A stretch of DNA of 64,000 nucleotides from Nitrososphaerota archaeon. GTDB taxonomy: Archaea > Thermoproteota > Nitrososphaeria > Nitrososphaerales > Nitrosopumilaceae. The stretch is taken from assembly GCA_016201435.1 (NCBI GenBank), contig JACQCT010000014.1:1-64000 (forward strand). The letters run 5' to 3'. Under the pieces are notes generated by a model that searched no databases, was not told where the DNA came from, and worked only from the letters and a program-made list of their open reading frames with translations. Below, piece after piece: positions 1-64,000 of the stretch (position 1 is the stretch's first letter; every line of letters begins with the position of its first letter). The translations under genes were made by a program, and so were the position numbers.

Positions 1-47
1 TTGGTGAAGTTTTATTGTATTTAATTGTAGGTTTACAAGTGTTGACA

Positions 48-1559
48 CTATAGATATGCGTCTAACCCTGTTTTTTTAGATACTCCTAATTGTTGCTTTT
101 CTAAAACCTTTGACATTTTATCCCCCATGTTTTTAGCTGCATTTACTTTTCTTTTTCCAATCCAATAATAGGTCTCATCAACAGTATCTTTTGCAATAAG
201 AACAACTAGTCTACCAGTGTCTTTTCTGCCTGTACGGCCCTTTCTTTGTATGTACCTGATTGAGCTTGGCACATTATCAAAAAAAACAACAAGATTTACT
301 TCGGAAATATCTAATCCTTCTTCACCAACACGAGTAGCAACTAATACTTTGTATTTGCCATCTCGAAATTTTTGTACTGTTTCAATCTGTTTTTTTTGCT
401 TGAGTCCTGTTTCACCTGCTTTACCAATTAAAAATCCCGCAGCAATTCCCATTTCAATTAGTTTTTGATAAATCACATCAACTGAATCTCTATAGCTAGT
501 AAAAACAAGCGCTTTACCTTGAAGTGATTCTATGATTTCTTTTAATTTTATTATTTTAGAGTGTTCAATTCCTTTTGATTGAGCAAGTTTTGCAAGTCTT
601 ATAGCTTTAGCAAAATTTAGATCATTTTCAAAAAGGTCTTTTATTCCAATTCCTTTTTTTGCCTGTGTACGCTCGCAAAATCTCAAAAATGATGTAATGC
701 CGTGAGATTCCAGAACATTTAGTGCATGAATTATTCGTATTGCTGTAAAAAGTGGCTTTGCGGCCTTTCTATTTTGTCGTATTACAAATTCCCTCACACG
801 CAAGAGTTGTGATAATGATTTGCTGTCAGAGATATTCAGACCAGCCCTTCGTAAATCTTGATATCGCGATTCAAGTGCAGCTTTGATACACATTTGAATT
901 TCTTTCATCTCTGGTGGAAGATCAACTGTAATCCATTGTGTGTTGGTTTGTTGAATATATGGTATTACATCAGGACTTTCTTCATTTCTTTGCGCTATGC
1001 TTGTAATTTTTAAAATATTAAGAATTTCAGTTGCTTTATCTTTTTCACTTGGTAATGTAGCTGTCATACCTAAAATTCTCACATCAGAGTTTTGGAATCT
1101 TTCTGCAATTCCAGAGTATGCATAGTCACCTATAGTGCGATGTGCTTCATCAAAGATTAACAAGTTAAATTGATTCGGGGATACAATTTGTCTATCAAGA
1201 TCATTTTTTGTAATCTCAGGTGTAGCGCATATTACACTGTTTATCCATAGCTTTTTTCTTTTTGCAACTGGATCTTCACCTGTTATTAGTGCAACGTCAT
1301 CTATGAGAAGATTTTTTTTTAAAAATTCGTAATGTTGGTGTGCCAAAACTCTGGTTGGAGCAAGAAACAACACTCCGCCAGTTCTCCTTGATAAAAACTC
1401 GGCAATAACCTGTAATGCTACCGTTGTTTTTCCCAATCCAGTAGGAAGAACTACTAGACAGTTTTCTTTTATTGCTTGATTTGCAAGATTTACCTGATAT
1501 TCTCTGTATTCTATTGATTCAGGCGTGATTAACTTGTGTTCAAAATACTGTGAATCCAA
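48..1559 (-). CDS. hef: Hef/FANCM-type superfamily-2 DNA helicase, nuclease-less
   Basis: ATP-dependent DNA helicase of the archaeal Hef (FANCM/XPF-helicase) family, which acts on stalled replication forks and branched DNA. Visible motifs: Walker A LPTGLGKT at residues 38-45, DEAH at 137-140, TATLP at 166-170, a lysine/arginine-rich helical insertion around 210-330 typical of Hef, and the motif VI arginine fingers in QRKGRTGR near 440. At 503 residues it stops after the second RecA domain, so the C-terminal XPF nuclease of euryarchaeal Hef (about 750 residues) is absent. The protein ends KTGLDAYL, which resembles a PCNA-binding PIP box with Lys in place of the leading Gln. Start is TTG; the nearby upstream ATG at 1569 is out of frame. 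It stands alone, divergent from the next gene. Family assignment is firm; the PIP reading is inference. Confidence 0.9.
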   Translation of the reverse strand: MDSQYFEHKLITPESIEYREYQVNLANQAIKENCLVVLPTGLGKTTVALQVIAEFLSRRTGGVLFLAPTRVLAHQHYEFLKKNLLIDDVALITGEDPVAKRKKLWINSVICATPEITKNDLDRQIVSPNQFNLLIFDEAHRTIGDYAYSGIAERFQNSDVRILGMTATLPSEKDKATEILNILKITSIAQRNEESPDVIPYIQQTNTQWITVDLPPEMKEIQMCIKAALESRYQDLRRAGLNISDSKSLSQLLRVREFVIRQNRKAAKPLFTAIRIIHALNVLESHGITSFLRFCERTQAKKGIGIKDLFENDLNFAKAIRLAKLAQSKGIEHSKIIKLKEIIESLQGKALVFTSYRDSVDVIYQKLIEMGIAAGFLIGKAGETGLKQKKQIETVQKFRDGKYKVLVATRVGEEGLDISEVNLVVFFDNVPSSIRYIQRKGRTGRKDTGRLVVLIAKDTVDETYYWIGKRKVNAAKNMGDKMSKVLEKQQLGVSKKTGLDAYL

Positions 1560-1742
1560 TTAAATTCATCTTCTTTTGGACAAGTAAAAAGTTTCTTTCA
1601 ATTTCATCTTTGCAATATTCTATGTATATGAATACGAGGTTATAACGATCATAAAATACAGACTAGACATGAATTGTAACATAACAAAATCATACTCTCA
1701 CAATATTGAAATTAGCTAAATAATGCGCGTTTATTATGAAAC

Positions 1743-3086
1743 TTGTCGAGGTATGTAAATTTGGAACCTCTTGAATTTTGTGATCTTTGCTTTCAGCGAG
1801 GAAAGACCAATCTTTGTGAAACCTACAAAAATACATTTACAAAAATCAGTCCATTACATTTCACACAGCAAACAAGACTAGATAAAATTCTAAATAGATT
1901 AGAAATAAGACCGCGATTAATAGACAGACGTTGGACATGTGTTGTTGATTCGTCAAAACGAGTGGAGTTTCTTGATTCACTATATGGAATCAGCGTTACA
2001 ATGCATACTTTGGATGATCACGTAAAGGTCTTGACAAAACTATACAAGCCTGAATCAAGAAGACTTGGAGCGCTTGAAGAATTTGAGCTTCCAAGCCAAG
2101 AATCATGGGAGGAGTTTAATCCCAAATCAAGGGTTTGGGACATGGTCAAAGTCAAACAAAAAAATGAAAAGTTTTTTGCCAAAGTTAATCTTGGCAATAT
2201 TTTAAAACATTCCAGTTTTGAAGGAACAAGCTATTTTCGTGCTTATTTGAATAATGATTTACCTGTACTTGCACCAATGGAAAAACGCGGTGCGTACAAC
2301 ATCATGGCTACCATTACAGAACCTACCATAGCATACTGGAAAACAGATAGTACAAACGAACGTGGATTTATTGAAAATAAACAGTTAACCAACATTCCTG
2401 ATGAAATTTTCAATATTTTACGAAGGCTTGGAACAACAAATAAAAAAATTCCAGAAATGTTAATTTTTGAAAATGAAGATTATGAAATTGTAAAAACAGT
2501 ACTAGGATGCATCAAGATTGACTTGATAAAATCTACTGATACTATGACCGCATTATTTGACAAAACTTCTGTGACACCTATAATAATTGAAAATTTAGAA
2601 AAAGAACGTCTTCAAGCAATGTTGGACATAATCACAGAAATTGGTGGTAAAATTGAAAGCGAGAATGAATATTTTACTATTTCAGGAAAAAAGGGTTCAG
2701 TAAAACTAACTTTTGTAGATAACGATAAAAGCATTCAGGATGGTATTGAAATTCGAATTTCAATATCTGCATTTGAAGACCCTGCTAGATTTACAGAGAT
2801 TTTATACATGATAAAAAAAAGACTGGGTCTTCAGGATCTGCCTCTTGAAACCATGGTCAGTCAACATTGGCCAATAATCACAGATTCTGATTTACAATAT
2901 GTAGTGCAATCTGCAATTTCATGGTGGGCAAGTAACTCTGTCTTGGCATCAAACATAATTGGTGAAAAAAATAAATTTGCCAAAGTAAAAGAATGGTTTT
3001 CCAAAATTAAAGAAGGAAAGATTAGATCAAATTTAGATACCATAACACTAGGAAAGATTATCAAATTCAAAGAAGCTAAACAATAA
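1743..3086 (+). CDS. Conserved hypothetical protein, 447 residues
   Basis: I do not recognise this protein. It begins at a TTG codon and is soluble, with no membrane segment or signal peptide. The N-terminus carries a CDLCFQRGKTNLC cluster (two CxxC-like pairs), suggesting a small zinc-binding knuckle at about residues 13-25. The rest is mixed alpha/beta with no catalytic motif that I can name. It lies 26 bases upstream of the dCMP deaminase and DNA polymerase B genes on the same strand and may be co-transcribed, so a role in nucleotide or DNA metabolism is possible but rests only on position. An ATG-initiated start further in would remove the cysteines, so the TTG start is preferred. Confidence 0.6.
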   Translation: MSRYVNLEPLEFCDLCFQRGKTNLCETYKNTFTKISPLHFTQQTRLDKILNRLEIRPRLIDRRWTCVVDSSKRVEFLDSLYGISVTMHTLDDHVKVLTKLYKPESRRLGALEEFELPSQESWEEFNPKSRVWDMVKVKQKNEKFFAKVNLGNILKHSSFEGTSYFRAYLNNDLPVLAPMEKRGAYNIMATITEPTIAYWKTDSTNERGFIENKQLTNIPDEIFNILRRLGTTNKKIPEMLIFENEDYEIVKTVLGCIKIDLIKSTDTMTALFDKTSVTPIIIENLEKERLQAMLDIITEIGGKIESENEYFTISGKKGSVKLTFVDNDKSIQDGIEIRISISAFEDPARFTEILYMIKKRLGLQDLPLETMVSQHWPIITDSDLQYVVQSAISWWASNSVLASNIIGEKNKFAKVKEWFSKIKEGKIRSNLDTITLGKIIKFKEAKQ

Positions 3087-3112
3087 TGTACTAGTTAAAA
3101 CATAGAATCAAT

Positions 3113-3652
3113 ATGAACAAACCCTTTGAGCGTCCAACATGGGATGAATATTTTATGCTGCAGGCAGAATTGGCAAAGCTTCGCTCAAACTGTATAACAA
3201 GACAGGTAGGAGCTGTAATAGTACGCGAACATAGACAGATAGCAACTGGATATAATGGGACCCCGCCAGGTGTGACAAATTGCTATGAAGGGGGCTGTAA
3301 GCGATGCATCTTGCGTAGTGAGGGAAAACTACAGTCAGGAGAGGGTCTTGACAGATGCATTTGCAATCATGCAGAGGCAAACGCCATAATGAATTGTGCA
3401 ATACTAGGAGTGGGTTCTGGCACAAAAGATACCACACTTTACACTACTTTTGCAACATGTCTTGAATGTAGCAAGATGGCAATTACAATTGGAATTAGAC
3501 GCATTGTCTGCCTTGCTTCGTATCCTGAAACTGATTTTAATCTTTTAAAAGAAGCAGGGATCCAAATAGATACTTTAGATAAGAAAAAAATGCAATATTG
3601 GATAAACATTCTACTTGAGGATACAACGATGAATCTTATTCCAACAAACTAG
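3113..3652 (+). CDS. Deoxycytidylate (dCMP) deaminase family protein
   Basis: Zinc-dependent cytidine/dCMP deaminase (ComEB-like), converting dCMP to dUMP and so feeding dTMP synthesis. The catalytic motif HAEAN carries the zinc-binding His and the proton-shuttle Glu; the second half of the site is the TCLEC pair of cysteines, where most relatives have PCxxC (Pro replaced by Thr). A cysteine-rich insertion (CYEGGCKRC, then CIC just before HAEAN) matches the structural zinc site of the dCMP deaminase subfamily rather than plain cytidine deaminase. Length of 179 residues is normal for the family. It is 9 bases upstream of DNA polymerase B, a sensible neighbour for a dNTP-supply enzyme. Substrate (dCMP versus another cytosine nucleotide) is inferred from the subfamily features. 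Confidence 0.85.
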   Translation: MNKPFERPTWDEYFMLQAELAKLRSNCITRQVGAVIVREHRQIATGYNGTPPGVTNCYEGGCKRCILRSEGKLQSGEGLDRCICNHAEANAIMNCAILGVGSGTKDTTLYTTFATCLECSKMAITIGIRRIVCLASYPETDFNLLKEAGIQIDTLDKKKMQYWINILLEDTTMNLIPTN

Positions 3653-3661
3653 GTATAACAT

Positions 3662-6226
3662 ATGCAACAAAATATCACGGGTGCTGTAGATGAAGTAACA
3701 ACAACAATGCCACCAGCATTACTTGTTTCTGCAACATATAATAGCCAAAAAAAATCCGTGGTTCTAAAATTCTATGAACCTAATTCAAAAAAAATTCTTT
3801 TGTGGACTGATAATACAGGCCATAAGCCATACTGTTATTCCAAACTAGATCCTGAAGAGTTGAAATTTTTATCAGATAGAAAAGATGTACTAGAATTAAA
3901 AAAAACTGAAAAAATAGATCTTCTCAAAGATAGAACAATCAATGTAACAAAAATCATAGTTGCAGATCCACTTGCCATAGGTGGCACTCAGACAGATAAG
4001 AGCATTAGAAACATAATTGAAACCTGGGAATCTGACATAAAATATTATGAGAATTATCTTTATGATTATTCTCTAATTGTTGGCAAATACTATACCATCA
4101 CAAATGGCAAGTTAGAAGAATATAGCTATAAAATCCCAGATGAAGTTCAACTTGCGCTAAAAGGATTATTGTATGATAAAGTAACAAACATGGGAATTAT
4201 TGATTCTAAAGAGTTTCAAAATCACATATCAGATTGGGCAAATTTACTAAACCAACCAATCCCAAAAATTAGAAGAGTGAGTTTTGACATAGAGGTGGAA
4301 TCCGAGACAGGAAGAATTCCAGATGCAAAAATAGCTGATAAAAAAATCACAGCGGTCGGGTTTTCTGGAAGCGACGGTCTAAAACAGGTCTTTGTACTAC
4401 AAAAGAAAGACAAGCAACCTGGAAAAAGCGAACTTGACTCTGACATCAAAATTTCGTTTTATGATGAAGATAAAGAAAAAGATATGATACGAGATACTTT
4501 CAAGATTTTAACAGACTATCCGTTTGTAATTACCTACAACGGTGACGATTTTGATATGCCATATATCTACAACAGAGCTGAAAGACTTGGAATAGATTCT
4601 AAAGAAATTCCACTAATAATGATGAGAGATTCTGCCACTCTAAAGCACGGAGTGCATCTTGATTTGTACAGAACATTTTCAAACCGATCATTTCAGATTT
4701 ATGCATTTAGTCACAAGTATAATGATTTTTCACTAAACAGTGTTTCAGAAGGATTGCTAAATGAATCAAAAATTGATTACGACGGGGAGCTTGATGATCT
4801 TTCATTATACGAGCTTGCAAATTATTGTTACAATGATGCAAAACTAACACAAAATCTGACAAGCTTTAACAACGACCTGTTAATGGATTTACTAGTTGTC
4901 ATAACTAGAATTGCAAGAATGCCCATAGATGATATTTCAAGAATGGGAGTATCACAATGGATTCGTAGTTTGTTTTATTTTGAACACAGAAAACATAATT
5001 TTTTGATTCCACAAAGACAGGAGCTTGATCAAAAATCCCCATCTATATCTACAGAAGCAATCATCAAAGACAAGAAATATCGCGGAGGATTAGTGGTAGA
5101 GCCAACTGCAGGGATTCATTTTGATGTATCTGTAATGGACTTTGCAAGTCTGTATCCTAGTATAATCAAGGTACGAAATCTTTCATATGAGACAGTACGA
5201 TGCATCCATGATGAATGTAAGAAAAATACCATTCCTGGGACAAATCATTGGGTATGTATACGTAAAAATGGCCTTACCGCAGTTTTGATTGGATCTTTGC
5301 GTGATCTGCGAGTAAACTATTACAAAAGTCTTGCAAAAAATCCCTCATTTGATGAGAATCAAAAACAGCTGTATACAGTAGTAAGTCAAGCACTCAAAGT
5401 CATACTCAATGCAAGTTATGGTGTTATGGGGGCAGAAATATTTCCTCTTTATTGTTTGCCAGTAGCAGAAGCAACTACTGCCGTTGGTAGATATACCATT
5501 TTGGAAACAATTGAAAAATGCAAATCAGTTGGCATCGAAGTATTATACGGCGATACAGATTCATTATTCCTAAAAGGTCCTACAAAAGATCAAATTCAAA
5601 CGGTTGTAAGCTGGGCAAAAGAACAATTTGGGGTTGACTTGGATCTTGACAAAGAGTACCTATATGTGGTATTAAGTACAAGAAAGAAAAACTACCTAGG
5701 AGTACAAAAAGATGGCAAGGTTGATGTCAAAGGTCTTACTGGAAAAAAATCTCATACTCCACCATTTATTAGAACTTTATTTTATGAAATTTTAGAGATT
5801 TTATCCAAAGTAAAAACAACACAAGAGTTTACTGAATCAAAGGAAAAAATTAGCGATATGATAGCTCAATATGCAAAAAAATTAAAAGCAAAACAAATTC
5901 CACTTTCTGATCTTGCGTTCAATGTAATGATAAGCAAAGCTCCGTCAGAATATGTAAAGACAGTTCCTCAGCACATCCGCGCAGCCAAGCTTTTGGAACA
6001 AATTAGAGAAATAAAAAAGGGCGACATCATATCATATGTAAAAATAATAAACAAACCCGGCGTTAAACCCGTTGAACTAGCAAGACCAGATGAAATTGAC
6101 TCTGCCAAATACATGGAATTTATGGAGAGTACTTTTGATCAAATTCTATCATCAATGGACCTTGACTTTGCCACCCTCATTGGTGCACCAAAGCAGACAG
6201 GATTAGACCAGTTCTTTTGGAACTAA
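3662..6226 (+). CDS. polB: Family-B DNA polymerase (PolB)
   Basis: Replicative or repair DNA polymerase with 3'-5' proofreading. Exonuclease motifs: FDIEVE near residue 207, YNGDDFD near 292, and YNDAKLT near 390. Polymerase motifs: DFASLYPS near 492 (motif A), KVILNASYG near 578 (motif B) and YGDTDS near 628 (motif C, two metal-binding Asp). At 854 residues it is full length for archaeal PolB. The last residues read QTGLDQFFWN, a canonical PIP box (QxxLxxFF) that would tether it to the PCNA clamp. It follows the dCMP deaminase by 9 bases and may share its transcript. No intein insertion is visible at motifs A, B or C, the common archaeal intein sites. Confidence 0.97.
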   Translation: MQQNITGAVDEVTTTMPPALLVSATYNSQKKSVVLKFYEPNSKKILLWTDNTGHKPYCYSKLDPEELKFLSDRKDVLELKKTEKIDLLKDRTINVTKIIVADPLAIGGTQTDKSIRNIIETWESDIKYYENYLYDYSLIVGKYYTITNGKLEEYSYKIPDEVQLALKGLLYDKVTNMGIIDSKEFQNHISDWANLLNQPIPKIRRVSFDIEVESETGRIPDAKIADKKITAVGFSGSDGLKQVFVLQKKDKQPGKSELDSDIKISFYDEDKEKDMIRDTFKILTDYPFVITYNGDDFDMPYIYNRAERLGIDSKEIPLIMMRDSATLKHGVHLDLYRTFSNRSFQIYAFSHKYNDFSLNSVSEGLLNESKIDYDGELDDLSLYELANYCYNDAKLTQNLTSFNNDLLMDLLVVITRIARMPIDDISRMGVSQWIRSLFYFEHRKHNFLIPQRQELDQKSPSISTEAIIKDKKYRGGLVVEPTAGIHFDVSVMDFASLYPSIIKVRNLSYETVRCIHDECKKNTIPGTNHWVCIRKNGLTAVLIGSLRDLRVNYYKSLAKNPSFDENQKQLYTVVSQALKVILNASYGVMGAEIFPLYCLPVAEATTAVGRYTILETIEKCKSVGIEVLYGDTDSLFLKGPTKDQIQTVVSWAKEQFGVDLDLDKEYLYVVLSTRKKNYLGVQKDGKVDVKGLTGKKSHTPPFIRTLFYEILEILSKVKTTQEFTESKEKISDMIAQYAKKLKAKQIPLSDLAFNVMISKAPSEYVKTVPQHIRAAKLLEQIREIKKGDIISYVKIINKPGVKPVELARPDEIDSAKYMEFMESTFDQILSSMDLDFATLIGAPKQTGLDQFFWN

Positions 6227-6310
6227 GTGTATTGTTTTAAACAACTGAGTGCAAATAGGTTATTCTAATATTCATACAATTTATAAGAGGATCATGTAAT
6301 TTTTATAAAT

Positions 6311-6475
6311 ATGCGAAAAGATTCATGTAGGTCATGTGGAGAAATATTGCAAGAATTGCAATCTTGCCCTGACTGTAAAGAATGCATTCAATTCAATTGT
6401 CCACACTGTAGGAGAATCGGAGAGATTCAGATACATCCAGAATGTAGAATGCCTGGTAATGCTATTGCAAACTAG
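6311..6475 (+). CDS. Small cysteine-rich zinc-binding protein, 54 residues
   Basis: A short reading frame in the 335-base gap between polB and the ureohydrolase gene. Translation gives 54 residues with eight cysteines arranged as CRSCG, CPDCKEC and CPHC plus a late single Cys, a clear pattern for one or two zinc ribbons. An AT-rich stretch (aatttttataaat) lies just upstream and could be a TATA element close to a leaderless start. No function can be assigned; such mini zinc ribbons are frequent in these archaea. The regular CxxC spacing is unlikely to arise by chance in AT-rich DNA. Confidence 0.65.
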   Translation: MRKDSCRSCGEILQELQSCPDCKECIQFNCPHCRRIGEIQIHPECRMPGNAIAN

Positions 6476-6560
6476 ATTTAGTTTGTCTTAATGTCAATTT
6501 TAAAAAACATTTCTGTGGTATACTATTATATGATGTAATATCGACAGCCCATCTAGTAAA

Positions 6561-7430
6561 ATGAGTTACCTTGATCTTTACATGAATAGAAATCCTTTGA
6601 TCACAAGTCCAAACGAAGAAGGGGATGTCTCTGCAATAGTATATGGAATTCCATTTGATTCAACACATTCTTTTAGACCAGGAACCAGGTTTGGACCAGA
6701 TGCAATAAGACTTGCACTAAACAACATTGAGATATTTTCTACTAGATTTAATGTTGATTTGGAAAGCGTAAACATCGAAGATCTAGGAAATACAAGACAT
6801 ACCGTTGTGGCAACCGAAGTATTAGATATGATAGGAAAGATAACTACAGAACTTGCTACAAGAGAAAAACAGGTAATCGTCTTAGGTGGAGAGCACCTAA
6901 TAACTTATGGGACATACATGAGTTTTCCAAAAGAAACTGGTTACATTGTTTTTGATGCACATTATGATTTACGCGATGAATATGCAGATATCAAACTTAG
7001 CCATGCAGCATACCTTAGAAGAATAATTGAAAAACGCGGAGCTGAAAACATCATTCATGTGGGTGCAAGATCATTTGTAAAAGAAGAGCTTGCATTCAAA
7101 GAGGAGCATAAAGTGAGAACCATCACGGATAAAGATATTCGTGATGGAAAAGGCCCAAAACTAGTAAAAGATGCAATTTCTACATTTGACAAAATTTATC
7201 TCAGTGTTGATTTGGATGTTTTAGATCCTGCATTTGCTCCGGGTGTTGGAAACCCAGAAGCGTTGGGTATAACCTCAAGAGAACTCTTTGATATGATATA
7301 TTCATTAGAAGAAAAAAAGATACCATGTATGGACATAGTGGAACTTTGCCCATCTTATGATAATGGGGCAACTGCATCACTTGCTGCAAAGCTAATGTCC
7401 GAAGTCATTGCAATGAATATTTCACATTAA
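6561..7430 (+). CDS. speB: Agmatinase / ureohydrolase family protein
   Basis: Manganese-dependent ureohydrolase, most like agmatinase, which splits agmatine into putrescine and urea. Metal-ligand motifs are all present: GGEH at 109-112, DAHYD at 132-136 followed by the agmatinase-typical LRDEY and SHA, and SVDLDVLDP at 215-223, then APGVGNPE. The length of 289 residues fits agmatinase. The gene stands alone with about 85 bases upstream. Urea release may matter in an organism that also carries a urea/amide-type binding protein at 17.2 kb, though that link is inference. Archaeal relatives have differing substrates (agmatine, arginine, guanidino acids), so the exact substrate is uncertain. Confidence 0.88.
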   Translation: MSYLDLYMNRNPLITSPNEEGDVSAIVYGIPFDSTHSFRPGTRFGPDAIRLALNNIEIFSTRFNVDLESVNIEDLGNTRHTVVATEVLDMIGKITTELATREKQVIVLGGEHLITYGTYMSFPKETGYIVFDAHYDLRDEYADIKLSHAAYLRRIIEKRGAENIIHVGARSFVKEELAFKEEHKVRTITDKDIRDGKGPKLVKDAISTFDKIYLSVDLDVLDPAFAPGVGNPEALGITSRELFDMIYSLEEKKIPCMDIVELCPSYDNGATASLAAKLMSEVIAMNISH

Positions 7431-7464
7431 GAAACAAAATAAGCAAGACTTGCTAATACTAGAC

Positions 7465-7695
7465 ATGGATTCAGATACTAAAGAGATTATGAAAAAAGGA
7501 GTGAGTTTTTTGGAAGACGCCAAGTATGAAGAAGCTCTTGGTTGTTTTGAAAAAATACTAGTATCCAATCCAAATGATCCTGATATTTTGAACAAGAAAG
7601 GCGTTGCTCTTCGCAGCTTGGGCAGATACGATGAAGCAATAGAATCTTTTAACAAAGCTCTTGAGATCACACCAAGAGACTTGGATGCATCATGA
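7465..7695 (+). CDS. Short TPR-repeat protein
   Basis: A 76-residue protein from the ATG at 7465 (an in-frame TTG at 7450 would add five residues). It contains about two tetratricopeptide repeats: AKYEEALGCFEKIL...NPNDPDILNKKG and GRYDEAIESFNKALEITP, with the W/L-G-Y-A-F-A-P spacing of TPR helices. TPRs are protein-protein docking modules. It is much shorter than most TPR proteins and ends abruptly after the second repeat at DLDAS, so it may be a natural mini-adaptor or the remnant of a longer protein. I found no convincing continuation in another frame in the 195 bases downstream. Confidence 0.75.
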   Translation: MDSDTKEIMKKGVSFLEDAKYEEALGCFEKILVSNPNDPDILNKKGVALRSLGRYDEAIESFNKALEITPRDLDAS

Positions 7696-7890
7696 GTTTA
7701 TTAGAATATTCAATTGATCAAATTTTTTCTAATTAAATTGTGAATTATATTGTTTTCAAGATACCAAATTGGAACTTGAAAATCCAGAATTTGAGAGAAG
7801 CGGAACGCAAATGTTTTCAATTCTTCCATCCTTCCTTTAAAACCACATACATAGTACTATTATGAAAAGAGAAAATGAGAAGGAGTTTCA

Positions 7891-8745
7891 TTGAAAGGTG
7901 TTGAAAAAAGCGCTGTACTGAATACAGAACATGATGCAGATTTATTATATCAATACAAGGTGAAGATAGAAAAGATCAAAGATCATCTTTTAGATTTTGG
8001 TTTGACTCCAAACCAAGCAAAGGTCTACATCCACCTTGGAAAATTTGGCCCAAAAACTGCGCCAGACATATTTAAAACATTAAACCTACCTAGGTCTGAA
8101 GCATATTTCATACTTAATGCTCTTCAGAATAGAGGCATAATAATGGCAGAATGTATCTCGCCTGTGAGATATACAGCAGTGACCTTAAAAAAGGCAATTT
8201 CAATGCTTGTAAATACAGAACAAGAAAAACTTAAGATTCTTGCAATTCAGGAGAAAGAACTTTGCGAATTGTGGGAAGAGATTTCTCCATATGTAATTGA
8301 ACCAACTGAGACTACAAATAAAAAATTACAGATGTTACAGGGATCATCATCGATCTTCGCCAAGATACTTAGCATTATAACAACAGCAAAGCAAGAGATT
8401 CTTATATTTGGTACTGAAAAAGATCTCTCACGATTCTACCATTCTGAGATCGTTGACATATTTATAAATTCTGCAAGTAAGTCCAGAGTTATAATTTGCC
8501 CTGCTCAAAAAATACCAGAGTTTGCAAACAATATAGATAAAAAAATGATTAGACTAATGCCTAATGCCAAAAACGATAATCAATGTTATGTTGTAATAGA
8601 TAATAAAGAGACAGTGATATTTTTGAGAAATGCAAAACATCCTTTATACAATATGTTTGCAATTTGGTCAGATTCCAATTCCCTTATTGAATCGATGAAC
8701 AATCTCTTCAATTACTATTGGAATAATGCTGAGCAGTGTAGTTAA
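7891..8745 (+). CDS. TrmB-family transcriptional regulator
   Basis: A 284-residue regulator of the TrmB family. Residues 25-100 form the TrmB winged helix (DFGLTPNQAKVYIHLGKFGP, recognition-helix region LPRSEAYFILNAL, wing GIIMAE...RYTAV), followed by a coiled linker and a C-terminal ligand-sensing domain from about residue 140. Archaeal TrmB proteins respond to sugars or other metabolites and repress or activate nearby operons. The TTG start at 7891 is supported by an AGGAG Shine-Dalgarno sequence 6 bases upstream, unusual for an archaeon with many leaderless genes. No clear target gene adjoins it; the ligand is unknown. Confidence 0.85.
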   Translation: MKGVEKSAVLNTEHDADLLYQYKVKIEKIKDHLLDFGLTPNQAKVYIHLGKFGPKTAPDIFKTLNLPRSEAYFILNALQNRGIIMAECISPVRYTAVTLKKAISMLVNTEQEKLKILAIQEKELCELWEEISPYVIEPTETTNKKLQMLQGSSSIFAKILSIITTAKQEILIFGTEKDLSRFYHSEIVDIFINSASKSRVIICPAQKIPEFANNIDKKMIRLMPNAKNDNQCYVVIDNKETVIFLRNAKHPLYNMFAIWSDSNSLIESMNNLFNYYWNNAEQCS

Positions 8746-8790
8746 AGACAATCACATCATGATGCCCTCCAAGGATAAAATATGTCACAA

Positions 8791-8826
8791 ATTCGTTCTC
8801 TCCTAATTATGCTTGTTTGAACGAAT
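8791..8826. repeat. Inverted repeat between convergent genes
   Basis: ATTCGTTC at 8791-8798 pairs perfectly with GAACGAAT at 8819-8826 across a 20-base spacer. It sits between the TrmB gene and the convergent small gene at 8886-9206, so it could be a bidirectional transcript-end hairpin or a binding site. No poly-T run follows directly, so termination is only a guess. Confidence 0.35.
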
Positions 8827-8885
8827 CCATATGTGGTTATTTTGTCATGTCGGTAATCGATTCAGTTAGAACAAAATTATCCAAA

Positions 8886-9206
8886 TCATTTTTCTATCAT
8901 ATGATTTGAAGTAGAGTTTTGAGTAAGTACCTCAAGAAAGTCTTTTACATCTTTTTCTTTACCAAAGTCGCCAAAACATTCCTTAATTTTTATTATAACT
9001 GTAGATGCAGCATATCCAAATATCTGGTTAAGAATATTCTTCAAATATTCTGGACGACTAAGGCAATCAGCTATGGAACAACGATACTCTCTCATAAGGG
9101 CAGTATCTACCAGCTCTAGCGTAGGATCCCCTATTTCATTTAATGCATCAGTTATTGCAATCGTAAATAATGCCTTATTGTTAGACATACCTCCATTTTC
9201 AACCAA
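8886..9206 (-). CDS. Small conserved-type protein, possibly a Nitrosopumilus output domain (NitrOD5-like)
   Basis: A 106-residue soluble protein, mostly helical, with the start region NNKALFTIAITDALNEIGDP, a central REYRCSIADCLSRPEYL and a C-terminal DVKDFLEVL helix. From memory this resembles the small stand-alone domains called Nitrosopumilus output domains (NitrOD5), found alone or fused to signalling proteins in ammonia-oxidising archaea; I cannot confirm this without a profile search. Two starts are possible, the ORF start at 9206 or the internal Met seven residues in, next to SNNKALF. It converges on the TrmB regulator gene. Confidence 0.5.
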   Translation of the reverse strand: MVENGGMSNNKALFTIAITDALNEIGDPTLELVDTALMREYRCSIADCLSRPEYLKNILNQIFGYAASTVIIKIKECFGDFGKEKDVKDFLEVLTQNSTSNHMIEK

Positions 9207-9635
9207 TTTATTCAGTCTAATCTAGAGAATAACTATCTATTAGATATATGGTTTACTTTTATAGACAAACATCCCTTCGCACAATAAATTTTATTAAAAA
9301 TTTGAAGAATTTAATATTAAAAATCAAACAAGTGAAAACATATGACATATCAGATTACCGATGTATAGATTTTATTCGAACAAGAGAATTACAATTAAGA
9401 GAATCTCATAAAAGATATCACATTTTATAATTCATACCAGCACCAGGTCTGAACCAATACGACTCTGACATGATTCCATTTGACCATTATAGAAATCGTT
9501 CAGTTAGTTTAGTTCTCCATTTTAATTCAAATCTTGTTTACTTCTTCTCTAGTCAAGAAACGATTTACTATAGTTAATTAGAAAATTTTTCAATAGTGGA
9601 ACTATAGTTATAGACAATTTTTAGTTTCTTGATAT
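9207..9635. other. 429-base intergenic stretch, no supported feature
   Basis: Very AT-rich spacer between the small gene ending its promoter side at 9206 and the thrS stop at 9636. A plus-strand 60-codon frame (9248-9430) exists but has unconvincing composition and no recognisable domain. I see no tRNA, no strong hairpin and no repeat here. Confidence 0.5.
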
Positions 9636-11483
9636 TTAGACCATAATTTGCGGTCGTTTTGAAAGATGCTTGTTCATATTTAATCTCATAACCGGTTTTC
9701 CTAGAGTTTCTTCTTTTATTGATTTTATCAATTCATCTACTGAAAGAATCTTTGCTTCAGCAGATTTCCTATCTCTTACACCTATTTTCTCAGCATTTAC
9801 CTCTTTTTCGCCAATAACAATGATGTATCTTATCCATTCTGTTTCTGCATCACGGATGCTTTTTCCAACGCTTTCGTTTCTATCATCAACATCCACTCGT
9901 ATATCATTTGTTGATATTTTTTCTGCTAGTTTTTCACAATGATTAAGAAATTCTGGCTTTACAGGAATAAGTCTAACTTGGGTTGGTGCAAGCCATAAAG
10001 GAAATTGTGGTTTTCTTCCTTCAGTGGTGTCTTTTGCTGCTTTTTCAAGTAGTGCATAAATTACTCTTTCAATGGCACCGCTTGGAGAGTTATGCAGTAT
10101 TATTGGATTTAGTGGCTTGTTGTTTTCATCAATAAATTCGATGTTGTATCGTTTACCGTTTTCAACGTCGATTTGATCTGTAGATAGAGCTGATGCTTTT
10201 CCCATACTGTCTACATAATTAAATTCCCATTTTAGTACAAAATAGAAAAATCGCTCTTTCCACATTTCGACTAGTACCGGTTTTCCAATTTTTTGTACTA
10301 GCTCTTCAATCAAAGATTTGTTTTCGTTGTAAAATTCTTCAGTAAATCTGATTGCCATTTCAAGATCAGCCTCTTCCATCCCTACACCTGTGATAACTTC
10401 TCTTGATAGATCAAATCTTTTTCTGAATTCTTCTTTGGCTTGTTCCATATCTTTGCACATGGCATGACAATCTGGCATTGTAAAAGCACGCAGTCTTCGT
10501 AGACCTACTAGTTCTCCTGATTGCTCTTTTCTGAAACTATATCGTGTCAATTCGTATAGTTTTAGTGGCATGTTTTTGTATGATAGTTGAAAGTCTTTTG
10601 CCATTAAAAATTGGCCAAAACAAGCTGCAAATCGTAAAAAGAGTTGTTTTCCCTCAGAATTGATATTATACTGTCTTGCTGGAAATCTGTGAAAATAGCT
10701 CTCCATACTGGGATGATGAGAGTCATACATTATCGGTGTCTCAACTTCTAATCCTCCATATTCCATTACTTTGTCTGTGACATATCGCTCTAACAGTGAT
10801 TTCATCAATCTACCGTTTGGGAAAAATCTCATATTTCCAGAATCTGACGCGGGTTCATAATCAGCTATTGCCATCTTTTTCATCAATCTAACATGTGGTG
10901 GAGGTTCGTCAACAGATCTTTTCTTGGCAGTCTCATATTTTGCTAACACTTCAAGACTTGGATGTTTTGCAAAATTAAATTCCTCAACTTTATTCATTTT
11001 TCCATCAGTTGACATGATATACCAATATGATTGGATTTTTGATTCTGCCTTGACAGCATCTGAAGTAGAATCCTTATCATCGGCAGTAATTGTTTTAGAG
11101 TTTTCTGCCAAAGGATGACCTTTGACTTGAATTTTGTATGATTTTGTCCACCCAAATGGCGCTCTTGAGATTTCAAGATCCTGGGCAAGCGATTCCATTT
11201 CTTTTAAAATTGATAACGCAGTACTAGGAGAGGCAAGTTTTGAGCTAAGATGCGCGTATGGATATAATAATAATTTTTTACATCCTACTTTTTTCATTGA
11301 TTCTGTAATTTCAGACATTGCTTTTTTTGCAACAACGGAGTTATCTCCGTCTTCAATTGCTACAAATGCTACTACAACCTCGTCTATTTTTTTGGAAGAA
11401 GGTTCAATTTCTTCAGCTGACTTTATCTCCTTTTTTACAGGTGTAAATTCAATACTATCGCAATGAAGTTGCAATATGCGCAT
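9636..11483 (-). CDS. thrS: Threonyl-tRNA synthetase, archaeal type
   Basis: Class II aminoacyl-tRNA synthetase charging tRNA-Thr. The N-terminal 150 residues (MRILQLHCDSIEF..., KKLLLYPYAHLSS) match the archaeal D-Tyr-deacylase-like editing domain that removes misacylated serine, rather than the bacterial N2 domain. The catalytic core shows FLRFAACFGQF (zinc Cys), motif 2 TRYSFRKEQSGEL, the zinc-ligand region MPDCHAMC, and motif 3 near HNSPSGAIERV. The C-terminal anticodon-binding domain (LAPTQVRLIPV...) is intact. Length 615 is normal for the archaeal form. It is transcribed away from tRNA-Val, which lies about 50 bases upstream on the same strand. Confidence 0.96.
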   Translation of the reverse strand: MRILQLHCDSIEFTPVKKEIKSAEEIEPSSKKIDEVVVAFVAIEDGDNSVVAKKAMSEITESMKKVGCKKLLLYPYAHLSSKLASPSTALSILKEMESLAQDLEISRAPFGWTKSYKIQVKGHPLAENSKTITADDKDSTSDAVKAESKIQSYWYIMSTDGKMNKVEEFNFAKHPSLEVLAKYETAKKRSVDEPPPHVRLMKKMAIADYEPASDSGNMRFFPNGRLMKSLLERYVTDKVMEYGGLEVETPIMYDSHHPSMESYFHRFPARQYNINSEGKQLFLRFAACFGQFLMAKDFQLSYKNMPLKLYELTRYSFRKEQSGELVGLRRLRAFTMPDCHAMCKDMEQAKEEFRKRFDLSREVITGVGMEEADLEMAIRFTEEFYNENKSLIEELVQKIGKPVLVEMWKERFFYFVLKWEFNYVDSMGKASALSTDQIDVENGKRYNIEFIDENNKPLNPIILHNSPSGAIERVIYALLEKAAKDTTEGRKPQFPLWLAPTQVRLIPVKPEFLNHCEKLAEKISTNDIRVDVDDRNESVGKSIRDAETEWIRYIIVIGEKEVNAEKIGVRDRKSAEAKILSVDELIKSIKEETLGKPVMRLNMNKHLSKRPQIMV

Positions 11484-11534
11484 GTTTTGATTCTTTTTTT
11501 GTTATCGACTTAAATGTTATGAAAATATTAAAAA

Positions 11535-11607
11535 TGGATCGGAAGGGATTTGAACCCCTGACCACCGCAGTGTGAGTGCGGTATCCTACCAGCTAGACCA
11601 CCGATCC
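11535..11607 (-). tRNA. tRNA-Val (CAC anticodon)
   Basis: On the minus strand the sequence folds into a complete cloverleaf: 7-bp acceptor GGATCGG/CCGATCC with discriminator A, D-arm with GGTCTAGCTGGTAGGATACC character, anticodon stem CCGCA/TGCGG with loop CTCACAC (anticodon CAC, reading GUG), and TTCAAAT T-loop. 73 bases, no intron, CCA not encoded. A TATA-like CTAAATAAT lies about 25 bases upstream (around 11630) and a short T run (TTTTT) follows the 3' end. Confidence 0.96.
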
Positions 11608-11679
11608 GAGATAACCTAGGAACGAGTATTATTTAGTTGTTGAAAACAGTCAATTCGTCCAATTGATTTTTTATTTTGA

Positions 11680-12261
11680 TTAGTCATTTAGTTTTAACAA
11701 TATTTTGGCCACATTAGCACCAATCTTTTTGACTTGATCCTCTTGTTTTTTGTCTTTTAATGTACCATCTTCATTGAATGCCTCATGAGCTTTTGCTATT
11801 GCTATTTGATCTGGCATAACAATGACTCCAATGTTTCCAAGTATAGACCTTACATGGACTAGTCCTCTAAGACCTCCTAGTCCTCCTGGAGAAGCACTCA
11901 TTATTCCTGCAACCTTATTTTTAAAACATGCCAGAGGGATTTCACCTTCGGACTGACGCGATGCCCAATCAATTGTATTTTTAAAAACAGCTGAGATAGA
12001 GCTATTATACTCTGGTGAAGAGATAAGAAATCCTTGGTGTGTCAACATAAGATCCTTGAGCTTACGTACATTAGAAGGAAGCCCGTCTTTTTGCTCCAAA
12101 TCTCCATCATAGATTGGCATTGGAAAATCCCGGAGATCAATTACTGTGACATCTGCACCTGCCCCTGTTGCTCCAGTAGAAGCTATTTTGACTAGTTTTT
12201 TATTATATGAATCAGTTCTAGTGCTTCCTGCAAATGCAAGAATTTTTGGTTTTGTCAACAT
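11680..12261 (-). CDS. NADPH-dependent FMN reductase family protein
   Basis: Flavodoxin-like NAD(P)H:FMN reductase (SsuE/ArsH/azoreductase superfamily). Residues 8-20 (AFAGSTRTDSYNKKL) form the FMN phosphate-binding loop, and SPEYNSSISAVFKNTIDW near 83-100 is the second flavin-contacting signature of the family. The region around MSASPGGLGGLRG is the third conserved loop. 193 residues is typical. Possible roles are flavin reduction for monooxygenases or quinone/stress detoxification; substrate cannot be told from sequence. The gene is divergent from the hypothetical gene at 12307, with a 45-base shared promoter region. Confidence 0.88.
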   Translation of the reverse strand: MLTKPKILAFAGSTRTDSYNKKLVKIASTGATGAGADVTVIDLRDFPMPIYDGDLEQKDGLPSNVRKLKDLMLTHQGFLISSPEYNSSISAVFKNTIDWASRQSEGEIPLACFKNKVAGIMSASPGGLGGLRGLVHVRSILGNIGVIVMPDQIAIAKAHEAFNEDGTLKDKKQEDQVKKIGANVAKILLKLND

Positions 12262-12306
12262 TAAATCAATTTTGACTTATATTGTTCTAAGTTTGATATA
12301 AAAGAG

Positions 12307-12708
12307 ATGGCTTTGGAAGCTCATCAAAGATTACTAAATTCATTAGCAAAATCTATGGAAGATGTTGGAATAACTATTACGCATTTGGATATTGATGGAA
12401 CCCCAGAGTATTTTGATGAAAAGTATAGAAAATTACCTGCTCCAAAAGAAAGAGATGGATGCAAACCAGACTTGGAAGGAATGAAAGGAGTTTTGAGGTA
12501 TCTGGGTGAGGCAAAAATTAAGATCAAAGATGACAAAAATCTTATTTCCCAGTTCAGGGCATTTACCAGTCTAGAAATGAATGGTAAGGAAATCCCACTT
12601 CATGTTGCAGTACCCAAACCTCTTAAAAAAGAACTGGAAAAAAAGTTGTACAAACTAGATCTTTATAAAAAGTACAAAAATGGTATGATCAAGATCTGGG
12701 CAGAATAA
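12307..12708 (+). CDS. Hypothetical protein, 133 residues
   Basis: Not recognised. A soluble, lysine-rich alpha/beta protein (MALEAHQRLLNSLAKSMEDVGITITHLDIDG...). The segment TPEYFDEKYRKLPAP and the C-terminal helices KPLKKELEKKLYKLDLYKKYKNG are the most distinctive. No cysteine clusters, membrane segments or catalytic motif seen. It starts at an ATG about 45 bases from the divergent FMN reductase and is probably a monocistronic gene, with the NRAMP gene following after a separate promoter. Confidence 0.65.
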   Translation: MALEAHQRLLNSLAKSMEDVGITITHLDIDGTPEYFDEKYRKLPAPKERDGCKPDLEGMKGVLRYLGEAKIKIKDDKNLISQFRAFTSLEMNGKEIPLHVAVPKPLKKELEKKLYKLDLYKKYKNGMIKIWAE

Positions 12709-12754
12709 TTACCTATATTCATACTCGAATCCTAGTAATATTCAGACGTTACAA

Positions 12755-12798
12755 GTTAGACTAAGCTAAATTATGTAGTCTAAGCTAAATTTTATATG
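12755..12798 (+). promoter_or_regulatory. Two DtxR-like operator copies plus TATA box for the NRAMP gene
   Basis: Two copies of a TTAGnCTAAGCTAA motif lie in tandem: GTTAGACTAAGCTAAATTA at 12755-12773 and TAGTCTAAGCTAAATT at 12776-12791, 21 bases apart (about two helical turns). They resemble the TTAGGTTAGCCTAACC class bound by DtxR/MntR/IdeR-type metal repressors. TATA box TTTATATG follows at 12791-12798, placing the second copy over the BRE. A closely similar element occurs before the ZIP transporter. Repression of metal uptake is inference. Confidence 0.65.
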
Positions 12799-12840
12799 TA
12801 CCATCATTACAAGCTCAAACAGTTTTTGAGATGATGTATT

Positions 12841-14082
12841 TTGGGAATAAATCAGGGTATTAACAAAAAAACCATTGCCAAGTTCATTGCATTTTCTGGC
12901 CCTGCATTAATTGTCAGTATAGGGTACATGGACCCTGGAAACTATGGTACAGACATTGCTGGCGGTGCGTCTTTTGGGTACGGTTTGCTATGGGTTGTCT
13001 GGTTATCCAGCATAATGGCCATGCTAATACAATATTTGTCAGGCAAAATTGGAATTGCAACAGAGCATTCCTTGTCAGAAATCATTCGTGATAAGCTACA
13101 AAAGAAAATGTATGTCATTCCTTATTGGCTGAGCGCAGAAATAGTAGCAGCAGCGACTGATCTTGCAGAATATCTTGGAACCGTAGTTGCACTAAATTTG
13201 TTATTTGGAGTTCCGCTAATTTATGCGGCTATATTTGGTGCAGTGGATGTAATCATTATTTTGGGATTGACATCGAGTCGACTCCGTCTACTTGAACAAA
13301 TGTTTTTACTTTTTGTTTCAGTCATAAGCTTTGGTTACTTTTATGAGATATTTATCGCAAAACCTGATTTTTCTTCAATTGTTTATCATTCTTTGATTCC
13401 TTCAATAGCCAATTCCCATGCATTATTTGTCGCAGTTGGAATAATTGGTGCAACTGTGATGCCACATCTAGTTTTCTTGCATTCCTCACTTACTAAAGAC
13501 AGAGCCCAAGGCAAATCACTTGAAGAACGAAAGAAGATGAGAAAACATCACCTTGTTGAGACGATAATACTGCTTTCCATGGCAGGCATGATTAATGCTG
13601 CAATCCTGATAATGGCCGCTGTTGCGTTTAATCCAGAAAATTCACAAATTCAATCAATATCAGAAGCTTACAAGACACTTGTTCCATTATTTGGTGTTGC
13701 CGCAGGGGTAATTTTTCTAGTTACTCTTCTTTCATCTGGCATTGCCTCATCTGTTGCGGGAACTCTTGCAGGTCAGGTAATAATGGAGGGATTGCTTGGG
13801 AAAAAAGTCAACGTTTGGCTAAGAAGAATAGTTACCAGATTTGTAAACGTAATTCCAACTACAATTGCAATTTTTCTAGGCTTTGATCCTTTGCACATAC
13901 TGGTGTATAGTCAAGTTATTCTTAGTTTGTTGACACCATTACCTATCATACCACTTGTAATCCTTACAAGAAATAAAAAATTGATGGGTGAGTTTGTGAA
14001 CAGAAAAATAACAACAATTGTCGCGTCAATTTTTGTAGGAATAATCGTATCGTTTAATTCTTACATGTTATTGAGTTTATGA
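12841..14082 (+). CDS. mntH: NRAMP-family Mn2+/Fe2+ transporter
   Basis: Proton-coupled divalent metal importer of the NRAMP/MntH family in the cytoplasmic membrane. TM1 carries the metal-binding DPGN (residues 31-34, in IGYMDPGNYGTDI) and TM6 carries the MPH of the ATVMPH motif (207-209), whose Met selects transition metals over calcium. About eleven hydrophobic segments; 413 residues is normal. Start is TTG with a roughly 20-base leader from the predicted TATA box. An overlapping out-of-frame ATG at 12831 encodes only ten codons and is not in frame. The tandem metal-regulator-like operator upstream points to control by cellular manganese or iron. Confidence 0.93.
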   Translation: MGINQGINKKTIAKFIAFSGPALIVSIGYMDPGNYGTDIAGGASFGYGLLWVVWLSSIMAMLIQYLSGKIGIATEHSLSEIIRDKLQKKMYVIPYWLSAEIVAAATDLAEYLGTVVALNLLFGVPLIYAAIFGAVDVIIILGLTSSRLRLLEQMFLLFVSVISFGYFYEIFIAKPDFSSIVYHSLIPSIANSHALFVAVGIIGATVMPHLVFLHSSLTKDRAQGKSLEERKKMRKHHLVETIILLSMAGMINAAILIMAAVAFNPENSQIQSISEAYKTLVPLFGVAAGVIFLVTLLSSGIASSVAGTLAGQVIMEGLLGKKVNVWLRRIVTRFVNVIPTTIAIFLGFDPLHILVYSQVILSLLTPLPIIPLVILTRNKKLMGEFVNRKITTIVASIFVGIIVSFNSYMLLSL

Positions 14083-14100
14083 TAAATATTCATTGTCGGT

Positions 14101-17100
14101 TTACTGCGAAGTCTGATTCAGTTCATTAGATTCTATTGCATTGGCTTGCTCAGCAAGACCATCTCGTAAAATTTTTCTTTGTCTTTCATATTCATTACTT
14201 TCTAATATCTTGACTGCCTTACTTGCTTGACCATTGTTAACAAGTTCAAGTGCAGCGGTTTCTATCTCTACGAGATCATGATTTGCTTTATCCATAACTA
14301 AAAAGAACGCCTTATCTTTTTTGTCTGCATTTTTAATAGCCTTTTTTAATAATTTATCTGATGCTGGCTCTAGAATTCTGTATCTTTGTTCCCACTTTTT
14401 ATCACCGGTAAAAGCATAATTCCGTGCAGCTTGTGCTAACGCTTCTTCATAATACCTCATAAGTTGAATATTGTATGGCTCATCACCAATGTGTGGATTT
14501 ATTCTGACTTCGGAATTTTCTGTTGGATTCATTGGTAACAAGATAGTAAATGTAGTAGGATTATTTTTCACAGTTATGCTACCGCCATGTTGTTCTACTA
14601 TATTTTTGGAGCTTACTAGCCCCAATCCAGTACCAGTCTGTTTAGTTGTAAACAAGGGATCAAATATCTTAGAAAGAATTTCATCTGGGATTCCCGGTCC
14701 TGAATTTTCAATTGAAATGCATGAATTGTCTTTGTCATCTGTTATCTTTATGGTAATTTCTCCCTTGTCACCCATAGCTTGAACTGCATTTGTTATTATA
14801 TTGATAAAGACTATCTCGAGTTTCTTTGAATCACATGTTATTTTGAGATCGTTTTGTGGCAAGTTAATCTTGACATTAACTGGTTTTGTTATTTTGTCAG
14901 AAAGTCCCTTTATAATTTCAACTAGAGAATGACTACCCAATTCAAGTGGTTTTATCCTAACAAAGTCAAGTACATCTTCAATCTGGTGGGACATTCGTGA
15001 GATAGCTCTTTCAATTATGTCATATTTTTTTAGAATGCTTTCATCAAGCACAACATTTTTGGATTTTAATTTTAATATCGCAAAAGTATTCATAATGATG
15101 GATAATGGATTTCTCAAATCATGACCTAGACGTGATGCAGTTTCACCTATTGCTATCAATCTGCTATTTTTAGCTTTTTCTTCTGAGATAGTTATCTGTT
15201 TTTCTTTTTCATGTAATATCTTCCTTGTATTATACAGATCACTAATGTCCTTGATTGTAAAAACTCCTTCTGTTAACTTGCCATTTTCGTCGAATCTTCC
15301 ATTAGCACTAATTAGGCATGGAAAATTACTTCCGTCTCTTTTTTTTATCCAAATTTCATTATCACGTATTTTTCCATTAGCAATAAATGATGAAAATAAA
15401 CTCATTGCATTTTCAATACTTTTATCTGCGACATAATTAAATATAGATTTTCCAATTAATTCTTCTCTTGTGTAACCCAAAATTGCTGCATGCGTCTTGT
15501 TACAATTAAGAACTATTCCTTCTGGGTTCACTGTACTAAGGAGATCGGGATTTTCATTATACAAATCTTCTAATTCTTTTTTCGCAGAATATGTCTCTGT
15601 CATATCTTTTATCACGCTATTACTTCCTATTCTCTTACCATTCTCATCGTATAGATTGGTTGCACTAATCAAAGCTGGAAAAATACTTCCATCTTTTCTT
15701 TTAAGCCAAATCTCTCTATTTGTTACAAGTCCTGTCTTTTTCCATGTTTCAAACGAATCATGTATGGCAGCAAGGTGTGATTTATCAACATGGTCAAATA
15801 TCGATGTTCCTATAATTTCTTCCCTTGAGTATCCAAGACTACGCGCATAAACTTTGTTACAATCCAGTATTACTCCTTCATCATTTATAGTACGACAAAG
15901 GTCTGGCATTTCATCGTATAGAGTTCTAAACTTATTTTCAGCTAATTTGAGATTCTGTATTGATTTTTTAGTTATATTCATCAATCTACTAAAAGTTACA
16001 TAAAGTTTTGAAATTTCATTATTTTCATTTATGCTGGAATCAAAGTTTTTTATTAAGTTAATTACACCATTTTCATCTATAGCATTTTCCATAGTTTTTG
16101 TAAGTTCCTTAATTGGATTTAGCAAGTTATTAGCAAATAATATTGATGTCATACATATGACAGCAACAATTAAACCAATAGAAGATAATAACATGATCTG
16201 AAGTTTATGAATGTCGCTATATGCATCATCTTTATTGATTTGAGTAACATAGCTCCAATTTGTTCCCTTTACAGAAGTCACTGAGCCTATAACAAAATTT
16301 CCTACATAGTTATTGAAACCATTCACATTCCACACTGTTCCGTGGTTGTCACTTTCTTGATAAGCGTGAAATTCTTTTGAATTTAATCCATTAGCGCGTA
16401 GTTCTAGCTCTGCTCTCTTCGCCATTAAATTTGAGTCTAAAGCTTCTTTAACAAAGGCCGGTTTTGAGATAAAATACCCATCAGAATTAATAAGAAATCC
16501 ATCGATGCTAGTAAACTTACTGCTTATAGAGGCCTTCGTGTCCATTTTAAAAACATTGACACGTGCAGAGAGAACACCTTCTAACCCTACCTCGCCTGCA
16601 ATGGGGACCGATATTAATAATGTTGGAACTCCTTGTTCATACTTTCCGTATTCATTTTTTATAATCTCTGCGGATGCATAGATATCGCTCATGCCTATTT
16701 TTTTTGCAATGGCATCTTGAAAATACTTTTCATCATTAAAAGAAATTTTTGGTGGAGTTATACCTGTATAAAATATAACATAACCTGTTTTGGGATTGTT
16801 AATTATAATTTCGTCTAGCCAGTTATAATTATGAAAAGCAATGTTAAGTTGTTTTTCTAGACTTAATCGTGCTGCAAAAAGCTCTTCATTTCCAATGTTA
16901 GGATCAAGCAATTGCTTAGTTGCTGTAATAATCTCTTGATTGTTTGCTATACTTTGTATGTTGTTCTTTCTTTCTTCGATCCACATTCCAACATTGTTGG
17001 CACCATTTTCTGAACTAGAAATCATTTCGTCTTTTAGGATTTTTTCTTGGGTAGAGATTTTATCAATATACAGATAGCTGGTTATGATTATAATTGGAAT

Positions 17101-17163
17101 AAGACTTAGAACCAAAATTAAAAAAATTAATTTATTGTGATAACTAGAAAATAGTTTAACCAT
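14101..17163 (-). CDS. Membrane histidine kinase, dCache-HAMP-PAS-PAS-HisKA-HATPase with C-terminal helical domain
   Basis: A 1020-residue sensor kinase. Order: TM1 (about 11-31); extracytoplasmic dCache-like sensor (about 35-315, with the FFHNYNWLDEIIINN / IFYTG / DEKYFQDA signature style); TM2 (about 324-346); HAMP (about 347-395); two PAS domains (about 412-530 and 530-650, each with GYSREEI/GYTREEL and KRDGS motifs); HisKA with phospho-acceptor His681 in GHDLRNPLS; HATPase with N-box NIITNAVQAM, G1 NSGPGIP and G2 GTGLGL near 843. A further roughly 130-residue helical region after the ATPase resembles a four-helix sensing bundle. Its start overlaps the stop of the substrate-binding protein gene by 8 bases, so it is the last gene of a seven-gene operon. 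Ligand unknown. Confidence 0.88.
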   Translation of the reverse strand: MVKLFSSYHNKLIFLILVLSLIPIIIITSYLYIDKISTQEKILKDEMISSSENGANNVGMWIEERKNNIQSIANNQEIITATKQLLDPNIGNEELFAARLSLEKQLNIAFHNYNWLDEIIINNPKTGYVIFYTGITPPKISFNDEKYFQDAIAKKIGMSDIYASAEIIKNEYGKYEQGVPTLLISVPIAGEVGLEGVLSARVNVFKMDTKASISSKFTSIDGFLINSDGYFISKPAFVKEALDSNLMAKRAELELRANGLNSKEFHAYQESDNHGTVWNVNGFNNYVGNFVIGSVTSVKGTNWSYVTQINKDDAYSDIHKLQIMLLSSIGLIVAVICMTSILFANNLLNPIKELTKTMENAIDENGVINLIKNFDSSINENNEISKLYVTFSRLMNITKKSIQNLKLAENKFRTLYDEMPDLCRTINDEGVILDCNKVYARSLGYSREEIIGTSIFDHVDKSHLAAIHDSFETWKKTGLVTNREIWLKRKDGSIFPALISATNLYDENGKRIGSNSVIKDMTETYSAKKELEDLYNENPDLLSTVNPEGIVLNCNKTHAAILGYTREELIGKSIFNYVADKSIENAMSLFSSFIANGKIRDNEIWIKKRDGSNFPCLISANGRFDENGKLTEGVFTIKDISDLYNTRKILHEKEKQITISEEKAKNSRLIAIGETASRLGHDLRNPLSIIMNTFAILKLKSKNVVLDESILKKYDIIERAISRMSHQIEDVLDFVRIKPLELGSHSLVEIIKGLSDKITKPVNVKINLPQNDLKITCDSKKLEIVFINIITNAVQAMGDKGEITIKITDDKDNSCISIENSGPGIPDEILSKIFDPLFTTKQTGTGLGLVSSKNIVEQHGGSITVKNNPTTFTILLPMNPTENSEVRINPHIGDEPYNIQLMRYYEEALAQAARNYAFTGDKKWEQRYRILEPASDKLLKKAIKNADKKDKAFFLVMDKANHDLVEIETAALELVNNGQASKAVKILESNEYERQRKILRDGLAEQANAIESNELNQTSQ

Positions 17164-18508
17164 TTTTCTTCTCCATGGAAATCAATGCATTTGATTCGTT
17201 TGCCCAATTGTTGTGCCACCCATGATAAAGATTAGCAAGAAATGCATTCCATTCTTCCTTTGATTTATAATCAGGGTATGGGACAGGCATGATTGGTGCC
17301 TCTGAACTTGCAACTATCTCAAATTGACCATTACCAAGTATTTTTCCAATCCTAACTGTCTTTGACAGATGTTGAGTTACTGGGTCTACACCTACAATTC
17401 CTTCTGGTGCAGCAAATGTCAGCCCTTTTGCAGTCTCACGAATCTTATTAACATCATCTGATTGCGCAATCTTAGCTGCCTTGGCAAAAATATATACTCC
17501 TATGTATGCTGCTTCCATAGGATCGCTTGTAACACGCTGTTCACCATATTTGTGTTTAAAATTTTCAACAAAGACTTTATTCTCTGGAATATCAAGACTT
17601 TGGAAATAATTCCAAGCTGCATAATCACCTTTCATGTCATTTGCATTTAAATGCGTAATTTCATTTTCACCAATACTAAATGAAATGGTTGGAATATCTT
17701 GGGGTGTAATGCCATTTTTTCTAAGTTCAGTAAAGAACCAGATATTGCTATCACCATTAATGGTATTTAGAATAACATCAGGTTGTGTTTGTTTGATCTT
17801 TTCTATTACATCGCTAAAATCCTTACTTCCAAGTATTTTATACTCTTCTCCAACAACCTCACCACCAAGCTCCTTTATTCGTTCAGTCATAATGGCATTT
17901 GCACTTTGAGGAAATACATAATCTGAACCAACAAGGAAAAACTTCTTACCTATATTTTTAAAGGCCCACTCAACTGCAGGTATGACTTGTTGATTTGGTG
18001 CAGCACCGGTGTAAATGATATTTGGTGATTCTTCTAGTCCTTCATACTGAACTGGATAGAAAAGTAAATTATCATATTTTTCAAATACCGGTTCCATGGT
18101 TTTTCGACTTGCGGATGTCCATCCTCCAAAAACTGCACTCACGTGTTCTTTTGTTATAAGACGCTCTGCCTCACTAGCAAATACATTCCAGTTGGACTGT
18201 CCATCTACTACTATTGGTTGAATCTTTCTTCCTAAAATTCCACCTTTTTCATTAATTTCATCAACTGCCAAAAGTGTAGCATCAACGACTGGTGTCTCAC
18301 TGATAGCCATCGTACCAGAAAGAGAGTGAAGTATGCCCATTTTTATAGGATGTTTATCATCTAATGGAACGCTTACAGATTTAGAGCTCAGTTCTTCATA
18401 GGATCCAATTTGTTGCATCGCTTGCGGTGTTAGAAGTGAATAACATAGAAAAAATACTGCAACTATACTAACAGTACCAAGACCACACCAGACTTTATTT
18501 ATTCTCAA
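17156..18508 (-). CDS. UrtA-like urea/amide substrate-binding protein, membrane-anchored
   Basis: Type-1 periplasmic binding protein of the urea/short-chain amide class (UrtA/AmiC/FmdD relatives). An N-terminal hydrophobic segment (about 8-27) acts as anchor or signal. The binding fold begins KMGILHSLSGTMAISE, followed by INEKGGILGR, FGGWTSASRK, FYPVQYEG and WAFKNIGKKFFLVGSDY, all close to UrtA landmarks. In ABC systems such proteins deliver urea or amides to permeases, but no permease or ATPase gene is nearby. Instead it sits between two histidine kinase genes, overlapping each (4 bases and 8 bases), which suggests that it presents its ligand to a kinase. Ligand identity is inferred from family resemblance only. 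Confidence 0.85.
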   Translation of the reverse strand: MRINKVWCGLGTVSIVAVFFLCYSLLTPQAMQQIGSYEELSSKSVSVPLDDKHPIKMGILHSLSGTMAISETPVVDATLLAVDEINEKGGILGRKIQPIVVDGQSNWNVFASEAERLITKEHVSAVFGGWTSASRKTMEPVFEKYDNLLFYPVQYEGLEESPNIIYTGAAPNQQVIPAVEWAFKNIGKKFFLVGSDYVFPQSANAIMTERIKELGGEVVGEEYKILGSKDFSDVIEKIKQTQPDVILNTINGDSNIWFFTELRKNGITPQDIPTISFSIGENEITHLNANDMKGDYAAWNYFQSLDIPENKVFVENFKHKYGEQRVTSDPMEAAYIGVYIFAKAAKIAQSDDVNKIRETAKGLTFAAPEGIVGVDPVTQHLSKTVRIGKILGNGQFEIVASSEAPIMPVPYPDYKSKEEWNAFLANLYHGWHNNWANESNALISMEKKNG

Positions 18509-19560
18509 ATCAATTGACTCTCAGTATTACAAACTTCAAATTGTTTTTTTGTTTGACTATGATCAGCCAGATCAATACTTGGTGTCATTGGCAAGCTGAT
18601 TTTCATTGAAGTTCCTTTTCCAACCTCACTTTCTGCCCAGATCTTTCCACCATGCTGTTCTATTATGACTTTGCATATATACAAGCCCAACCCACTGCTG
18701 CTTCGCCCGCCATTGTTAGATGAATCTAGTTGACAGAAACGGTTGAACAAGTTACTGATTTTCTCTTTTGGAATTCCTATTCCGTTATCCACTATGGAAA
18801 GAGTCATGTTGTTATCTTGTAATTGACATTCCATTCGTATAACTCCCTCTTCAACTGGAACAAAATCTATTGCATTTTTAATTAGATTTGTTACTACCTG
18901 AATCATTCGTTGTTTATCCACGTTGATTTCTAGACCAGGAGTTGTCAGATCCTCGAAAATAACTCCGCGTCTGTTTGCAAGAGGCAAAACAGTCTCTATT
19001 GATTGCCGTACGATTTCGTTTACGTCAACAGACTCCAAATTAAGCTTTAGTTTATCTAAGTCGGCTTTGTGTAGATCGTGTATATCGGATATTAAATTCT
19101 GTAGGCTTTCGGTACTGGAGATTATTACTTTTAGCTTTTCTTTTTGTTTATCATTTAATTCACCAAACCTTTCTTGTATGAGCATTCTGGAATAAGACGC
19201 AATAGGTACAATAGGAGTTTTTAGGTCGTGTGTTACCATTGCAATAAACTCTGATTTTGCCTTGTCAATTTTTCTTAATTCTTCATTTTGTTTACAAATC
19301 ATAGTTTTTGCATGCTGTAATTTGTTAAAAATAAGTCTAACAACATATGTGAGTAAAATATGAACTATAACAATGAAAATGCCAATGCCCATAACTTTGT
19401 ATTTTACTGGAAGAAATGTATCATTTACGAGACTATCAATATTGATAAGATAAAACGAAAGCAGAATAATTATACTGCCGCCTAACATGACAATAAAGAA
19501 AATCAAATTAATCTTTTGGGATTGCAATTGGAGTAATGTGTCAATTATATGCAAAGTCAT
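18505..19560 (-). CDS. Two-TM sensor histidine kinase
   Basis: A 351-residue histidine kinase. Two membrane segments (about 18-39 and 55-76) with a short loop between them leave no room for a sizeable external sensor domain, so it may sense through a partner such as the neighbouring binding protein. HisKA phospho-acceptor His111 lies in THDLKTPI; the N-box NLIKNAIDFV, G1 DNGIGIP, and G2 SSGLGLYI are intact, so the enzyme should be active. It overlaps the next gene by 4 bases and follows the mini zinc protein after 1 base, within the same operon. It is the more likely direct partner of the two receiver proteins, though kinase-receiver pairing cannot be read from sequence. Confidence 0.9.
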   Translation of the reverse strand: MTLHIIDTLLQLQSQKINLIFFIVMLGGSIIILLSFYLINIDSLVNDTFLPVKYKVMGIGIFIVIVHILLTYVVRLIFNKLQHAKTMICKQNEELRKIDKAKSEFIAMVTHDLKTPIVPIASYSRMLIQERFGELNDKQKEKLKVIISSTESLQNLISDIHDLHKADLDKLKLNLESVDVNEIVRQSIETVLPLANRRGVIFEDLTTPGLEINVDKQRMIQVVTNLIKNAIDFVPVEEGVIRMECQLQDNNMTLSIVDNGIGIPKEKISNLFNRFCQLDSSNNGGRSSSGLGLYICKVIIEQHGGKIWAESEVGKGTSMKISLPMTPSIDLADHSQTKKQFEVCNTESQLI

Positions 19561-19561
19561 T

Positions 19562-19753
19562 TTATGTATCTCCTGAAATCCTTGAGCTTTTACTCAATCC
19601 ATTAAAACAATCTTTATGATACCATTTGTTACCATAAATTATATCGCCTTCTGATAACTGCAATTCCTTTTTGCAGTATTCACAGATTTGGATAAGATAG
19701 TTATGTGGTATGATTTGCTCTACATTATTTTCCATGCTCATCATTTCTGACAC
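19562..19753 (-). CDS. LIM-like mini zinc protein
   Basis: A 63-residue protein with C24-x2-C27 and H46-x2-C49 (CEYC ... WYHKDC), the pattern of the first half of a LIM domain, with WYH as in LIM zinc fingers. It probably binds one zinc and serves as a protein docking module. It overlaps the matrixin gene by 13 bases and precedes the kinase gene by 1 base, so it is an integral operon member. Three in-frame Met codons (positions 1, 4, 5, 7) leave the exact start open. No function can be assigned beyond a likely adaptor role. Confidence 0.7.
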   Translation of the reverse strand: MSEMMSMENNVEQIIPHNYLIQICEYCKKELQLSEGDIIYGNKWYHKDCFNGLSKSSRISGDT

Positions 19754-20691
19754 ACCACTTGGCTTGATTGTTTGCCATCATATAGTGCAGTTACCGCATC
19801 AATGTCACAACCAGAAATGTACGGATACTCTGTTTGTATAGTTGCATGCATTAGATCTTCTGGAGCTGATGAATGTGCAAGACCCATAGCGTGCCCAAAC
19901 TCGTGTCTCATAATGGAACCAATCTGGTTTGCAGAAAGCTGGTCTGCACTGTATATTGTTATTGTGGTCTTGAGTATTTCATGTCCATCTGCAGTTGATT
20001 TTGTATACCCTGATAGTCCATCTGGGTTTTCATTCCTGGTAAGCTTGATTATAATTTCACCTACACCCTTTGGCGAATCACTTACATCAAATTTTTCTGG
20101 AATGTAAAACTGTGTTGTCTGTGTAGATGCAGCCCCTAATGCTCCTGCCCACCCTTTGTAATATACTGATGATGTACCTGAAAGACCTTTGTGTAATAGC
20201 GAGTCATCAAGTGATACTGTTTCAGTAGATAGGATGGAGTTTTTTACTGCAAATATCATGTCTGGCGACAAACTGGCTTCATTTATAATATCAACATGCA
20301 GGGTTTGTCCAGTAACAAGGTGCCATGCAAGCCATGTGTTTACTGTATCACCTTGTAGGTTTTGTATGACATAGTTAGAGTTGTAGTTTGCAAGTTGATT
20401 TGGTATTGTGTTTGTGGGAACCTGATTCTCATGGTATGAATATGCTGCAAACAAAGTCAATCCTACAAACGCAACAATAAATATTGGAATGTATTTTCTT
20501 CTTGAACCATCCATTGTATGATTCTGCCTGATTTTGTGCTCAGTTTGTTGTGATAGTAATTTTTGTTCAATTAATTTAGCATTAAATGCGTTCGTATTCG
20601 GTATCTCTTGGTTTTGTCTTTTTAAAGTTGAGTTTATTTCTTTTAGGATAATTTTTTGCTGTTCTAGATCCGGGATTAGCTCTGCTTTCAT
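19741..20691 (-). CDS. Membrane-anchored matrixin (M10-like) metalloprotease
   Basis: A type II membrane protein of 316 residues. Residues 1-65 are cytoplasmic and coiled-coil-prone (QQKIILKEINSTLKRQ), TM at about 67-84, then an extracytoplasmic domain ending in the metzincin zinc motif HEFGHAMGLAH at 263-273 and the Met-turn Met280 in DLMHA. The active site Glu and three zinc His are intact, so it should be an active peptidase. The presence of a cytoplasmic N-terminal helix and its overlap (4 bases) with the receiver gene upstream suggest it is coupled to signalling, perhaps acting on a sensor or surface protein. Substrate unknown. Confidence 0.87.
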   Translation of the reverse strand: MKAELIPDLEQQKIILKEINSTLKRQNQEIPNTNAFNAKLIEQKLLSQQTEHKIRQNHTMDGSRRKYIPIFIVAFVGLTLFAAYSYHENQVPTNTIPNQLANYNSNYVIQNLQGDTVNTWLAWHLVTGQTLHVDIINEASLSPDMIFAVKNSILSTETVSLDDSLLHKGLSGTSSVYYKGWAGALGAASTQTTQFYIPEKFDVSDSPKGVGEIIIKLTRNENPDGLSGYTKSTADGHEILKTTITIYSADQLSANQIGSIMRHEFGHAMGLAHSSAPEDLMHATIQTEYPYISGCDIDAVTALYDGKQSSQVVCQK

Positions 20692-21176
20692 TTTTGAATC
20701 ACCGATGTTTTTTGAGACCCCACACTGAAAATCAATTCAGTAGATTGTACTAGAGATCCTAGTTGTTTTAGATTAGATTTATTATTTCTCTGTGAGTCAA
20801 TAATTTCTTTTACAGTATTTATTACTTTTTTTATATCAAATGGCTTGTAAATTATAGATGATGCGTGTAAACGTTCTAGAATCTCAGCTGTTTCTTTTGT
20901 AAGATCGGCTGTAACCATTATTACTATGGCATCAGGATTTATTTTCTTTATTTGTTCAAGGGCATAAATTCCGTCATAGGTGTCCATCATCACATCAAGA
21001 AAAACTACATCTGGCTTGAAGGTTGAATATAATTCTGCTACTTTTTCACCATTATGTGCTTTACCTACAACTCTAAATTGGTAAAGATCTAGATATTCGC
21101 AGAAGACGTCAAGCGTATCAATGTCGTCGTCAACAACTATTACAGTTATTGGTTCATTTTTGTTATTTATAATCAT
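20688..21176 (-). CDS. Receiver-domain response regulator with C-terminal tail
   Basis: A 162-residue CheY-like protein. The acidic cluster is VVDDDID, phospho-acceptor Asp61 in FLDVMM, signalling Thr89 in VTAD, and Lys111 in YKPF, so phosphorylation chemistry is intact. After the receiver (about residue 125) a 35-residue low-complexity tail follows (SQRNNKSNLKQLGS...), with no DNA-binding or enzymatic output domain. It starts at an ATG overlapping the stop of the preceding receiver gene by 1 base. Its output is probably by protein-protein contact. Confidence 0.9.
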   Translation of the reverse strand: MIINNKNEPITVIVVDDDIDTLDVFCEYLDLYQFRVVGKAHNGEKVAELYSTFKPDVVFLDVMMDTYDGIYALEQIKKINPDAIVIMVTADLTKETAEILERLHASSIIYKPFDIKKVINTVKEIIDSQRNNKSNLKQLGSLVQSTELIFSVGSQKTSVIQK

Positions 21177-21562
21177 TATTTTTTGCTTCCAATTATTTTC
21201 AGATTATTTAACTCAAACGGCTTGTAGATAATTTCTGACGCACCTAGCTCAACAAGTTGGTTTTCTCTCTCTTCAGTTTGATCAGCTGTTATTATTATTA
21301 TGCTAGCACGAGGACTAATCTGTTTGATCTTTTCAAGCGCATAGATACCGTCGTAATCTGGCATCATTACATCCAAAAAGACAACACCAGGTCTGAATCT
21401 AAGATACATATCTACGGCATCCTTACCATTGTAGCCTTTGCCTAAAACATGGATATTCATTAGTTCAAGGTATTCGCAGATGACATCTACTGCATCATGA
21501 TCATCATCTATGACTATTGCGGTTGTTGGTTCTACCTCATTTTTATTGTCTGAGATTGTCAA
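21176..21562 (-). CDS. Receiver-only response regulator, first gene of the operon
   Basis: A 128-residue stand-alone receiver with acid pocket VIDDDHD, phospho-acceptor Asp64 in FLDVMMPDYDG, Thr92 in ITADQ, and Lys114 in IIYKPF. It is a close paralogue of the next gene (shared EYLEL, YNGKDAV/HNGEKVA, DGIYALE, IYKPF), consistent with a tandem duplication followed by loss or gain of the C-terminal tail. The TTG start lies about 24 bases downstream of a TATA box, so the transcript is probably leaderless and this is the operon's first cistron. Confidence 0.9.
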   Translation of the reverse strand: MTISDNKNEVEPTTAIVIDDDHDAVDVICEYLELMNIHVLGKGYNGKDAVDMYLRFRPGVVFLDVMMPDYDGIYALEKIKQISPRASIIIITADQTEERENQLVELGASEIIYKPFELNNLKIIGSKK

Positions 21563-21580
21563 TAGAGATTAATTGAATTT

Positions 21581-21590
21581 TTTATATAAA
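21581..21590 (-). promoter_or_regulatory. TATA box of the signalling operon
   Basis: The sequence tttatataaa reads as a near-symmetric TATA element centred about 24 bases upstream of the TTG start at 21562. That distance fits archaeal transcription beginning at or next to the start codon (leaderless mRNA). Confidence 0.6.
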
Positions 21591-21626
21591 ATATTCGTGC
21601 ACTTGAATGAGTAACAAGATGTGTAT

Positions 21627-21642
21627 CATGGTACTCACCATG
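21627..21642. repeat. Perfect 6-bp inverted repeat upstream of the signalling operon
   Basis: CATGGT-ACTC-ACCATG at 21627-21642 is a perfect short hairpin or dimeric binding site. It lies about 40 bases upstream of the operon TATA box on the minus strand, a position suited to an activator. Could also be chance. Confidence 0.35.
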
Positions 21643-21780
21643 CAATCTTTAGAGCCGTGGTGCAACAGGCGTGATTTTTAAGCCCATTACAAAAACATGT
21701 AGATTTTACAGTCTATTTTGAAATATCTGCATTAAATTATTGAAAAACAGTATTTATTATATAAAATAAAACAAAATATT

Positions 21781-21800
21781 AATTGTAATTAATTGTAATT
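21781..21800. repeat. Tandem 10-bp repeat before a winged-helix gene
   Basis: AATTGTAATT occurs twice head-to-tail at 21781-21790 and 21791-21800, followed by further TAATT sequence. The 10-base period puts both copies on the same face of the helix. It lies 25-44 bases before the ATG of the winged-helix gene at 21825 and may be an autoregulatory site or a simple AT-rich promoter. Confidence 0.4.
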
Positions 21801-21824
21801 AAAAATAATTACATACACACTTAC

Positions 21825-22148
21825 ATGATATATTACACGATAGAAAAGAAGGTGGCTGTCCATTCACGTAGAAACAAACTAGAGATCTATTACGCTATTA
21901 TGACATCTATTCAGTCTGAAGCTAGATATGGCAAAATCAGACCTACTAGAATACAATTTCTCAGTAACATGTCATATGATAAGATTAACAAATATTTTGA
22001 TGAGCTTGAGAACAGTAAAATGATCAGAAAAAAACCACTTGTGCTAACAGACAAAGGCAAAGAGTTTCTAGTCGATTATGAGAAGATACATGATTTCATG
22101 ATAAAACTCGGTCTCAAATATGTTGACGATTTTGAAGTCAGGTTATAA
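21825..22148 (+). CDS. Small winged-helix DNA-binding protein
   Basis: A 107-residue winged helix-turn-helix protein. Residues 15-95 carry KLEIYYAIMTSIQSEA, the recognition-helix region RIQFLSNMSYDKINKYFDELENSKMI, and the wing RKKPLVLTDKGKEFL, a pattern shared with ArnR1-like archaeal regulators. No ligand domain is attached. It starts at an ATG just after AT-rich tandem repeats that may be its own operator. It is divergent from the signalling operon (263 bases apart) and could be its regulator, which is inference from position. Confidence 0.75.
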   Translation: MIYYTIEKKVAVHSRRNKLEIYYAIMTSIQSEARYGKIRPTRIQFLSNMSYDKINKYFDELENSKMIRKKPLVLTDKGKEFLVDYEKIHDFMIKLGLKYVDDFEVRL

Positions 22149-22280
22149 CAAATCTTTTATCTGAAAATTTTTGTCTGTCATACATTTTTAACCTTGAATT
22201 TTTCAGAATAACATTCAATGATTTCAAATATCTTTTTTAGTATTTTTTCATATACTGCATATGTTCCATGCTCACAAAAA

Positions 22281-22553
22281 TCATATTTTTGATTCCAATA
22301 GAAATTTATATGCTGTTACTTTTTTATATTTTGTTATGGAATAGATAGGTTTTCCCAAAACACGAGCAAGCCTATACCTAGAAATTTTTCGTACTACTGC
22401 AAGTGTCACATAGACTTCGTTTTCTTTTTGTGTAAGGTAGTTTTGTATTCCCTTACGCATCTTATCGTAAAGTTCATTTTTGTATAATATTCCCACATAA
22501 CGTATAAGAGGATCAACTGAAAGGAGTTCGTCACAAATTTTTCTGTAGTGCAT
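22281..22553 (-). CDS. Small protein, DUF6659-like
   Basis: A 90-residue protein with SVDPLIRYVGILYKNELYDKM near the N-terminus and a C-terminal RYRLARVLGKPIYSITKYKKVTAY. The phrase IRYVG(I/L) followed by a glycine- or asparagine-led turn also opens the protein at 26754-27146 (VRYVGLINEYGR), which suggests that the two are paralogues. I recall these as members of a family (DUF6659) seen in ammonia-oxidising archaea; the function is unknown and the domain name needs a profile search. The N-terminal ATG is followed by no signal or membrane segment. Confidence 0.6.
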   Translation of the reverse strand: MHYRKICDELLSVDPLIRYVGILYKNELYDKMRKGIQNYLTQKENEVYVTLAVVRKISRYRLARVLGKPIYSITKYKKVTAYKFLLESKI

Positions 22554-22674
22554 TATTTGTCATTAGATAATTTTCTATCATATGTCTTCCATAATGAGAA
22601 AAAGAACAATCTAGTAGTTATTTGAGGCGTGATACATCAAAAACCTTCTTGTCATATGAATTAATTACAAAATT

Positions 22675-23892
22675 TTATGTCATTATCTTAAACTGAATTT
22701 TCTTTTCCTTTAGGTAGTTTATCAATTTCTCGGCATGTTTTTCATTCTCGGTTTCAAGACTCAAAGTTACACCTGCAGTGCCTGCTGGGATGCTTGTACT
22801 CAACCTGTCATGGACTACCTCAACTATATTCACACTTAGTGCAGAAATTACATCAACAACTTCTTTGAGTGCACCTGGTTTGTCTGTTAGTACTATGAAT
22901 ATTTTCACCATTCTTCCCATTTCTGTAAGACCCTTGGCTACAATCTGCCCAAGCAAATACATATCAACATTTCCACCCGAAAGTATTGGTACAACCTTCT
23001 TTCCTTTGGCAGGCTTTTTGTCAAGCAGATAGGCTAAGCTAACTGCACCAGCTGGTTCTACTACCATCTTTGTTCTTTCCATCAAAAGAAACATTGCCTT
23101 GACTATTTGAGAATCATCTACAAGAACAATGTCGTCAATTAGTTCATTTATTATCTTAAATGTAAACTCGCCAGGTTTTTTTACAGAGATGCCATCGGCT
23201 ATTGTCATTTGTCCTTTTACTGATTCAAGCTTGCCAGCATCAACAGATTTTTTCATTGCAGGAAATGCCGTAGACTGTACACCAATTACTTTGACTTTGG
23301 GTTTTTTTGTCTTGACTGCTTTTAAAACACCTGCTGCCAATCCTCCTCCACCTATAGGAAGATAGATCTCATCAACATCTGGCAATGATTCCAAAATCTC
23401 CAATCCAATCACTCCTTGTGCAGCTATAACTTTCTCATCATCAAATGCATGAATTATCTGAGCTCCTGTTTTTTGTGATAACTCTAATGCTTTGGACCAC
23501 GATTCATCATAGATGGTTCCACTGAGCACGACATTTGCGCCATATGATCTTGTTGCAGCAACTTTGGCAGGAGATGCAGTCACAGGCATTACTATAGTAC
23601 ATGGAATTTTTTCCAGTGCAGATGCAAATGCGACTCCTTGTGCATGATTTCCTGCAGATGCTGCAATTACTCCTTTTTTCTTTTCATCTTTTGACAAAGT
23701 AGCAATTTTTGCATATGCGCCTCTTACCTTAAATGAGCCAGTCTTTTGCAGGCATTCAGATTTGAGATAAACTTTCGAGCCTGTAATCTGGCTAAATGTT
23801 GCAGACATCTCCATTGGAGTTTTACGTATTACGCTACTCTGGATTTTTTGCGATTTTAGTATATCATCAAAAGTAAGATTCAACAAATTCAA
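22675..23892 (-). CDS. ilvA: Threonine ammonia-lyase with ACT domain
   Basis: PLP enzyme that deaminates threonine to 2-oxobutanoate, the first step towards isoleucine. The PLP Lys is K55 in TGSFKVRGAY, phosphate-binding glycines GGGGLAAG at 180-187, and SAGNHAQG near 78-85. A C-terminal ACT-type regulatory domain begins near residue 325 (KIFIVLTDKPGALKEVVDV). Length 405 matches the short catabolic/anabolic single-ACT form. It is monocistronic with a structured region 180-250 bases upstream. ilvD, the later branched-chain step, is at 52.7 kb. Confidence 0.93.
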   Translation of the reverse strand: MNLLNLTFDDILKSQKIQSSVIRKTPMEMSATFSQITGSKVYLKSECLQKTGSFKVRGAYAKIATLSKDEKKKGVIAASAGNHAQGVAFASALEKIPCTIVMPVTASPAKVAATRSYGANVVLSGTIYDESWSKALELSQKTGAQIIHAFDDEKVIAAQGVIGLEILESLPDVDEIYLPIGGGGLAAGVLKAVKTKKPKVKVIGVQSTAFPAMKKSVDAGKLESVKGQMTIADGISVKKPGEFTFKIINELIDDIVLVDDSQIVKAMFLLMERTKMVVEPAGAVSLAYLLDKKPAKGKKVVPILSGGNVDMYLLGQIVAKGLTEMGRMVKIFIVLTDKPGALKEVVDVISALSVNIVEVVHDRLSTSIPAGTAGVTLSLETENEKHAEKLINYLKEKKIQFKIMT

Positions 23893-24056
23893 CAGATCTC
23901 TTACTGTATATTTGGTTTCTTGCCAAACGTTGTTCGCTAAAAGGCGTATGTATTTTTGATTTTAATGAAAAATTGACATAAAAAATATACAAAGATGTCT
24001 TGTTTGAATAAAATTTACATCGATCTGGAAAAGGCTAAATACTATTTCGCAGAGAT

Positions 24057-24137
24057 CACAGATCTGTGTCAAGGGGCCGCATGGCATCAACTCCCCATAT
24101 GAAGATGCCTTGCATCCAGTTCCATAGACCCCTTGAC
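24057..24137 (-). ncRNA. Candidate structured RNA, long stem-loop with 3' ACA on the minus strand
   Basis: GTCAAGGGG (24068-24076) pairs perfectly with CCCCTTGAC (24129-24137). Inside, GCATGGCATC (24079-24088) pairs with GATGCCTTGC (24104-24113) with one mismatch and a 15-base loop, leaving 2 and 15 unpaired bases at the internal loop. On the minus strand the lower stem is followed directly by ACA and a perfect palindrome CACAGATCTGTG (24057-24068). A TATA-like TTTATAATTT lies just upstream on the minus strand. The architecture is reminiscent of an H/ACA guide RNA, but could be an ilvA leader. Strand and class are inference; the helix is seen directly. Confidence 0.5.
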
Positions 24138-24180
24138 TAAATTATAAAATTATAAAAAAGAACTAGAATATAAACAATTT

Positions 24181-25020
24181 TTAATTTTTTATTACATTAA
24201 AGACTTCATCCATTCTTTCCAACAATTTTTCTTTTATATTAGATGAAATTCTTGCCGGATCAAAATTTCCTTCTTTAGATTCTTTCTTCATATGTTCAAG
24301 ATCAAATTGACACAAGCATCCTTCTTCTGCTGCAATCATTTTCATTTCATCAATCATCACTGGAGTAGTATGATAAATCTCAATTAACATGTTATCAAGC
24401 TCGTTAAATAAATCCAAACGTCTTTTTGTCAGTTGGGCAAAGTTTTCATCCGTACTAGAATATACCTGTTCAATCATTTCTTTAGCAAGGTTGTCGTTTT
24501 GGAATAAGATTTCAAAGAGTTTCTGCTGATCTACCGTGTCATAACCTAATTCTTTTAATTTTTCTTGAATCAACTGATCTCCTTTTGGCGCAAGATCGGT
24601 TTCTAGTTTATTTATCTTGTCAGTTATATCTGCAAGTTCCTTTTGTACGTCAATGACTCTATGATTTAGTTTGTAAAATAATAATGCGTGATATTGCAGA
24701 GACATGTATCCTGAGAGAAGATAATTTCCTTCCCTTGCTTCAAATCTAATAAAGACACGCCTAAGGTCTTTTTCATTTGAGGTGGATATGTCTTGAGCCT
24801 TCCAATCGGATAATTTTTTTAATAATTTAGCATAAAATTGCCTAATTAATGCAGGATCAAACGTATGTTGTTCGGAAACAGTACCATCCCCTAGCATAAC
24901 TTTTACATCTGCATTTTTTGTCAGAGAAACCACACGTTCCAAAAATAACGACCTTATTTTCTGGCTTTTTTCAGTCATTGATTTAATAAACTCGTCTTGT
25001 GATTTTGCTGGAATTTGCAC
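24181..25020 (-). CDS. Hypothetical helical/coiled-coil protein, 279 residues
   Basis: Not recognised. A soluble, highly charged, mostly helical protein; residues 120-155 (HRVIDVQKELADITDKINKLETDL) form a clear coiled coil and another helical stretch follows near 195-225. A single EEGCLCQFDLEHM contains two Cys near 232-236. Start is GTG at 25020, preceded by an AGGA sequence and a TATA-like AAATTTAAG. No catalytic motif or membrane segment. It is divergent from the small zinc-ribbon gene at 25111. Confidence 0.65.
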   Translation of the reverse strand: MQIPAKSQDEFIKSMTEKSQKIRSLFLERVVSLTKNADVKVMLGDGTVSEQHTFDPALIRQFYAKLLKKLSDWKAQDISTSNEKDLRRVFIRFEAREGNYLLSGYMSLQYHALLFYKLNHRVIDVQKELADITDKINKLETDLAPKGDQLIQEKLKELGYDTVDQQKLFEILFQNDNLAKEMIEQVYSSTDENFAQLTKRRLDLFNELDNMLIEIYHTTPVMIDEMKMIAAEEGCLCQFDLEHMKKESKEGNFDPARISSNIKEKLLERMDEVFNVIKN

Positions 25021-25110
25021 AGTTTTTCCTTTCTACCCTCACTTAAATTTGATATGAAGAAAATTGCGTTTCTTTTTATACCAAATAGTATAAAATTCAC
25101 ATATCAAACT

Positions 25111-25242
25111 ATGCCTAAGGCGTCCTTTAAGAAGATAATTTGTTGGAATTGTAATGTAGAGATTGTTCAGTATTTCGATATCAAATACAAAGGTCATCGT
25201 GGTCAATGCCCAGTTTGTGGAGTGAATTTTCCCCTTGAATAA
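25111..25242 (+). CDS. Zinc-ribbon mini-protein, 43 residues
   Basis: Starts at the ATG at 25111 (a longer frame upstream would add a non-conserved hydrophobic leader). CWNC near residues 11-14 and CPVCG near 34-38 give a C-x2-C...C-x2-C zinc ribbon around a YFDIKYKGHRG core. The ATG lies about 30 bases after a TATA-like TTTTTATA (25073-25080), consistent with a leaderless transcript. The cyclase-like gene follows after 15 bases on the same strand, so they are probably co-transcribed. Confidence 0.7.
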   Translation: MPKASFKKIICWNCNVEIVQYFDIKYKGHRGQCPVCGVNFPLE

Positions 25243-25257
25243 AAGAGGCAGCCTGTC

Positions 25258-26052
25258 TTGAGCAAAGATCCTCCTGTAGAAAGCACAGAGCCAGTATCTA
25301 CTAACGACATAATAGATATGATGTTAGGTGGAGGCAAATCAAACGCATTAGATACCGAATCACTAATCAAGGAAACCCAAAAAAGAGTCTGGAGTTCCCT
25401 TAAGAAAGGTTACGAGTACGATTATACCGTAGACGAGTCGGATAAATTTTTGCGATCGCATGTAGATATGAAATTACACATGATCGTAATTTTTGTTGAT
25501 TTGGTTGGATCTACAGAGATGACGTTACAATTACCTACAGAAAAATTGGCAATTATCCTAAGTTCATTTTCTCAAGAGATGAGATATGTTATCAAACATC
25601 ACGAAGGATATGTTTTAAAATATGTCGGAGATGCTGTAATAGGATATTTTGTAGCAGAGAACAGCCCGCTTTTAATAGCTGATAATGCGGTCAACTGTGC
25701 GAGAACTATGATTGATGTAATAGAAAGAGGAATAAATCCAATTCTTAGTGAATATGACTATCCAGAGCTTCGTGTGAAAATCGGAATGGATTTTGGAGAA
25801 AACACCATAGTAAGATATGGATCAGATCAGAACAGATCACATGTAGACATACTTGGTCCTGCAATGAGTATAGCCGCAAAGATAACAGCTCTTGCCAGAC
25901 CAAATCAGATCTTAATTGGAGAAGATATTTATGAAAAATTACATCCATCGTTAAAACAATCATTCAAAGAAGTGGAGTGGCATGGCTCTCAGTGGAACTA
26001 TCACAATAGAGAAACTGGAAAACTTTATCGTGTTTATGCACTAATTGATTAA
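25258..26052 (+). CDS. Class III nucleotidyl cyclase domain protein with degenerate catalytic residues
   Basis: A 264-residue protein with a C-terminal class III adenylate/guanylate cyclase homology domain (about 72-230). The two metal-binding aspartates are present: Asp81 in FVDLVGST and Asp125 in KYVGDAVIG. However, where active enzymes carry Asn...Arg in GxAVNxAAR, this protein reads GPAMSIAAKI: Ser204 replaces the transition-state Asn and Lys208 the Arg. It may therefore be a weak or inactive cyclase, a pseudoenzyme, or use different chemistry. Start is TTG. The N-terminal 70 residues are low-complexity and polar. It is downstream of a zinc-ribbon gene in a likely operon. Confidence 0.82.
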   Translation: MSKDPPVESTEPVSTNDIIDMMLGGGKSNALDTESLIKETQKRVWSSLKKGYEYDYTVDESDKFLRSHVDMKLHMIVIFVDLVGSTEMTLQLPTEKLAIILSSFSQEMRYVIKHHEGYVLKYVGDAVIGYFVAENSPLLIADNAVNCARTMIDVIERGINPILSEYDYPELRVKIGMDFGENTIVRYGSDQNRSHVDILGPAMSIAAKITALARPNQILIGEDIYEKLHPSLKQSFKEVEWHGSQWNYHNRETGKLYRVYALID

Positions 26053-26198
26053 ACAGTAAAATTATCAGGGCATTCAATGTGTTCGTAATGATGATCGGTA
26101 AACTTTTCACCGACAACATACATTACAATTTTGTACAAATCAGTTGAAACTATATTTTTTTTACATTTAATACAGCTCATAGATATTGTTTTTGCCAT
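26049..26198 (-). CDS. Tiny CxxC protein, 49 residues, overlapping the cyclase gene end
   Basis: A 49-residue minus-strand frame from the ATG at 26198, with CIKCKKN near residues 9-15 and a late Cys in HIECPDN, preceded by HHYEH. The CxxC plus His-rich segment suggests zinc binding. Its stop overlaps the last codons of the cyclase-like gene on the other strand (convergent). A TATA-like CTTATACC about 28 bases upstream of the ATG fits a leaderless mRNA. Without homologues it remains tentative. Confidence 0.5.
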   Translation of the reverse strand: MAKTISMSCIKCKKNIVSTDLYKIVMYVVGEKFTDHHYEHIECPDNFTV

Positions 26199-26229
26199 TT
26201 TATCAAGTGAGATCTGAGGCTGGTATAAG

Positions 26230-26248
26230 GATCAGCTATCAGCTGATC
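26230..26248. promoter_or_regulatory. Palindromic putative operator in a divergent promoter region
   Basis: GATCAGCTATCAGCTGATC at 26230-26248 is a perfect 8-bp inverted repeat around a 3-base spacer. It lies between the minus-strand tiny CxxC gene (start 26198) and the plus-strand gene at 26348, close to the former's TATA element. A dimeric regulator site is likely; the regulator is unknown. Confidence 0.5.
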
Positions 26249-26347
26249 TTGATAAAAAACGATTGCGGGTTGACAATCTGTTTTATGTATAATGCCTAGT
26301 TTTTAACACGTAAAGGTGAAATAAGGGGCAAAAAACCCTCATATCAT

Positions 26348-26716
26348 ATGTGGAACATGGATGCAAAAAAAATGTTAGAGTTTTACAATCAATATCAGAA
26401 CATGGTAAATAGTCCATTTGCCTTTCCACGTTTGCCTCCAAAGGCAAATCACCCTCGTGGCATATCCATGACAGGTAAGCTGAAAGACAGTATAGTTAGA
26501 GACAATTCAGTAATGATGGAAAGATTATCTGATTTTTACACAATGTTCCAGCAATACGCAGCCGGGCTTTTTGATTTAGCACCAAACCAATTTGGGCCAT
26601 CTCACCCTATGTATAAAGGAACAAACTCCCTTAATGCACTACAAGTCGAAAACGAACAGCTGAAAAAAGAAAACATAGTTTTAAAGAAAGACTTGGAAAA
26701 ACAAAAGCAGAAATAA
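26348..26716 (+). CDS. Small protein with C-terminal leucine-zipper coiled coil
   Basis: Not recognised with confidence. A 122-residue protein with an N-terminal helical, proline-containing region (MLEFYNQYQNMVNSPFAFP) and a C-terminal heptad-repeat coiled coil (LNALQVENEQLKKENIVLKKDLEKQ). The overall plan, hydrophobic N-terminal region plus a C-terminal zipper, is vaguely like the PhaE subunit of class III polyhydroxyalkanoate synthase, but PhaE is longer and no PhaC gene is nearby. I treat that as speculation only. It probably dimerises. Confidence 0.6.
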   Translation: MWNMDAKKMLEFYNQYQNMVNSPFAFPRLPPKANHPRGISMTGKLKDSIVRDNSVMMERLSDFYTMFQQYAAGLFDLAPNQFGPSHPMYKGTNSLNALQVENEQLKKENIVLKKDLEKQKQK

Positions 26717-26753
26717 AATCCACCTTTATAAAGCCTGTAACGTTATCTTCGAT

Positions 26754-27146
26754 ATGATAAAAACGCCAGCTGAGAAATGGCAAAAAGATATTTCAGTTTA
26801 TAGAAAAAAATGCCAGAAAATTTTGCTATCGTCAAAGTCGGTAAGATATGTTGGGTTGATAAACGAATATGGTAGAACGCTTACTGGAATAATAAGACCC
26901 GGCACCAAAATATACTTAAAATCAGAACCAGCTAGAAACGAGTTCTTTCTAATTTCAACTCTATTAACAATGCGACGCTCAAATGATAATGCAATAGGTA
27001 GCATGGATTGTGCAATTTTCAAACATGACAAAGTCACTTTTATTGCATTCCAAAGAAAAGAAGGGATATACTATATTTCAGTAGACAAAAACGCAGCTCT
27101 GAATTCGTTAGCTAAAATAATTAGTAAAATCAAAAAACTAATCTAG
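26754..27146 (+). CDS. Small protein, DUF6659-like
   Basis: A 130-residue protein opening with SKSVRYVGLINEYGRTLTGI, then FLISTLLTMRRSNDNAIGSMDCAIFKHDKVTFIAF and EGIYYISVDKNA. The alternating short beta strands resemble a roadblock/profilin-like small ligand- or partner-binding fold, which is inference only. The RYVG signature is shared with the protein encoded at 22281-22553, so the two look like paralogues. It follows the coiled-coil gene by 37 bases and converges on the glyoxalase-like gene, overlapping by 4 bases at the stops. Confidence 0.6.
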   Translation: MIKTPAEKWQKDISVYRKKCQKILLSSKSVRYVGLINEYGRTLTGIIRPGTKIYLKSEPARNEFFLISTLLTMRRSNDNAIGSMDCAIFKHDKVTFIAFQRKEGIYYISVDKNAALNSLAKIISKIKKLI

Positions 27147-27553
27147 AGTGGAGCAAAGCCGTGGAATCCACGTGCTTGTTTTGCACTATCAGGGGGTGCA
27201 GGCTCAAACAGAGATATCATGTATTTATCAGGATCCAGAACTATTGCATTTTTACCTGCCTTGTGAGATTCAATATCTCGATAGATTGTAACGTTTTGTG
27301 ATTTGAGTTCTTGGACAGCAGACTGTATATCGCCAACTACAAGACCAATGACAATACCATTCTCAACAGACGTGCCTGTGTTTATTTTAGTGGTAGCAGG
27401 ATGTAAAATAACTGTAGCACCTTGTTTTGCAAGTTCTACCCAGTTTTCCCTTTTGTTTTTAATTGGCATGCCTATTATTTCATTGTAAAATTTTACAGAT
27501 TTTTCTAAATTTGATACTGCAACTATTACACCACCAAGGTGTTTTATGTTCAT
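27143..27553 (-). CDS. Glyoxalase/VOC-superfamily protein
   Basis: A single-chain 136-residue vicinal-oxygen-chelate protein (glyoxalase I/dioxygenase fold). The N-terminal HLGGVIVAVSNLEKSVKFYNEIIG supplies the first metal-ligand His position, and the C-terminal DPDKYMISLFEPA the final Glu ligand position of the family. Members isomerise or cleave diverse substrates or bind drugs; no specific reaction can be assigned. Monocistronic on the minus strand. Confidence 0.8.
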   Translation of the reverse strand: MNIKHLGGVIVAVSNLEKSVKFYNEIIGMPIKNKRENWVELAKQGATVILHPATTKINTGTSVENGIVIGLVVGDIQSAVQELKSQNVTIYRDIESHKAGKNAIVLDPDKYMISLFEPAPPDSAKQARGFHGFAPL

Positions 27554-27592
27554 ATAATGAAGTTTGAATATACTTTGTTAAAAACCCTTATG

Positions 27593-27811
27593 CTATACTA
27601 CCTGAACCATTGTTTCCGTTCTTTCTACCCCTTTGATGTTTTGTATCTCAGAAGTAACATCTTTTATCTGTGATAATGATTTAACTTCGATTAAAGCTAC
27701 TGCATCAAACTGACCACTTACTGGAAACGAATCATATACTGATTTTACCATTCGCAATCTTGCTGCAATGAGTTTTTTTGGAGATTTTACCAGAACTACT
27801 GCTTTTACCAT
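27593..27811 (-). CDS. Stand-alone Lrp/AsnC ligand-binding (RAM) domain
   Basis: A 72-residue protein equal to the C-terminal RAM/AsnC_trans_reg domain only: AVVLVKSPKKLIAARLRMVKS, FDAVALIEVKSLSQIKDVTSEI, GVERTETMVQVV. There is no DNA-binding HTH, so it probably binds an amino acid or effector and modulates a partner. Its first codons overlap the end of the next upstream gene by 7 bases, which encodes a second RAM domain, and the two may form a hetero-oligomer. Confidence 0.82.
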   Translation of the reverse strand: MVKAVVLVKSPKKLIAARLRMVKSVYDSFPVSGQFDAVALIEVKSLSQIKDVTSEIQNIKGVERTETMVQVV

Positions 27812-28065
27812 CCCAAGTTTACCTCCACCTCAATTAGAGTTTCAGTAGTAACAATTTCTCTAATCTTTTTGAAATCAATTACAATGTTGTTGATTTCATC
27901 CATTGTTCCTTGAAGAACTACGGCAATATCAGCTCTACCTGTTACAATCATTATTTCTCGTACCACCTTTCGAATTTTTCGAAGTGATAGTATTACATTG
28001 TCTATCTTACTGGGTTTAACAGCAATTAGACACAGTGCACGCATGTCAATAGTAATATCATTCAC
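27805..28065 (-). CDS. Stand-alone Lrp/AsnC ligand-binding (RAM) domain
   Basis: An 86-residue RAM-type domain (ALCLIAVKPSKIDNVILSLRKI, TGRADIAVVLQGTMDEINNIVID, ETLIEVEVNLGW). No HTH is attached. It is first in a two-gene operon with its paralogue at 27593, overlapping by 7 bases. Such paired stand-alone domains suggest a small effector sensor, but the target is not visible in the window. Confidence 0.8.
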   Translation of the reverse strand: MNDITIDMRALCLIAVKPSKIDNVILSLRKIRKVVREIMIVTGRADIAVVLQGTMDEINNIVIDFKKIREIVTTETLIEVEVNLGW

Positions 28066-28141
28066 GTACGGATAAGTATGATCTTTTAAAAAAGAAAATT
28101 AATACAATAGTATATCCATTGAAATTAAACAGATAATAGAA

Positions 28142-28366
28142 TTAATCTTCTGAAGCTTCTTGAGAACGCGCCTCTTCAAGATATGCTTTTCGTGCCTCAA
28201 GTTCAGCTTCCTTATCCATATTTGTATTGTCTTCTACGACGATAATTCCTGCATCATCACTAGAAACCAAATCTTGTTTTAGTTTCGGTTTAGCTTTTGC
28301 TACTGCCTTTTTCTTTTTTTCACTAGGGCTCTTTTTCTTGGTATTTTTTTTCTTATCCTTTGCCAA
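28142..28366 (-). CDS. Lys-rich low-complexity small protein
   Basis: A 74-residue protein whose first 32 residues are nearly all Lys, Ser, Ala and Pro (KKKNTKKKSPSEKKKKAVAKAK) and whose second half is acidic (KEAELEARKAYLEEA). Basic N-terminus plus acidic helix suggests a nucleic-acid-associated or chaperone-like protein, which is inference. It lies between tRNA-Phe and the Lrp-domain pair. Not recognised otherwise. Confidence 0.5.
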   Translation of the reverse strand: MAKDKKKNTKKKSPSEKKKKAVAKAKPKLKQDLVSSDDAGIIVVEDNTNMDKEAELEARKAYLEEARSQEASED

Positions 28367-28454
28367 TTACGATTAACCAAAATTGTAGACCGTGTTATTA
28401 AACTTGTCTCAAGATTCATCGTCCGATCATGTGATCTAATTTATAAAATTACAG

Positions 28455-28528
28455 TGCCGCCGGCGGGACTTGAACGCGCGACAGCTCGGTCTTCAGCCGA
28501 GTGCTCTCCCGGGCTGAGCTACGGCGGC
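28455..28528 (-). tRNA. tRNA-Phe (GAA anticodon)
   Basis: On the minus strand: acceptor GCCGCCG/CGGCGGC with discriminator A, D-arm with GTAGCTCAGCCCGGGAGAGC, anticodon stem CTCGG/CCGAG with loop CTGAAGA (GAA), and T-loop GTTCAAGTC. 74 bases, no intron, CCA not encoded. An AT-rich TATA-like TTTAAT lies about 26 bases upstream on the minus strand. Confidence 0.96.
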
Positions 28529-28568
28529 ACATCGAAATATCCAATTTTGGGGGAATTAAAGTGTGTCT

Positions 28569-29108
28569 TTACTTTTTCCAAGCAATGTCTTTGATCATTT
28601 TTCTTTTATTGATAACACGGGCTATAACAAAGAGCAAGTCTGCTAATCTGTTTATGTAAATCTTACATGTTTTGTTTATTTCTTCAATTTCTGCCAAATA
28701 TACAATGCTAGTTTCTGCTCTACGTGATATTGCGCGAGCCATGTGTACATGTGATGCAATTGGGTCTCCTCCAGGCAATATAAAATAAGAAATTTGACTC
28801 AATTCCTTTTCTAGTTCGTCTATACTAGATTCAAGAAACTGAACCATATCGTCTGTAACTCTATTTGATATATTTTTTAAATCTGGGTTTGCGAGATCTG
28901 CACCAACTACAAACAAGTCATTTTGAATTTTTATCAGCAAATCTGCAATATCAGTATCTAATTTTAATGAAAGTGCAATTCCAAGTGATGAGTTCAATTC
29001 ATCTACGGTACCATATGCAATTATCCTAGGACTTGATTTTCGTATACGATTACCTCCTATGAGACCAGTAGAACCATCGTCACCGGTTTTTGTATAGATT
29101 TTCACCAT
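28569..29108 (-). CDS. cobO: ATP:cob(I)alamin adenosyltransferase, PduO type
   Basis: Transfers the adenosyl group of ATP to cob(I)alamin, making adenosylcobalamin for enzymes such as methylmalonyl-CoA mutase. The N-terminal TKTGDDGSTGLIGG is the ATP-binding loop of the PduO family, and RAISRRAETSIV near the middle carries the conserved Arg cluster. Length 179 is typical of the PduO core. The symbol cobO is used loosely, as this is the PduO rather than CobA/CobO fold. It links to the cobalt transporter genes cbtBA at 43.8 kb as part of cobalamin metabolism. Confidence 0.92.
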   Translation of the reverse strand: MVKIYTKTGDDGSTGLIGGNRIRKSSPRIIAYGTVDELNSSLGIALSLKLDTDIADLLIKIQNDLFVVGADLANPDLKNISNRVTDDMVQFLESSIDELEKELSQISYFILPGGDPIASHVHMARAISRRAETSIVYLAEIEEINKTCKIYINRLADLLFVIARVINKRKMIKDIAWKK

Positions 29109-29295
29109 TGATTGATTGGTAGTTTCGATGTTTTTATCTTGTTCGAATTATTTAATAGTACAAATAGTTCGGTTAGAACATGCCAAATTCGCTACATACT
29201 CATGATAAATTACATTTAATTTTCAAGAATGATCTAAATGACAAACAAGTAATAAAATCAGAAAATTCATCACATAATAATAAAAAGGAATTTTA

Positions 29296-29826
29296 ATGTT
29301 ATTTGATTTTTTTTATATCGTATCAGAACTAAAAAAAACACCTCGTAAGGGATGGAAAGATAAAATTGGCATCATTCATCCAGAATCAGTAGCAGATCAT
29401 TCATTTAGTGCAGCTATTATGGCAATGGTTTTTTCTGATTTAAAAAAACTCAATACTGAAAAAATGTTAAAGATGGCATTACTACATGATCTTTCAGAAT
29501 CCATTACGGGGGATTTTACACCAGAGGAAATTTCTAAAAGCGATAAAAAAGAAATTGAAAATCAAACAATGAAAGAAATTCTTTCAAGACTACCATCAGA
29601 AATTTCAATTGAATATGAAAAAATATGGAACGAATTCCAAGATGGAACTTCAAAAGAATCAACCTTAATGCATGAGATTGATCGTCTAGAAATGGCAATA
29701 CAATCTTTAAAATATAATACAGAAGGATATCCAAAAGACAAACTTGCATTGTTTTTTGAATCTGCTAAAAAAGACATAAAGAGTAAAGAAATTCTAGAAA
29801 TTTTAGACGAGATATCCTATAAATAA
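29296..29826 (+). CDS. HD-domain phosphohydrolase, 5'-deoxynucleotidase-like
   Basis: A 176-residue HD-superfamily protein of the YfbR/HDDC2 type. The metal-binding residues are seen in ESVADHSFSAAIMA (His), LLHDLSESITGDF (His-Asp pair) and HEIDRLEMAIQ (Asp). Family members remove phosphate from deoxynucleoside 5'-monophosphates. Start is ATG, after an AT-rich TATA-like region. It is followed after 21 bases by a small hypothetical gene and may be co-transcribed. Confidence 0.82.
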   Translation: MLFDFFYIVSELKKTPRKGWKDKIGIIHPESVADHSFSAAIMAMVFSDLKKLNTEKMLKMALLHDLSESITGDFTPEEISKSDKKEIENQTMKEILSRLPSEISIEYEKIWNEFQDGTSKESTLMHEIDRLEMAIQSLKYNTEGYPKDKLALFFESAKKDIKSKEILEILDEISYK

Positions 29827-29847
29827 CAAAACATCAGTACAGTTGGT

Positions 29848-30195
29848 ATGCAATATTTTGTAGCACTCAAGATTGGCGAGAAGCGTGTCAAAGAATCAAG
29901 AGAACACCTGAACAAATATGCAAATGGTACTGCAATGCCTGCTCTTGCATTAAAAGACAACAAAACAAATGTCTGGGAACCTGTTGGTGAAGAAAACTTG
30001 TATGCTGTTCTAAATGATGGCGGAGGATACGTGTTAACAGATGTAAGTGGATACATGGTGGTTTTATGCGATAAAAATGGAATTTCAAAAGCTATTGCAA
30101 GAGGACTAGATATTGAACGCAAAGATACAATAGTGAAAATGTTGCAAGCAGACAATCTTCAAGAATTCAAAGGTCAAGTATCACTTCCAGTATGA
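29848..30195 (+). CDS. Hypothetical small protein, 115 residues
   Basis: Not recognised. A compact alpha/beta protein (YFVALKIGEKRVKESREHLNKYANGT, NLYAVLNDGGGYVLTDVSGYMVVLCDKNGISKAIARGL). The pattern of short strands and turns suggests a small sensor-like or chaperone fold, but no motif can be named. It follows the HD-domain phosphohydrolase closely on the same strand. Confidence 0.55.
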   Translation: MQYFVALKIGEKRVKESREHLNKYANGTAMPALALKDNKTNVWEPVGEENLYAVLNDGGGYVLTDVSGYMVVLCDKNGISKAIARGLDIERKDTIVKMLQADNLQEFKGQVSLPV

Positions 30196-30257
30196 TATAA
30201 AATTAAAAAACAAATGACATACTAAATTAACAATCACCTAATCAAATTAAACAAAAT

Positions 30258-31313
30258 TTAGATTTTGATTATACCATACTGAATCAGATATTGAATTCCT
30301 TTTACAAATTCATCATCAGATATCTGATTGTCTGCCCACCATCCAGCATTATTTTTTATCCATGATGGAATTTGTGTAAAAGATGATGTAGAATCTATTG
30401 AAGTATCATTTATGATTTTTTGTTTTACAAGATATTGCAATCCTTTAACAAAATCACCATTTGCAAGCGAACCTTTAGCCCATCCTCCAGCACTAGTTTT
30501 AACCCAATCTGGGATTAATGCCGGGTTTTGTATAGGTATGTTACCAAATCCATTGTTACCATATATCAATTTGATTTCGTATATGTCATATGGCGTTATA
30601 TCAAAATGTGAATTTCCTATTGCAATAACAACTGGAATCATAATTGATGGAAGAGACACATAACCATGTAACCATTGATACAGATCGTCAGGATTATCTG
30701 AAAGAAAATGACCTAGTCCTAACGCGTGACCCATTTCATGTCGTATTATCATTCCAAGTTGAGCATCACCTAATGCATTACCAGTATAGTATGGTATCCA
30801 ATTTGTAGTTGTGTAGATATAGTTTGCATTACGAGTCTCATTTTGTATTGCATTCACATTAACTTGCAAATAATAAATTTCAACTGTAGACTTGTGATGT
30901 TCATAGTCATATTGCGTTATTCCTCCTATCTCAGTTTGTAGTTTTGGATCATCAGGTTTTTCTTTATAATTAATTATAATATCACAATTTGAATAGTCAA
31001 ATGTTTTTTGTTGCCAAAGAAAAACTTTGACAAGCGTGATTTTCCATACAGAATTATGACTTGCAGGCGTTCCTAGTGATGTATTTAATTTCGTAGACCA
31101 ATCAATTACCGCATATTCTGTTTGAGTTAGCACGCGATTCCCAATTGAAGGAAAATTCGGATCGGGTAGTGGTTCTACTACGCATATGGTTGGACTATAT
31201 GCTAGCTTAAAATCAGTTCGTTGAAACCCTTCTACTAGTGCAAATGATTGATGAAAACTGTAGACTGATAATAGCAACATGAGGAATATTGCAATAGCAG
31301 ATGATCGTCTCAT
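30258..31313 (-). CDS. Secreted matrixin with two C-terminal tryptophan-rich repeats
   Basis: A 351-residue exported protein. Residues 1-25 form a signal peptide (RRSSAIAIFLMLLLSVYSFHQSFA). The catalytic zinc motif is HEMGHALGLGH at 192-202, intact. The C-terminal 85 residues hold two copies of a roughly 40-residue repeat, each with IPxW(V/I)K then GGWAKG or GWWADN, FVKGLQYL or FVKGIQYL, and ending in a lysine-isoleucine strand. Such repeats occur in surface proteins of ammonia-oxidising archaea. The second matrixin in the window is at 19.7 kb. It is a stand-alone gene. Confidence 0.88.
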   Translation of the reverse strand: MRRSSAIAIFLMLLLSVYSFHQSFALVEGFQRTDFKLAYSPTICVVEPLPDPNFPSIGNRVLTQTEYAVIDWSTKLNTSLGTPASHNSVWKITLVKVFLWQQKTFDYSNCDIIINYKEKPDDPKLQTEIGGITQYDYEHHKSTVEIYYLQVNVNAIQNETRNANYIYTTTNWIPYYTGNALGDAQLGMIIRHEMGHALGLGHFLSDNPDDLYQWLHGYVSLPSIMIPVVIAIGNSHFDITPYDIYEIKLIYGNNGFGNIPIQNPALIPDWVKTSAGGWAKGSLANGDFVKGLQYLVKQKIINDTSIDSTSSFTQIPSWIKNNAGWWADNQISDDEFVKGIQYLIQYGIIKI

Positions 31314-31410
31314 GATTATAGAAACGAATTGTATTATTTAAAAAGAAACGAGATTAAATCCATTTTAAATTCATTAAACATTAAATTAGTACATTTACTG
31401 AATCTTAAGA

Positions 31411-32640
31411 ATGGCAAAGAAATTTGAACATGAGATTGAGGTTAAAGGTCATCTCATAGATTCAATGATACTTACAAAAATATTTGATGTCATAATGGAC
31501 TTGGATGGAGAGTTCCAAGTACAGGAATTTAAAGTAGGAAAAAGAAAAAAAGATGAGAGCTATGCAAAGCTCCTCGTTCAGGGCAAATCACAAAAACATC
31601 TTGATGAGATTTTAGAATCTGTATATCGTGCAGGTGCCACTTCAAAGATTCAACAGGAAATCAAGTTACAGTCTGCACCAAAAGACATGGTCATGCCTGA
31701 TGATTTTTACAGTACAACAAACAATCGTACTGATGTTTTCTATAAAGGAAAATGGATAAAGGTGGAAAATATGATGATGGACAAGTGCATAGTAATCAAA
31801 GGAACCAGAGCTTGGTGCTCTCCTATCCGCGAGATTAAGAAAGGCGATATGGTAATTGTTGGAGAAAGAGGAATAAGGGTTACACCTCCTGAAAGACCAA
31901 GAGAAGGAGTAAATCTTTTTCAATTCATGGGAAGCAGTAGTTCTAGTGAACGCCCAACACAACACATTGCAAGAAAAGTAGCATACGATATTTACAAGAC
32001 AAAAAAAGAAAAGGGCAAGATTGTACTGGTTGGTGGTCCTGCAATTGTACATACTGGTGCGTCTGACTCAATTGCAACTCTGATAAGATTGGGATTTATT
32101 GACGCGGTACTTGCAGGAAATGCACTTGCAGTTCATGATATTGAATATTCCACTCTAGGAACTTCACTTGGAATGAATGTTCGTAATGGTACATTGGCAG
32201 TAAGAGGACATCGAAATCACATGCAGGCAATAAATTCAGTTTTCAAAGCAGGCACCATACCCAAAATGGTTGCAAACAAGACACTTACAAAAGGAATAAT
32301 GTATGAATGTGTCAAAAGAAAAATTCCTTTTGTCTTGGCAGGTTCATTACGAGATGATGGACCACTCCCTGATGTCATACCTGATATGACAGTTGCACAA
32401 AAAAAATACAAGGAGATCCTCAAGGATGCAAAAATGGTAATAATGATATCAACTATGCTTCATTCTATTGCAACTGGTAACATGTTGCCAGCGGAGGTAA
32501 AAGTAATTGTAGTGGATATCAATCAGCCAACAGTAACCAAACTGATGGATCGTGGAACGTGGCAAGCTTTAGGCATAGTCACTGACGTTGGTGCATTTTT
32601 GCCTCTTGTAACACAAGAGATTCAGAAACTAATCAAGTAG
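31411..32640 (+). CDS. LOR/SDH-domain protein, archaeal ornithine cyclodeaminase-like
   Basis: A 409-residue protein of the TIGR00300 group (LOR/SDH region). Residues 1-110 are the LOR-type N-terminal domain (HEIEVKGHLIDSMILTKIFDVIMDLDG), and the C-terminal half holds nucleotide-binding glycines in IVLVGGPAIVHTGASDS and the strongly conserved RHGHRNHMQAIN-like turn NGTLAVRGHRNH. In Methanococcus an enzyme of this group has been reported as an archaeal ornithine cyclodeaminase, making proline from ornithine; the cyanobacterial relative is fused to an arginine dihydrolase. Substrate here is therefore inferred. Starts at an ATG. Confidence 0.75.
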   Translation: MAKKFEHEIEVKGHLIDSMILTKIFDVIMDLDGEFQVQEFKVGKRKKDESYAKLLVQGKSQKHLDEILESVYRAGATSKIQQEIKLQSAPKDMVMPDDFYSTTNNRTDVFYKGKWIKVENMMMDKCIVIKGTRAWCSPIREIKKGDMVIVGERGIRVTPPERPREGVNLFQFMGSSSSSERPTQHIARKVAYDIYKTKKEKGKIVLVGGPAIVHTGASDSIATLIRLGFIDAVLAGNALAVHDIEYSTLGTSLGMNVRNGTLAVRGHRNHMQAINSVFKAGTIPKMVANKTLTKGIMYECVKRKIPFVLAGSLRDDGPLPDVIPDMTVAQKKYKEILKDAKMVIMISTMLHSIATGNMLPAEVKVIVVDINQPTVTKLMDRGTWQALGIVTDVGAFLPLVTQEIQKLIK

Positions 32641-32783
32641 CTAGATTTACAATTACTTTTTTATTTGATGTTATGATCAAAGAATTTCAATATTGAAAAT
32701 TAATGAGAAATGCTGTTCCAAATTTATATTTTGATATATCAAAATCTTATAATCTTCATATAGTATAATTTCGTAATTATACT

Positions 32784-33548
32784 GTGAGACTAAAAGATAA
32801 GATTGCCATAGTTACTGGGGGTTCAAGCGATATTGGATTAGAAATTTCAAAAAGATTTGTTGAAGAAGGTGCAAACGTTATTTTACTAGGCAGAAATTTT
32901 GACAAACTTGAGAAAGCAAGAAAAACAATAAAAAATTATGCCACAAAAACAGCAGGAATTCCATGTGATCTTACAAATGAAGCCCAAGTACTACAAACAG
33001 TCAAGCAAATTTCTGATCATTATGGAAAAATAGACATACTTGTAAACAGTGCAGGTCTAATCAATGATCCCATACACTTTCATGAAATGTCCGAGTCAGA
33101 TTGGTCATCTTTGATTAATACAAATATCTATGGTACTTTCAGGATTACAAAATCAGTCTTAATTAAAATGCTAGAAAATAAGAGCGGATCAATTATTAAC
33201 ATTGGTTCCATATCGAGTGAACGTGCAATTCCAAAAGTACACTTGACTGTATACTGTACAACCAAAGCAGCAATTAACATGTTTACAAAAGGTATAGCTA
33301 TAGAATATGCAAGAAAAAATATTCGTTGTAACTGTATAAATCCCGGAATCATCAATGCCGGAATGATAAAACCTTACGTTGATTATCCTGATGCAAGAAA
33401 AGTCTTAGAGGACAGACAGCCATTAAACAGAATAGGAGAACCTGCCGATGTTGCAAATGCTGCTGTCTATTTGGCGTCAGATGAAGCAAATTGGGTTTCA
33501 GGGATCATTCTAAATATAGATGGCGGAAAATCTGCCTCGGAAGGATAA
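32784..33548 (+). CDS. Short-chain dehydrogenase/reductase
   Basis: A classical SDR of 254 residues. Start is GTG after a TATA-like region. The nucleotide-binding TGGSSDIG (usual TGxxxGIG, here Asp replaces Gly at position 6) sits near residue 12-19; the NSAG motif, catalytic Ser in INIGSISS and the YxxxK (YCTTK) are present; the C-terminal ends [18 protein letters not shown]. Substrate unknown; a ketone/aldehyde or fatty-acyl reductase is possible. Confidence 0.87.
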
Positions 33549-33585
33549 TTAAAACAAAGAGTAAGTGTTTTTTGTTACTTGATTT

Positions 33586-33939
33586 TCATTCCATTCTTTT
33601 GTAAATCGACTTGAAATCTTCTGCTAGCAGATATGCAATATTCTGAAGATGTGTAACTTCAGTCATGTTTGATTTACCTCTAGATATTTGTCTCATCTGT
33701 GTCATACACTTGTGAATTTGATTATGATCTGGAGGAGCCTCACCAGACCACGTATTGAAACACTCTACAAAATCAAGGCAAAAATTCAAGACTATTAATT
33801 CCCAGTCTTTAGCATTAGTTGGATATCCTATGCCTTTAGCAAAAACACGAAACTCGTTACTTCTATCAATAAGAAGCATTTTTAGAGCTTGGTGAGCTTT
33901 TTTTAAATCATAATTATCTATAGCACTTGAACCTTGCAT
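33586..33939 (-). CDS. Hypothetical helical protein, 117 residues
   Basis: Not recognised. A mainly helical, soluble protein (NYDLKKAHQALKMLLIDRSNEFRVFAKGIGYP, LIVLNFCLDFVECFNTWSGEAPPDHNQIHKCMTQMR). Single Cys residues near the middle are not arranged as a zinc site. It is encoded opposite the SDR (convergent). Its upstream neighbour is a universal stress protein gene on the same strand, after a 53-base gap. Confidence 0.6.
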   Translation of the reverse strand: MQGSSAIDNYDLKKAHQALKMLLIDRSNEFRVFAKGIGYPTNAKDWELIVLNFCLDFVECFNTWSGEAPPDHNQIHKCMTQMRQISRGKSNMTEVTHLQNIAYLLAEDFKSIYKRME

Positions 33940-33992
33940 ACAAACTATATCATTTGGTTTTATTTTAAGGATGTCTTTATTTCATAATTTAT

Positions 33993-34436
33993 CTAATGAA
34001 CTATAGTAACAGGACATGTTGCGTGTTCAGAAACATGTCTTGCGGTGCTACCAATTCTTTTGATTACTGCAAGACCTTTCATACGTCTGCTACCCATTAT
34101 TATAAGATCAGTCTTACTTTTTTTAGTTTGTTTTAAAATTGCATTAGAAATGTCATCATGAACTATTTTGTAAAATGCTTTTGTGCCCTCTTCACGACAT
34201 TTTTCTGTCACAATATTAAGATCTTTTTCCCCTTGAATTGTTAGCTCATTTACAATTTTTTGATAATTACTCGCCATTGTGCCTACATATATTGAATCAT
34301 TAATAGGATAATAGAGTGGAACAACCATAAGGATATTGAGAGTTGCATTAAAATTCAGTGCAATTTCTTTTCCAAGATCTAGTGCTTTTTTTGACAATGG
34401 AGAGCCTTCATATGGAACCAAAATATTTTGAATCAA
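33993..34436 (-). CDS. Universal stress protein (UspA family)
   Basis: A 147-residue UspA-fold protein. It opens ILVPYEGSPLSKKALDLGKEIA and closes with DLIIMGSRRMKGL...GSTARHVSEHATCPVTIVH, which contains the G-x2-G-x9-G(S/T) ATP-binding signature (here GSRRMKG...GST). Family members bind ATP and act in stress response. Monocistronic with the divergent region at 34437-34517. Confidence 0.9.
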   Translation of the reverse strand: MIQNILVPYEGSPLSKKALDLGKEIALNFNATLNILMVVPLYYPINDSIYVGTMASNYQKIVNELTIQGEKDLNIVTEKCREEGTKAFYKIVHDDISNAILKQTKKSKTDLIIMGSRRMKGLAVIKRIGSTARHVSEHATCPVTIVH

Positions 34437-34517
34437 AAGTTAGAACATCGCCTTGATTTTTTCTTTATATTTTTGTGTAATTGTACCAAACTCAACAAAG
34501 TCTTGTTCTTTAGGATA

Positions 34518-34709
34518 CTACATCCTCATAGCATATTGAGTTACAAATGCAGTAAGAACATTTCCTACAATCAAATTAAAACACATTTCAGACAAATCAG
34601 TGACACCCGGAAAAACAGATTTGATGAATGGAATGTAGGCTTGTGCCTGTTTTATCATCAATTCCATCTGATTTTCCATGATTTGACTTATTTCAGTTGG
34701 TATTGCCAT
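34518..34709 (-). CDS. Hypothetical small protein, 63 residues
   Basis: A 63-residue protein with two amphipathic helices (IPTEISQIMENQMELMIKQAQAYIPFIKS and LSEMCFNLIVGNVLTAFVTQYA). The second is hydrophobic enough to be a short membrane or dimerisation helix. A longer plus-strand frame (34428-34712) covers the same DNA, but its composition is much less protein-like, so this strand is preferred. No homologue recognised. Confidence 0.5.
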   Translation of the reverse strand: MAIPTEISQIMENQMELMIKQAQAYIPFIKSVFPGVTDLSEMCFNLIVGNVLTAFVTQYAMRM

Positions 34710-34780
34710 TAATCATTTCTTCTTAATAGTGATTTTATAAGGTTCCGCTTGAAAATAATCTGAATAAAGAAATACATGCT

Positions 34781-35089
34781 CTAGTTCATATTTTGATTAA
34801 TTTTCTTTAGTTCATCGTATTCTTCTTGTGGAGTTTTTTTAATAGATTTCATTCCAGGTTTATTTCGTGGTTTTGATCTTACCATACAGTTACAACAATT
34901 ACAGTATAGATCAACAGTGTCGTCAGTTACAGGATTTTCTTCTCTGTCATGACATCCTTGTCTTGTGATAAAGACTCCACAAATCTGACATCGTACTTGA
35001 CCTGATAAATAACGACTTGTTCCATCTCTTGGTTTTCTAACTTTATACTCTTTACAAGTGCCTTTGCAAATGCCTCTATCCTTTTCCAT
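34781..35089 (-). CDS. Zinc-binding small protein, 102 residues
   Basis: A 102-residue protein with C-rich motifs: CKGTC near 8-12, VRCQICG near 32-38, QGCHD, and CNCCNC near 64-69, enough for two zinc sites. The remainder is lysine-rich. Such double zinc-ribbon proteins occur widely in these archaea as RNA- or protein-binding accessory factors. It lies between the 63-residue gene and gatB, all on the minus strand; function unknown. Confidence 0.65.
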   Translation of the reverse strand: MEKDRGICKGTCKEYKVRKPRDGTSRYLSGQVRCQICGVFITRQGCHDREENPVTDDTVDLYCNCCNCMVRSKPRNKPGMKSIKKTPQEEYDELKKINQNMN

Positions 35090-35144
35090 AATTAATTCCC
35101 AACAAAGAAGAATAAATTTCCATGCATCTATTTAAAAAAACATG

Positions 35145-36554
35145 TTATTGGGAATCTAGTTTTTTCCTAATTATGTCAAGAGTAAGAGAAGGATTAGCCT
35201 TACCTTTTGTCTTTTTCATCACTTTACCCACAAGATAGTTAATTGTATCAGGATTTTGTTTTGCTTCAGATACAGCTTTTTGTTCTTCAGTAAAAACTGC
35301 ATCTATTGCTTTTACTAATAATGATTCATCATCAACGTTACTCAAATCAAGGCTAGAAATTATTTCTGAAAGAGGTTTACCTGTCTTTAATATTTCTTGT
35401 AATGCAGTTTTTCCAGAAGATCTTGTAATTTTGTTGCTCAATATAGAATCAGCTAAATCAGACAGATGTTTTGGTGTAAGTTTGAGTTGTTCTCGTTGTT
35501 CTTTTGTATCAGCAAAACCTTTGAGATCTGTAGTTATAAGATTTGCAATTTCTTTAGCGTTTTTTTCTGTATGAGATTGTTCAAATAAATCAGAATAAAA
35601 TTTGTCAGAAGACAAGACTTCGGCAACTTGCATGGGTATTCCATATTTGTTTATGTATCTCTCCTTTTTTGACATGATGCTTTCTGGCATGGTTTTTTTC
35701 AAGTTGTCAATGAGTGCTTTCTCAATGATTATTTTTGGAATATCTTCTTCTGGGAAATATCTATAATCTTGCTCTTCTTCTTTTGATCTAGATGATATAG
35801 TAATTTTTCTTGCCTCATCCCAATGTCTTGTTTCTGCAGGAATTGGTATGCCTCTTTCTGCTAAACTTTGCTGTCTTGTTATCTCAAAGTGAAGTGCCTT
35901 TTCAATATCACGAAATGAGCCTACGTTTTTAATTTCCACTCGATTTCCTTTTTCAATTGAAATGTTGCCATCAACTCTAAAGGCACCTTCTAGATAGGGA
36001 TCTGTCACTCCAAGATTTTCTACCAAATCAGCTAGAATGTTCAAAAAGATTCTAACTTGTTTTGGATTTTCAAAATCTGGTTCAGTTACCATTTCAACAA
36101 GTGGTGTTCCAGCCCTGTTGTAATCAACCAAAGTAATCTGTGTTTTTTCTGAGCTACCACTATACACAAGTCTGCCAGGATCTTCTTCTAACTGAATTCT
36201 CCTGATTCTGATTTTCTTGTCTTCAATCATAATCATTCCATCATAACCAATACTCGTTGGACCGTATGCGTTATACTGTGTGATCTGGAAATTTTTTGGA
36301 AGATCTGGATAAAAATAATTTTTCCTGAAAAACCCAATCTTTGGAGGAATTTTGCATCCTAGTGCGATAGATAGCATGGCTGCTTTTTCAACCGATTTTT
36401 TATTCAAAATTGGTAATGAGCCTGGTAGACCCATGCATACGGGGCAAATGTTAGAGTTGGGCTTAAAGCTCCTATAGTCTGCCTTGCAAGAACAGAACAG
36501 CTTACTCTCAAGTTTTGTAAGCTGGCAATGAATCTCTAATCCTATCTTTGTCAA
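35145..36554 (-). CDS. gatB: Asp-tRNA(Asn)/Glu-tRNA(Gln) amidotransferase subunit B
   Basis: Subunit B of the tRNA-dependent amidotransferase GatCAB, carrying the amide-transfer and tRNA-binding parts. It begins with IGLEIHCQLTK (zinc-ligand and signature region), contains CPVCMGLPG with the zinc-binding Cys pair, and ends with a YqeY-like C-terminal tail domain (LTLDIIRKKLDSQ). 469 residues is normal. Start overlaps the gatA stop by 4 bases. It converts misacylated Asp-tRNA(Asn) to Asn-tRNA(Asn) together with GatA and GatC, in step with aspS upstream. Confidence 0.95.
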   Translation of the reverse strand: MTKIGLEIHCQLTKLESKLFCSCKADYRSFKPNSNICPVCMGLPGSLPILNKKSVEKAAMLSIALGCKIPPKIGFFRKNYFYPDLPKNFQITQYNAYGPTSIGYDGMIMIEDKKIRIRRIQLEEDPGRLVYSGSSEKTQITLVDYNRAGTPLVEMVTEPDFENPKQVRIFLNILADLVENLGVTDPYLEGAFRVDGNISIEKGNRVEIKNVGSFRDIEKALHFEITRQQSLAERGIPIPAETRHWDEARKITISSRSKEEEQDYRYFPEEDIPKIIIEKALIDNLKKTMPESIMSKKERYINKYGIPMQVAEVLSSDKFYSDLFEQSHTEKNAKEIANLITTDLKGFADTKEQREQLKLTPKHLSDLADSILSNKITRSSGKTALQEILKTGKPLSEIISSLDLSNVDDESLLVKAIDAVFTEEQKAVSEAKQNPDTINYLVGKVMKKTKGKANPSLTLDIIRKKLDSQ

Positions 36555-37996
36555 ATTGGCACCCCTGGAAGGTTTGTTGTTTTCTGTAATGCATACGCAG
36601 ACTGCAATAGTTGCTTTTCTTGAAGAGAATTTGCAAAAAGTTGAATTCCTATGGGCAATCCATTTGCAATTGAATACGGAACAGAGATGGCAGGAATTCC
36701 AGAAAGATTTGCTATTATAGTATTAATATCAAGCAAGTAAATCTTTAACGGATCATCAATTTTTTCGCCAATCTTAAATGGTAAAATTGGCATTGTTGGA
36801 GCTAAAAGAAGATCTACTTTCTTAAAGGATTCAGTAAGTTGCGATTTAATTAAGCTCCTAACTTTTTGTGCTTTTTGATAATATTTTCCATAATATCCAG
36901 CCGAAAGCACAAATGTACCAAGCAACATTCTTCTTGTGACTTCGGGGCCAAGACTGCTTCGTACTTTTGAAATGTATGAATTATACTCATATCCTTCTAC
37001 ACTAAAATCAAACCCGTATCTCAGGTTATCAAATCGTGCAAGGTTACTGCTTGCTTCTGCAGATGCCAGAGTGTAATATGCCGCAACAGAATGCTCTGCA
37101 GAGTCGATGGAGATTGGAATACATTGTGCACCAAGTTTTTCAAATGTGGATATGGCATGTTTTGTAGACGATTGGACGTCTTTGTCTACTCCTTCACCAA
37201 CCATCTCTGAAATTATTCCAATTTTTTTTCCTGATACACCTACATCTAGATCTTTGGTATAATCTGGTGTTCCGTTTTCAATTGTAGTGTTATCATGTGA
37301 ATCACGCCCTGTAATAATATTCAAAATAAACGCGACATCTTCTACAGTTCGTGCAAGTGGACCTATCTGTTCAATACTGTTTGCAAATGATACAAGGCCG
37401 TATCTGCTAATTAGACCATATGTTGGTTTCAGACCAACTACAGAACAAAAACTAGCCGGGCTTCTCACAGAACCTCCAGTATCCGAACCAAGTGATGCAA
37501 TGCACTCAAATGCACTTACAGAGACGCCACTTCCACCTGATGAACCACCTGGCACATAATCTGTATTCCATGGATTTCGGCTAGGGCCAAAATAGCTATA
37601 CTCTGTTGTAGAACCCATGGCAAATTCATCTAAATTTACCTTACCAATAATTATGGCGTCTTCTGATTTTAATTTTGAAACAACAGTAGCATCATATGGT
37701 GCAACAAAATCTTCAAGCATTTTCGACGCGCATGTGGTTTTCATACCTTTTGTACAAATATTATCTTTAATTGAAATTGGCATACCAAAACATGCGCCAA
37801 CTTTTTCCTTTGCTTTTATTTTTTTATCTATCTGTTTTGCTTGATCTATCGCATTTTCGTTTATAGATATAAACGCGTGAAGATTCTTTTCGACATTGTT
37901 TATTCTTTCTAGTGTTTGTGCAATAAACTCTTCAGAGGATAATTCCCCGTCACGCAGTTTTTGCGTATATTGAGATATAGATATTGAAAGAGTCAT
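36551..37996 (-). CDS. gatA: Asp-tRNA(Asn)/Glu-tRNA(Gln) amidotransferase subunit A
   Basis: Amidase-signature subunit of GatCAB, which hydrolyses Gln to supply ammonia. Ser-cis-Ser-Lys triad: Lys in SIKDNIC, the first Ser in PGGSSGGSG and the nucleophile Ser in DTGGSVRSPA, all present. The start is taken at the ATG at 37996, one base after the gatC stop; a longer in-frame upstream ATG (38023) lies inside gatC and is not needed. 481 residues is typical. Overlaps gatB by 4 bases; the three genes form a single operon. Confidence 0.95.
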   Translation of the reverse strand: MTLSISISQYTQKLRDGELSSEEFIAQTLERINNVEKNLHAFISINENAIDQAKQIDKKIKAKEKVGACFGMPISIKDNICTKGMKTTCASKMLEDFVAPYDATVVSKLKSEDAIIIGKVNLDEFAMGSTTEYSYFGPSRNPWNTDYVPGGSSGGSGVSVSAFECIASLGSDTGGSVRSPASFCSVVGLKPTYGLISRYGLVSFANSIEQIGPLARTVEDVAFILNIITGRDSHDNTTIENGTPDYTKDLDVGVSGKKIGIISEMVGEGVDKDVQSSTKHAISTFEKLGAQCIPISIDSAEHSVAAYYTLASAEASSNLARFDNLRYGFDFSVEGYEYNSYISKVRSSLGPEVTRRMLLGTFVLSAGYYGKYYQKAQKVRSLIKSQLTESFKKVDLLLAPTMPILPFKIGEKIDDPLKIYLLDINTIIANLSGIPAISVPYSIANGLPIGIQLFANSLQEKQLLQSAYALQKTTNLPGVPI

Positions 37997-37997
37997 C

Positions 37998-38264
37998 TTA
38001 AACCATCTTTGGAGCCCTAACAAAATTTTCTCTAGTCTTTTTCAATTTTTCAATAAGATTATCTTCATATGGCACAAATTTGTCTTCACGTAGATTATCA
38101 AGAGTTAATTCTTGTCTGAGCAAATCCTCTGTAGTAATCTCCACTTTGTCCAAGCGTTCAAAATAATTCAAAATTTGTTCTACTTGTAAAATGTATTTTT
38201 GAGGATCTTTAATCTCTATTTTTATTAAATCACTAAGGTGTTCTATTTCTTTTTTATCTACCAT
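37998..38264 (-). CDS. gatC: Asp/Glu-tRNA amidotransferase subunit C
   Basis: The 88-residue GatC belt subunit that holds GatA and GatB together. The pattern EHLSDLIKIEIKDPQKYILQVEQILNYFERLDKVEITTED is the classical GatC domain. Ends one base before gatA and begins 8 bases after the aspS stop, completing an aspS-gatC-gatA-gatB operon. Confidence 0.9.
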   Translation of the reverse strand: MVDKKEIEHLSDLIKIEIKDPQKYILQVEQILNYFERLDKVEITTEDLLRQELTLDNLREDKFVPYEDNLIEKLKKTRENFVRAPKMV

Positions 38265-38272
38265 TGTTTTCC

Positions 38273-39586
38273 CTACGGTGTGAGTCTATCCACGTCTCTT
38301 GGATAAAATGTTACATCTCTAATGTTTTCTGTCCCTGTCAGAGCCATCATCAATCTTTCAAGACCAATTCCACATCCTGCATGAGGTGGAACGCCATAAT
38401 CAAATACTCTAAGATGGTAATCAAATGTGTCTAGTTTGAACCCTTTGTTTTTCATTCTTTCCTCAAGCTCAGATCTTTTTTCAATTCTTGTACTGCCAGA
38501 TGAGATCTCCAAATCACCATACATAAAATCAAATGATTCAGATATTTTAGAGTCGTCTGCTTTTGCTTTTACATAAAACGGCTTTGGACCCAATGGCCAA
38601 TCCTTTATGAAATAAAATCCTGTAATGTTGAGTTTTTTCAGATTAGATGCATACAGGTCGTCTCCCCATTCAGTGTTTATTTCAGCTTTTTGCATCTTTT
38701 CAATTAGCTCAGAATATGTGTATTGTGGAATAGAATCAGAAATTTCAGGAGTTTGAAATTTAACATCAGAGTTTAATTTTTCATTATAATTTCGTACTGT
38801 CAGAACTATTCGCTTTACTATATTTTCAATGTGTTTCATAATATCGTTGTAATCTGCAAATGCTTCTTCCAGATCTATTGAAATCGCCTCAGAAAGATGC
38901 CTGTTTGTTCTAGATGGTTCAGCCCTAAAGATAGGTGCAATTTCAAAAACTTTCTCAAAGCTCATTGTTAATTGTTCTTTGTAAAGTTGTGGGCTTTGGG
39001 CAAGAAACGCTTCTTTGTTATAGTAAAATATTGGAAACAGCGCAGCTCCGCCTTCGGTAGCTGTAGCAATCATTTTAGGTGTATTTACTTCTACAAACTC
39101 TTTTTCATACAGATAGTCTCTGATTGATTTTAAAACTAAACTTCGCGCCTTGAAAACATGTTGTAAGATGTTTCTCCTAAGATCTACTGCGCGGATTTCT
39201 AAGCGTGTATCAATATTGGCTACGGTTTTTGCTTGTGATGTAAATGGTGCAATCTTTTCGGCCTGAGAAAAAATTTTCATTTCAAGAGGAGCAATCTCTG
39301 CTCCATGTGGAGCTTTGTTGGAGGGTTTGATTATTCCTTTTATGGCGACACTTGATTGTTCTTTTAGTTTTACAATTTCTTGTCGTATTTCTTCATTACA
39401 TGCATCTTTCTTAGCAGTAATCTGAATTTCTCCATTTTTGTCAGTAATCATCATAAAAATTAGATTTCCATGGTCTCTCACACTAGACACCCAGCCCATA
39501 ACGATTACTTCCTTTCCATCTAGAGATGGACTAATCTCGTTTGAATAAATCGTTCTACGCCAAATTCCAAGATTGTTGCCTGTCAA
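38273..39586 (-). CDS. aspS: Aspartyl-tRNA synthetase, archaeal type
   Basis: Class II aspartyl-tRNA synthetase of 437 residues, archaeal form without a large insertion domain. N-terminal OB-fold (GKEVIVMGWVSSVRDHG) binds the anticodon; motif 2 IFRAEPSRTNRHLSEA and motif 3 GCGIGLERLMM are intact. It is first in the operon with gatC-A-B, so it is probably the non-discriminating type that makes both Asp-tRNA(Asp) and Asp-tRNA(Asn), with the amidotransferase correcting the latter; this is inferred from context, not from diagnostic residues. Confidence 0.95.
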   Translation of the reverse strand: MTGNNLGIWRRTIYSNEISPSLDGKEVIVMGWVSSVRDHGNLIFMMITDKNGEIQITAKKDACNEEIRQEIVKLKEQSSVAIKGIIKPSNKAPHGAEIAPLEMKIFSQAEKIAPFTSQAKTVANIDTRLEIRAVDLRRNILQHVFKARSLVLKSIRDYLYEKEFVEVNTPKMIATATEGGAALFPIFYYNKEAFLAQSPQLYKEQLTMSFEKVFEIAPIFRAEPSRTNRHLSEAISIDLEEAFADYNDIMKHIENIVKRIVLTVRNYNEKLNSDVKFQTPEISDSIPQYTYSELIEKMQKAEINTEWGDDLYASNLKKLNITGFYFIKDWPLGPKPFYVKAKADDSKISESFDFMYGDLEISSGSTRIEKRSELEERMKNKGFKLDTFDYHLRVFDYGVPPHAGCGIGLERLMMALTGTENIRDVTFYPRDVDRLTP

Positions 39587-39687
39587 ACCTTTTCATCAAA
39601 TCTGTTCTACTTAGTGTTAATTTATGTTTTGAATTGGCACTCGTGAAGTTTTGAATAAAATAGCATGTGAAGATAAGGGGATAAAAA

Positions 39688-39728
39688 GTGGTTTCTTGAT
39701 GAGAGTTCATCCCAGCAAGTTAAACCAC
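39688..39728 (-). other. Hairpin with T-tract, possible terminator or small RNA
   Basis: GTGGTTT (39688-39694) pairs with AAACCAC (39722-39728), and inside it CTTG (39695-39698) with CAAG (39716-39719) across a 2-base bulge; the loop holds a further 4-5 bp stem. On the minus strand the hairpin is followed directly by TTTTT, an intrinsic-terminator-like arrangement. It lies between the gene at 39814 and aspS. Confidence 0.45.
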
Positions 39729-39813
39729 GTACCTGTGTCTGGTATACACAACATATCTTGATTCTGATTAAAAAAGAGTTGTCAACTTTTTTTGTGACAA
39801 AAATCCAAAGATC

Positions 39814-40326
39814 TTAAACTTTGATTATCCCTTTTTTTATAAGAAACGGAATCATAGAAGCCGAAGATATTAAGACAGATTCTGTTTCAACGGCATGATA
39901 ACTTTTTGAATTTGGCATGTTTTCTTTTTTAAAGTCTATAATTTTTTCACGCATCATACGAAAAACAGCATGACATGCGTCTTCGCTGAATTTTGCTTTA
40001 ACACTAATATCATTTTTTACAATGTTAATTTCCAGATTCTCAAATAGGGATACATATTTTGTTACTATTTTTCCATATTTTCGCGGAACTTCACCGTCAG
40101 GGATTAATAAGCCATTTTTTATAAGCGAATTAATTTTTCGATAAGAAGATGTTTGTGGTAATTTGCAAGCACTTATGATATCTAAAATTATGCGCGGTTT
40201 GTTTGCTGTCGTGTTTAGAATTTTTTTCTTATCTTCATCAGCATAGGAATGAAGAATTAAGGAAATTATGGATTTATCTTTTATAGTAACTAGTTTTGCA
40301 TGATTACCATACACTAATTTTTCCAT
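39814..40326 (-). CDS. Winged-helix regulator, ArsR-like
   Basis: A 170-residue protein with an HTH core: KPRIILDIISACKLPQTSSYRKINSLIKNGLLIP, the recognition helix being the TSSYRKINSLI part. The C-terminal half (YVSLFENLEINIVKNDISVKAKF) forms a beta-rich extension with unknown ligand. Its promoter is upstream of the divergent small gene at 40456. Target unknown. Confidence 0.72.
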   Translation of the reverse strand: MEKLVYGNHAKLVTIKDKSIISLILHSYADEDKKKILNTTANKPRIILDIISACKLPQTSSYRKINSLIKNGLLIPDGEVPRKYGKIVTKYVSLFENLEINIVKNDISVKAKFSEDACHAVFRMMREKIIDFKKENMPNSKSYHAVETESVLISSASMIPFLIKKGIIKV

Positions 40327-40455
40327 ATCTGAACTACTTTGAATATCAATAATTAATAATATATGGACTTTGTGATAGAAATACTAGTTAACAACCGTTT
40401 TCTGATACCAAATCACTTCAAAACCTCTATAAATTAACAGGGCTATGCAGTACTA

Positions 40456-40671
40456 TTGACACTTACTAATAGAGAAATGATTATCATTTCAATATCAAAT
40501 GCTATTGCGTTGTATTCAGAAAAATTACGAGATGACAGCATTCCACAAAATCATTCAGTCATAGATTTTATTCTTAAAACCATTCCTGAAAGTTCAAAGT
40601 CGGAATTATCAATGGAATTAATTGATGACGTGTTTTCTTTTATTTCAAGATCCCACATGGAACTTTCATAA
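40456..40671 (+). CDS. Hypothetical protein, 71 residues
   Basis: A small, mostly helical protein (TLTNREMIIISISNAIALYSEKL, IPESSKSELSMELIDDVFSFISR). Start is TTG, placed about 28 bases after TATA-like CTATAAATT (around 40423-40431), so probably leaderless; an internal ATG at 40477 would lose seven residues. Not recognised. It is divergent from the winged-helix gene and precedes purP by 26 bases. Confidence 0.6.
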   Translation: MTLTNREMIIISISNAIALYSEKLRDDSIPQNHSVIDFILKTIPESSKSELSMELIDDVFSFISRSHMELS

Positions 40672-40697
40672 AGAGCCGCCTGTAAGGAAAATTATAG

Positions 40698-41723
40698 ATG
40701 ACATCAATAGCTACTCTTGGTTCTCATTGCGCATTACAGGTCTTAAAGGGTGCAAAAGACGAAGGATTCAACACTATACTTGTATGTGAAAAAAAACGTG
40801 AGAAACTTTATCGTAGATTTAAATTCATAGACAAACTAATACTGGTTGATACATTTTTAGAATTATCAGAACAAAAATGCGTGTCACAGCTAAAAGATGA
40901 AGATGCAGTAATAATTCCACATGGCACACTTATTTCTCAAATGGATTCATCACAAATAGAGTCAATTAAAATTCCGATTTTTGGCAACAAATGGATCCTC
41001 AGATGGGAATCAGATAGAAAAATGAAAGAAAAACTAATGATAGAATCAAATCTCAATGTTCCCAAGACCATACCAAATCCAAAAGATATCAGTTCACTAG
41101 TGATAGCAAAAAGACATGGAGCAGCTGGAGGTAAAGGATATTTTTTGACTACAAGTGAAAAAGACTATGTCAAAAAACGTGACAAGTTAATTGCTCAAGG
41201 CATTATCAAAGGAGACAATGATCTATACCTACAAGAATATGCATTTGGTGTATCAGCATATCTTCAATATTTTTATTCGCCATTAACTGATGAATTAGAG
41301 TTCTTTGGAGTGGATAGGAGATATGAGTCTGATATAGATGGTCTTGGAAGAATTCCAGCACCACAACAAATTGATATTGATTTGATTCCGTCTTTTAATG
41401 TGATTGGAAATATTCCAATAGTCTTAAGAGAATCACTTCTTGACGAAGTCTATTCTATGGGTGAGCGTTTTGTCGATGCTGCAAAAAAACTTGTTACTCC
41501 TGGAATGAACGGTCCATTTTGTTTGGAGGGAGTATACGATGATAATGGAAAATTCACCACATTTGAGTTCTCTGCACGAATAGTTGCAGGCACCAATCTG
41601 TATGTAGATGGGTCACCTTATTCGACGTTTCTTTATAATGAACCAATGAGCATGGGAAGAAGAATAGCCAGAGAAATCAAGAAGGCTAGAAAGGAAAATC
41701 AGCTTACAAAAATCACTACTTGA
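40698..41723 (+). CDS. purP: FAICAR synthetase
   Basis: Formaminoimidazole-carboxamide ribonucleotide synthetase of the archaeal PurP type, using formate and ATP to make FAICAR in the purine pathway. The family ATP-grasp features are in IAKRHGAAGGKGYFL (glycine-rich loop), LYLQEYAFGVSAYLQYFYSP and FCLEGVYDDNGKFTTFEFSARI. Length 341 is normal. Starts at an ATG. Confidence 0.94.
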   Translation: MTSIATLGSHCALQVLKGAKDEGFNTILVCEKKREKLYRRFKFIDKLILVDTFLELSEQKCVSQLKDEDAVIIPHGTLISQMDSSQIESIKIPIFGNKWILRWESDRKMKEKLMIESNLNVPKTIPNPKDISSLVIAKRHGAAGGKGYFLTTSEKDYVKKRDKLIAQGIIKGDNDLYLQEYAFGVSAYLQYFYSPLTDELEFFGVDRRYESDIDGLGRIPAPQQIDIDLIPSFNVIGNIPIVLRESLLDEVYSMGERFVDAAKKLVTPGMNGPFCLEGVYDDNGKFTTFEFSARIVAGTNLYVDGSPYSTFLYNEPMSMGRRIAREIKKARKENQLTKITT

Positions 41724-41728
41724 GTAAT

Positions 41729-42577
41729 TTATGCACCGCTAAAGGTAATTATCAAATCAGTTAGGAAACCAGCACATAATCCAAAAAATATTCCTGTCAT
41801 CATAACCGCATTTGTAGTCTGTTTTCTGCCCGAATTGTACATGAGCATTGAAACATAGATCAATGCACCACCTGCAATTGATAAGAACAGTATGTATGCC
41901 AATGTAGAATTCCACAAACTTCCCAATATTGTACCAATAAATGTCGGTCCTCCCCCAATCAAACCTGCCAGAATTATGAAACGTATTTTTGGTTTGTTAA
42001 CAAGACCAGTTAAAGGTCCAGCTATTCCAAAACCTTCAGTTGTGTTATGAGCACCAAATCCAATTATCAAAAGTATTGCTAGTCCTATTTCTCCTGCAAT
42101 ATATGACTGACCTATAGCTAATCCTTCGCTAAAGTTATGTGCACCTATTCCTATTGCAATCATCATAGCAAGCTTGTATGCATTTGCTTCATGGAATAGT
42201 TGATGTAGATGATCATCGCCTACTTTCAGATTTTCTAAAGAAAGAATTTGCGGAAAAGATTTTTTCAGCATTTTTGTTTCATATAACACTAATCCTAAAA
42301 GACCAATTGCAATACCGCCAAACATTGCAAAAAGATTTAGTGCAGCATCGCCCCATGTAGATTTTCCTTGAAAAGCAGCAGTTGCAGAACCTTCCGCGGA
42401 TTCCCATCCATGACTAAAAACATCAATGATAAGGAATACTAAAATTCCCAGTGCAAATGCGTTAAGAAATCCTTTCTTTTTAGCACTAAGATTCTGAAGA
42501 GTAGCTATTGGTAGACCTAGAAAAATCGTGAATCCTGCTATAGAACCTAACAATATGAGCTGCCAGTAATCAATCAC
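41729..42577 (-). CDS. ZIP-family metal transporter
   Basis: A 282-residue ZIP (ZupT-like) divalent-metal importer with about eight membrane segments. Metal-binding motifs are HNFSEGLAIGQ in TM4 and HNTTEGFGIAGP in TM5, with the Asn, His and Glu ligands present. Zn2+ uptake is most common but Mn, Fe or Co are possible. The divergent region to the regulator at 42699 contains DtxR-like operator sequence, linking it to metal control. Ends close to purP (convergent). Confidence 0.9.
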   Translation of the reverse strand: MIDYWQLILLGSIAGFTIFLGLPIATLQNLSAKKKGFLNAFALGILVFLIIDVFSHGWESAEGSATAAFQGKSTWGDAALNLFAMFGGIAIGLLGLVLYETKMLKKSFPQILSLENLKVGDDHLHQLFHEANAYKLAMMIAIGIGAHNFSEGLAIGQSYIAGEIGLAILLIIGFGAHNTTEGFGIAGPLTGLVNKPKIRFIILAGLIGGGPTFIGTILGSLWNSTLAYILFLSIAGGALIYVSMLMYNSGRKQTTNAVMMTGIFFGLCAGFLTDLIITFSGA

Positions 42578-42598
42578 TAACCATCACTTTATCACAAA

Positions 42599-42688
42599 TT
42601 AGGACAAGCTAACTTTATTTAAACGAGAAACTCATTCTAAAATCTTAGAATGAGTTACATGTCATTTAAATAGTTAGGCTAACCTAAC
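42599..42688. promoter_or_regulatory. DtxR-like operator and TATA boxes between ZIP and regulator genes
   Basis: GTTAGGCTAACCTAAC at 42673-42688 has perfect 6-bp arms (GTTAGG/CCTAAC) around 4 bases, and TTAGGACAAGCTAAC at 42599-42613 is a second, partial copy. Both resemble the tandem element before the NRAMP gene. TTTAAATA-type TATA elements lie at about 42665 (plus) and 42615 (minus), so the sites overlap both divergent promoters. Confidence 0.65.
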
Positions 42689-42698
42689 TAAAAAAATA

Positions 42699-43040
42699 TT
42701 GAGAAGAAGACATTCACTTTCACAGTTAAAAAAATATGATGTAAATCAAAAAGTCATTGAAGCACTAGCAGATGCGCAGTCAAGAGTTATTTTGTTTTCC
42801 ATAATCAAACAAGGAAAAACTGCTATGGAGTTATCTGAAGCGCATAGAATTCCTCTTAGTTCAGTTTACAAAAAGATTTCAGATCTTGAAGATATAGCAC
42901 TTGTTAAAGTTGATAAATGGAGACTATCAGATAACGGGAAAAAATTCAAAATTTACAAAAGCAGAATAAGTAAAGCAGATGTAAGCATAAGAAAGCCGGA
43001 ACCAACGATTATCCTGACTCCAAATGATCAAAAAGAATAG
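42699..43040 (+). CDS. Winged-helix regulator next to the ZIP transporter
   Basis: A 113-residue protein with an HTH/winged-helix core: AQSRVILFSIIKQGKTAMELSEAHRIPLSSVYKKISDLEDI and wing RLSDNGKKFKIYKS. It is small, without a metal-binding domain that I can recognise. Start is TTG, about 30 bases after a TATA element. It is divergent from the ZIP gene, with DtxR-like operators between, which makes it a candidate for autoregulation or for control of ZIP, but the operator class suggests a separate DtxR-type protein elsewhere. Confidence 0.72.
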   Translation: MRRRHSLSQLKKYDVNQKVIEALADAQSRVILFSIIKQGKTAMELSEAHRIPLSSVYKKISDLEDIALVKVDKWRLSDNGKKFKIYKSRISKADVSIRKPEPTIILTPNDQKE

Positions 43041-43061
43041 TTTGAATAACTTCAGTATACT

Positions 43062-43700
43062 TTAGTGCTTTTCGTGATTTGCAATAGTATGGAGTGCGGC
43101 ACTTTTAGCAGCTAGTTCGGCAGTTTTCTTGTTTTCAGAACTTCCTATTATTATTACATCGTTGTCTTTAGGCCCTAATTTCTTTATGATCAATGAGTGT
43201 ATTTTTGGATTATTTCTCAATAAATCTTCACGTGTATTTGGCATTAGAAGTCTACCATTTTTAAATATCAAGGTGGTTGCTCCTACAGCCCCCAACTTGA
43301 TAGCTGCGTCCCGTTGTTCAATGCCACTCCTAATGTTATAGGCAATATCCTTTACTAATACTGCATAGTTGAATTTTCCCAATGCAATAGAGCATTTGAA
43401 AATATCCATCTCATTTGGAATTGCACAGTGTAATTTTGCATACACTGCTTTCCCTTTATTTGTGGACCACATTCCAGCATTAGAATTTTCTACCAAGCCT
43501 GACATTTTCATATGTTTTACAAGCGTCTTCACAGAACCCTCTCCAAGGCCAAGTTCACGTATCAATAATGATCGGCTTATTCTTTTCTTATTTTCCATTA
43601 ATTGCATTGTTTTGAGCACATGAACTGAATCAAAACTCAGCAATCTACTAGGTGCATATCTTTCTGCTACTTTGGAGAGTAATCGCAGTACTTGATGCAT
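43062..43700 (-). CDS. HTH protein with ligand-like domain, DUF4443-like
   Basis: A 212-residue protein: an N-terminal winged helix (SRSLLIRELGLGEGSVKTLVKHMKMSGLVENSN) and a C-terminal domain (KCSIALGKFNYAVLVKDI...TTLIFKNGRLLMPNTREDLL...DVIIIGSSENKKTAELAAKSAAL). I associate this plan with DUF4443 archaeal regulators, pending a profile search. It is divergent from cbtB, which begins 112 bases from its start, with a perfect palindrome between, so it may control the cobalt transporter. Confidence 0.6.
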   Translation of the reverse strand: MHQVLRLLSKVAERYAPSRLLSFDSVHVLKTMQLMENKKRISRSLLIRELGLGEGSVKTLVKHMKMSGLVENSNAGMWSTNKGKAVYAKLHCAIPNEMDIFKCSIALGKFNYAVLVKDIAYNIRSGIEQRDAAIKLGAVGATTLIFKNGRLLMPNTREDLLRNNPKIHSLIIKKLGPKDNDVIIIGSSENKKTAELAAKSAALHTIANHEKH

Positions 43701-43760
43701 TTGTTTTCATTCCTGTTTAGATCGCCAATTGTATTTAAATTAATTTTAGGACAGTAAGAG

Positions 43761-43777
43761 TTGGATAAACCATCCAA
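43761..43777 (+). promoter_or_regulatory. Palindrome before the cbtBA TATA box
   Basis: TTGGAT-AAACC-ATCCAA at 43761-43777 is a perfect 6-bp inverted repeat. TATA-like CTTAAATACA follows at 43781-43790, about 30 bases before the cbtB start at 43812. A regulator bound here would control cbtBA; the divergent HTH gene is the obvious candidate. Confidence 0.5.
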
Positions 43778-43811
43778 TCGCTTAAATACAATTCAATTTC
43801 TAAAATAGAAA

Positions 43812-44030
43812 ATGACAAACATTTTGCAACAACTAACAAAATCAAGTCACGGAGTTCCAAAATTAGCAGTGGGAATTCTTTTGGTATTGTTTGGAGTTGG
43901 CTTTTTTAGCGTGGGATTCGATCAAGGTCAGCTGTTCAGTTTGATTGAGGGTCCAAATGCATACGGCGACATGTATCTTCACGAATTCTCACATGACATG
44001 AGACACGCATCTGGTTTTCCATGTCACTAG
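43812..44030 (+). CDS. cbtB: Cobalt transporter subunit CbtB
   Basis: A 72-residue single-membrane-segment protein: hydrophobic segment PKLAVGILLVLFGVGFFSVGF, then a C-terminal His-rich HEFSHDMRHASGFPCH metal-binding tail that is diagnostic of CbtB. It works with CbtA to bring in cobalt, typically for cobalamin synthesis. Followed by cbtA after 9 bases. Confidence 0.93.
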   Translation: MTNILQQLTKSSHGVPKLAVGILLVLFGVGFFSVGFDQGQLFSLIEGPNAYGDMYLHEFSHDMRHASGFPCH

Positions 44031-44039
44031 TGGTTTTTA

Positions 44040-44759
44040 ATGAAAACCTCACTTTTTCTTGCCATAGTTCTAGTTTCTGGTTTTTCTGCAGGACTCATTC
44101 ATGGTCTTGTCAATCTTGCAGTAGTTGAACCATATCTTGATACCGCAATAGGAATAGAAAACCAGAATAGGTTTTTAGAAGGACAAACACAAGACACCCC
44201 GCAATTTTGGGATGAGTTTAGCAAGTATAGAACATGGCAAAAAGAAGGCTCTATCCTATCAGGCGGAATCTTAGGACTTTCTACAGGTGCATTATTTGGG
44301 ATAGTATTTGCATATTCACGTAACAAACTTCCAAGTCATCATAATGTCAAGAAAGCGCTTGTCCTTGCAGGAATAATGTGGTTTACATTATTTTTCATTC
44401 CATTTTTAAAATATCCTGCCAATCCACCAACTGTGGGAGACCCAAACACAATAATGCTTAGAAGTTCATTGTATATTGCATTCATAGCTCTGTCTGGTCT
44501 TGGTGCTCTTGGTTTTGCAAAACTCTACAAGAGATTACAAAATAGAAAATTTCTCATACCTATCGGGTATGCCGTTTACATGATTATGGTATTTCTATTA
44601 ATGCCTCAAAATCCAGACAAGATCACCGCTCCGCTAGATTTGGTAAATGGTTTTAGAATAGCTTCTCTCAGTACAATGACACTGTATTGGATTGTTAATG
44701 CTGTAATACTTGGTTTTCTTTGGCAAAAGTTTCAACCAGATGCAGTTAACACTCATTAA
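44040..44759 (+). CDS. cbtA: Cobalt transporter subunit CbtA
   Basis: A 239-residue membrane protein with about six hydrophobic segments; the N-terminal FSAGLIHGLVNLAVVEPYLDTAIGIE and the final membrane helices match CbtA. It completes the two-subunit cobalt uptake system with cbtB. Cobalamin adenosyltransferase at 28.6 kb supports a need for cobalt and B12. The exact metal is inferred from the family. Confidence 0.9.
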   Translation: MKTSLFLAIVLVSGFSAGLIHGLVNLAVVEPYLDTAIGIENQNRFLEGQTQDTPQFWDEFSKYRTWQKEGSILSGGILGLSTGALFGIVFAYSRNKLPSHHNVKKALVLAGIMWFTLFFIPFLKYPANPPTVGDPNTIMLRSSLYIAFIALSGLGALGFAKLYKRLQNRKFLIPIGYAVYMIMVFLLMPQNPDKITAPLDLVNGFRIASLSTMTLYWIVNAVILGFLWQKFQPDAVNTH

Positions 44760-44787
44760 TTATCACAGAAAAAACTTCATATAAATT

Positions 44788-44801
44788 TAATACTTGTATT
44801 A
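44788..44801. promoter_or_regulatory. Palindrome between TATA and start of a small HTH gene
   Basis: TAATAC-TT-GTATTA at 44788-44801 is a perfect 6-bp inverted repeat lying just after TATA-like CATATAAA (44779-44786) and before the TTG start at 44823. The position suits repression by the encoded HTH protein. Confidence 0.45.
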
Positions 44802-44822
44802 ATACGCAATAAGACGGTATCC

Positions 44823-45128
44823 TTGTCACACGAATATAGAGATAGAGTGTACATAAGAAAGGATATCATATTAAAATTGACAGAACACGGTGAGATGAAT
44901 CAAACATCACTACTAAGCTATTGCGGTTTGAATTTGATGAAACATAAAGACATACTTGACAATTTAGAAAAAAAAGGATTCATAAAAAAAACAGAAGAAC
45001 CATGGGGAAGTAAAAAGATGATAAAATATGCTGTAACTCAAAAAGGAAGAGAATTTTGTAAGCTAGTTTTAGAACCTTATGAGGATATGTTTCCACGAAA
45101 GGAGAGAAGAGATGAGGAACAAGGTTAG
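44823..45128 (+). CDS. Winged-helix DNA-binding protein, 101 residues
   Basis: A small winged helix (RKDIILKLTEHGEMNQTSLLSYCGLNLMKHKDILDNLEKKGFIKKTEE, wing KMIKYAVTQKGREFCKLV), related to archaeal SsoPox-type transcription factors by general pattern. Start TTG. It follows cbtA by 63 bases and has a palindrome in its own promoter; probable autoregulator. Target unknown. Confidence 0.75.
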   Translation: MSHEYRDRVYIRKDIILKLTEHGEMNQTSLLSYCGLNLMKHKDILDNLEKKGFIKKTEEPWGSKKMIKYAVTQKGREFCKLVLEPYEDMFPRKERRDEEQG

Positions 45129-45166
45129 CGAAGTGTTTTATTGGGATATTTCCAAGTGATTTTAAA

Positions 45167-45715
45167 ATGTCAGAGCCAGAAACAAACCCGGATGATAAAG
45201 AAATCAAGGAAAAAAAAGATGATAACGAAAACAGTGATAAAGCAAAGGCAGAAAACCTATTTAGAGTTCTAGATGAGCTTCTTGTTCATACAAATAGTTC
45301 AAGGCGTTTGTTTTTAATATTCATTGCATCTGCACTTCTTTTTGCACCTGTTGCTCTAGTATTAGGCGGAGTATTACTAGGACATCCTACTTACAGTATT
45401 AGACACTTAGAAGGAGAAGGCATGATGGGAGAAAACGCCGCCAATATGCCAATGGAAGGCGCACATCTTCAGGTAGTTTCACAAAATGGTACCATCATAA
45501 AAGATATACCTATTCAACAAATGCAACCGCGCCCCCATGGTACAGGGCCTATATTTTTAGGAATTAGTATTTTTATCACAATTTCTATCATATTTGCGGG
45601 AATATTGTTGTTCATTGCAGTAAAGGAGTATCGTTTCTTTTCCAAATGGAATAAGAGATTCATAAAATACAAGTCACTAAATGACAAAATCGATAAAGAG
45701 CTTGGAGAAGACTAG
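45167..45715 (+). CDS. Two-TM membrane protein with Met/His-rich external loop
   Basis: A 182-residue protein: cytoplasmic acidic N-terminus (about 1-45), TM1 (RLFLIFIASALLFAPVALVL), an external loop of about 70 residues rich in Met and His (GEGMMGENAANMPMEGAHLQ, QQMQPRPHG), TM2 (IFLGISIFITISIIFAGILLF) and a basic tail. The Met/His composition suggests copper or other soft metal binding, in keeping with the metal genes just upstream; no family recognised. 38 bases after the HTH gene, so perhaps co-transcribed. Confidence 0.6.
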   Translation: MSEPETNPDDKEIKEKKDDNENSDKAKAENLFRVLDELLVHTNSSRRLFLIFIASALLFAPVALVLGGVLLGHPTYSIRHLEGEGMMGENAANMPMEGAHLQVVSQNGTIIKDIPIQQMQPRPHGTGPIFLGISIFITISIIFAGILLFIAVKEYRFFSKWNKRFIKYKSLNDKIDKELGED

Positions 45716-45870
45716 CCGCAATTACTACCTGATAAGAATGGAGAGGAATTATGTCAACTAAACTAACAAGACTTTATCTGAATTTTAAAAATTGTTAGAT
45801 ATCATTAAAAATTTAGACGGATACACAAGGTTTGACAATCTTAATATTTAATTTAAAATGCAACACAATT

Positions 45871-46509
45871 ATGAACAGGTTCTATTTGGTTGCCATACCT
45901 GCAATTATTACAATTGTAGCGTTATCTTACATGCTGTATCCACATCAAACTCAGGATGCCAAAGTAACTCCCCAGACACTAATGCAAAACGGTTCACCAG
46001 TACTAGGAAATCCAGATGCTACAATCACCATAGTAGAATGGGGGGACTACCAATGTACCTATTGTCATGCATTTCATGAGACTAGCAAAGATTCACTTAT
46101 CAAAGAATATGTTGATACTGGAAAGGTAAACTTTGTATTTCGTGACTTTCCTCTCAATGGTCCAGATTCTGTTCTTGCAGCAGAAGCATCGTATTGTGCA
46201 AGTGACCAAAACAAGTATTGGGAATATCACGGCGAGTTATACAAAAATTGGGCAGGAGAAAAAACTGGCTGGGTTAACCGAAAATCACTAGATCAATTTG
46301 CCAACACTGTAGGCATAGATACAACTCAGTTTGACAAATGCCTTAATGATAAAAAATACGAACAAAAAGTTTTGGACAACCAAAAATTTGGAGAAAAAAT
46401 AGGAATCAACGCAACGCCGTCATTTTTGATTTTTGATAACAAAAAAATAACAAAAATAGAGGGCGCGCAGCCATTTTCTGTGTTTAAGCAAGTTCTAGAT
46501 TCATTCTAA
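45871..46509 (+). CDS. DsbA-like disulfide oxidoreductase, membrane-anchored
   Basis: A 212-residue thioredoxin-fold protein of the DsbA/DsbG type. N-terminal hydrophobic anchor FYLVAIPAIITIVALSYML (about 4-22) then active site CTYC at 62-65 in DYQCTYCHAFHE, and a cis-Pro in ATPSFL. The start is taken at the ATG at 45871; an in-frame upstream extension to 45832 has no better support. It would act outside the membrane, forming or reshuffling disulfides; electron partner unknown. Confidence 0.85.
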   Translation: MNRFYLVAIPAIITIVALSYMLYPHQTQDAKVTPQTLMQNGSPVLGNPDATITIVEWGDYQCTYCHAFHETSKDSLIKEYVDTGKVNFVFRDFPLNGPDSVLAAEASYCASDQNKYWEYHGELYKNWAGEKTGWVNRKSLDQFANTVGIDTTQFDKCLNDKKYEQKVLDNQKFGEKIGINATPSFLIFDNKKITKIEGAQPFSVFKQVLDSF

Positions 46510-46545
46510 CCAAACTTAATATTCATAATCTCAAGAGGTCATTTA

Positions 46546-47820
46546 ATGGGAAAACCTACAATTCAAAAACAAGACTCTGTAAAGATGTATAAATTACGAA
46601 AAACGTTAGAGGAACTTTCAGATAAATCAGGTCGTGGAACAGAACTTATCTCATTATACGTACCACCAAAGAAAGCGTTACATGAAGTGATAAACGGATT
46701 ACGCGAAGAACAAGGAACTGCAGATAACATTAAATCAGATCTTACAAGGACTCATGTTGTTGATGCACTTTCACGTGTCATACAAAGATTAAAGCTATAC
46801 AAAAAACCTCCAGATAACGGTCTTGTTGTTTTTTGCGGTGCACTTCCTGCAGAAGGAGGAGGTCCAATTGGTAGTGAGGTCATCAAGCTTTATGAAATAG
46901 AACCACCAAAAGAACTTCAGACATTTCTTTACAGATGTGATGATCATTTTCATGTTGAATTGATGAAAGATATGTTAAAAGATGACAACATGATCGGATT
47001 TTTGGCAATTGATGCAAAAGATGCAGGGTGGGGTTTGTTACATGGTGACAAGCTTGAGGTATTATCAGAAACATCATCTGGAGTAGCAGGCAAACACAGA
47101 CAGGGCGGTCAATCAGCAAGAAGATTTGAAAGATTACGTGAAATGGAGCTTAACTCATATTATCACCGAGTTGCAGATACAACAAGAGAATATTTTATTG
47201 ACATTTATCCAATAAAGGGACTAATAATATCAGGGCCAGGTCCTACAAAAGAGACCTTCATAAGAGAAGAATATCTGGAATATCGTCTACAAAACAACAT
47301 AATAGCAACCCTTGATGCATCATATGCCGGTTCAGAAGGGGTTCGCGAAGCATTTGCCAGAGCACAAGAAGTATTATCAGATTATAGAATGGTAGAAGAG
47401 AAAAAACTTGTTGAAAAACTCTTCCAGGAAATTAATTTTCCAAGAGGGCTTGCAGTATATGGATTGAAGGATATAATTGATCTTTTAAAAAGAAATGTCG
47501 TAAACATGGTGCTTATCACTGATGATACCAATCTACGAAAACTTGATGTCACATGTAGAAGATGTCAAAATGTACAAACAGAGATTTTGGAGCGACCCAA
47601 ACTCATACAAAGAACTCAGGAACTTTTAAGCTCACCATGTCCCAATTGTAAGAGCATGGATTCTGAATCTGTCGAACATGACATCGTAGACTATCTATCA
47701 TTAGTTGCTGGCGAAACTGGTGCAAAACTAGAGGTAATATCAGGTTCAACTGAGTATGGTGTAATGTTATCCAGTATTGGAAAAGTAGGGGCATTTTTGA
47801 GATACAATCCAAATCAGTAA
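46546..47820 (+). CDS. prf1: Peptide chain release factor aRF1
   Basis: Archaeal/eukaryotic class I release factor of 424 residues. The stop-codon-recognition NIKS motif is at residues 61-64 and the peptidyl-tRNA hydrolysis GGQ at 187-189 (in KHRQGGQSARR). Domain 3 (near 270-424) carries a zinc ribbon-like CRRCQN and CPNCKS pair, as in archaeal aRF1. It recognises all three stop codons. Stand-alone gene with an ATG start. Confidence 0.96.
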   Translation: MGKPTIQKQDSVKMYKLRKTLEELSDKSGRGTELISLYVPPKKALHEVINGLREEQGTADNIKSDLTRTHVVDALSRVIQRLKLYKKPPDNGLVVFCGALPAEGGGPIGSEVIKLYEIEPPKELQTFLYRCDDHFHVELMKDMLKDDNMIGFLAIDAKDAGWGLLHGDKLEVLSETSSGVAGKHRQGGQSARRFERLREMELNSYYHRVADTTREYFIDIYPIKGLIISGPGPTKETFIREEYLEYRLQNNIIATLDASYAGSEGVREAFARAQEVLSDYRMVEEKKLVEKLFQEINFPRGLAVYGLKDIIDLLKRNVVNMVLITDDTNLRKLDVTCRRCQNVQTEILERPKLIQRTQELLSSPCPNCKSMDSESVEHDIVDYLSLVAGETGAKLEVISGSTEYGVMLSSIGKVGAFLRYNPNQ

Positions 47821-47898
47821 CTTTGTATGTAGCATAGAATTTCTGTAATAAAAAATCAATTTCGCTAGCTCTAAATATTTTATAAAATTAATCCCACT

Positions 47899-48216
47899 AT
47901 GGAACATGTATTACCTGAAGAATTTGATTCCAAGATTCTAAGCGATGGGGAAAAAACGTTGGTACTCTTTTATGCGGATTGGTGCCCTTATTGTGCAAAT
48001 TTTAAACCAACTTTTGAAGAAATTAATTTAGATAATTCACAGAAAAAGGCCGCGTTAGTAAATGAAGATGAAAACCCACTTTGGGACAGATTCAACATAC
48101 AAGCAGTGCCCACAATGATCGCCTTTCAAGGTGGAAAAATCATTGCAAGAAGAGATGCTAAGAAGCATGTTGGTTTGACAAGAGCAGACATGGAATCCAT
48201 CGTAAAAGAACTTTAA
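47899..48216 (+). CDS. Thioredoxin-like protein
   Basis: A 105-residue thioredoxin-fold protein with active-site WCPYC in FYADWCPYCANFKP and the cis-Pro in AVPTMIAF. CPYC differs from the classic CGPC and resembles glutaredoxin, so redox potential may differ. It may reduce the DsbA-like protein or an intracellular client; partner unknown. ATG start. Confidence 0.88.
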   Translation: MEHVLPEEFDSKILSDGEKTLVLFYADWCPYCANFKPTFEEINLDNSQKKAALVNEDENPLWDRFNIQAVPTMIAFQGGKIIARRDAKKHVGLTRADMESIVKEL

Positions 48217-48250
48217 GACCATTTTTATTGAACATGCACGCTTGCAATAC

Positions 48251-48628
48251 ATGCTAACAAAGTGTAAGGTCAGATTTGATTTTACAACAACCGATTCTGC
48301 TTACTACATAGGTGGAATGTACGATCCTTTGATCGTACTGACAGACATTGAAGGAAAACTGCCTGCGCATATCCAAAAATCTCAATATAAAAAAGATAAA
48401 AATTCTGCAAGAATATCTGCAGAATATTTCATTGGTTATGATGATGTAAATCTGCCAGCAGAAGAGGCAAAGGGCTCTTTTGCAAGATTTGTGGGTGAAG
48501 ATCCATACGAAAAGTTATTTGAAAACGATATTGAATTGGTAAAAAACCTAATAAAATCAACTTATGGTGTAAGCAAAACCCAGAATAATAAAATTGAGCA
48601 TAAAATAATACATGAAATAACAATTTAG
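48251..48628 (+). CDS. Hypothetical protein, 125 residues
   Basis: From the ATG at 48251 (a TTG 9 bases earlier is in frame). It is soluble, with a central IPAEYFIGYDDVNLPAEEA-like segment and hydrophobic strands RFDFTTTDSAYYIGGMYDPLIVLTDI. Not recognised. Downstream of the thioredoxin gene by 34 bases. Confidence 0.55.
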   Translation: MLTKCKVRFDFTTTDSAYYIGGMYDPLIVLTDIEGKLPAHIQKSQYKKDKNSARISAEYFIGYDDVNLPAEEAKGSFARFVGEDPYEKLFENDIELVKNLIKSTYGVSKTQNNKIEHKIIHEITI

Positions 48629-48701
48629 TCAAGATTTAATTTTCATTACAAGACCATAATCTTTTCACGTAACGTTATTTTGTAAATTCAGACAGAAAAT
48701 A

Positions 48702-49118
48702 TTACTGAACCAGTTCTACCTGTTTTCTTATTTTTAATGCAAGAGTTTCTAGATCATTGTCATTTGGAATCATTCTTTTTGTCCAGATGGTACCAGTGCT
48801 AGAATATCTAGGTACTATGTGCACATGAACATGTGGGATTATCTGATTTGCCGCTTTGCCATTATTTTGTGCTATGTTAAATCCATCTGCGCTAGTAATT
48901 TCCAATATCGCATGTGCAATAACAGGAATCTTGGAGAATAATAAAGAAACATCATCTGTATTCATGTCAGTGATTCTTTCATGATGATCTCTTGGTATGA
49001 CAAGTGTATGACCTCTTTGTATCGGATATTTATCCAATATAGCAACATGAGTTTTATCTTCATAAACAAAATGAGCATTTACTTTTCCTGCGATAATATC
49101 ACAAAAAAGACAATTCAT
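48702..49118 (-). CDS. HIT-family nucleotide-binding hydrolase
   Basis: A 138-residue HIT protein with the His-triad HVHVHIVPR and the N-terminal CLFCDIIAGKVNAHFVYED. Members hydrolyse nucleoside phosphoramidates or dinucleoside polyphosphates, such as AMP-lysine. The two Cys of CLFC may bind zinc. Stand-alone on the minus strand. Confidence 0.92.
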   Translation of the reverse strand: MNCLFCDIIAGKVNAHFVYEDKTHVAILDKYPIQRGHTLVIPRDHHERITDMNTDDVSLLFSKIPVIAHAILEITSADGFNIAQNNGKAANQIIPHVHVHIVPRYSSTGTIWTKRMIPNDNDLETLALKIRKQVELVQ

Positions 49119-49197
49119 GGAATACTAGGTTTTGACATTTTATTTAAATTAATGCAAAAACGATGCGCCATACTAGTCAGAATGATTTGAAATCAGT

Positions 49198-50016
49198 TCA
49201 TCTAAGACTTTCTTTATTATCAAAAGTATTTTTTTTATCATGAGACTTTTTGAAGATCTTGATATGATCGTATAGACCAAATGAAAACAGTAGGTATGAC
49301 CATAAAAATAAAATATCTACTGGGTGTCCAGTATACATCGAATCATCTAATGAAAAATATTGAAAGGCAGTATCAGCAACGACTTCAATTAGCATTCCGA
49401 TTAATAATAGCGACCACAAAAAGTTTACCTTTCCTCTAAAGAATAGTGTTACACCAATCATAGACGGAATTAGAACAATTGCGTCTGCTATTGGATAAAT
49501 CGCGCCCAAAATAATTGCAAATTCTGATTCATCCGAATCGTTTTCAAGTGTCACATATAAATTTGGAATCAGAAATGCAACAGCAATCATCGATGTGATT
49601 ACTATCATTTTTTTTGATATTACATTTTTGAATTGATGTAGATATAGTAATGAAAATATAAAATAAAACGGATATCCTGATAAATAGAAAAAATCAGCAC
49701 TAGATGGAAATGGTTTTTCCTTGTAAACTAATTCGTTAACTAACCATACTTGTTCTGCTACAAACCAAATTGCAGCAAATATGGTAAAAATAATCCATGC
49801 CTTTCCATGACTACCAGTCAAACCATTTCTTTTTGTTAAAATCCCTGATAGAATCACTACGGACGCAGGCACTGGTATAAAAATCAGATTTGTAAACAGG
49901 CTTGCTGTTTCTTTTCCAAATGACTCAGCTATTAGAAATGCAAGACCAGTGCCAACTAAAGAAATTAACAGGTATTTTTGTGATTGAAGTTTTTCTAACC
50001 GCGTTTCCATTTTCAC
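49198..50016 (-). CDS. Multi-pass membrane protein, 272 residues
   Basis: Not named. About eight membrane segments, a short N-terminal helix, and a Lys-rich cytoplasmic tail. Segments LVGTGLAFLIA, VVILSGIL, WIIFTIFAAIWFVAEQVWLV, FFYLSGYPFYFIFSLLYLHQ, IVLIPSMIGVTLFF and LSLLLIGMLIEVVADTAF are clear. The overall pattern looks like the membrane sensor half of a signalling protein without an attached output domain. Confidence 0.55.
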   Translation of the reverse strand: MKMETRLEKLQSQKYLLISLVGTGLAFLIAESFGKETASLFTNLIFIPVPASVVILSGILTKRNGLTGSHGKAWIIFTIFAAIWFVAEQVWLVNELVYKEKPFPSSADFFYLSGYPFYFIFSLLYLHQFKNVISKKMIVITSMIAVAFLIPNLYVTLENDSDESEFAIILGAIYPIADAIVLIPSMIGVTLFFRGKVNFLWSLLLIGMLIEVVADTAFQYFSLDDSMYTGHPVDILFLWSYLLFSFGLYDHIKIFKKSHDKKNTFDNKESLR

Positions 50017-50119
50017 AACTGTACCTTACAATAAAATTTAGTTATGTGCTATAAATTAACATCGCATCAAAGAGTATTACTGAAACAATTGATATGTGTA
50101 ATCAATTAGAAATTGAGTT

Positions 50120-50689
50120 TTATTCGCCTTCAGGAAATTGATAAAATGCATGTATGTTCGTTGGAGGATTACCATACACTAACGCAATTTCATCGTGAAC
50201 GTGCAGTGGCGTATCTTTCAAGCTTGTAGTTACTGCTTGTCCATTCACATAAATTATTGGCTCTCTATCAGTTGGAGGCATTCCTGTACTAGTAGACTTC
50301 CAAATGTCAAAGAATTGGCCTAGTGTGAATCCTCTTTCTTGAGGAGACTCTATGTGCAGTATGCCGTTTGTAGCATGAGTATGTAACCAATACAGACAGG
50401 TATTACTTTCTATTCCAATAAATGCAGGAACTGTTAACGGATGACCGTCAACAAAGATGTCAAGGTGAGCATGTACATGAAAAACAGAGTATTCAGTAAT
50501 ATCACATTCAATTGAATCGATAACTGGAAAATTACTTGCCTTGGGATTATCTAATTTATTACTAACAACTGCTAATATTATCACAATAGCTGCAACTATG
50601 CCTAGTGCAATTATCTTATTTTTGACCTTACTTGGTCGTTTTTCAGTATCATGCTTTTTGTTAGAACCTTCATCTCTATTTTTGCCCAT
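50120..50689 (-). CDS. Membrane-anchored His-motif protein (paired with 50844)
   Basis: A 189-residue protein: basic cytoplasmic N-terminus, one TM segment (KIIALGIVAAIVIILAVVS) and an external domain with HVHAHLDIFVDGH, WLHTHATNGILHIES and VHDEIALVYGN. The dense His-x-His pattern suggests metal binding at the surface. It resembles the divergent neighbour in topology and motifs. No enzyme family recognised. Confidence 0.6.
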   Translation of the reverse strand: MGKNRDEGSNKKHDTEKRPSKVKNKIIALGIVAAIVIILAVVSNKLDNPKASNFPVIDSIECDITEYSVFHVHAHLDIFVDGHPLTVPAFIGIESNTCLYWLHTHATNGILHIESPQERGFTLGQFFDIWKSTSTGMPPTDREPIIYVNGQAVTTSLKDTPLHVHDEIALVYGNPPTNIHAFYQFPEGE

Positions 50690-50843
50690 TGCCTAGATCT
50701 GCTCTATTTTTCAACTTATTAATTCCATCGAAATTTTTATGCTAAAAGTTGTGAGCATCATTTTTACCTGTTCAGTGAAGATATTGGAGAAAGGTCTTAC
50801 TAGATACTGTTATTTAGGGTAAAAATTTGACTTTGATCAATTT

Positions 50844-51446
50844 ATGGGCAAAAAAGATCGAGAAGAGCGAGTAAAGGAAAGAGAGAGCTATGTTGAAAAA
50901 CATCAAAAACAAAAGACGAAATACAAACTGATAGCTCTTGGCGTCTTTGGAGGCATCATAGCAGTTCTTGCAATTTCAAGTTATAATTTCTATGAATTAA
51001 CTACAGTCGTTACTCCCAAAGGAGTTCCACTCGGATCAGGTCCTCTTGGAGGAATCCATATTCACGCAGGATTACTAACAATGATTTATGGTCAGATGTT
51101 TGATTATTCTACGCCAGCTTATCAGATAAAAAGTCCCTACATATCATTTCAGAAGGATAATGGAGAAACCGTTCATATGCTTGCAGCAAATGTTACTATG
51201 GGGTATTTCTTTGATTCACTTCACATAGGGTTAACTAACAAATGTTTCATCTTTCCAGATAAGAGACAGTTTTGTAGTGATGACAAGTACACTCTAAAGT
51301 TCTACGTAAATCATCAACAAATACCAAGCCTACTTAATTATGTGTTCAATAATAATGATAGAATTTTAATTTCGTACGGCAACGAGAATGAAACCCAGAT
51401 AAATGATCAACTAGCAGGAGTTGATTCCTTCAAATTAATCACTTAG
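50844..51446 (+). CDS. Membrane-anchored His-motif protein (paired with 50120)
   Basis: A 200-residue protein with the same plan: basic charged N-terminus, one TM (YKLIALGVFGGIIAVLAISSYNF), then an external domain with GGIHIHAGLLTMIYG and ETVHMLAANVTMGYFFDSLHIG. A paralogue of the 50120 gene by topology and HxH motif. Divergent transcription from a shared 155-base region suggests coordinated expression. Stops overlap the FN3 gene end by 4 bases. Confidence 0.6.
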   Translation: MGKKDREERVKERESYVEKHQKQKTKYKLIALGVFGGIIAVLAISSYNFYELTTVVTPKGVPLGSGPLGGIHIHAGLLTMIYGQMFDYSTPAYQIKSPYISFQKDNGETVHMLAANVTMGYFFDSLHIGLTNKCFIFPDKRQFCSDDKYTLKFYVNHQQIPSLLNYVFNNNDRILISYGNENETQINDQLAGVDSFKLIT

Positions 51447-52636
51447 GGTTCTTTAAGAGCATCTTTTAGTCTGTTGAATTCTTCAATTGTTATTTCACCT
51501 TTGGCAAGTCTATTTTTTAGAATCATAAGTGAATAATCTTCTACGACATCATCTTCTTTTTCTACAGGTTTCATAGAATCATCATGTCTATTCGCTGATT
51601 TAAAATCAGAGTTAAACCAAAGTTTATTTTTCTTTACATAAAGAACTGCAACAATTACACCCGCACCTGCTAAAGCAATAAGAGGATACAACATATTGTT
51701 AAAATCAACTGATAATAGTTTATTTTCAGATATTATTTCCATATTAGATGTAGAAGCATTACCGATAGAATCTCCAAGATTCATATTTTCATTCAGTGAG
51801 ATTTCCTTAGATTTTGCTTGCATTAACTGTTGTAATCGTTTTGCATTTTCAATTCTTTTTTGAATTTCCTCATAAATTGCTTGAACATTGGTGGTTTGTG
51901 TAGTTCCAGTATTATTTTGTGCTGATGTCTCAGATGAACCGGGTGGAATAGTTTGTACTGGTACAGATGGGGTTGTAGCGTACACCATATTAGACGGAGT
52001 ACTTGTACCTGCAGAGTTTATTGCTGAGACTCTATAGGAATATTGTTTACTTGGAGTTAAACCAGTATCTTGATACGTTAGTATTGCGTTGTTTTTAATT
52101 ACATTAAACCCATTTCCACTATCTCTTTCAATTTTATATCCTGTGATTGGTGAGCCGCCATTCATTTTAGGAGCATACCAAGAAAGATCAATTTCTGTTG
52201 ATAAAAAAGGAGTTGCTTTCAGACTAATTGGTGAAGATGATACAATTGATGAGCCATCAGGGGAAAAAACAAAATCTACAGTTTTACCAGCTGCCTGATT
52301 CATAATGAATGCGGTAGCATTGTAAATTCCTTTGAGTGAGAACTTTGGGTGATTACTTGTAGTGCTAGTATCAACCATTATTTGATATGCGTTATTACTA
52401 TCTGCAACCCCAGACGATAAAAGTACAAATTTATTATTAGAATCATAGATTACAACTGTAACATATGGTGAATCACCTGGTGCAATTGTACCAGAAAAAT
52501 GAATCTGGCTCCCTCCTTTGTAAAACGCCTCGTTGGTTTGAATAGATGTGACTTCAGCATATGCAGGCAAAATAACTGATGAAATCAATGAAGATACAAA
52601 TAAAATTGAGAATAGATTTATCATGCTAATCTTCAT
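51443..52636 (-). CDS. Cell-surface protein with FN3 domain, C-terminal TM and SHOCT-like tail
   Basis: A 397-residue exported protein. Signal peptide (INLFSILFVSSLISSVILPAYA), a beta-sandwich N-terminal domain (about 30-125), a fibronectin type III domain (about 140-225, SAPKMNGGSPITGYKIERDSGNGF and SYRVSAINSAGTSTPSN), a Thr/Gln linker, a TM (PLIALAGAGVIVAVLYV, about 315-331) and a cytoplasmic SHOCT-like helix (LKNRLAKGEITIEEFNRLKDAL). Surface adhesion or envelope role inferred. Confidence 0.82.
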   Translation of the reverse strand: MKISMINLFSILFVSSLISSVILPAYAEVTSIQTNEAFYKGGSQIHFSGTIAPGDSPYVTVVIYDSNNKFVLLSSGVADSNNAYQIMVDTSTTSNHPKFSLKGIYNATAFIMNQAAGKTVDFVFSPDGSSIVSSSPISLKATPFLSTEIDLSWYAPKMNGGSPITGYKIERDSGNGFNVIKNNAILTYQDTGLTPSKQYSYRVSAINSAGTSTPSNMVYATTPSVPVQTIPPGSSETSAQNNTGTTQTTNVQAIYEEIQKRIENAKRLQQLMQAKSKEISLNENMNLGDSIGNASTSNMEIISENKLLSVDFNNMLYPLIALAGAGVIVAVLYVKKNKLWFNSDFKSANRHDDSMKPVEKEDDVVEDYSLMILKNRLAKGEITIEEFNRLKDALKEP

Positions 52637-52736
52637 AGACTGCTTTTCTACTTACATAATTATTAAAAGCGCGTAGAATTGATACTTTTCAATGTAAAGC
52701 TAAAATTATGCCAGTTTTCTTCTAACTGTATTCAAA

Positions 52737-54419
52737 ATGGAAATATCTAGTAGAAATGTAGTGGTAGGACCGTCAAGAGCTCCTCACAGAGCAATGTACA
52801 AGGCAATGGGATTAAATGACGAGGATCTTGGAAAGCCCTTCATCGGCGTATCTCATACTGGAAATGAAGCTACTCCATGTAACATACATCTTGGAAGATT
52901 AGCTCAAAAAGCAAAGGAAGGTGTAAGTGATTTTGGTGGCACTCCAAGAGAATTTGCAACAATTGCAGTAAGCGATGGCATTGCAATGGGTCATGAAGGT
53001 ATGAAGGCATCTCTAGTCAGCCGAGAAATAATTGCAGATTCAATTGAGATAATGGTAAGAGCTCATCAATATGATGGACTGGTTGGAATAGCAGGTTGTG
53101 ATAAAAGTTTACCAGGTACTATGATGGGAATGGCAAGACTGAATCTTCCATCAGTTTTTGTTTATGGTGGCACCATCATGCCAGGAATTTATGAAGGAAA
53201 GCAAGTCACAGTACAGGATGTTTACGAGGCGGTTGGCTCCTATGAAGCAGGCCAATTAACTCTTGAAGCTTTGAAAAATCTTGAAAATGTAGCATGCCCA
53301 AATGCAGGTTCTTGCGGTGGCATGTATACTGCAAATACCATGGCATCAATTAGCGAAGCAATTGGAATTGCGTTACCTGGCAGTGCATCACCTCCAGCTG
53401 AAGATCCACGAAGAGAAAAAATGGTATATGATAGCGGCAAGGCAGTTCTAAATCTTTTAGAAAATGGGATAAGACCAAAAGATATTTTTACATTTGAGGC
53501 ATTTGAAAATGCAATTACAGTTGCAAATGCTATAGGTGGCTCTACTAATGCAGTTCTTCATCTTTTAGCTTTATCTCGTGAGATTGGAGTACGACTTACA
53601 TTAGAAGATTTTGAGAGAATTAGAAAAAAGACACCACATATTGCAGACATGAGACCTGGAGGATTTTATGTAATGTTAGATTTAGACAAGATTGGAGGAA
53701 TTCCAATTTTAATGAAGAGTTTGGCTAAGAAAAATCTTTTAAATGAAAATGTTATGACTGCTACTGGTAAAACACTCAAAGAAAATCTAAATTCAATTGC
53801 ACTTTCATTTGATGCTAATCAAAAAGTACTCAAGCCAATTGAATCTCCAATTCATGAAACTGGAACACTGGAAATTCTCAGAGGTTCACTAGCACCGGAT
53901 GGTGCAGTAGTAAAAGTAGCTGGAGTACACGCAAAAGAATTTAGAGGAAAAGCCAAAGTTTTTGACAGAGAAGAAGACGCATTTGATGCCATTTCAAAAA
54001 GAGAGATAAAAGAAAACGATGTTGTAATAATAAGATATGAAGGTCCCAAGGGAGGACCAGGTATGAGGGAAATGCTAGGAGTAACTGCTGCACTTGTAGG
54101 ACAAAAACTTGGAGAAAAAGTTTGTTTAATAACAGACGGGAGATTTTCTGGCGCTACTAGAGGTCTTATGATCGGACATGTTTCTCCAGAAGCAGCTGTT
54201 GGTGGAAACATTGCACTAGTAAAAGAAGGCGATGAGATTGTTATCAATATTGAAAAAAATACTTTGGACATGATGGTATCTGAAAGTGAACTTGCACAAA
54301 GACGTAAAGAATGGAAACCTAGAAGACCCAATTACGAAACAGGCGCACTAGCAAAATATGCATCGCTTGTTGGATCTGCTTCTGAAGGCGCCATTACAAG
54401 TCCGTTAAAACAGAATTAA
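52737..54419 (+). CDS. ilvD: Dihydroxy-acid dehydratase
   Basis: Iron-sulfur dehydratase of the branched-chain amino-acid pathway (560 residues). Conserved Cys ligands lie in [10 protein letters not shown] and [16 protein letters not shown], with Asp/Glu for Mg. ATG start. With ilvA at 22.7 kb it supports valine/isoleucine synthesis. Downstream 54431 gene is on the other strand. Confidence 0.96.
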
Positions 54420-54430
54420 TTTTCAAAAAT

Positions 54431-54649
54431 TTAGAAATCTACTGGAAGATGATACTGGCAAAAAAACCTAGTTTTCTCCCTAATTGTTTTTGCTGTTATT
54501 GATACGCCATCTTCTAGTCCATTCTCACAAATACTACAAACTGCTTCTTTGACAGCTGTTTTTAGAGCAGATACTTTTTTAACAAAATATAGATCCTGGA
54601 ACAACAAAATTTCGTTCCTATTCTGCCTTGGAGCTAATATCTGTGACAT
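54431..54649 (-). CDS. Small Cys-containing protein, 72 residues
   Basis: A 72-residue protein (AVCSICENGLEDG and FFCQYHLP) with C-x2-C near residue 37-40 and C-x2-H near 64-67, fitting a zinc finger (CCCH). No other feature. It is divergent from trpE and its start is 64 bases from trpE's start, so it may share the operator region; a possible regulator is inference only. Confidence 0.6.
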   Translation of the reverse strand: MSQILAPRQNRNEILLFQDLYFVKKVSALKTAVKEAVCSICENGLEDGVSITAKTIREKTRFFCQYHLPVDF

Positions 54650-54670
54650 GTAATCATTACGTCAAGATCG

Positions 54671-54697
54671 AATATAAAGGTACCGTACTATACCGTA
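54671..54697 (+). promoter_or_regulatory. trp operon promoter with tandem TACCGTA repeats
   Basis: TATA box AATATAAA at 54671-54678, followed by two copies of TACCGTA at 54681-54687 and 54691-54697, 10 bases apart. The copies lie between TATA and the trpE start at 54714, where a repressor would block transcription. A tryptophan-responsive regulator is possible by analogy with archaeal TrpY; the motif differs from the TGTACA TRP box. Confidence 0.5.
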
Positions 54698-54713
54698 AGT
54701 TTCTGAGATTGTA

Positions 54714-56126
54714 ATGCTCCAAACTAGTGGCTTAATTTTAAATAGAGTTAGAACAGGGCCTTCTATATGGGTGGCCGCATTTGGACATTCAAAGCTTAGT
54801 ATAGTACCCCTAGAGTTTACTGGCTCCCAATTCGAACTATATAATAAAATTTCAAGAAATTATCACTATTCCTTTTTGTTTGAATCCTTAACTGGTCCTG
54901 AGGAATTAGCAGAAACCTCGATTATGGGATTTGATCCCTCAATTGTAATCAAAGGATATGCTGATAGAATAGTACTACGTGACAAAGATGGAAATACAAG
55001 AACAATTTTAACAAATGATCCATTATCGGAAATAAAAAAACTGCTTCATGAAATTCCCGATCAAAAATATCGTTATCTTGGAGGAGCAGTGGGAATAATA
55101 AATTATGATGCCATAAGACTATGGGAAAAAATTCCAGATTCACATAAAAAAGAAGATGTGCCATTAATGGAATTTGGAATTTACACGGATGGAATCTTGT
55201 ATGATAATAAGGAAAAAAAATCATTTTATTTTTATTATGATAAAAATAGAATTGACAACATAACATTTTCCGAGACAGAATTTGAAAAGTTTTCATCATC
55301 AGAAATTTTAGAAAATCTAGATAAACAACAATTTGAAAAAATGGTAGTCAAAGCAAAAAAATACATATATGATGGAGACGTTTTCCAAGTAGTACTTTCT
55401 AGAAAATTCAAATTTTCTGCAGAAGGTGATTTACTCAAAGTGTACAAATCACTTAGACAGATAAATCCTTCACCATATCTCTATCATATGAAAATGGGTG
55501 ATAGAACCATTATTGGTTCTAGCCCGGAAATGTTGCTTAGAGTAACTGGGAAGATTGTCGAGACATTCCCTATTGCAGGCACTAGGCCAATAACTGAGGA
55601 TGAGGAAAAAAATGAGTTACTGAAAAGAGAAATGCTAAACGATGAGAAAGAACTTGCAGAGCACACCATGCTTGTAGACCTTGGTCGAAATGATATCGGA
55701 CGTGTTTGTAAGTACGGTTCAGTATATGTAAAAGAGCTTATGGCTGTCAAAAAATTCAGTCATGTACAGCATATGGTTACTCATGTTGTCGGAAGCTTGG
55801 ATCAAAAATACGATGTCTTTGATGCAATGAAAGCGGTGTTTCCTGCAGGGACTGTTTCTGGGGCTCCAAAAATTCGTGCAATGGAAATTATTGATGAGTT
55901 GGAACCTGATGAACGTGGACCATATGCAGGAGCTGTAGGATATTTTTCTTTTAATGGTTGTTGTGATTTTGCTATTGCGATCAGAACCATATTTTTTGAA
56001 GGAAAAAATGGATTTATTCAAACAGGAGCTGGCATAGTATCAGACTCTAAAGCTGAAAATGAATGGTTAGAGACTCAACACAAAGCAAATGCAATGCTTA
56101 ATGCATTAAAGGAGGCATCAAAATGA
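54714..56126 (+). CDS. trpE: Anthranilate synthase component I
   Basis: Chorismate-using subunit of anthranilate synthase (470 residues), first step of tryptophan synthesis. The catalytic C-terminal half has FQVVLSRKF, GSSPEMLLRV, PIAGTRP and FPAGTVSGAPKIRAMEIID, all conserved. LFESL near residues 54-58 matches the feedback-site LLES region, so tryptophan inhibition is likely. A longer N-terminus than usual (about 40 residues before the family start) may contain a later true start. Overlaps trpG by 4 bases. Confidence 0.95.
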   Translation: MLQTSGLILNRVRTGPSIWVAAFGHSKLSIVPLEFTGSQFELYNKISRNYHYSFLFESLTGPEELAETSIMGFDPSIVIKGYADRIVLRDKDGNTRTILTNDPLSEIKKLLHEIPDQKYRYLGGAVGIINYDAIRLWEKIPDSHKKEDVPLMEFGIYTDGILYDNKEKKSFYFYYDKNRIDNITFSETEFEKFSSSEILENLDKQQFEKMVVKAKKYIYDGDVFQVVLSRKFKFSAEGDLLKVYKSLRQINPSPYLYHMKMGDRTIIGSSPEMLLRVTGKIVETFPIAGTRPITEDEEKNELLKREMLNDEKELAEHTMLVDLGRNDIGRVCKYGSVYVKELMAVKKFSHVQHMVTHVVGSLDQKYDVFDAMKAVFPAGTVSGAPKIRAMEIIDELEPDERGPYAGAVGYFSFNGCCDFAIAIRTIFFEGKNGFIQTGAGIVSDSKAENEWLETQHKANAMLNALKEASK

Positions 56127-56710
56127 AATTTCTAATAATTGACAACTATGATTCATTTGTTTACAATATTGCGCAGCTTCTTGGAGAGCTTGACGTTACA
56201 TCAGATGTAATCAGAAACGACAAAATAACACTTGATGAGATCAAAAAACAAAATTATGATGCAATAGTTATATCACCAGGACCAGGAACGCCGGAAGATG
56301 AAAAATACTTTGGAATCTGTAGCAAGGTAATAACTGAACTAGGTCCAACAACACCAATTTTAGGAGTATGTCTGGGCCATCAAGGAATCATTCATGCGTT
56401 TGGAGGAAAAGTTGTAAACGCGGGTAACGTAAGACATGGAAAGACTAGTCCAATAGAACATTACAAATCCCCATTATTTGAAGGAGTTCAAAATCCATTC
56501 AAAGCAACAAGATATCATTCTCTAGTAGGGGATAAGACTGTTATTCCAGACGTGCTCAAAGTAACTGCGGTTGCACAAGATGACAAGGAAATAATGGCAG
56601 TAAGTCATAAAAAATACCTCATCGAAGGAGTACAGTTTCATCCAGAGTCAGTAATGACTGGCGAGGGGAAAAAAATTCTAGCCAATTTCATAAAGTTGAT
56701 AAAAAAATGA
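56123..56710 (+). CDS. trpG: Anthranilate synthase component II (glutamine amidotransferase)
   Basis: Class I glutamine amidotransferase that supplies ammonia to TrpE. Catalytic Cys in GVCLGHQG, and His-Glu in FHPESVMT, are intact. 195 residues is normal. Overlaps trpE and trpD by 4 bases each (ATGA), showing translational coupling. Confidence 0.96.
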   Translation: MKFLIIDNYDSFVYNIAQLLGELDVTSDVIRNDKITLDEIKKQNYDAIVISPGPGTPEDEKYFGICSKVITELGPTTPILGVCLGHQGIIHAFGGKVVNAGNVRHGKTSPIEHYKSPLFEGVQNPFKATRYHSLVGDKTVIPDVLKVTAVAQDDKEIMAVSHKKYLIEGVQFHPESVMTGEGKKILANFIKLIKK

Positions 56711-57753
56711 TTGCCGAACTAACAAACAAGCTTTCACTGTATCGGGATCTTAGCTATGATGAAATGAGTGGCGCCATGGATGAGTTGTTCAAGGGACAGA
56801 TTCTTCCTCAAGAAGCAGCCAATTTTTTAAGAAATTTAACTGACAAAGGCGAATCCGATGAAGAACTTTTGGCAATGCTAGACAAAATGCAACAACATGC
56901 CATTCATATCAACCCAAAAAGGTCTGGCAGAATAATTGACGTATGTGGTACAGGTGGCGATAAGATGAAAACATTCAATGTTTCCACAACAGCGGCATTT
57001 GTAATAAATGGTGCAGGCGGAACAGTGGCAAAGCACGGAAACAGATCAGTTTCTGGAATTTATGGCAGTGCAGATATTTTCGAATATTTTGGATATGATT
57101 TAGATATGCCACCAGAAAGAGTAACTGAAATTATAGAAAAATGTGGAATAGGATTCATGTTTGCACAGAAATTTCATCCAGCAATGAAAAACATTACAGA
57201 AGCAAGAAAAATTCTCGGGACAAGAACTGCATTTAATTTACTTGGACCGTTAAGTAATCCAGCAGGAGTAAAGAACCAGCTAGTTGGAGTATTTTCTGCA
57301 GACTATCTTGAAAGAATAGTACTATTGTTAAAGTCACGCAGTGCAGAAAATGTAATGGCTGTATTATCCCAGGATGGTCTTGATGAACTATCTACCACAT
57401 CAAAAAATCAAATTTGTCATCTCAAAGATGGTAAAATTAACATCAGAATTCTAAACCCTACAGATTTTGGATTGGCAAAAGGAGATATAGGAGACATTCA
57501 AATTTCATCAAAGGATGAAGCCATAAAGTCATTTATCTCTGTCTTGAGAGGAACTGCAAACAAATCAATGATCGAAGTCACCGCACTGAATGCAGCTGCA
57601 GGTTTGATAATCTCAGGCATCGCCGATGATTTTCGTGATGCAATACCAATGGCACAAGATTCTATAAAAAGCGGTAAATCATATGATGCATTTAGAAACT
57701 TTATTCGTTTTTGCGGCAATATAGAAAAAGTCGAGGAGTTTGAAAAATCATGA
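56707..57753 (+). CDS. trpD: Anthranilate phosphoribosyltransferase
   Basis: Transfers phosphoribosyl to anthranilate. Signature GTGGDKMKTFNVSTTAAF, KHGNRSVSG and GPLSNPAG are present, as expected for TrpD. 348 residues. Overlaps trpG and trpC by 4 bases. Confidence 0.95.
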   Translation: MIAELTNKLSLYRDLSYDEMSGAMDELFKGQILPQEAANFLRNLTDKGESDEELLAMLDKMQQHAIHINPKRSGRIIDVCGTGGDKMKTFNVSTTAAFVINGAGGTVAKHGNRSVSGIYGSADIFEYFGYDLDMPPERVTEIIEKCGIGFMFAQKFHPAMKNITEARKILGTRTAFNLLGPLSNPAGVKNQLVGVFSADYLERIVLLLKSRSAENVMAVLSQDGLDELSTTSKNQICHLKDGKINIRILNPTDFGLAKGDIGDIQISSKDEAIKSFISVLRGTANKSMIEVTALNAAAGLIISGIADDFRDAIPMAQDSIKSGKSYDAFRNFIRFCGNIEKVEEFEKS

Positions 57754-58523
57754 AGGATGTGTTACAAAAACTTGCAAATAATTCGCAAAGAGCAATAGAC
57801 GATGGTGTTTACAAAATATCAGAAAAATTACCAAGATCAAAAAATAAGATAGTTGAGGATATTAGAAAAAATAAGCATGCCTCTCTAATTACTGAGATAA
57901 AATTTTCTTCTCCATCACTTGGAAACATACGTGATATTTCAAACCCTGTAGAGATAGCAAACTTAATGGTTCAGGGTGGCGCAATTGGGCTATCCATACT
58001 TACACAACCCCATCTTTTTAATGGCTCTCCTGAATATTTCCAAAAAATTCGTAGACATGTTAGCATACCTCTTTTAATGAAAGATATTATCATTGATAAA
58101 ATACAGATAGACGCAGCTGAAAAAATAGGTGCTGACTGTGTATTGCTCATACAATCAATTTTTGATAAAAAATTTGCTAATGATATTGATGAATTTATTG
58201 CCTACGCACACAAAAAAAACATGGTGATACTTTTAGAGACTCATACAAAAAATGAATTTATCAGATCAGTACAAACGGATGCAGACATACTTGGAATAAA
58301 TAATCGTAATTTAGATACACTGGAAATTGATCTTAACATAACAAAAGAAATACTCAAAGGCCGAAATGAAAAGAGAATAATTCTCTCTGAAAGCGGAATA
58401 GAGTCTCCAAAAGATATCAAATTCCTTCGCAAATGTGGTGCAGATGCATTTCTTGTTGGAAGTAGCATAATGAAGAGTAAAAATATCAAGGGATATGTAG
58501 AAAAGTTGGTGTTATCAATATGA
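57750..58523 (+). CDS. trpC: Indole-3-glycerol phosphate synthase
   Basis: TIM-barrel enzyme making indole-glycerol phosphate. Conserved [28 protein letters not shown] and LSESGIESP motifs hold the catalytic Lys and Glu. 257 residues, single-function (no fused TrpF). Overlaps trpD and trpB by 4 bases. Confidence 0.95.
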
Positions 58524-59722
58524 AAATAAAATACCCAAAAGGGGGAAAATTTGGCGAGTTTGGAGGCAGATACATTCCAGAGACACTAGTTCCTGCAGTA
58601 GAAGAATTAGAAGAAGCTTACTTGAGATTTAAAAATGATAAAGAATTCAAAAAAGAACTAAACTATTATTTGCGCGAATATGCCGGTAGGCCAACTCCTT
58701 TATATTTTGCAAAAAATCTAACAGAAAAAATCGGAGGCGCTAAGATATATCTAAAAAGAGAAGACCTTTTGCATGGCGGAGCACACAAAATCAACAACAC
58801 ATTAGGTCAAGCCCTTCTTGCAAAAAAAATGAAAAAGAAAAGAATCATTGCAGAAACTGGAGCGGGACAACATGGAGTTGCAACCGCAATGGCTTGTGCT
58901 GCACTTGGTTTGCCATCCGAAGTATACATGGGACATAAAGACACTCAACGCCAAAAGCTAAATGTTTTTAGAATGAAACTTCTGGGTTCTTCTGTTCATC
59001 CTGTAATGAAGGGAACCCAGACATTGAAAGATGCGATAAATGAAGCAATCAGGGACTGGATTACAAATGTAGAAACCACTTACTATCTCCTTGGTTCAGC
59101 AGTTGGTCCGCACCCATATCCAGTCATGGTCAGGGATTTCCAATCAGTAATTGGAAATGAAATCAAATCACAGATGAAAGAAATTGAAAAGAAAACTCCA
59201 GATGCGGTGATTGCATGTGTTGGTGGAGGCTCTAATGCTATTGGAACATTTTATCCATTGATAGATACAGATACTGAAATGTTTGGTATTGAGGCAGGTG
59301 GAGAAGGTATTGATACAGAATATCATTCTGCAACACTGATGGCAGGATCAAAAGGAGTGTTACATGGAATGTTGACATATCTTTTACAAGACAGTGAAGG
59401 ACAAATTCTTGATACACACAGCATTGCAGCAGGATTAGATTATCCAGGGGTAGGTCCTGAACACTCATACTTGAAAGACAATAAACGTGTAAAATATGAT
59501 AGTGTAAGTGATAAAAATGCAATTGATGCATTTTTGACGCTTGCAAAATATGAAGGAATCATACCTGCACTAGAATCATCACATGCGGTTGCATATGCTA
59601 TAAAAATTGCAAAGAAATTTTCCAAGAGCGACTCAATTGTAATTACTTTATCAGGTCGTGGAGACAAGGATGTTGAAGTAGTAGAGAATTATCTGAATCA
59701 AAATGTCAAAAATAAAAAATAA
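58520..59722 (+). CDS. trpB: Tryptophan synthase beta subunit
   Basis: PLP enzyme making tryptophan from indole and serine. PLP-Lys in [12 protein letters not shown]; phosphate loop GGGSNAIG; substrate loop [10 protein letters not shown]. 400 residues, TrpB1 type. Overlaps trpC by 4 bases and trpA by 20 bases. Confidence 0.96.
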
Positions 59723-60509
59723 ATTTTTGGATCTAAAGTCCAAAAATCAAAAAGCACTAATCGCATACGTAGTAGCTGGATACCCTAATGAAAATGAAAC
59801 CATGGCAGCGATACGAGGCTTAGTAAAAGGCGGAGCGGACATAATTGAACTCGGGCTACCTTTTTCAGATCCTCTTGCAGATGGACCTGTGATTCAAAAT
59901 GCAAGTCACATAGCATTACAAAAAGGAATCAATCTTTCAAAGTTTCTTAGTCTGGTAAAAAAAATAAGAAAAGAGACAGATCTGCCTCTAGTCTTGATGA
60001 CCTACACAAACTTGCTTTACAAGCAGGGTTATGACAGATTTATCGCACTTGCAAAAAAGGCAGGAATTGACGGATTCATACTGCCCGACATGGCAATAGA
60101 GGAATCAAGAGAATATCTAAAGGCCATACGTAAAAACAAGGCTGATTCGATTTTTCTTATCTCACCAAATACAACGTCTAAAAGAATTAAAAAAATTATT
60201 TCAATATCATCTGGATTTTTGTATCTTGTTTCAGTATTTGGTACAACTGGCAAGCAACAAAAAATTCAACAATATACAATAGACGCAATCAAAAACACAA
60301 AAAAACTAGTTAACGGAAACATTCCAATAGGAGTAGGTTTTGGTGTGAACAACTCTCAACAAGCCAAATTCTTTATTCAAAAAGGGGCAGACGCAGTGAT
60401 AGTTGGAAGTGCATTTGTAAGATTGATTGAAAAAGTGCCTCCAAAAAAGATCGAGTCAGAGATTGCTAAATTTACACGAAGTCTAAAAGCAGCAACAATT
60501 TCACAATAA
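59703..60509 (+). CDS. trpA: Tryptophan synthase alpha subunit
   Basis: TIM-barrel subunit that releases indole for Trp[16 protein letters not shown] holds the catalytic Glu and Asp residues; VSVFGTTG and GFGVNNSQQ form the phosphate site. 268 residues. Last gene of the trp operon. Confidence 0.95.
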
Positions 60510-60517
60510 GGAATATT

Positions 60518-60742
60518 TTATTGTAATAATTCTATTGTGGGTTTTGAGCGCAATATTGCTTCTTTAGCTTCTTGTGGCATAGATCTTGCGAATAGTATTT
60601 CAAATCCAATTATCTTTCCATTCTTGTCAAGATCCAGAAATCTATCATTTCCCAAAGGTATTGTCTTTGCAGTTTTCTTGTTAGACTTGGCTAATCTGAA
60701 ATAGAGTGCATTAGATTCCTGATCATAACTTATTGAAGCCAA
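60518..60742 (-). CDS. DUF2283 protein, possible antitoxin partner
   Basis: A 74-residue DUF2283-type protein (SISYDQESNALYFRLA, LDKNGKIIGFEIL). Such proteins are often encoded next to DUF4258 proteins. It overlaps the upstream DUF4258 gene by 20 bases, indicating a coupled pair. Antitoxin role is inference. Converges on trpA. Confidence 0.75.
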   Translation of the reverse strand: MASISYDQESNALYFRLAKSNKKTAKTIPLGNDRFLDLDKNGKIIGFEILFARSMPQEAKEAILRSKPTIELLQ

Positions 60743-61019
60743 TTTTCTTTAATCCTCCTTTGTTCATCCACATTACTGTAATAATGGTAACATGAGTATT
60801 AAACTTACTATGCACAATCAAGAGGTATTCTTGTGTTTTTGTAAAAGAATTGAGTGCCAAACCGAAGCTTTTGTAGTTTTCACGCTTGCTATCGTATATA
60901 GTTTCTACAGGATTATTGATTATTGTTCTGATATTCTTCTTGCTGATGCTTCTTTCAAGAGCTCTTTTATTGGCATGTTTTGAAATTTTTACTATCCGTT
61001 TCTCTTTGCGGGTTGACAC
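60723..61019 (-). CDS. DUF4258 protein, possible RelE-like toxin
   Basis: A 98-residue protein (ISKHANKRALERSISKKNIRTIINNP, YLLIVHSKF, ITVMWMNKGG) of the DUF4258 type, a compact alpha-beta fold related by pattern to BrnT/RelE-like toxins. First gene of a two-gene unit with DUF2283. Toxin role is inference from the pairing. Confidence 0.72.
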   Translation of the reverse strand: MSTRKEKRIVKISKHANKRALERSISKKNIRTIINNPVETIYDSKRENYKSFGLALNSFTKTQEYLLIVHSKFNTHVTIITVMWMNKGGLKKIGFNKL

Positions 61020-61236
61020 TCAATTATTGATTTGTTTTAGACATTCATTAAACTTCTTAATCTTCACACTTACGATCTTTGTGAACTATGCTTTTATTTG
61101 GTTAGTCAGGATTCACCATTAAGTTACGCTTTATGTTCAAAAGAAACCTTTTACGGACAGCTTCTCTCAGATTTTTTATTAATCTAGCTTAAATTTATAC
61201 GACAAGGAATAAAAAGAGCATTTGTTATTCATAGAT

Positions 61237-62847
61237 ATGCAGGCAGAATCTGTAAAGTATATTTTTGTAACAGGAGGAGTTATGTCTGGTCTTGGAAAGG
61301 GCGTAGTCTCATCCTCGATCGCAAAGTTATTGCAGCTATCAAACCAAAAAGTTTCGTGTGTAAAAATTGATCCCTATCTGAACTATGACGCTGGAACCAT
61401 GAATCCCATTGCACATGGTGAAGTCTTTGTGACAGAAGATGGAGGCGAATGCGATATGGATATCGGAAACTATGAAAGATTTCTTAATCAAAACATACTA
61501 AAATCTCACAACATAACTACAGCTCAAATTTATTCAAGTGTAATAGAAGCCGAAAGAAAAGGCGAGTATCTTGGTGCATGTGTACAGATAATACCACATG
61601 TCACTGATGCTATAAAAGAAAGAATCAGAAATATTGCAAAAAACGAAGATTTGGGTATACTAGTAGTAGAATGTGGTGGAACAGTAGGAGACATTGAAAG
61701 TCTTCCATTTTTGGAAGCATTAAGACAAATGAGATCAGAGGATGGTCCAGAAAATGTTGTTTTTGTACATGTCACACTTGCACCATCACTTGATGTTGTA
61801 GGAGAACAAAAGACAAAACCTACACAACATAGTGTACAAGAGCTTCGTAGAATTGGTATCCAGCCAGATCTGTTGGCAGTAAGATGTACACATCCACTCG
61901 AAATAGCAACAAAGAAAAAGATATCACTTTTCTCAAATGTATCTGTTAAAGATGTATTTTCATGTCATGATGCAGACTCTATTTTAACAATACCGCAGAT
62001 GCTGTACGATCAAGGAATTATTGATATTATTTTCAAAAAATTTGGCAAAGTCGGTTTGGTAAACACTTCAGCAAACTGGGACAAGTGGAATTCAATTGTA
62101 AATTCTTTTGCAGTCATAAATCAAACCGTAAAAATAGCAATGGTTGGAAAATATGTCAAGCTTTCAGATAGCTATGTCAGTGTAAATCAAGCACTCAAAT
62201 ATGCAGGTGCAAAAATTGGAAAAAATGTTATGATAGACTGGATAGATTCTGAAGAGTTAAACGGAACCATTGACAAGCTTGCATCATACCAAGGCATACT
62301 AGTACCAGGAGGTTTTGGCGAGAGAGGCTCTGAAGGAATCATAAAGACAGCAAACTATGCAAGAGAGAAAAACATACCATATCTTGGAATTTGTTTTGGA
62401 TTCCAGCTTGCGGCAGTAGCTTTTGGACGTTATGTTTGTGGATTATCTAATGCAAATTCAACGGAGATTTCTCCAAATACTGAAAATCCAGTCATTGATC
62501 TTTTGCCAGAACAAAAGACAATTGAAAACAAGGGTGGTTCACTAAGGCTTGGTTCAAATGAAATCAAAGTGGAGGACAATACTCTGGCATTCAAACTTTA
62601 CAAATCAAACACAATTCTCAAAAGACACAGACATAGATACGAATTCAATCAAAAGTATCTTGATGCATTTGCCAATAAAGGAATGATTTTTTCAGGATAT
62701 AGTGATAACAAAAAACGAATGGAGATACTTGAAATTCCTACACATAGATTCTATCTGGGTGTGCAATTCCATCCAGAATTTAACAGCAGGCCTGGATTTC
62801 CAGAAGCATCGTTTGAAGCCTTTGTAAATGCTGCTGCCCACGCATAA
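61237..62847 (+). CDS. pyrG: CTP synthase
   Basis: Makes CTP from UTP using glutamine and ATP (536 residues). N-terminal synthase has the P-loop-like GGVMSGLGKGVVSSS; the C-terminal class I amidotransferase has the Cys nucleophile in GICFGFQ and His-Glu in HPEF. Start taken at the ATG at 61237, close to a predicted transcription start (TATA around 61192-61200); an in-frame TTG at 61222 is possible. Convergent with the kinase-HTH gene, ending next to it. Confidence 0.96.
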   Translation: MQAESVKYIFVTGGVMSGLGKGVVSSSIAKLLQLSNQKVSCVKIDPYLNYDAGTMNPIAHGEVFVTEDGGECDMDIGNYERFLNQNILKSHNITTAQIYSSVIEAERKGEYLGACVQIIPHVTDAIKERIRNIAKNEDLGILVVECGGTVGDIESLPFLEALRQMRSEDGPENVVFVHVTLAPSLDVVGEQKTKPTQHSVQELRRIGIQPDLLAVRCTHPLEIATKKKISLFSNVSVKDVFSCHDADSILTIPQMLYDQGIIDIIFKKFGKVGLVNTSANWDKWNSIVNSFAVINQTVKIAMVGKYVKLSDSYVSVNQALKYAGAKIGKNVMIDWIDSEELNGTIDKLASYQGILVPGGFGERGSEGIIKTANYAREKNIPYLGICFGFQLAAVAFGRYVCGLSNANSTEISPNTENPVIDLLPEQKTIENKGGSLRLGSNEIKVEDNTLAFKLYKSNTILKRHRHRYEFNQKYLDAFANKGMIFSGYSDNKKRMEILEIPTHRFYLGVQFHPEFNSRPGFPEASFEAFVNAAAHA

Positions 62848-63840
62848 TTATTTTGGTATTTCATAGATTCTTTGTCGTGTATCTCGTAAAGAAACCCTTC
62901 TTTTGACATATCCTTTGTCAAGTAGATGACGTAAGGCAAGCCTTACTGTTCTATCTGGTAGAAGTGTTTTTGCTGCTAATTCTTTTTGTGTTAATGAACC
63001 TTCATACTCTAATGTCTTTAACAAAAGTTTTGAGCTAGGTGGCATGTTTAAAAGATCATCAGCAAGTTTTACCTTTCTTGTTAATGCAGATACAGTAGTA
63101 GAATCTTTCCTCATTCGTATTATATTTGCAGGTATTGGAAATTTAGTACATGCAACCATCTGGTCAACTTTAAAACGGTCCTTCCCATCCATGACTACTT
63201 CACATCTAAGGCTAGATGAAATGTCGTCAATCTCAATTGAGCTGTCATCAGATACGATTAGTGGTCTTCTTGTGATGTCTAATGAGTTTACTGAAACAAT
63301 TCCAAATACCTTAGAATCTTGAAATATTGCAGGTCCACCTGCAGACATGGAATATGCAGAAGAACCAATTGGTGTCGTTATGATAACACCGTCACTGCTG
63401 TCATGCCAGACTTCTTCGCCGTTTATTCTTAGCACATGTTCAACCAGAGTTGCACTTTTTGATGAAAATATTGCAACGTCGTTTAATATCGGATAAACAC
63501 TTTTGTTGTCAATTTTTACACCAAGGCGTGTAACGTGTTCTATTGTAAAATCTGCTTTTTTTAATCTATTTAGAAATGTAGGAAATTCCTTTAAATCAAG
63601 TTGAGCAAGATAACCGCTTGATTCAAATTCATTTATGCCAAGCACTGGAACAGTGGTATTCAAGTCTTGATGAAAATAATTCCTAACTCCCCTGTCGCCA
63701 CCAGTAACTACCACATAATCAACATCTTTTGAAAGTTGTTTGTTGCCTAGTAGAAATGATTCTATGCCGTGACTTTCAAGCGATAGTTTTACGGATTTTA
63801 CTGTTCTTTCTTGATCCTGACTAAATATTGCTACTCGCAT
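62848..63840 (-). CDS. NAD-kinase-like protein fused to winged helix
   Basis: A 330-residue protein. Residues 1-250 form an NAD/diacylglycerol-kinase-like domain: GGDRG at 47-51 (usual GGDGT), ND at 120-121 in PILNDVAIF, and TPIGSSAYSMSAGGP at 156-170. Residues 262-330 are a winged helix (LTQKELAAKTLLPDRTVRLALRHLLDKGYVKRR). In GGDRG the Asp is kept but the Gly-Thr are changed to Arg-Gly, so kinase activity is in doubt and an NAD(H)-sensing regulator is an alternative. Co-directional with the partial gene at 63872, 31 bases away. Confidence 0.85.
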   Translation of the reverse strand: MRVAIFSQDQERTVKSVKLSLESHGIESFLLGNKQLSKDVDYVVVTGGDRGVRNYFHQDLNTTVPVLGINEFESSGYLAQLDLKEFPTFLNRLKKADFTIEHVTRLGVKIDNKSVYPILNDVAIFSSKSATLVEHVLRINGEEVWHDSSDGVIITTPIGSSAYSMSAGGPAIFQDSKVFGIVSVNSLDITRRPLIVSDDSSIEIDDISSSLRCEVVMDGKDRFKVDQMVACTKFPIPANIIRMRKDSTTVSALTRKVKLADDLLNMPPSSKLLLKTLEYEGSLTQKELAAKTLLPDRTVRLALRHLLDKGYVKRRVSLRDTRQRIYEIPK

Positions 63841-63871
63841 GATGTGATTTCAGTTTTTGTGCAATAAAAGC

Positions 63872-64000
63872 CTAGATGTGCTTGAATTTCACTTGGTTGT
63901 ACAGGTATGCCGCATTTTTTTCAATATCACCTTGATATGGAATCTTGGAAAGTCCTGTTTCTTTTGTCTCCAGTGCGGCTTGTGCAGAACCTACAGCAAA
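63872..64000 (-). CDS. C-terminal end of an unidentified protein (runs off the window)
   Basis: The last 42 codons of a minus-strand gene whose start is beyond the window edge. The tail reads AVGSAQAALETKETGLSKIP then YQGDIEKNAAYLYNQVKF, which suggests an alpha-helical enzyme C-terminus; the family cannot be named from this fragment. It is the likely upstream partner of the kinase-HTH gene in an operon. Confidence 0.6.
   Translation of the reverse strand, partial: FAVGSAQAALETKETGLSKIPYQGDIEKNAAYLYNQVKFKHI

Follow-up and report, generated by a model that had tools for sequence, protein, structure and literature searches.

Receiver-only response regulators of the CheY/Spo0F-like class have been catalogued in Thaumarchaeota, where most of them lie in no conserved neighbourhood and where proteases are not mentioned (PMC5847659). 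Binding proteins of the periplasmic type are encoded beside membrane kinases with an extracytoplasmic sensor domain in TorT–TorS and LuxP–LuxQ, and an UrtA-like protein acts as a sensor rather than a transporter component in AmiC–AmiR of the Pseudomonas amidase operon. DHp domains that lack an ATPase can serve as phosphotransfer proteins, as in Spo0B. Here we compare these systems with a seven-gene cluster in the window, the whole stretch of 64,000 nucleotides that was analysed. A preliminary description had read the cluster as a single system of a make-up not described before; we found no description of the receiver–matrixin–kinase association in the papers searched. We somewhat favor the view that the cluster belongs to a family of two-component operons, modular in make-up and found in Nitrosopumilaceae, in which a membrane-anchored matrixin keeps recurring as a partner, with a route from urea through kinase and receiver to surface proteolysis as its working model.

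Seven minus-strand genes span positions 14101-21562, and in the open reading frames each adjoining pair overlaps or abuts. RR1 (21176-21562), a receiver-only response regulator of 128 aa with a TTG start (Pfam Response_reg, E 1e-22), overlaps by 1 base with RR2 (20688-21176), a second such regulator of 162 aa (Response_reg, E 2e-21), which in turn overlaps by 4 bases with the gene for a membrane-anchored, M10-like metalloprotease of the matrixin type (19741-20691; Peptidase_M10, E 9e-9). A 13-base overlap leads to a LIM-like mini protein of 63 aa with a GTG start (19562-19753; weak Pfam LIM match), a 1-base gap to a 351-aa histidine kinase with two TM segments (18505-19560; HisKA and HATPase_c), a 4-base overlap to a membrane-anchored UrtA-like protein with a TTG start (17156-18508; Peripla_BP_5, E 4e-157), and an 8-base overlap to a dCache-PAS-PAS histidine kinase of 1020 aa (14101-17163; dCache_1, two PAS domains, HisKA and HATPase_c). 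The overlaps of 1-13 bases with one 1-base gap, and the assignment of receivers, matrixin, kinases and binding protein, are as first described and are borne out by the coordinates and by Pfam. The TATA box proposed ahead of a leaderless TTG (21581-21590, minus strand) is kept upstream of the aligned start codon in the window and in two genomes of the same genus, G004 and G002, both of which have ATG where the window has TTG. The conserved TTTTATAT lies ∼20-28 nt upstream of the aligned RR1 start codon in all three, a spacing consistent with a leaderless transcript.

RR1 and RR2 belong to the same class as the regulators of the thaumarchaeal census. By sequence reading, RR1 has the phospho-Asp, T/S and Lys motifs; Pfam and reading together place the phospho-Asp and Lys in the receivers, and the HisKA His and the N, G1 and G2 boxes of HATPase in the kinases. 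RR1 is 80% identical to its counterpart in G004 and 71% to that in G002, and RR2 68% and 80%, respectively. The LIM-like protein (71% identical in G004, 76% in G002) has the first finger only of the two zinc fingers of a full LIM domain, with the half-LIM pattern C-x2-C-x18-H-x2-C. Its designation as LIM-like is upheld by the cysteine/His pattern, which is conserved in relatives, but not by its Pfam score of 15 bits, which lies below the cut-off of 22.9. Elsewhere (L097/L256), its homologue is fused to PAS-HisKA-HATPase directly downstream of a matrixin.

Comparison within the genus contradicts the single-system reading. G004 retains RR1, RR2, the matrixin and the LIM-like gene with identical overlaps of 1, 4 and 13 bases. 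The syntenic locus of G002 retains RR1, RR2, the LIM-like gene and the two-TM kinase (87% identical) but is missing the matrixin, of which it carries a 29-nt scar (29/29 nt); its LIM-like gene overlaps the preceding gene by 13 bases and ends 1 base from the kinase. The matrixin is therefore dispensable in this operon, G002 having deleted it and kept the other genes. A fixed seven-gene system, contradicted by G002 and G004 and by the UrtA loci L006 and L007, was rejected.

The UrtA-like protein passes the TIGR03407 urtA cut-off (509.9 versus 492.75 bits) and conserves all eight urea-contact residues (W130, S132, Y151, Q154, E156, Y197, N251 and S278) when P. marinus UrtA is taken as the reference (PMC10392092). 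In these respects it matches the UrtA of UrtABCDE, but a kinase gene takes the place of UrtBCDE downstream, and the protein has an N-terminal TM segment (8-26) and an extra C-terminal tail of ∼30 aa that is common to kinase-linked UrtA homologues. We found no UrtBCDE permease or ATPase genes in the operon or its flanks, as the preliminary description had also noted, and none were seen among the open reading frames of L006 and L007; a role as a transporter component was rejected on this ground. AmiC, which is likewise a sensor, differs in being a cytosolic antitermination regulator without the UrtA Trp and Gln contacts, whereas the protein in the window is membrane-anchored and adjoins a kinase. 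The likeness to TorTS and LuxPQ comes from gene adjacency; unlike them, the pair in the window is archaeal and combines a tethered binding protein of the UrtA family, with its urea pocket, and a dCache kinase without a fused receiver. Because the eight urea contacts are conserved and the same genome encodes urease genes (along with an SSF symporter), urea sensing by the pair is likely. In a further genome that has an UrtA–kinase pair (G025), the urease search returned no match, and the ligand in that genome may be something other than urea.

UrtA–kinase pairs occur in 2 of 398 genomes of the phylum. The dCache kinase lies directly downstream of UrtA at all three loci, with a receiver and a matrixin within a few kb at two of the three. 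In the last kinase of the window, the dCache head, whose dCache_1 score is just below the Pfam cut-off, is 60% identical to that of L006, the second UrtA locus, and the kinase body is 74-87% identical to that of G002. Its C-terminal domain of ∼135 aa (14101-14508, minus strand), which has no name and no Pfam match and is probably helical, is 76% identical in the G002 kinase and absent from those of L006 and L007. The last kinase is thus a chimera of an L006-type dCache head and a G002-type body of PAS, kinase and C-terminal domains, and the UrtA and dCache part is a rare, recent addition that swapped the sensor head. Together with the deletion in G002, this is why the seven genes do not hold up as a single system.

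The matrixin of the window shares with M10A matrixins and bacterial and archaeal MMP-like proteases the MMP fold, the HExxHxxGxxH zinc site (HExGHxxGLxH, 263-273) and the Met-turn (M281), as judged from Pfam, alignment, AlphaFold and Foldseek. The AlphaFold model has a pLDDT of 85.7, with protease blocks mostly at 90-98, and catalytic domains of human MMPs make up nearly all of its top Foldseek matches (TM to target 0.55-0.68). It differs from known M10A matrixins in being a type II membrane protein, composed of a cytosolic coiled-coil helix (5-59), a TM segment (67-89) and an external protease domain (113-316); the N-in/C-out orientation is predicted from charge (5 versus 0 K/R). Unlike in animal pro-MMPs, no PRCGxPD cysteine-switch motif was seen on reading the window protein and the alignment of its relatives. 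The cysteine-switch prodomain of animal pro-MMPs is not universal among microbial matrixins.

Among 398 genomes of the phylum (E 1e-15), all matches to this matrixin family fall in Nitrosopumilaceae and none outside it. Among 128 distinct matrixins, a receiver protein is encoded no more than 1.5 kb away in 80 cases, where ∼5 would be expected (4.1% per gene at random), although genomes and loci are best matches that are mutually related, and the counts are thus not independent. Local density is 2.36 receivers per 10 kb against 0.095 genome-wide, an association 25-fold above background; 43 of the 128 have neither receiver nor kinase within 1.5 kb. The cultured relative Nitrosotalea devanaterra (LN890280.1) has REC-matrixin-kinase loci at ∼1254-1267 kb and a REC-matrixin pair at ∼1231 kb. 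Of the gene order that the preliminary description proposed looking for, the receiver–matrixin–kinase association is therefore common across the family and greatly exceeds chance, with fusions and same-genus synteny. It also bears on whether the CheY-like receivers and the UrtA–kinase pair feed urea taxis or motility, the matrixin neighbourhood being incidental. Such receivers are abundant in motile ammonia-oxidising archaea (AOA) and several occur at the second UrtA locus, but a general inspection of the cluster and the surrounding loci, not aimed at such genes, identified none for chemotaxis or the archaellum, and the 25-fold association makes this reading very improbable.

Seventeen of the 128 matrixins have a HisKA (DHp) domain at the N-terminus but no ATPase; the phospho-His is retained in 16 of these, 16 adjoin a receiver and 16 adjoin a kinase. 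One such fusion is encoded at another locus of the window's own genome (L040), although the window matrixin itself lacks HisKA, and stand-alone DHp proteins are found beside some matrixins. A single family profile finds MMPs as well as HK853-type DHp domains among PDB structures; the AlphaFold model of a fusion is weak (pLDDT 56, from a 16-sequence alignment), and its Foldseek matches are MMPs. The DHp domains resemble those of Spo0B-type phosphotransferases in lacking a working ATPase and keeping the His, a likeness confined to the relatives of the window protein, but unlike Spo0B they share a chain with an external protease, to which a TM segment connects them. No DHp-matrixin relatives were found on plasmids. 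The domains are no more similar to those of neighbouring kinases than to those of other kinases; a recent copy from a neighbour was ruled out, and cognate pairing is unsupported by similarity. Because of the receiver enrichment (80/128) and the fusions that keep the phospho-His, the matrixin is probably an output of two-component signalling and possibly an input.

As an input, the matrixin would be the sensor: binding or cleavage outside would alter the coiled coil or DHp domain, feeding or draining receiver phosphate, with the kinases setting the baseline. The receptor-like topology (external domain, one TM segment, coiled coil, DHp with its His) and the capacity of ATPase-less DHp domains for phosphotransfer, as generally known for Spo0B, fit this direction, but the catalytic residues do not vary among the 77 aligned relatives, which points to catalysis, and many matrixins lack the DHp domain. 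We regard it as improbable.

Upstream of the operon, a divergent gene (21825-22148, plus strand) encodes a winged-helix protein (HTH_45, E 4e-12) that is a candidate DNA-binding partner. It is 86% identical and likewise divergent in G004; homologues are divergent from matrixins at L056, L088 and L092, and at the paralogous locus L006 a TrmB-type regulator is followed by a receiver and then a matrixin. The statement that the system has no DNA-binding output thus holds inside the seven-gene set of the preliminary description, which did not include this gene, but is not safe once the conserved neighbourhood is considered. The receivers might then act on transcription through the winged-helix protein (TrmB at L006), the matrixin being one gene of the regulon, in the operon by coincidence and physically unconnected with the kinases. 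The conserved gene in G004 and beside other matrixins, the L006 order, the loss of the matrixin from G002 with the signalling genes kept, and the archaeal census, which notes ArsR-like HTH genes in divergent arrangement with thaumarchaeal receiver-only regulators (PMC5847659), all speak for co-regulation. This reading leaves the 17 HisKA-matrixin fusions and the stand-alone DHp proteins unexplained, and most receiver–matrixin pairs have no winged-helix gene nearby; we consider it rather unlikely.

Our working model is instead that urea or a close analogue binds membrane-tethered UrtA, which would dock on the last kinase at its dCache ectodomain. Together with the two-TM kinase, which the LIM-like zinc finger probably modulates, this kinase would phosphorylate the stand-alone RR1 and RR2. 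The phosphorylated receivers would contact the cytosolic coiled coil of the matrixin (the DHp domain in relatives) and switch or position the protease domain outside, and surface proteolysis would change in response to a chemical signal. What the computation shows is how the genes are ordered and conserved, the fusions, the enrichment, the preserved catalytic and urea-contact residues and the chimeric origin of the kinase head; each signalling step, the direction of signalling, the protease substrate and direct phospho-control of the protease are inferred. The earlier proposal of urea or nitrogen-compound sensing acting through surface proteolysis is supported at the sensing end by the intact urea pocket and the urease genes. 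That an AOA phosphorelay directly controls surface proteolysis, with receivers and kinases acting on a transmembrane matrixin through its DHp domain or coiled coil and with sensor heads that can be exchanged (in this operon, a urea head), is a proposal that we advance tentatively.

Many thaumarchaeal receiver-only regulators have unknown targets, for which matrixins, through their gene neighbourhood and their fusions to HisKA, provide a concrete candidate. If the link is direct, regulated cell-surface proteolysis would be an unusual two-component output, and control by a phosphorelay would send a signal outward across the membrane to a protease, a kind of output not described before. The locus itself is a sensor-head swap caught in the act, and nature has here run an experiment in the gain of a new ligand by an archaeal kinase.

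The seven minus-strand ORFs placed at 14101–21562 by the preliminary description were all found at those positions, joined, in order, by overlaps of 1, 4 and 13 bases, a gap of 1 base and overlaps of 4 and 8 bases. Pfam matched the names given to their products, except that the LIM-like finger scores under the cut-off. The proposed operon start also holds, because the TATA box and start codon align across the window and the same-genus genomes G004 and G002, with the TTG of the window appearing as ATG in both. The gene set was incomplete, however, in that a divergent winged-helix gene (21825–22148) had been omitted; its G004 counterpart is 86% identical and also divergent. The TATA box is preceded, ∼20 bases further upstream, by an inverted repeat, GAGTA-N18-TACTC (21609–21636), which is partly kept in G004 and could be an operator.

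Among 398 genomes of the phylum, the family of the membrane-anchored matrixin is confined to the window's own family, where 102 of 200 sampled genomes encode 1–10 copies each. We retrieved the surroundings of 128 distinct matrixins and found a receiver protein within 1.5 kb of 80 and a kinase within 1.5 kb of 47; with 11–31 receivers per genome, the expectation is 4.1% per gene. Receiver density around matrixins is 2.36 per 10 kb versus 0.095 genome-wide, and a same-strand receiver stands <60 bases ahead of the matrixin in 38 cases. The weakest receiver groups were confirmed by Pfam. Because the sample was drawn from best matches, near relatives among them, a binomial figure for this enrichment is no real probability. 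The receiver label requires 18 changes on the matrixin tree, indicating that the association is not one inherited cluster. Near one REC–matrixin–kinase locus, a winged-helix domain is fused behind a domain that by eye looks like MEDS/DcmR (L088:984–1778).

The AlphaFold model of the window matrixin (77 sequences, pLDDT 85.7) comprises a helix (residues 5–59), a TM segment (67–89) and the protease (113–316), with the N terminus inside as judged by charges. In Foldseek its top matches are almost all catalytic domains of human MMPs, and the 77 sequences share HExGHxxGLxH and the Met-turn without exception. Seventeen matrixins carry an N-terminal extension of 120–150 residues, in which HisKA (DHp) scored above the Pfam cut-off in all four tested and from which a HATPase domain is absent; one end of the family profile matches human MMPs and the other HK853-type DHp domains. 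The phospho-His is retained in 16 of the 17. Stand-alone DHp proteins of 113–164 residues adjoin other matrixins, two of them with the His replaced. The replaced forms are L067:6006–7271 (matrixin-fused, Asp), L056:5659–6051 and a 164-aa ORF in L123 (both stand-alone), with Asp in at least two. At least nine changes of the DHp label on the tree indicate repeated gain or loss. A close relationship between matrixin DHp domains and those of neighboring kinases was considered, and no special similarity was found. The receivers adjoining fused matrixins cluster tightly in a single group, at 58% inside the group against 35% outside it. LIM-like mini proteins elsewhere sit ahead of two receivers (L240, L246, L247 and L248), and in L097 and L256 a LIM-like finger and PAS-HisKA-HATPase form one chain directly after the matrixin.

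In G002, the syntenic locus shares its flanking genes with the window and reads RR1-RR2-LIM-two-TM kinase-PilJ-PAS kinase, where RR1 and RR2 are the receiver-only regulators. The end of its RR2 (L249:4060–4180) contains the final codons of a matrixin gene, with 29 of 29 nt agreeing with the matrixin 3′ ends in the window and in G004; this is a clean scar of the deleted matrixin. G004 has the winged-helix gene, RR1-RR2-matrixin-LIM and a PilJ-PAS kinase. At L006, a second UrtA locus in the window's genome, a UrtA 76% identical to that of the window is paired with a dCache kinase, divergently from TrmB-REC-matrixin. Residues 1–330 of the last window kinase are 60% identical to this L006 kinase and unlike the G002 kinase, whereas its DHp (87%), ATPase (87%) and C-terminal domain (76%) match the latter; judging by these identities, it is a chimera. 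For its PAS1, identity is 74% with the only PAS domain in the G002 kinase and 68% with the L006 PAS, and PAS2 has no close partner (38–45%). These comparisons identify receivers, matrixin, LIM and kinase as a core on which sensor heads have been exchanged; the single-system claim is not supported for the seven genes as a whole.

Several further features accompany these loci. The ∼135-aa C-terminal domain of the last kinase (14101–14508; MRYYEEALAQAARNYAFTGDKKWEQRY...), kept in the G002 kinase, matches no Pfam family and is presumably similar to a helical domain known from sensor proteins of bacteria. A short ORF ahead of the paralogous UrtA (L006:9726–9905), whose end resembles the two-TM kinase C terminus (50%, 30 bits), is probably a relic of that gene. 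Three ∼95–101-aa L006 proteins (4405–4692, 5746–6051 and 12413–12700) look by eye like the C-terminal part of REC-NitrOD5 proteins (cf. L079); a Pfam scan of one gave no match. A class III adenylate/guanylate cyclase domain (window 25258–26052; PF00211, E 2e-12) has an 89% identical counterpart close to the syntenic block of G002.

UrtA–kinase pairs occur in 2 of the 398 genomes, the window's own (two loci) and G025, and in none of the other genomes among five compared from the genus. Of the ligands suggested, urea is the probable one here: the membrane-anchored UrtA of the window scores above the TIGR03407 cut-off and retains each of the eight residues shown to line the urea site of Prochlorococcus marinus UrtA (PMC10392092), and the genome encodes urease and an SSF symporter nearby. 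A urease search of G025 gave no match, however, so the ligand there may differ. A C-terminal tail common to kinase-linked UrtA forms, and absent from a transporter-linked UrtA, is a possible docking element.

The fusions and gene order suggest that the protease would be directly controlled by receivers or DHp. Co-regulation through the winged-helix protein, in place of direct control, is a possible alternative, as is a matrixin that itself acts as the sensor. In a census of archaeal two-component systems, most thaumarchaeal receiver-only regulators lack a conserved neighborhood, and the main text never mentions proteases or peptidases (PMC5847659). We likewise found no account of a receiver–matrixin association in the open-licence literature. 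On balance we lean toward the reading that these operons link two-component signaling to a membrane matrixin, with urea the probable signal here. They would then represent two-component systems whose enzymatic partner is unusual, and possibly a categorically new mechanism.
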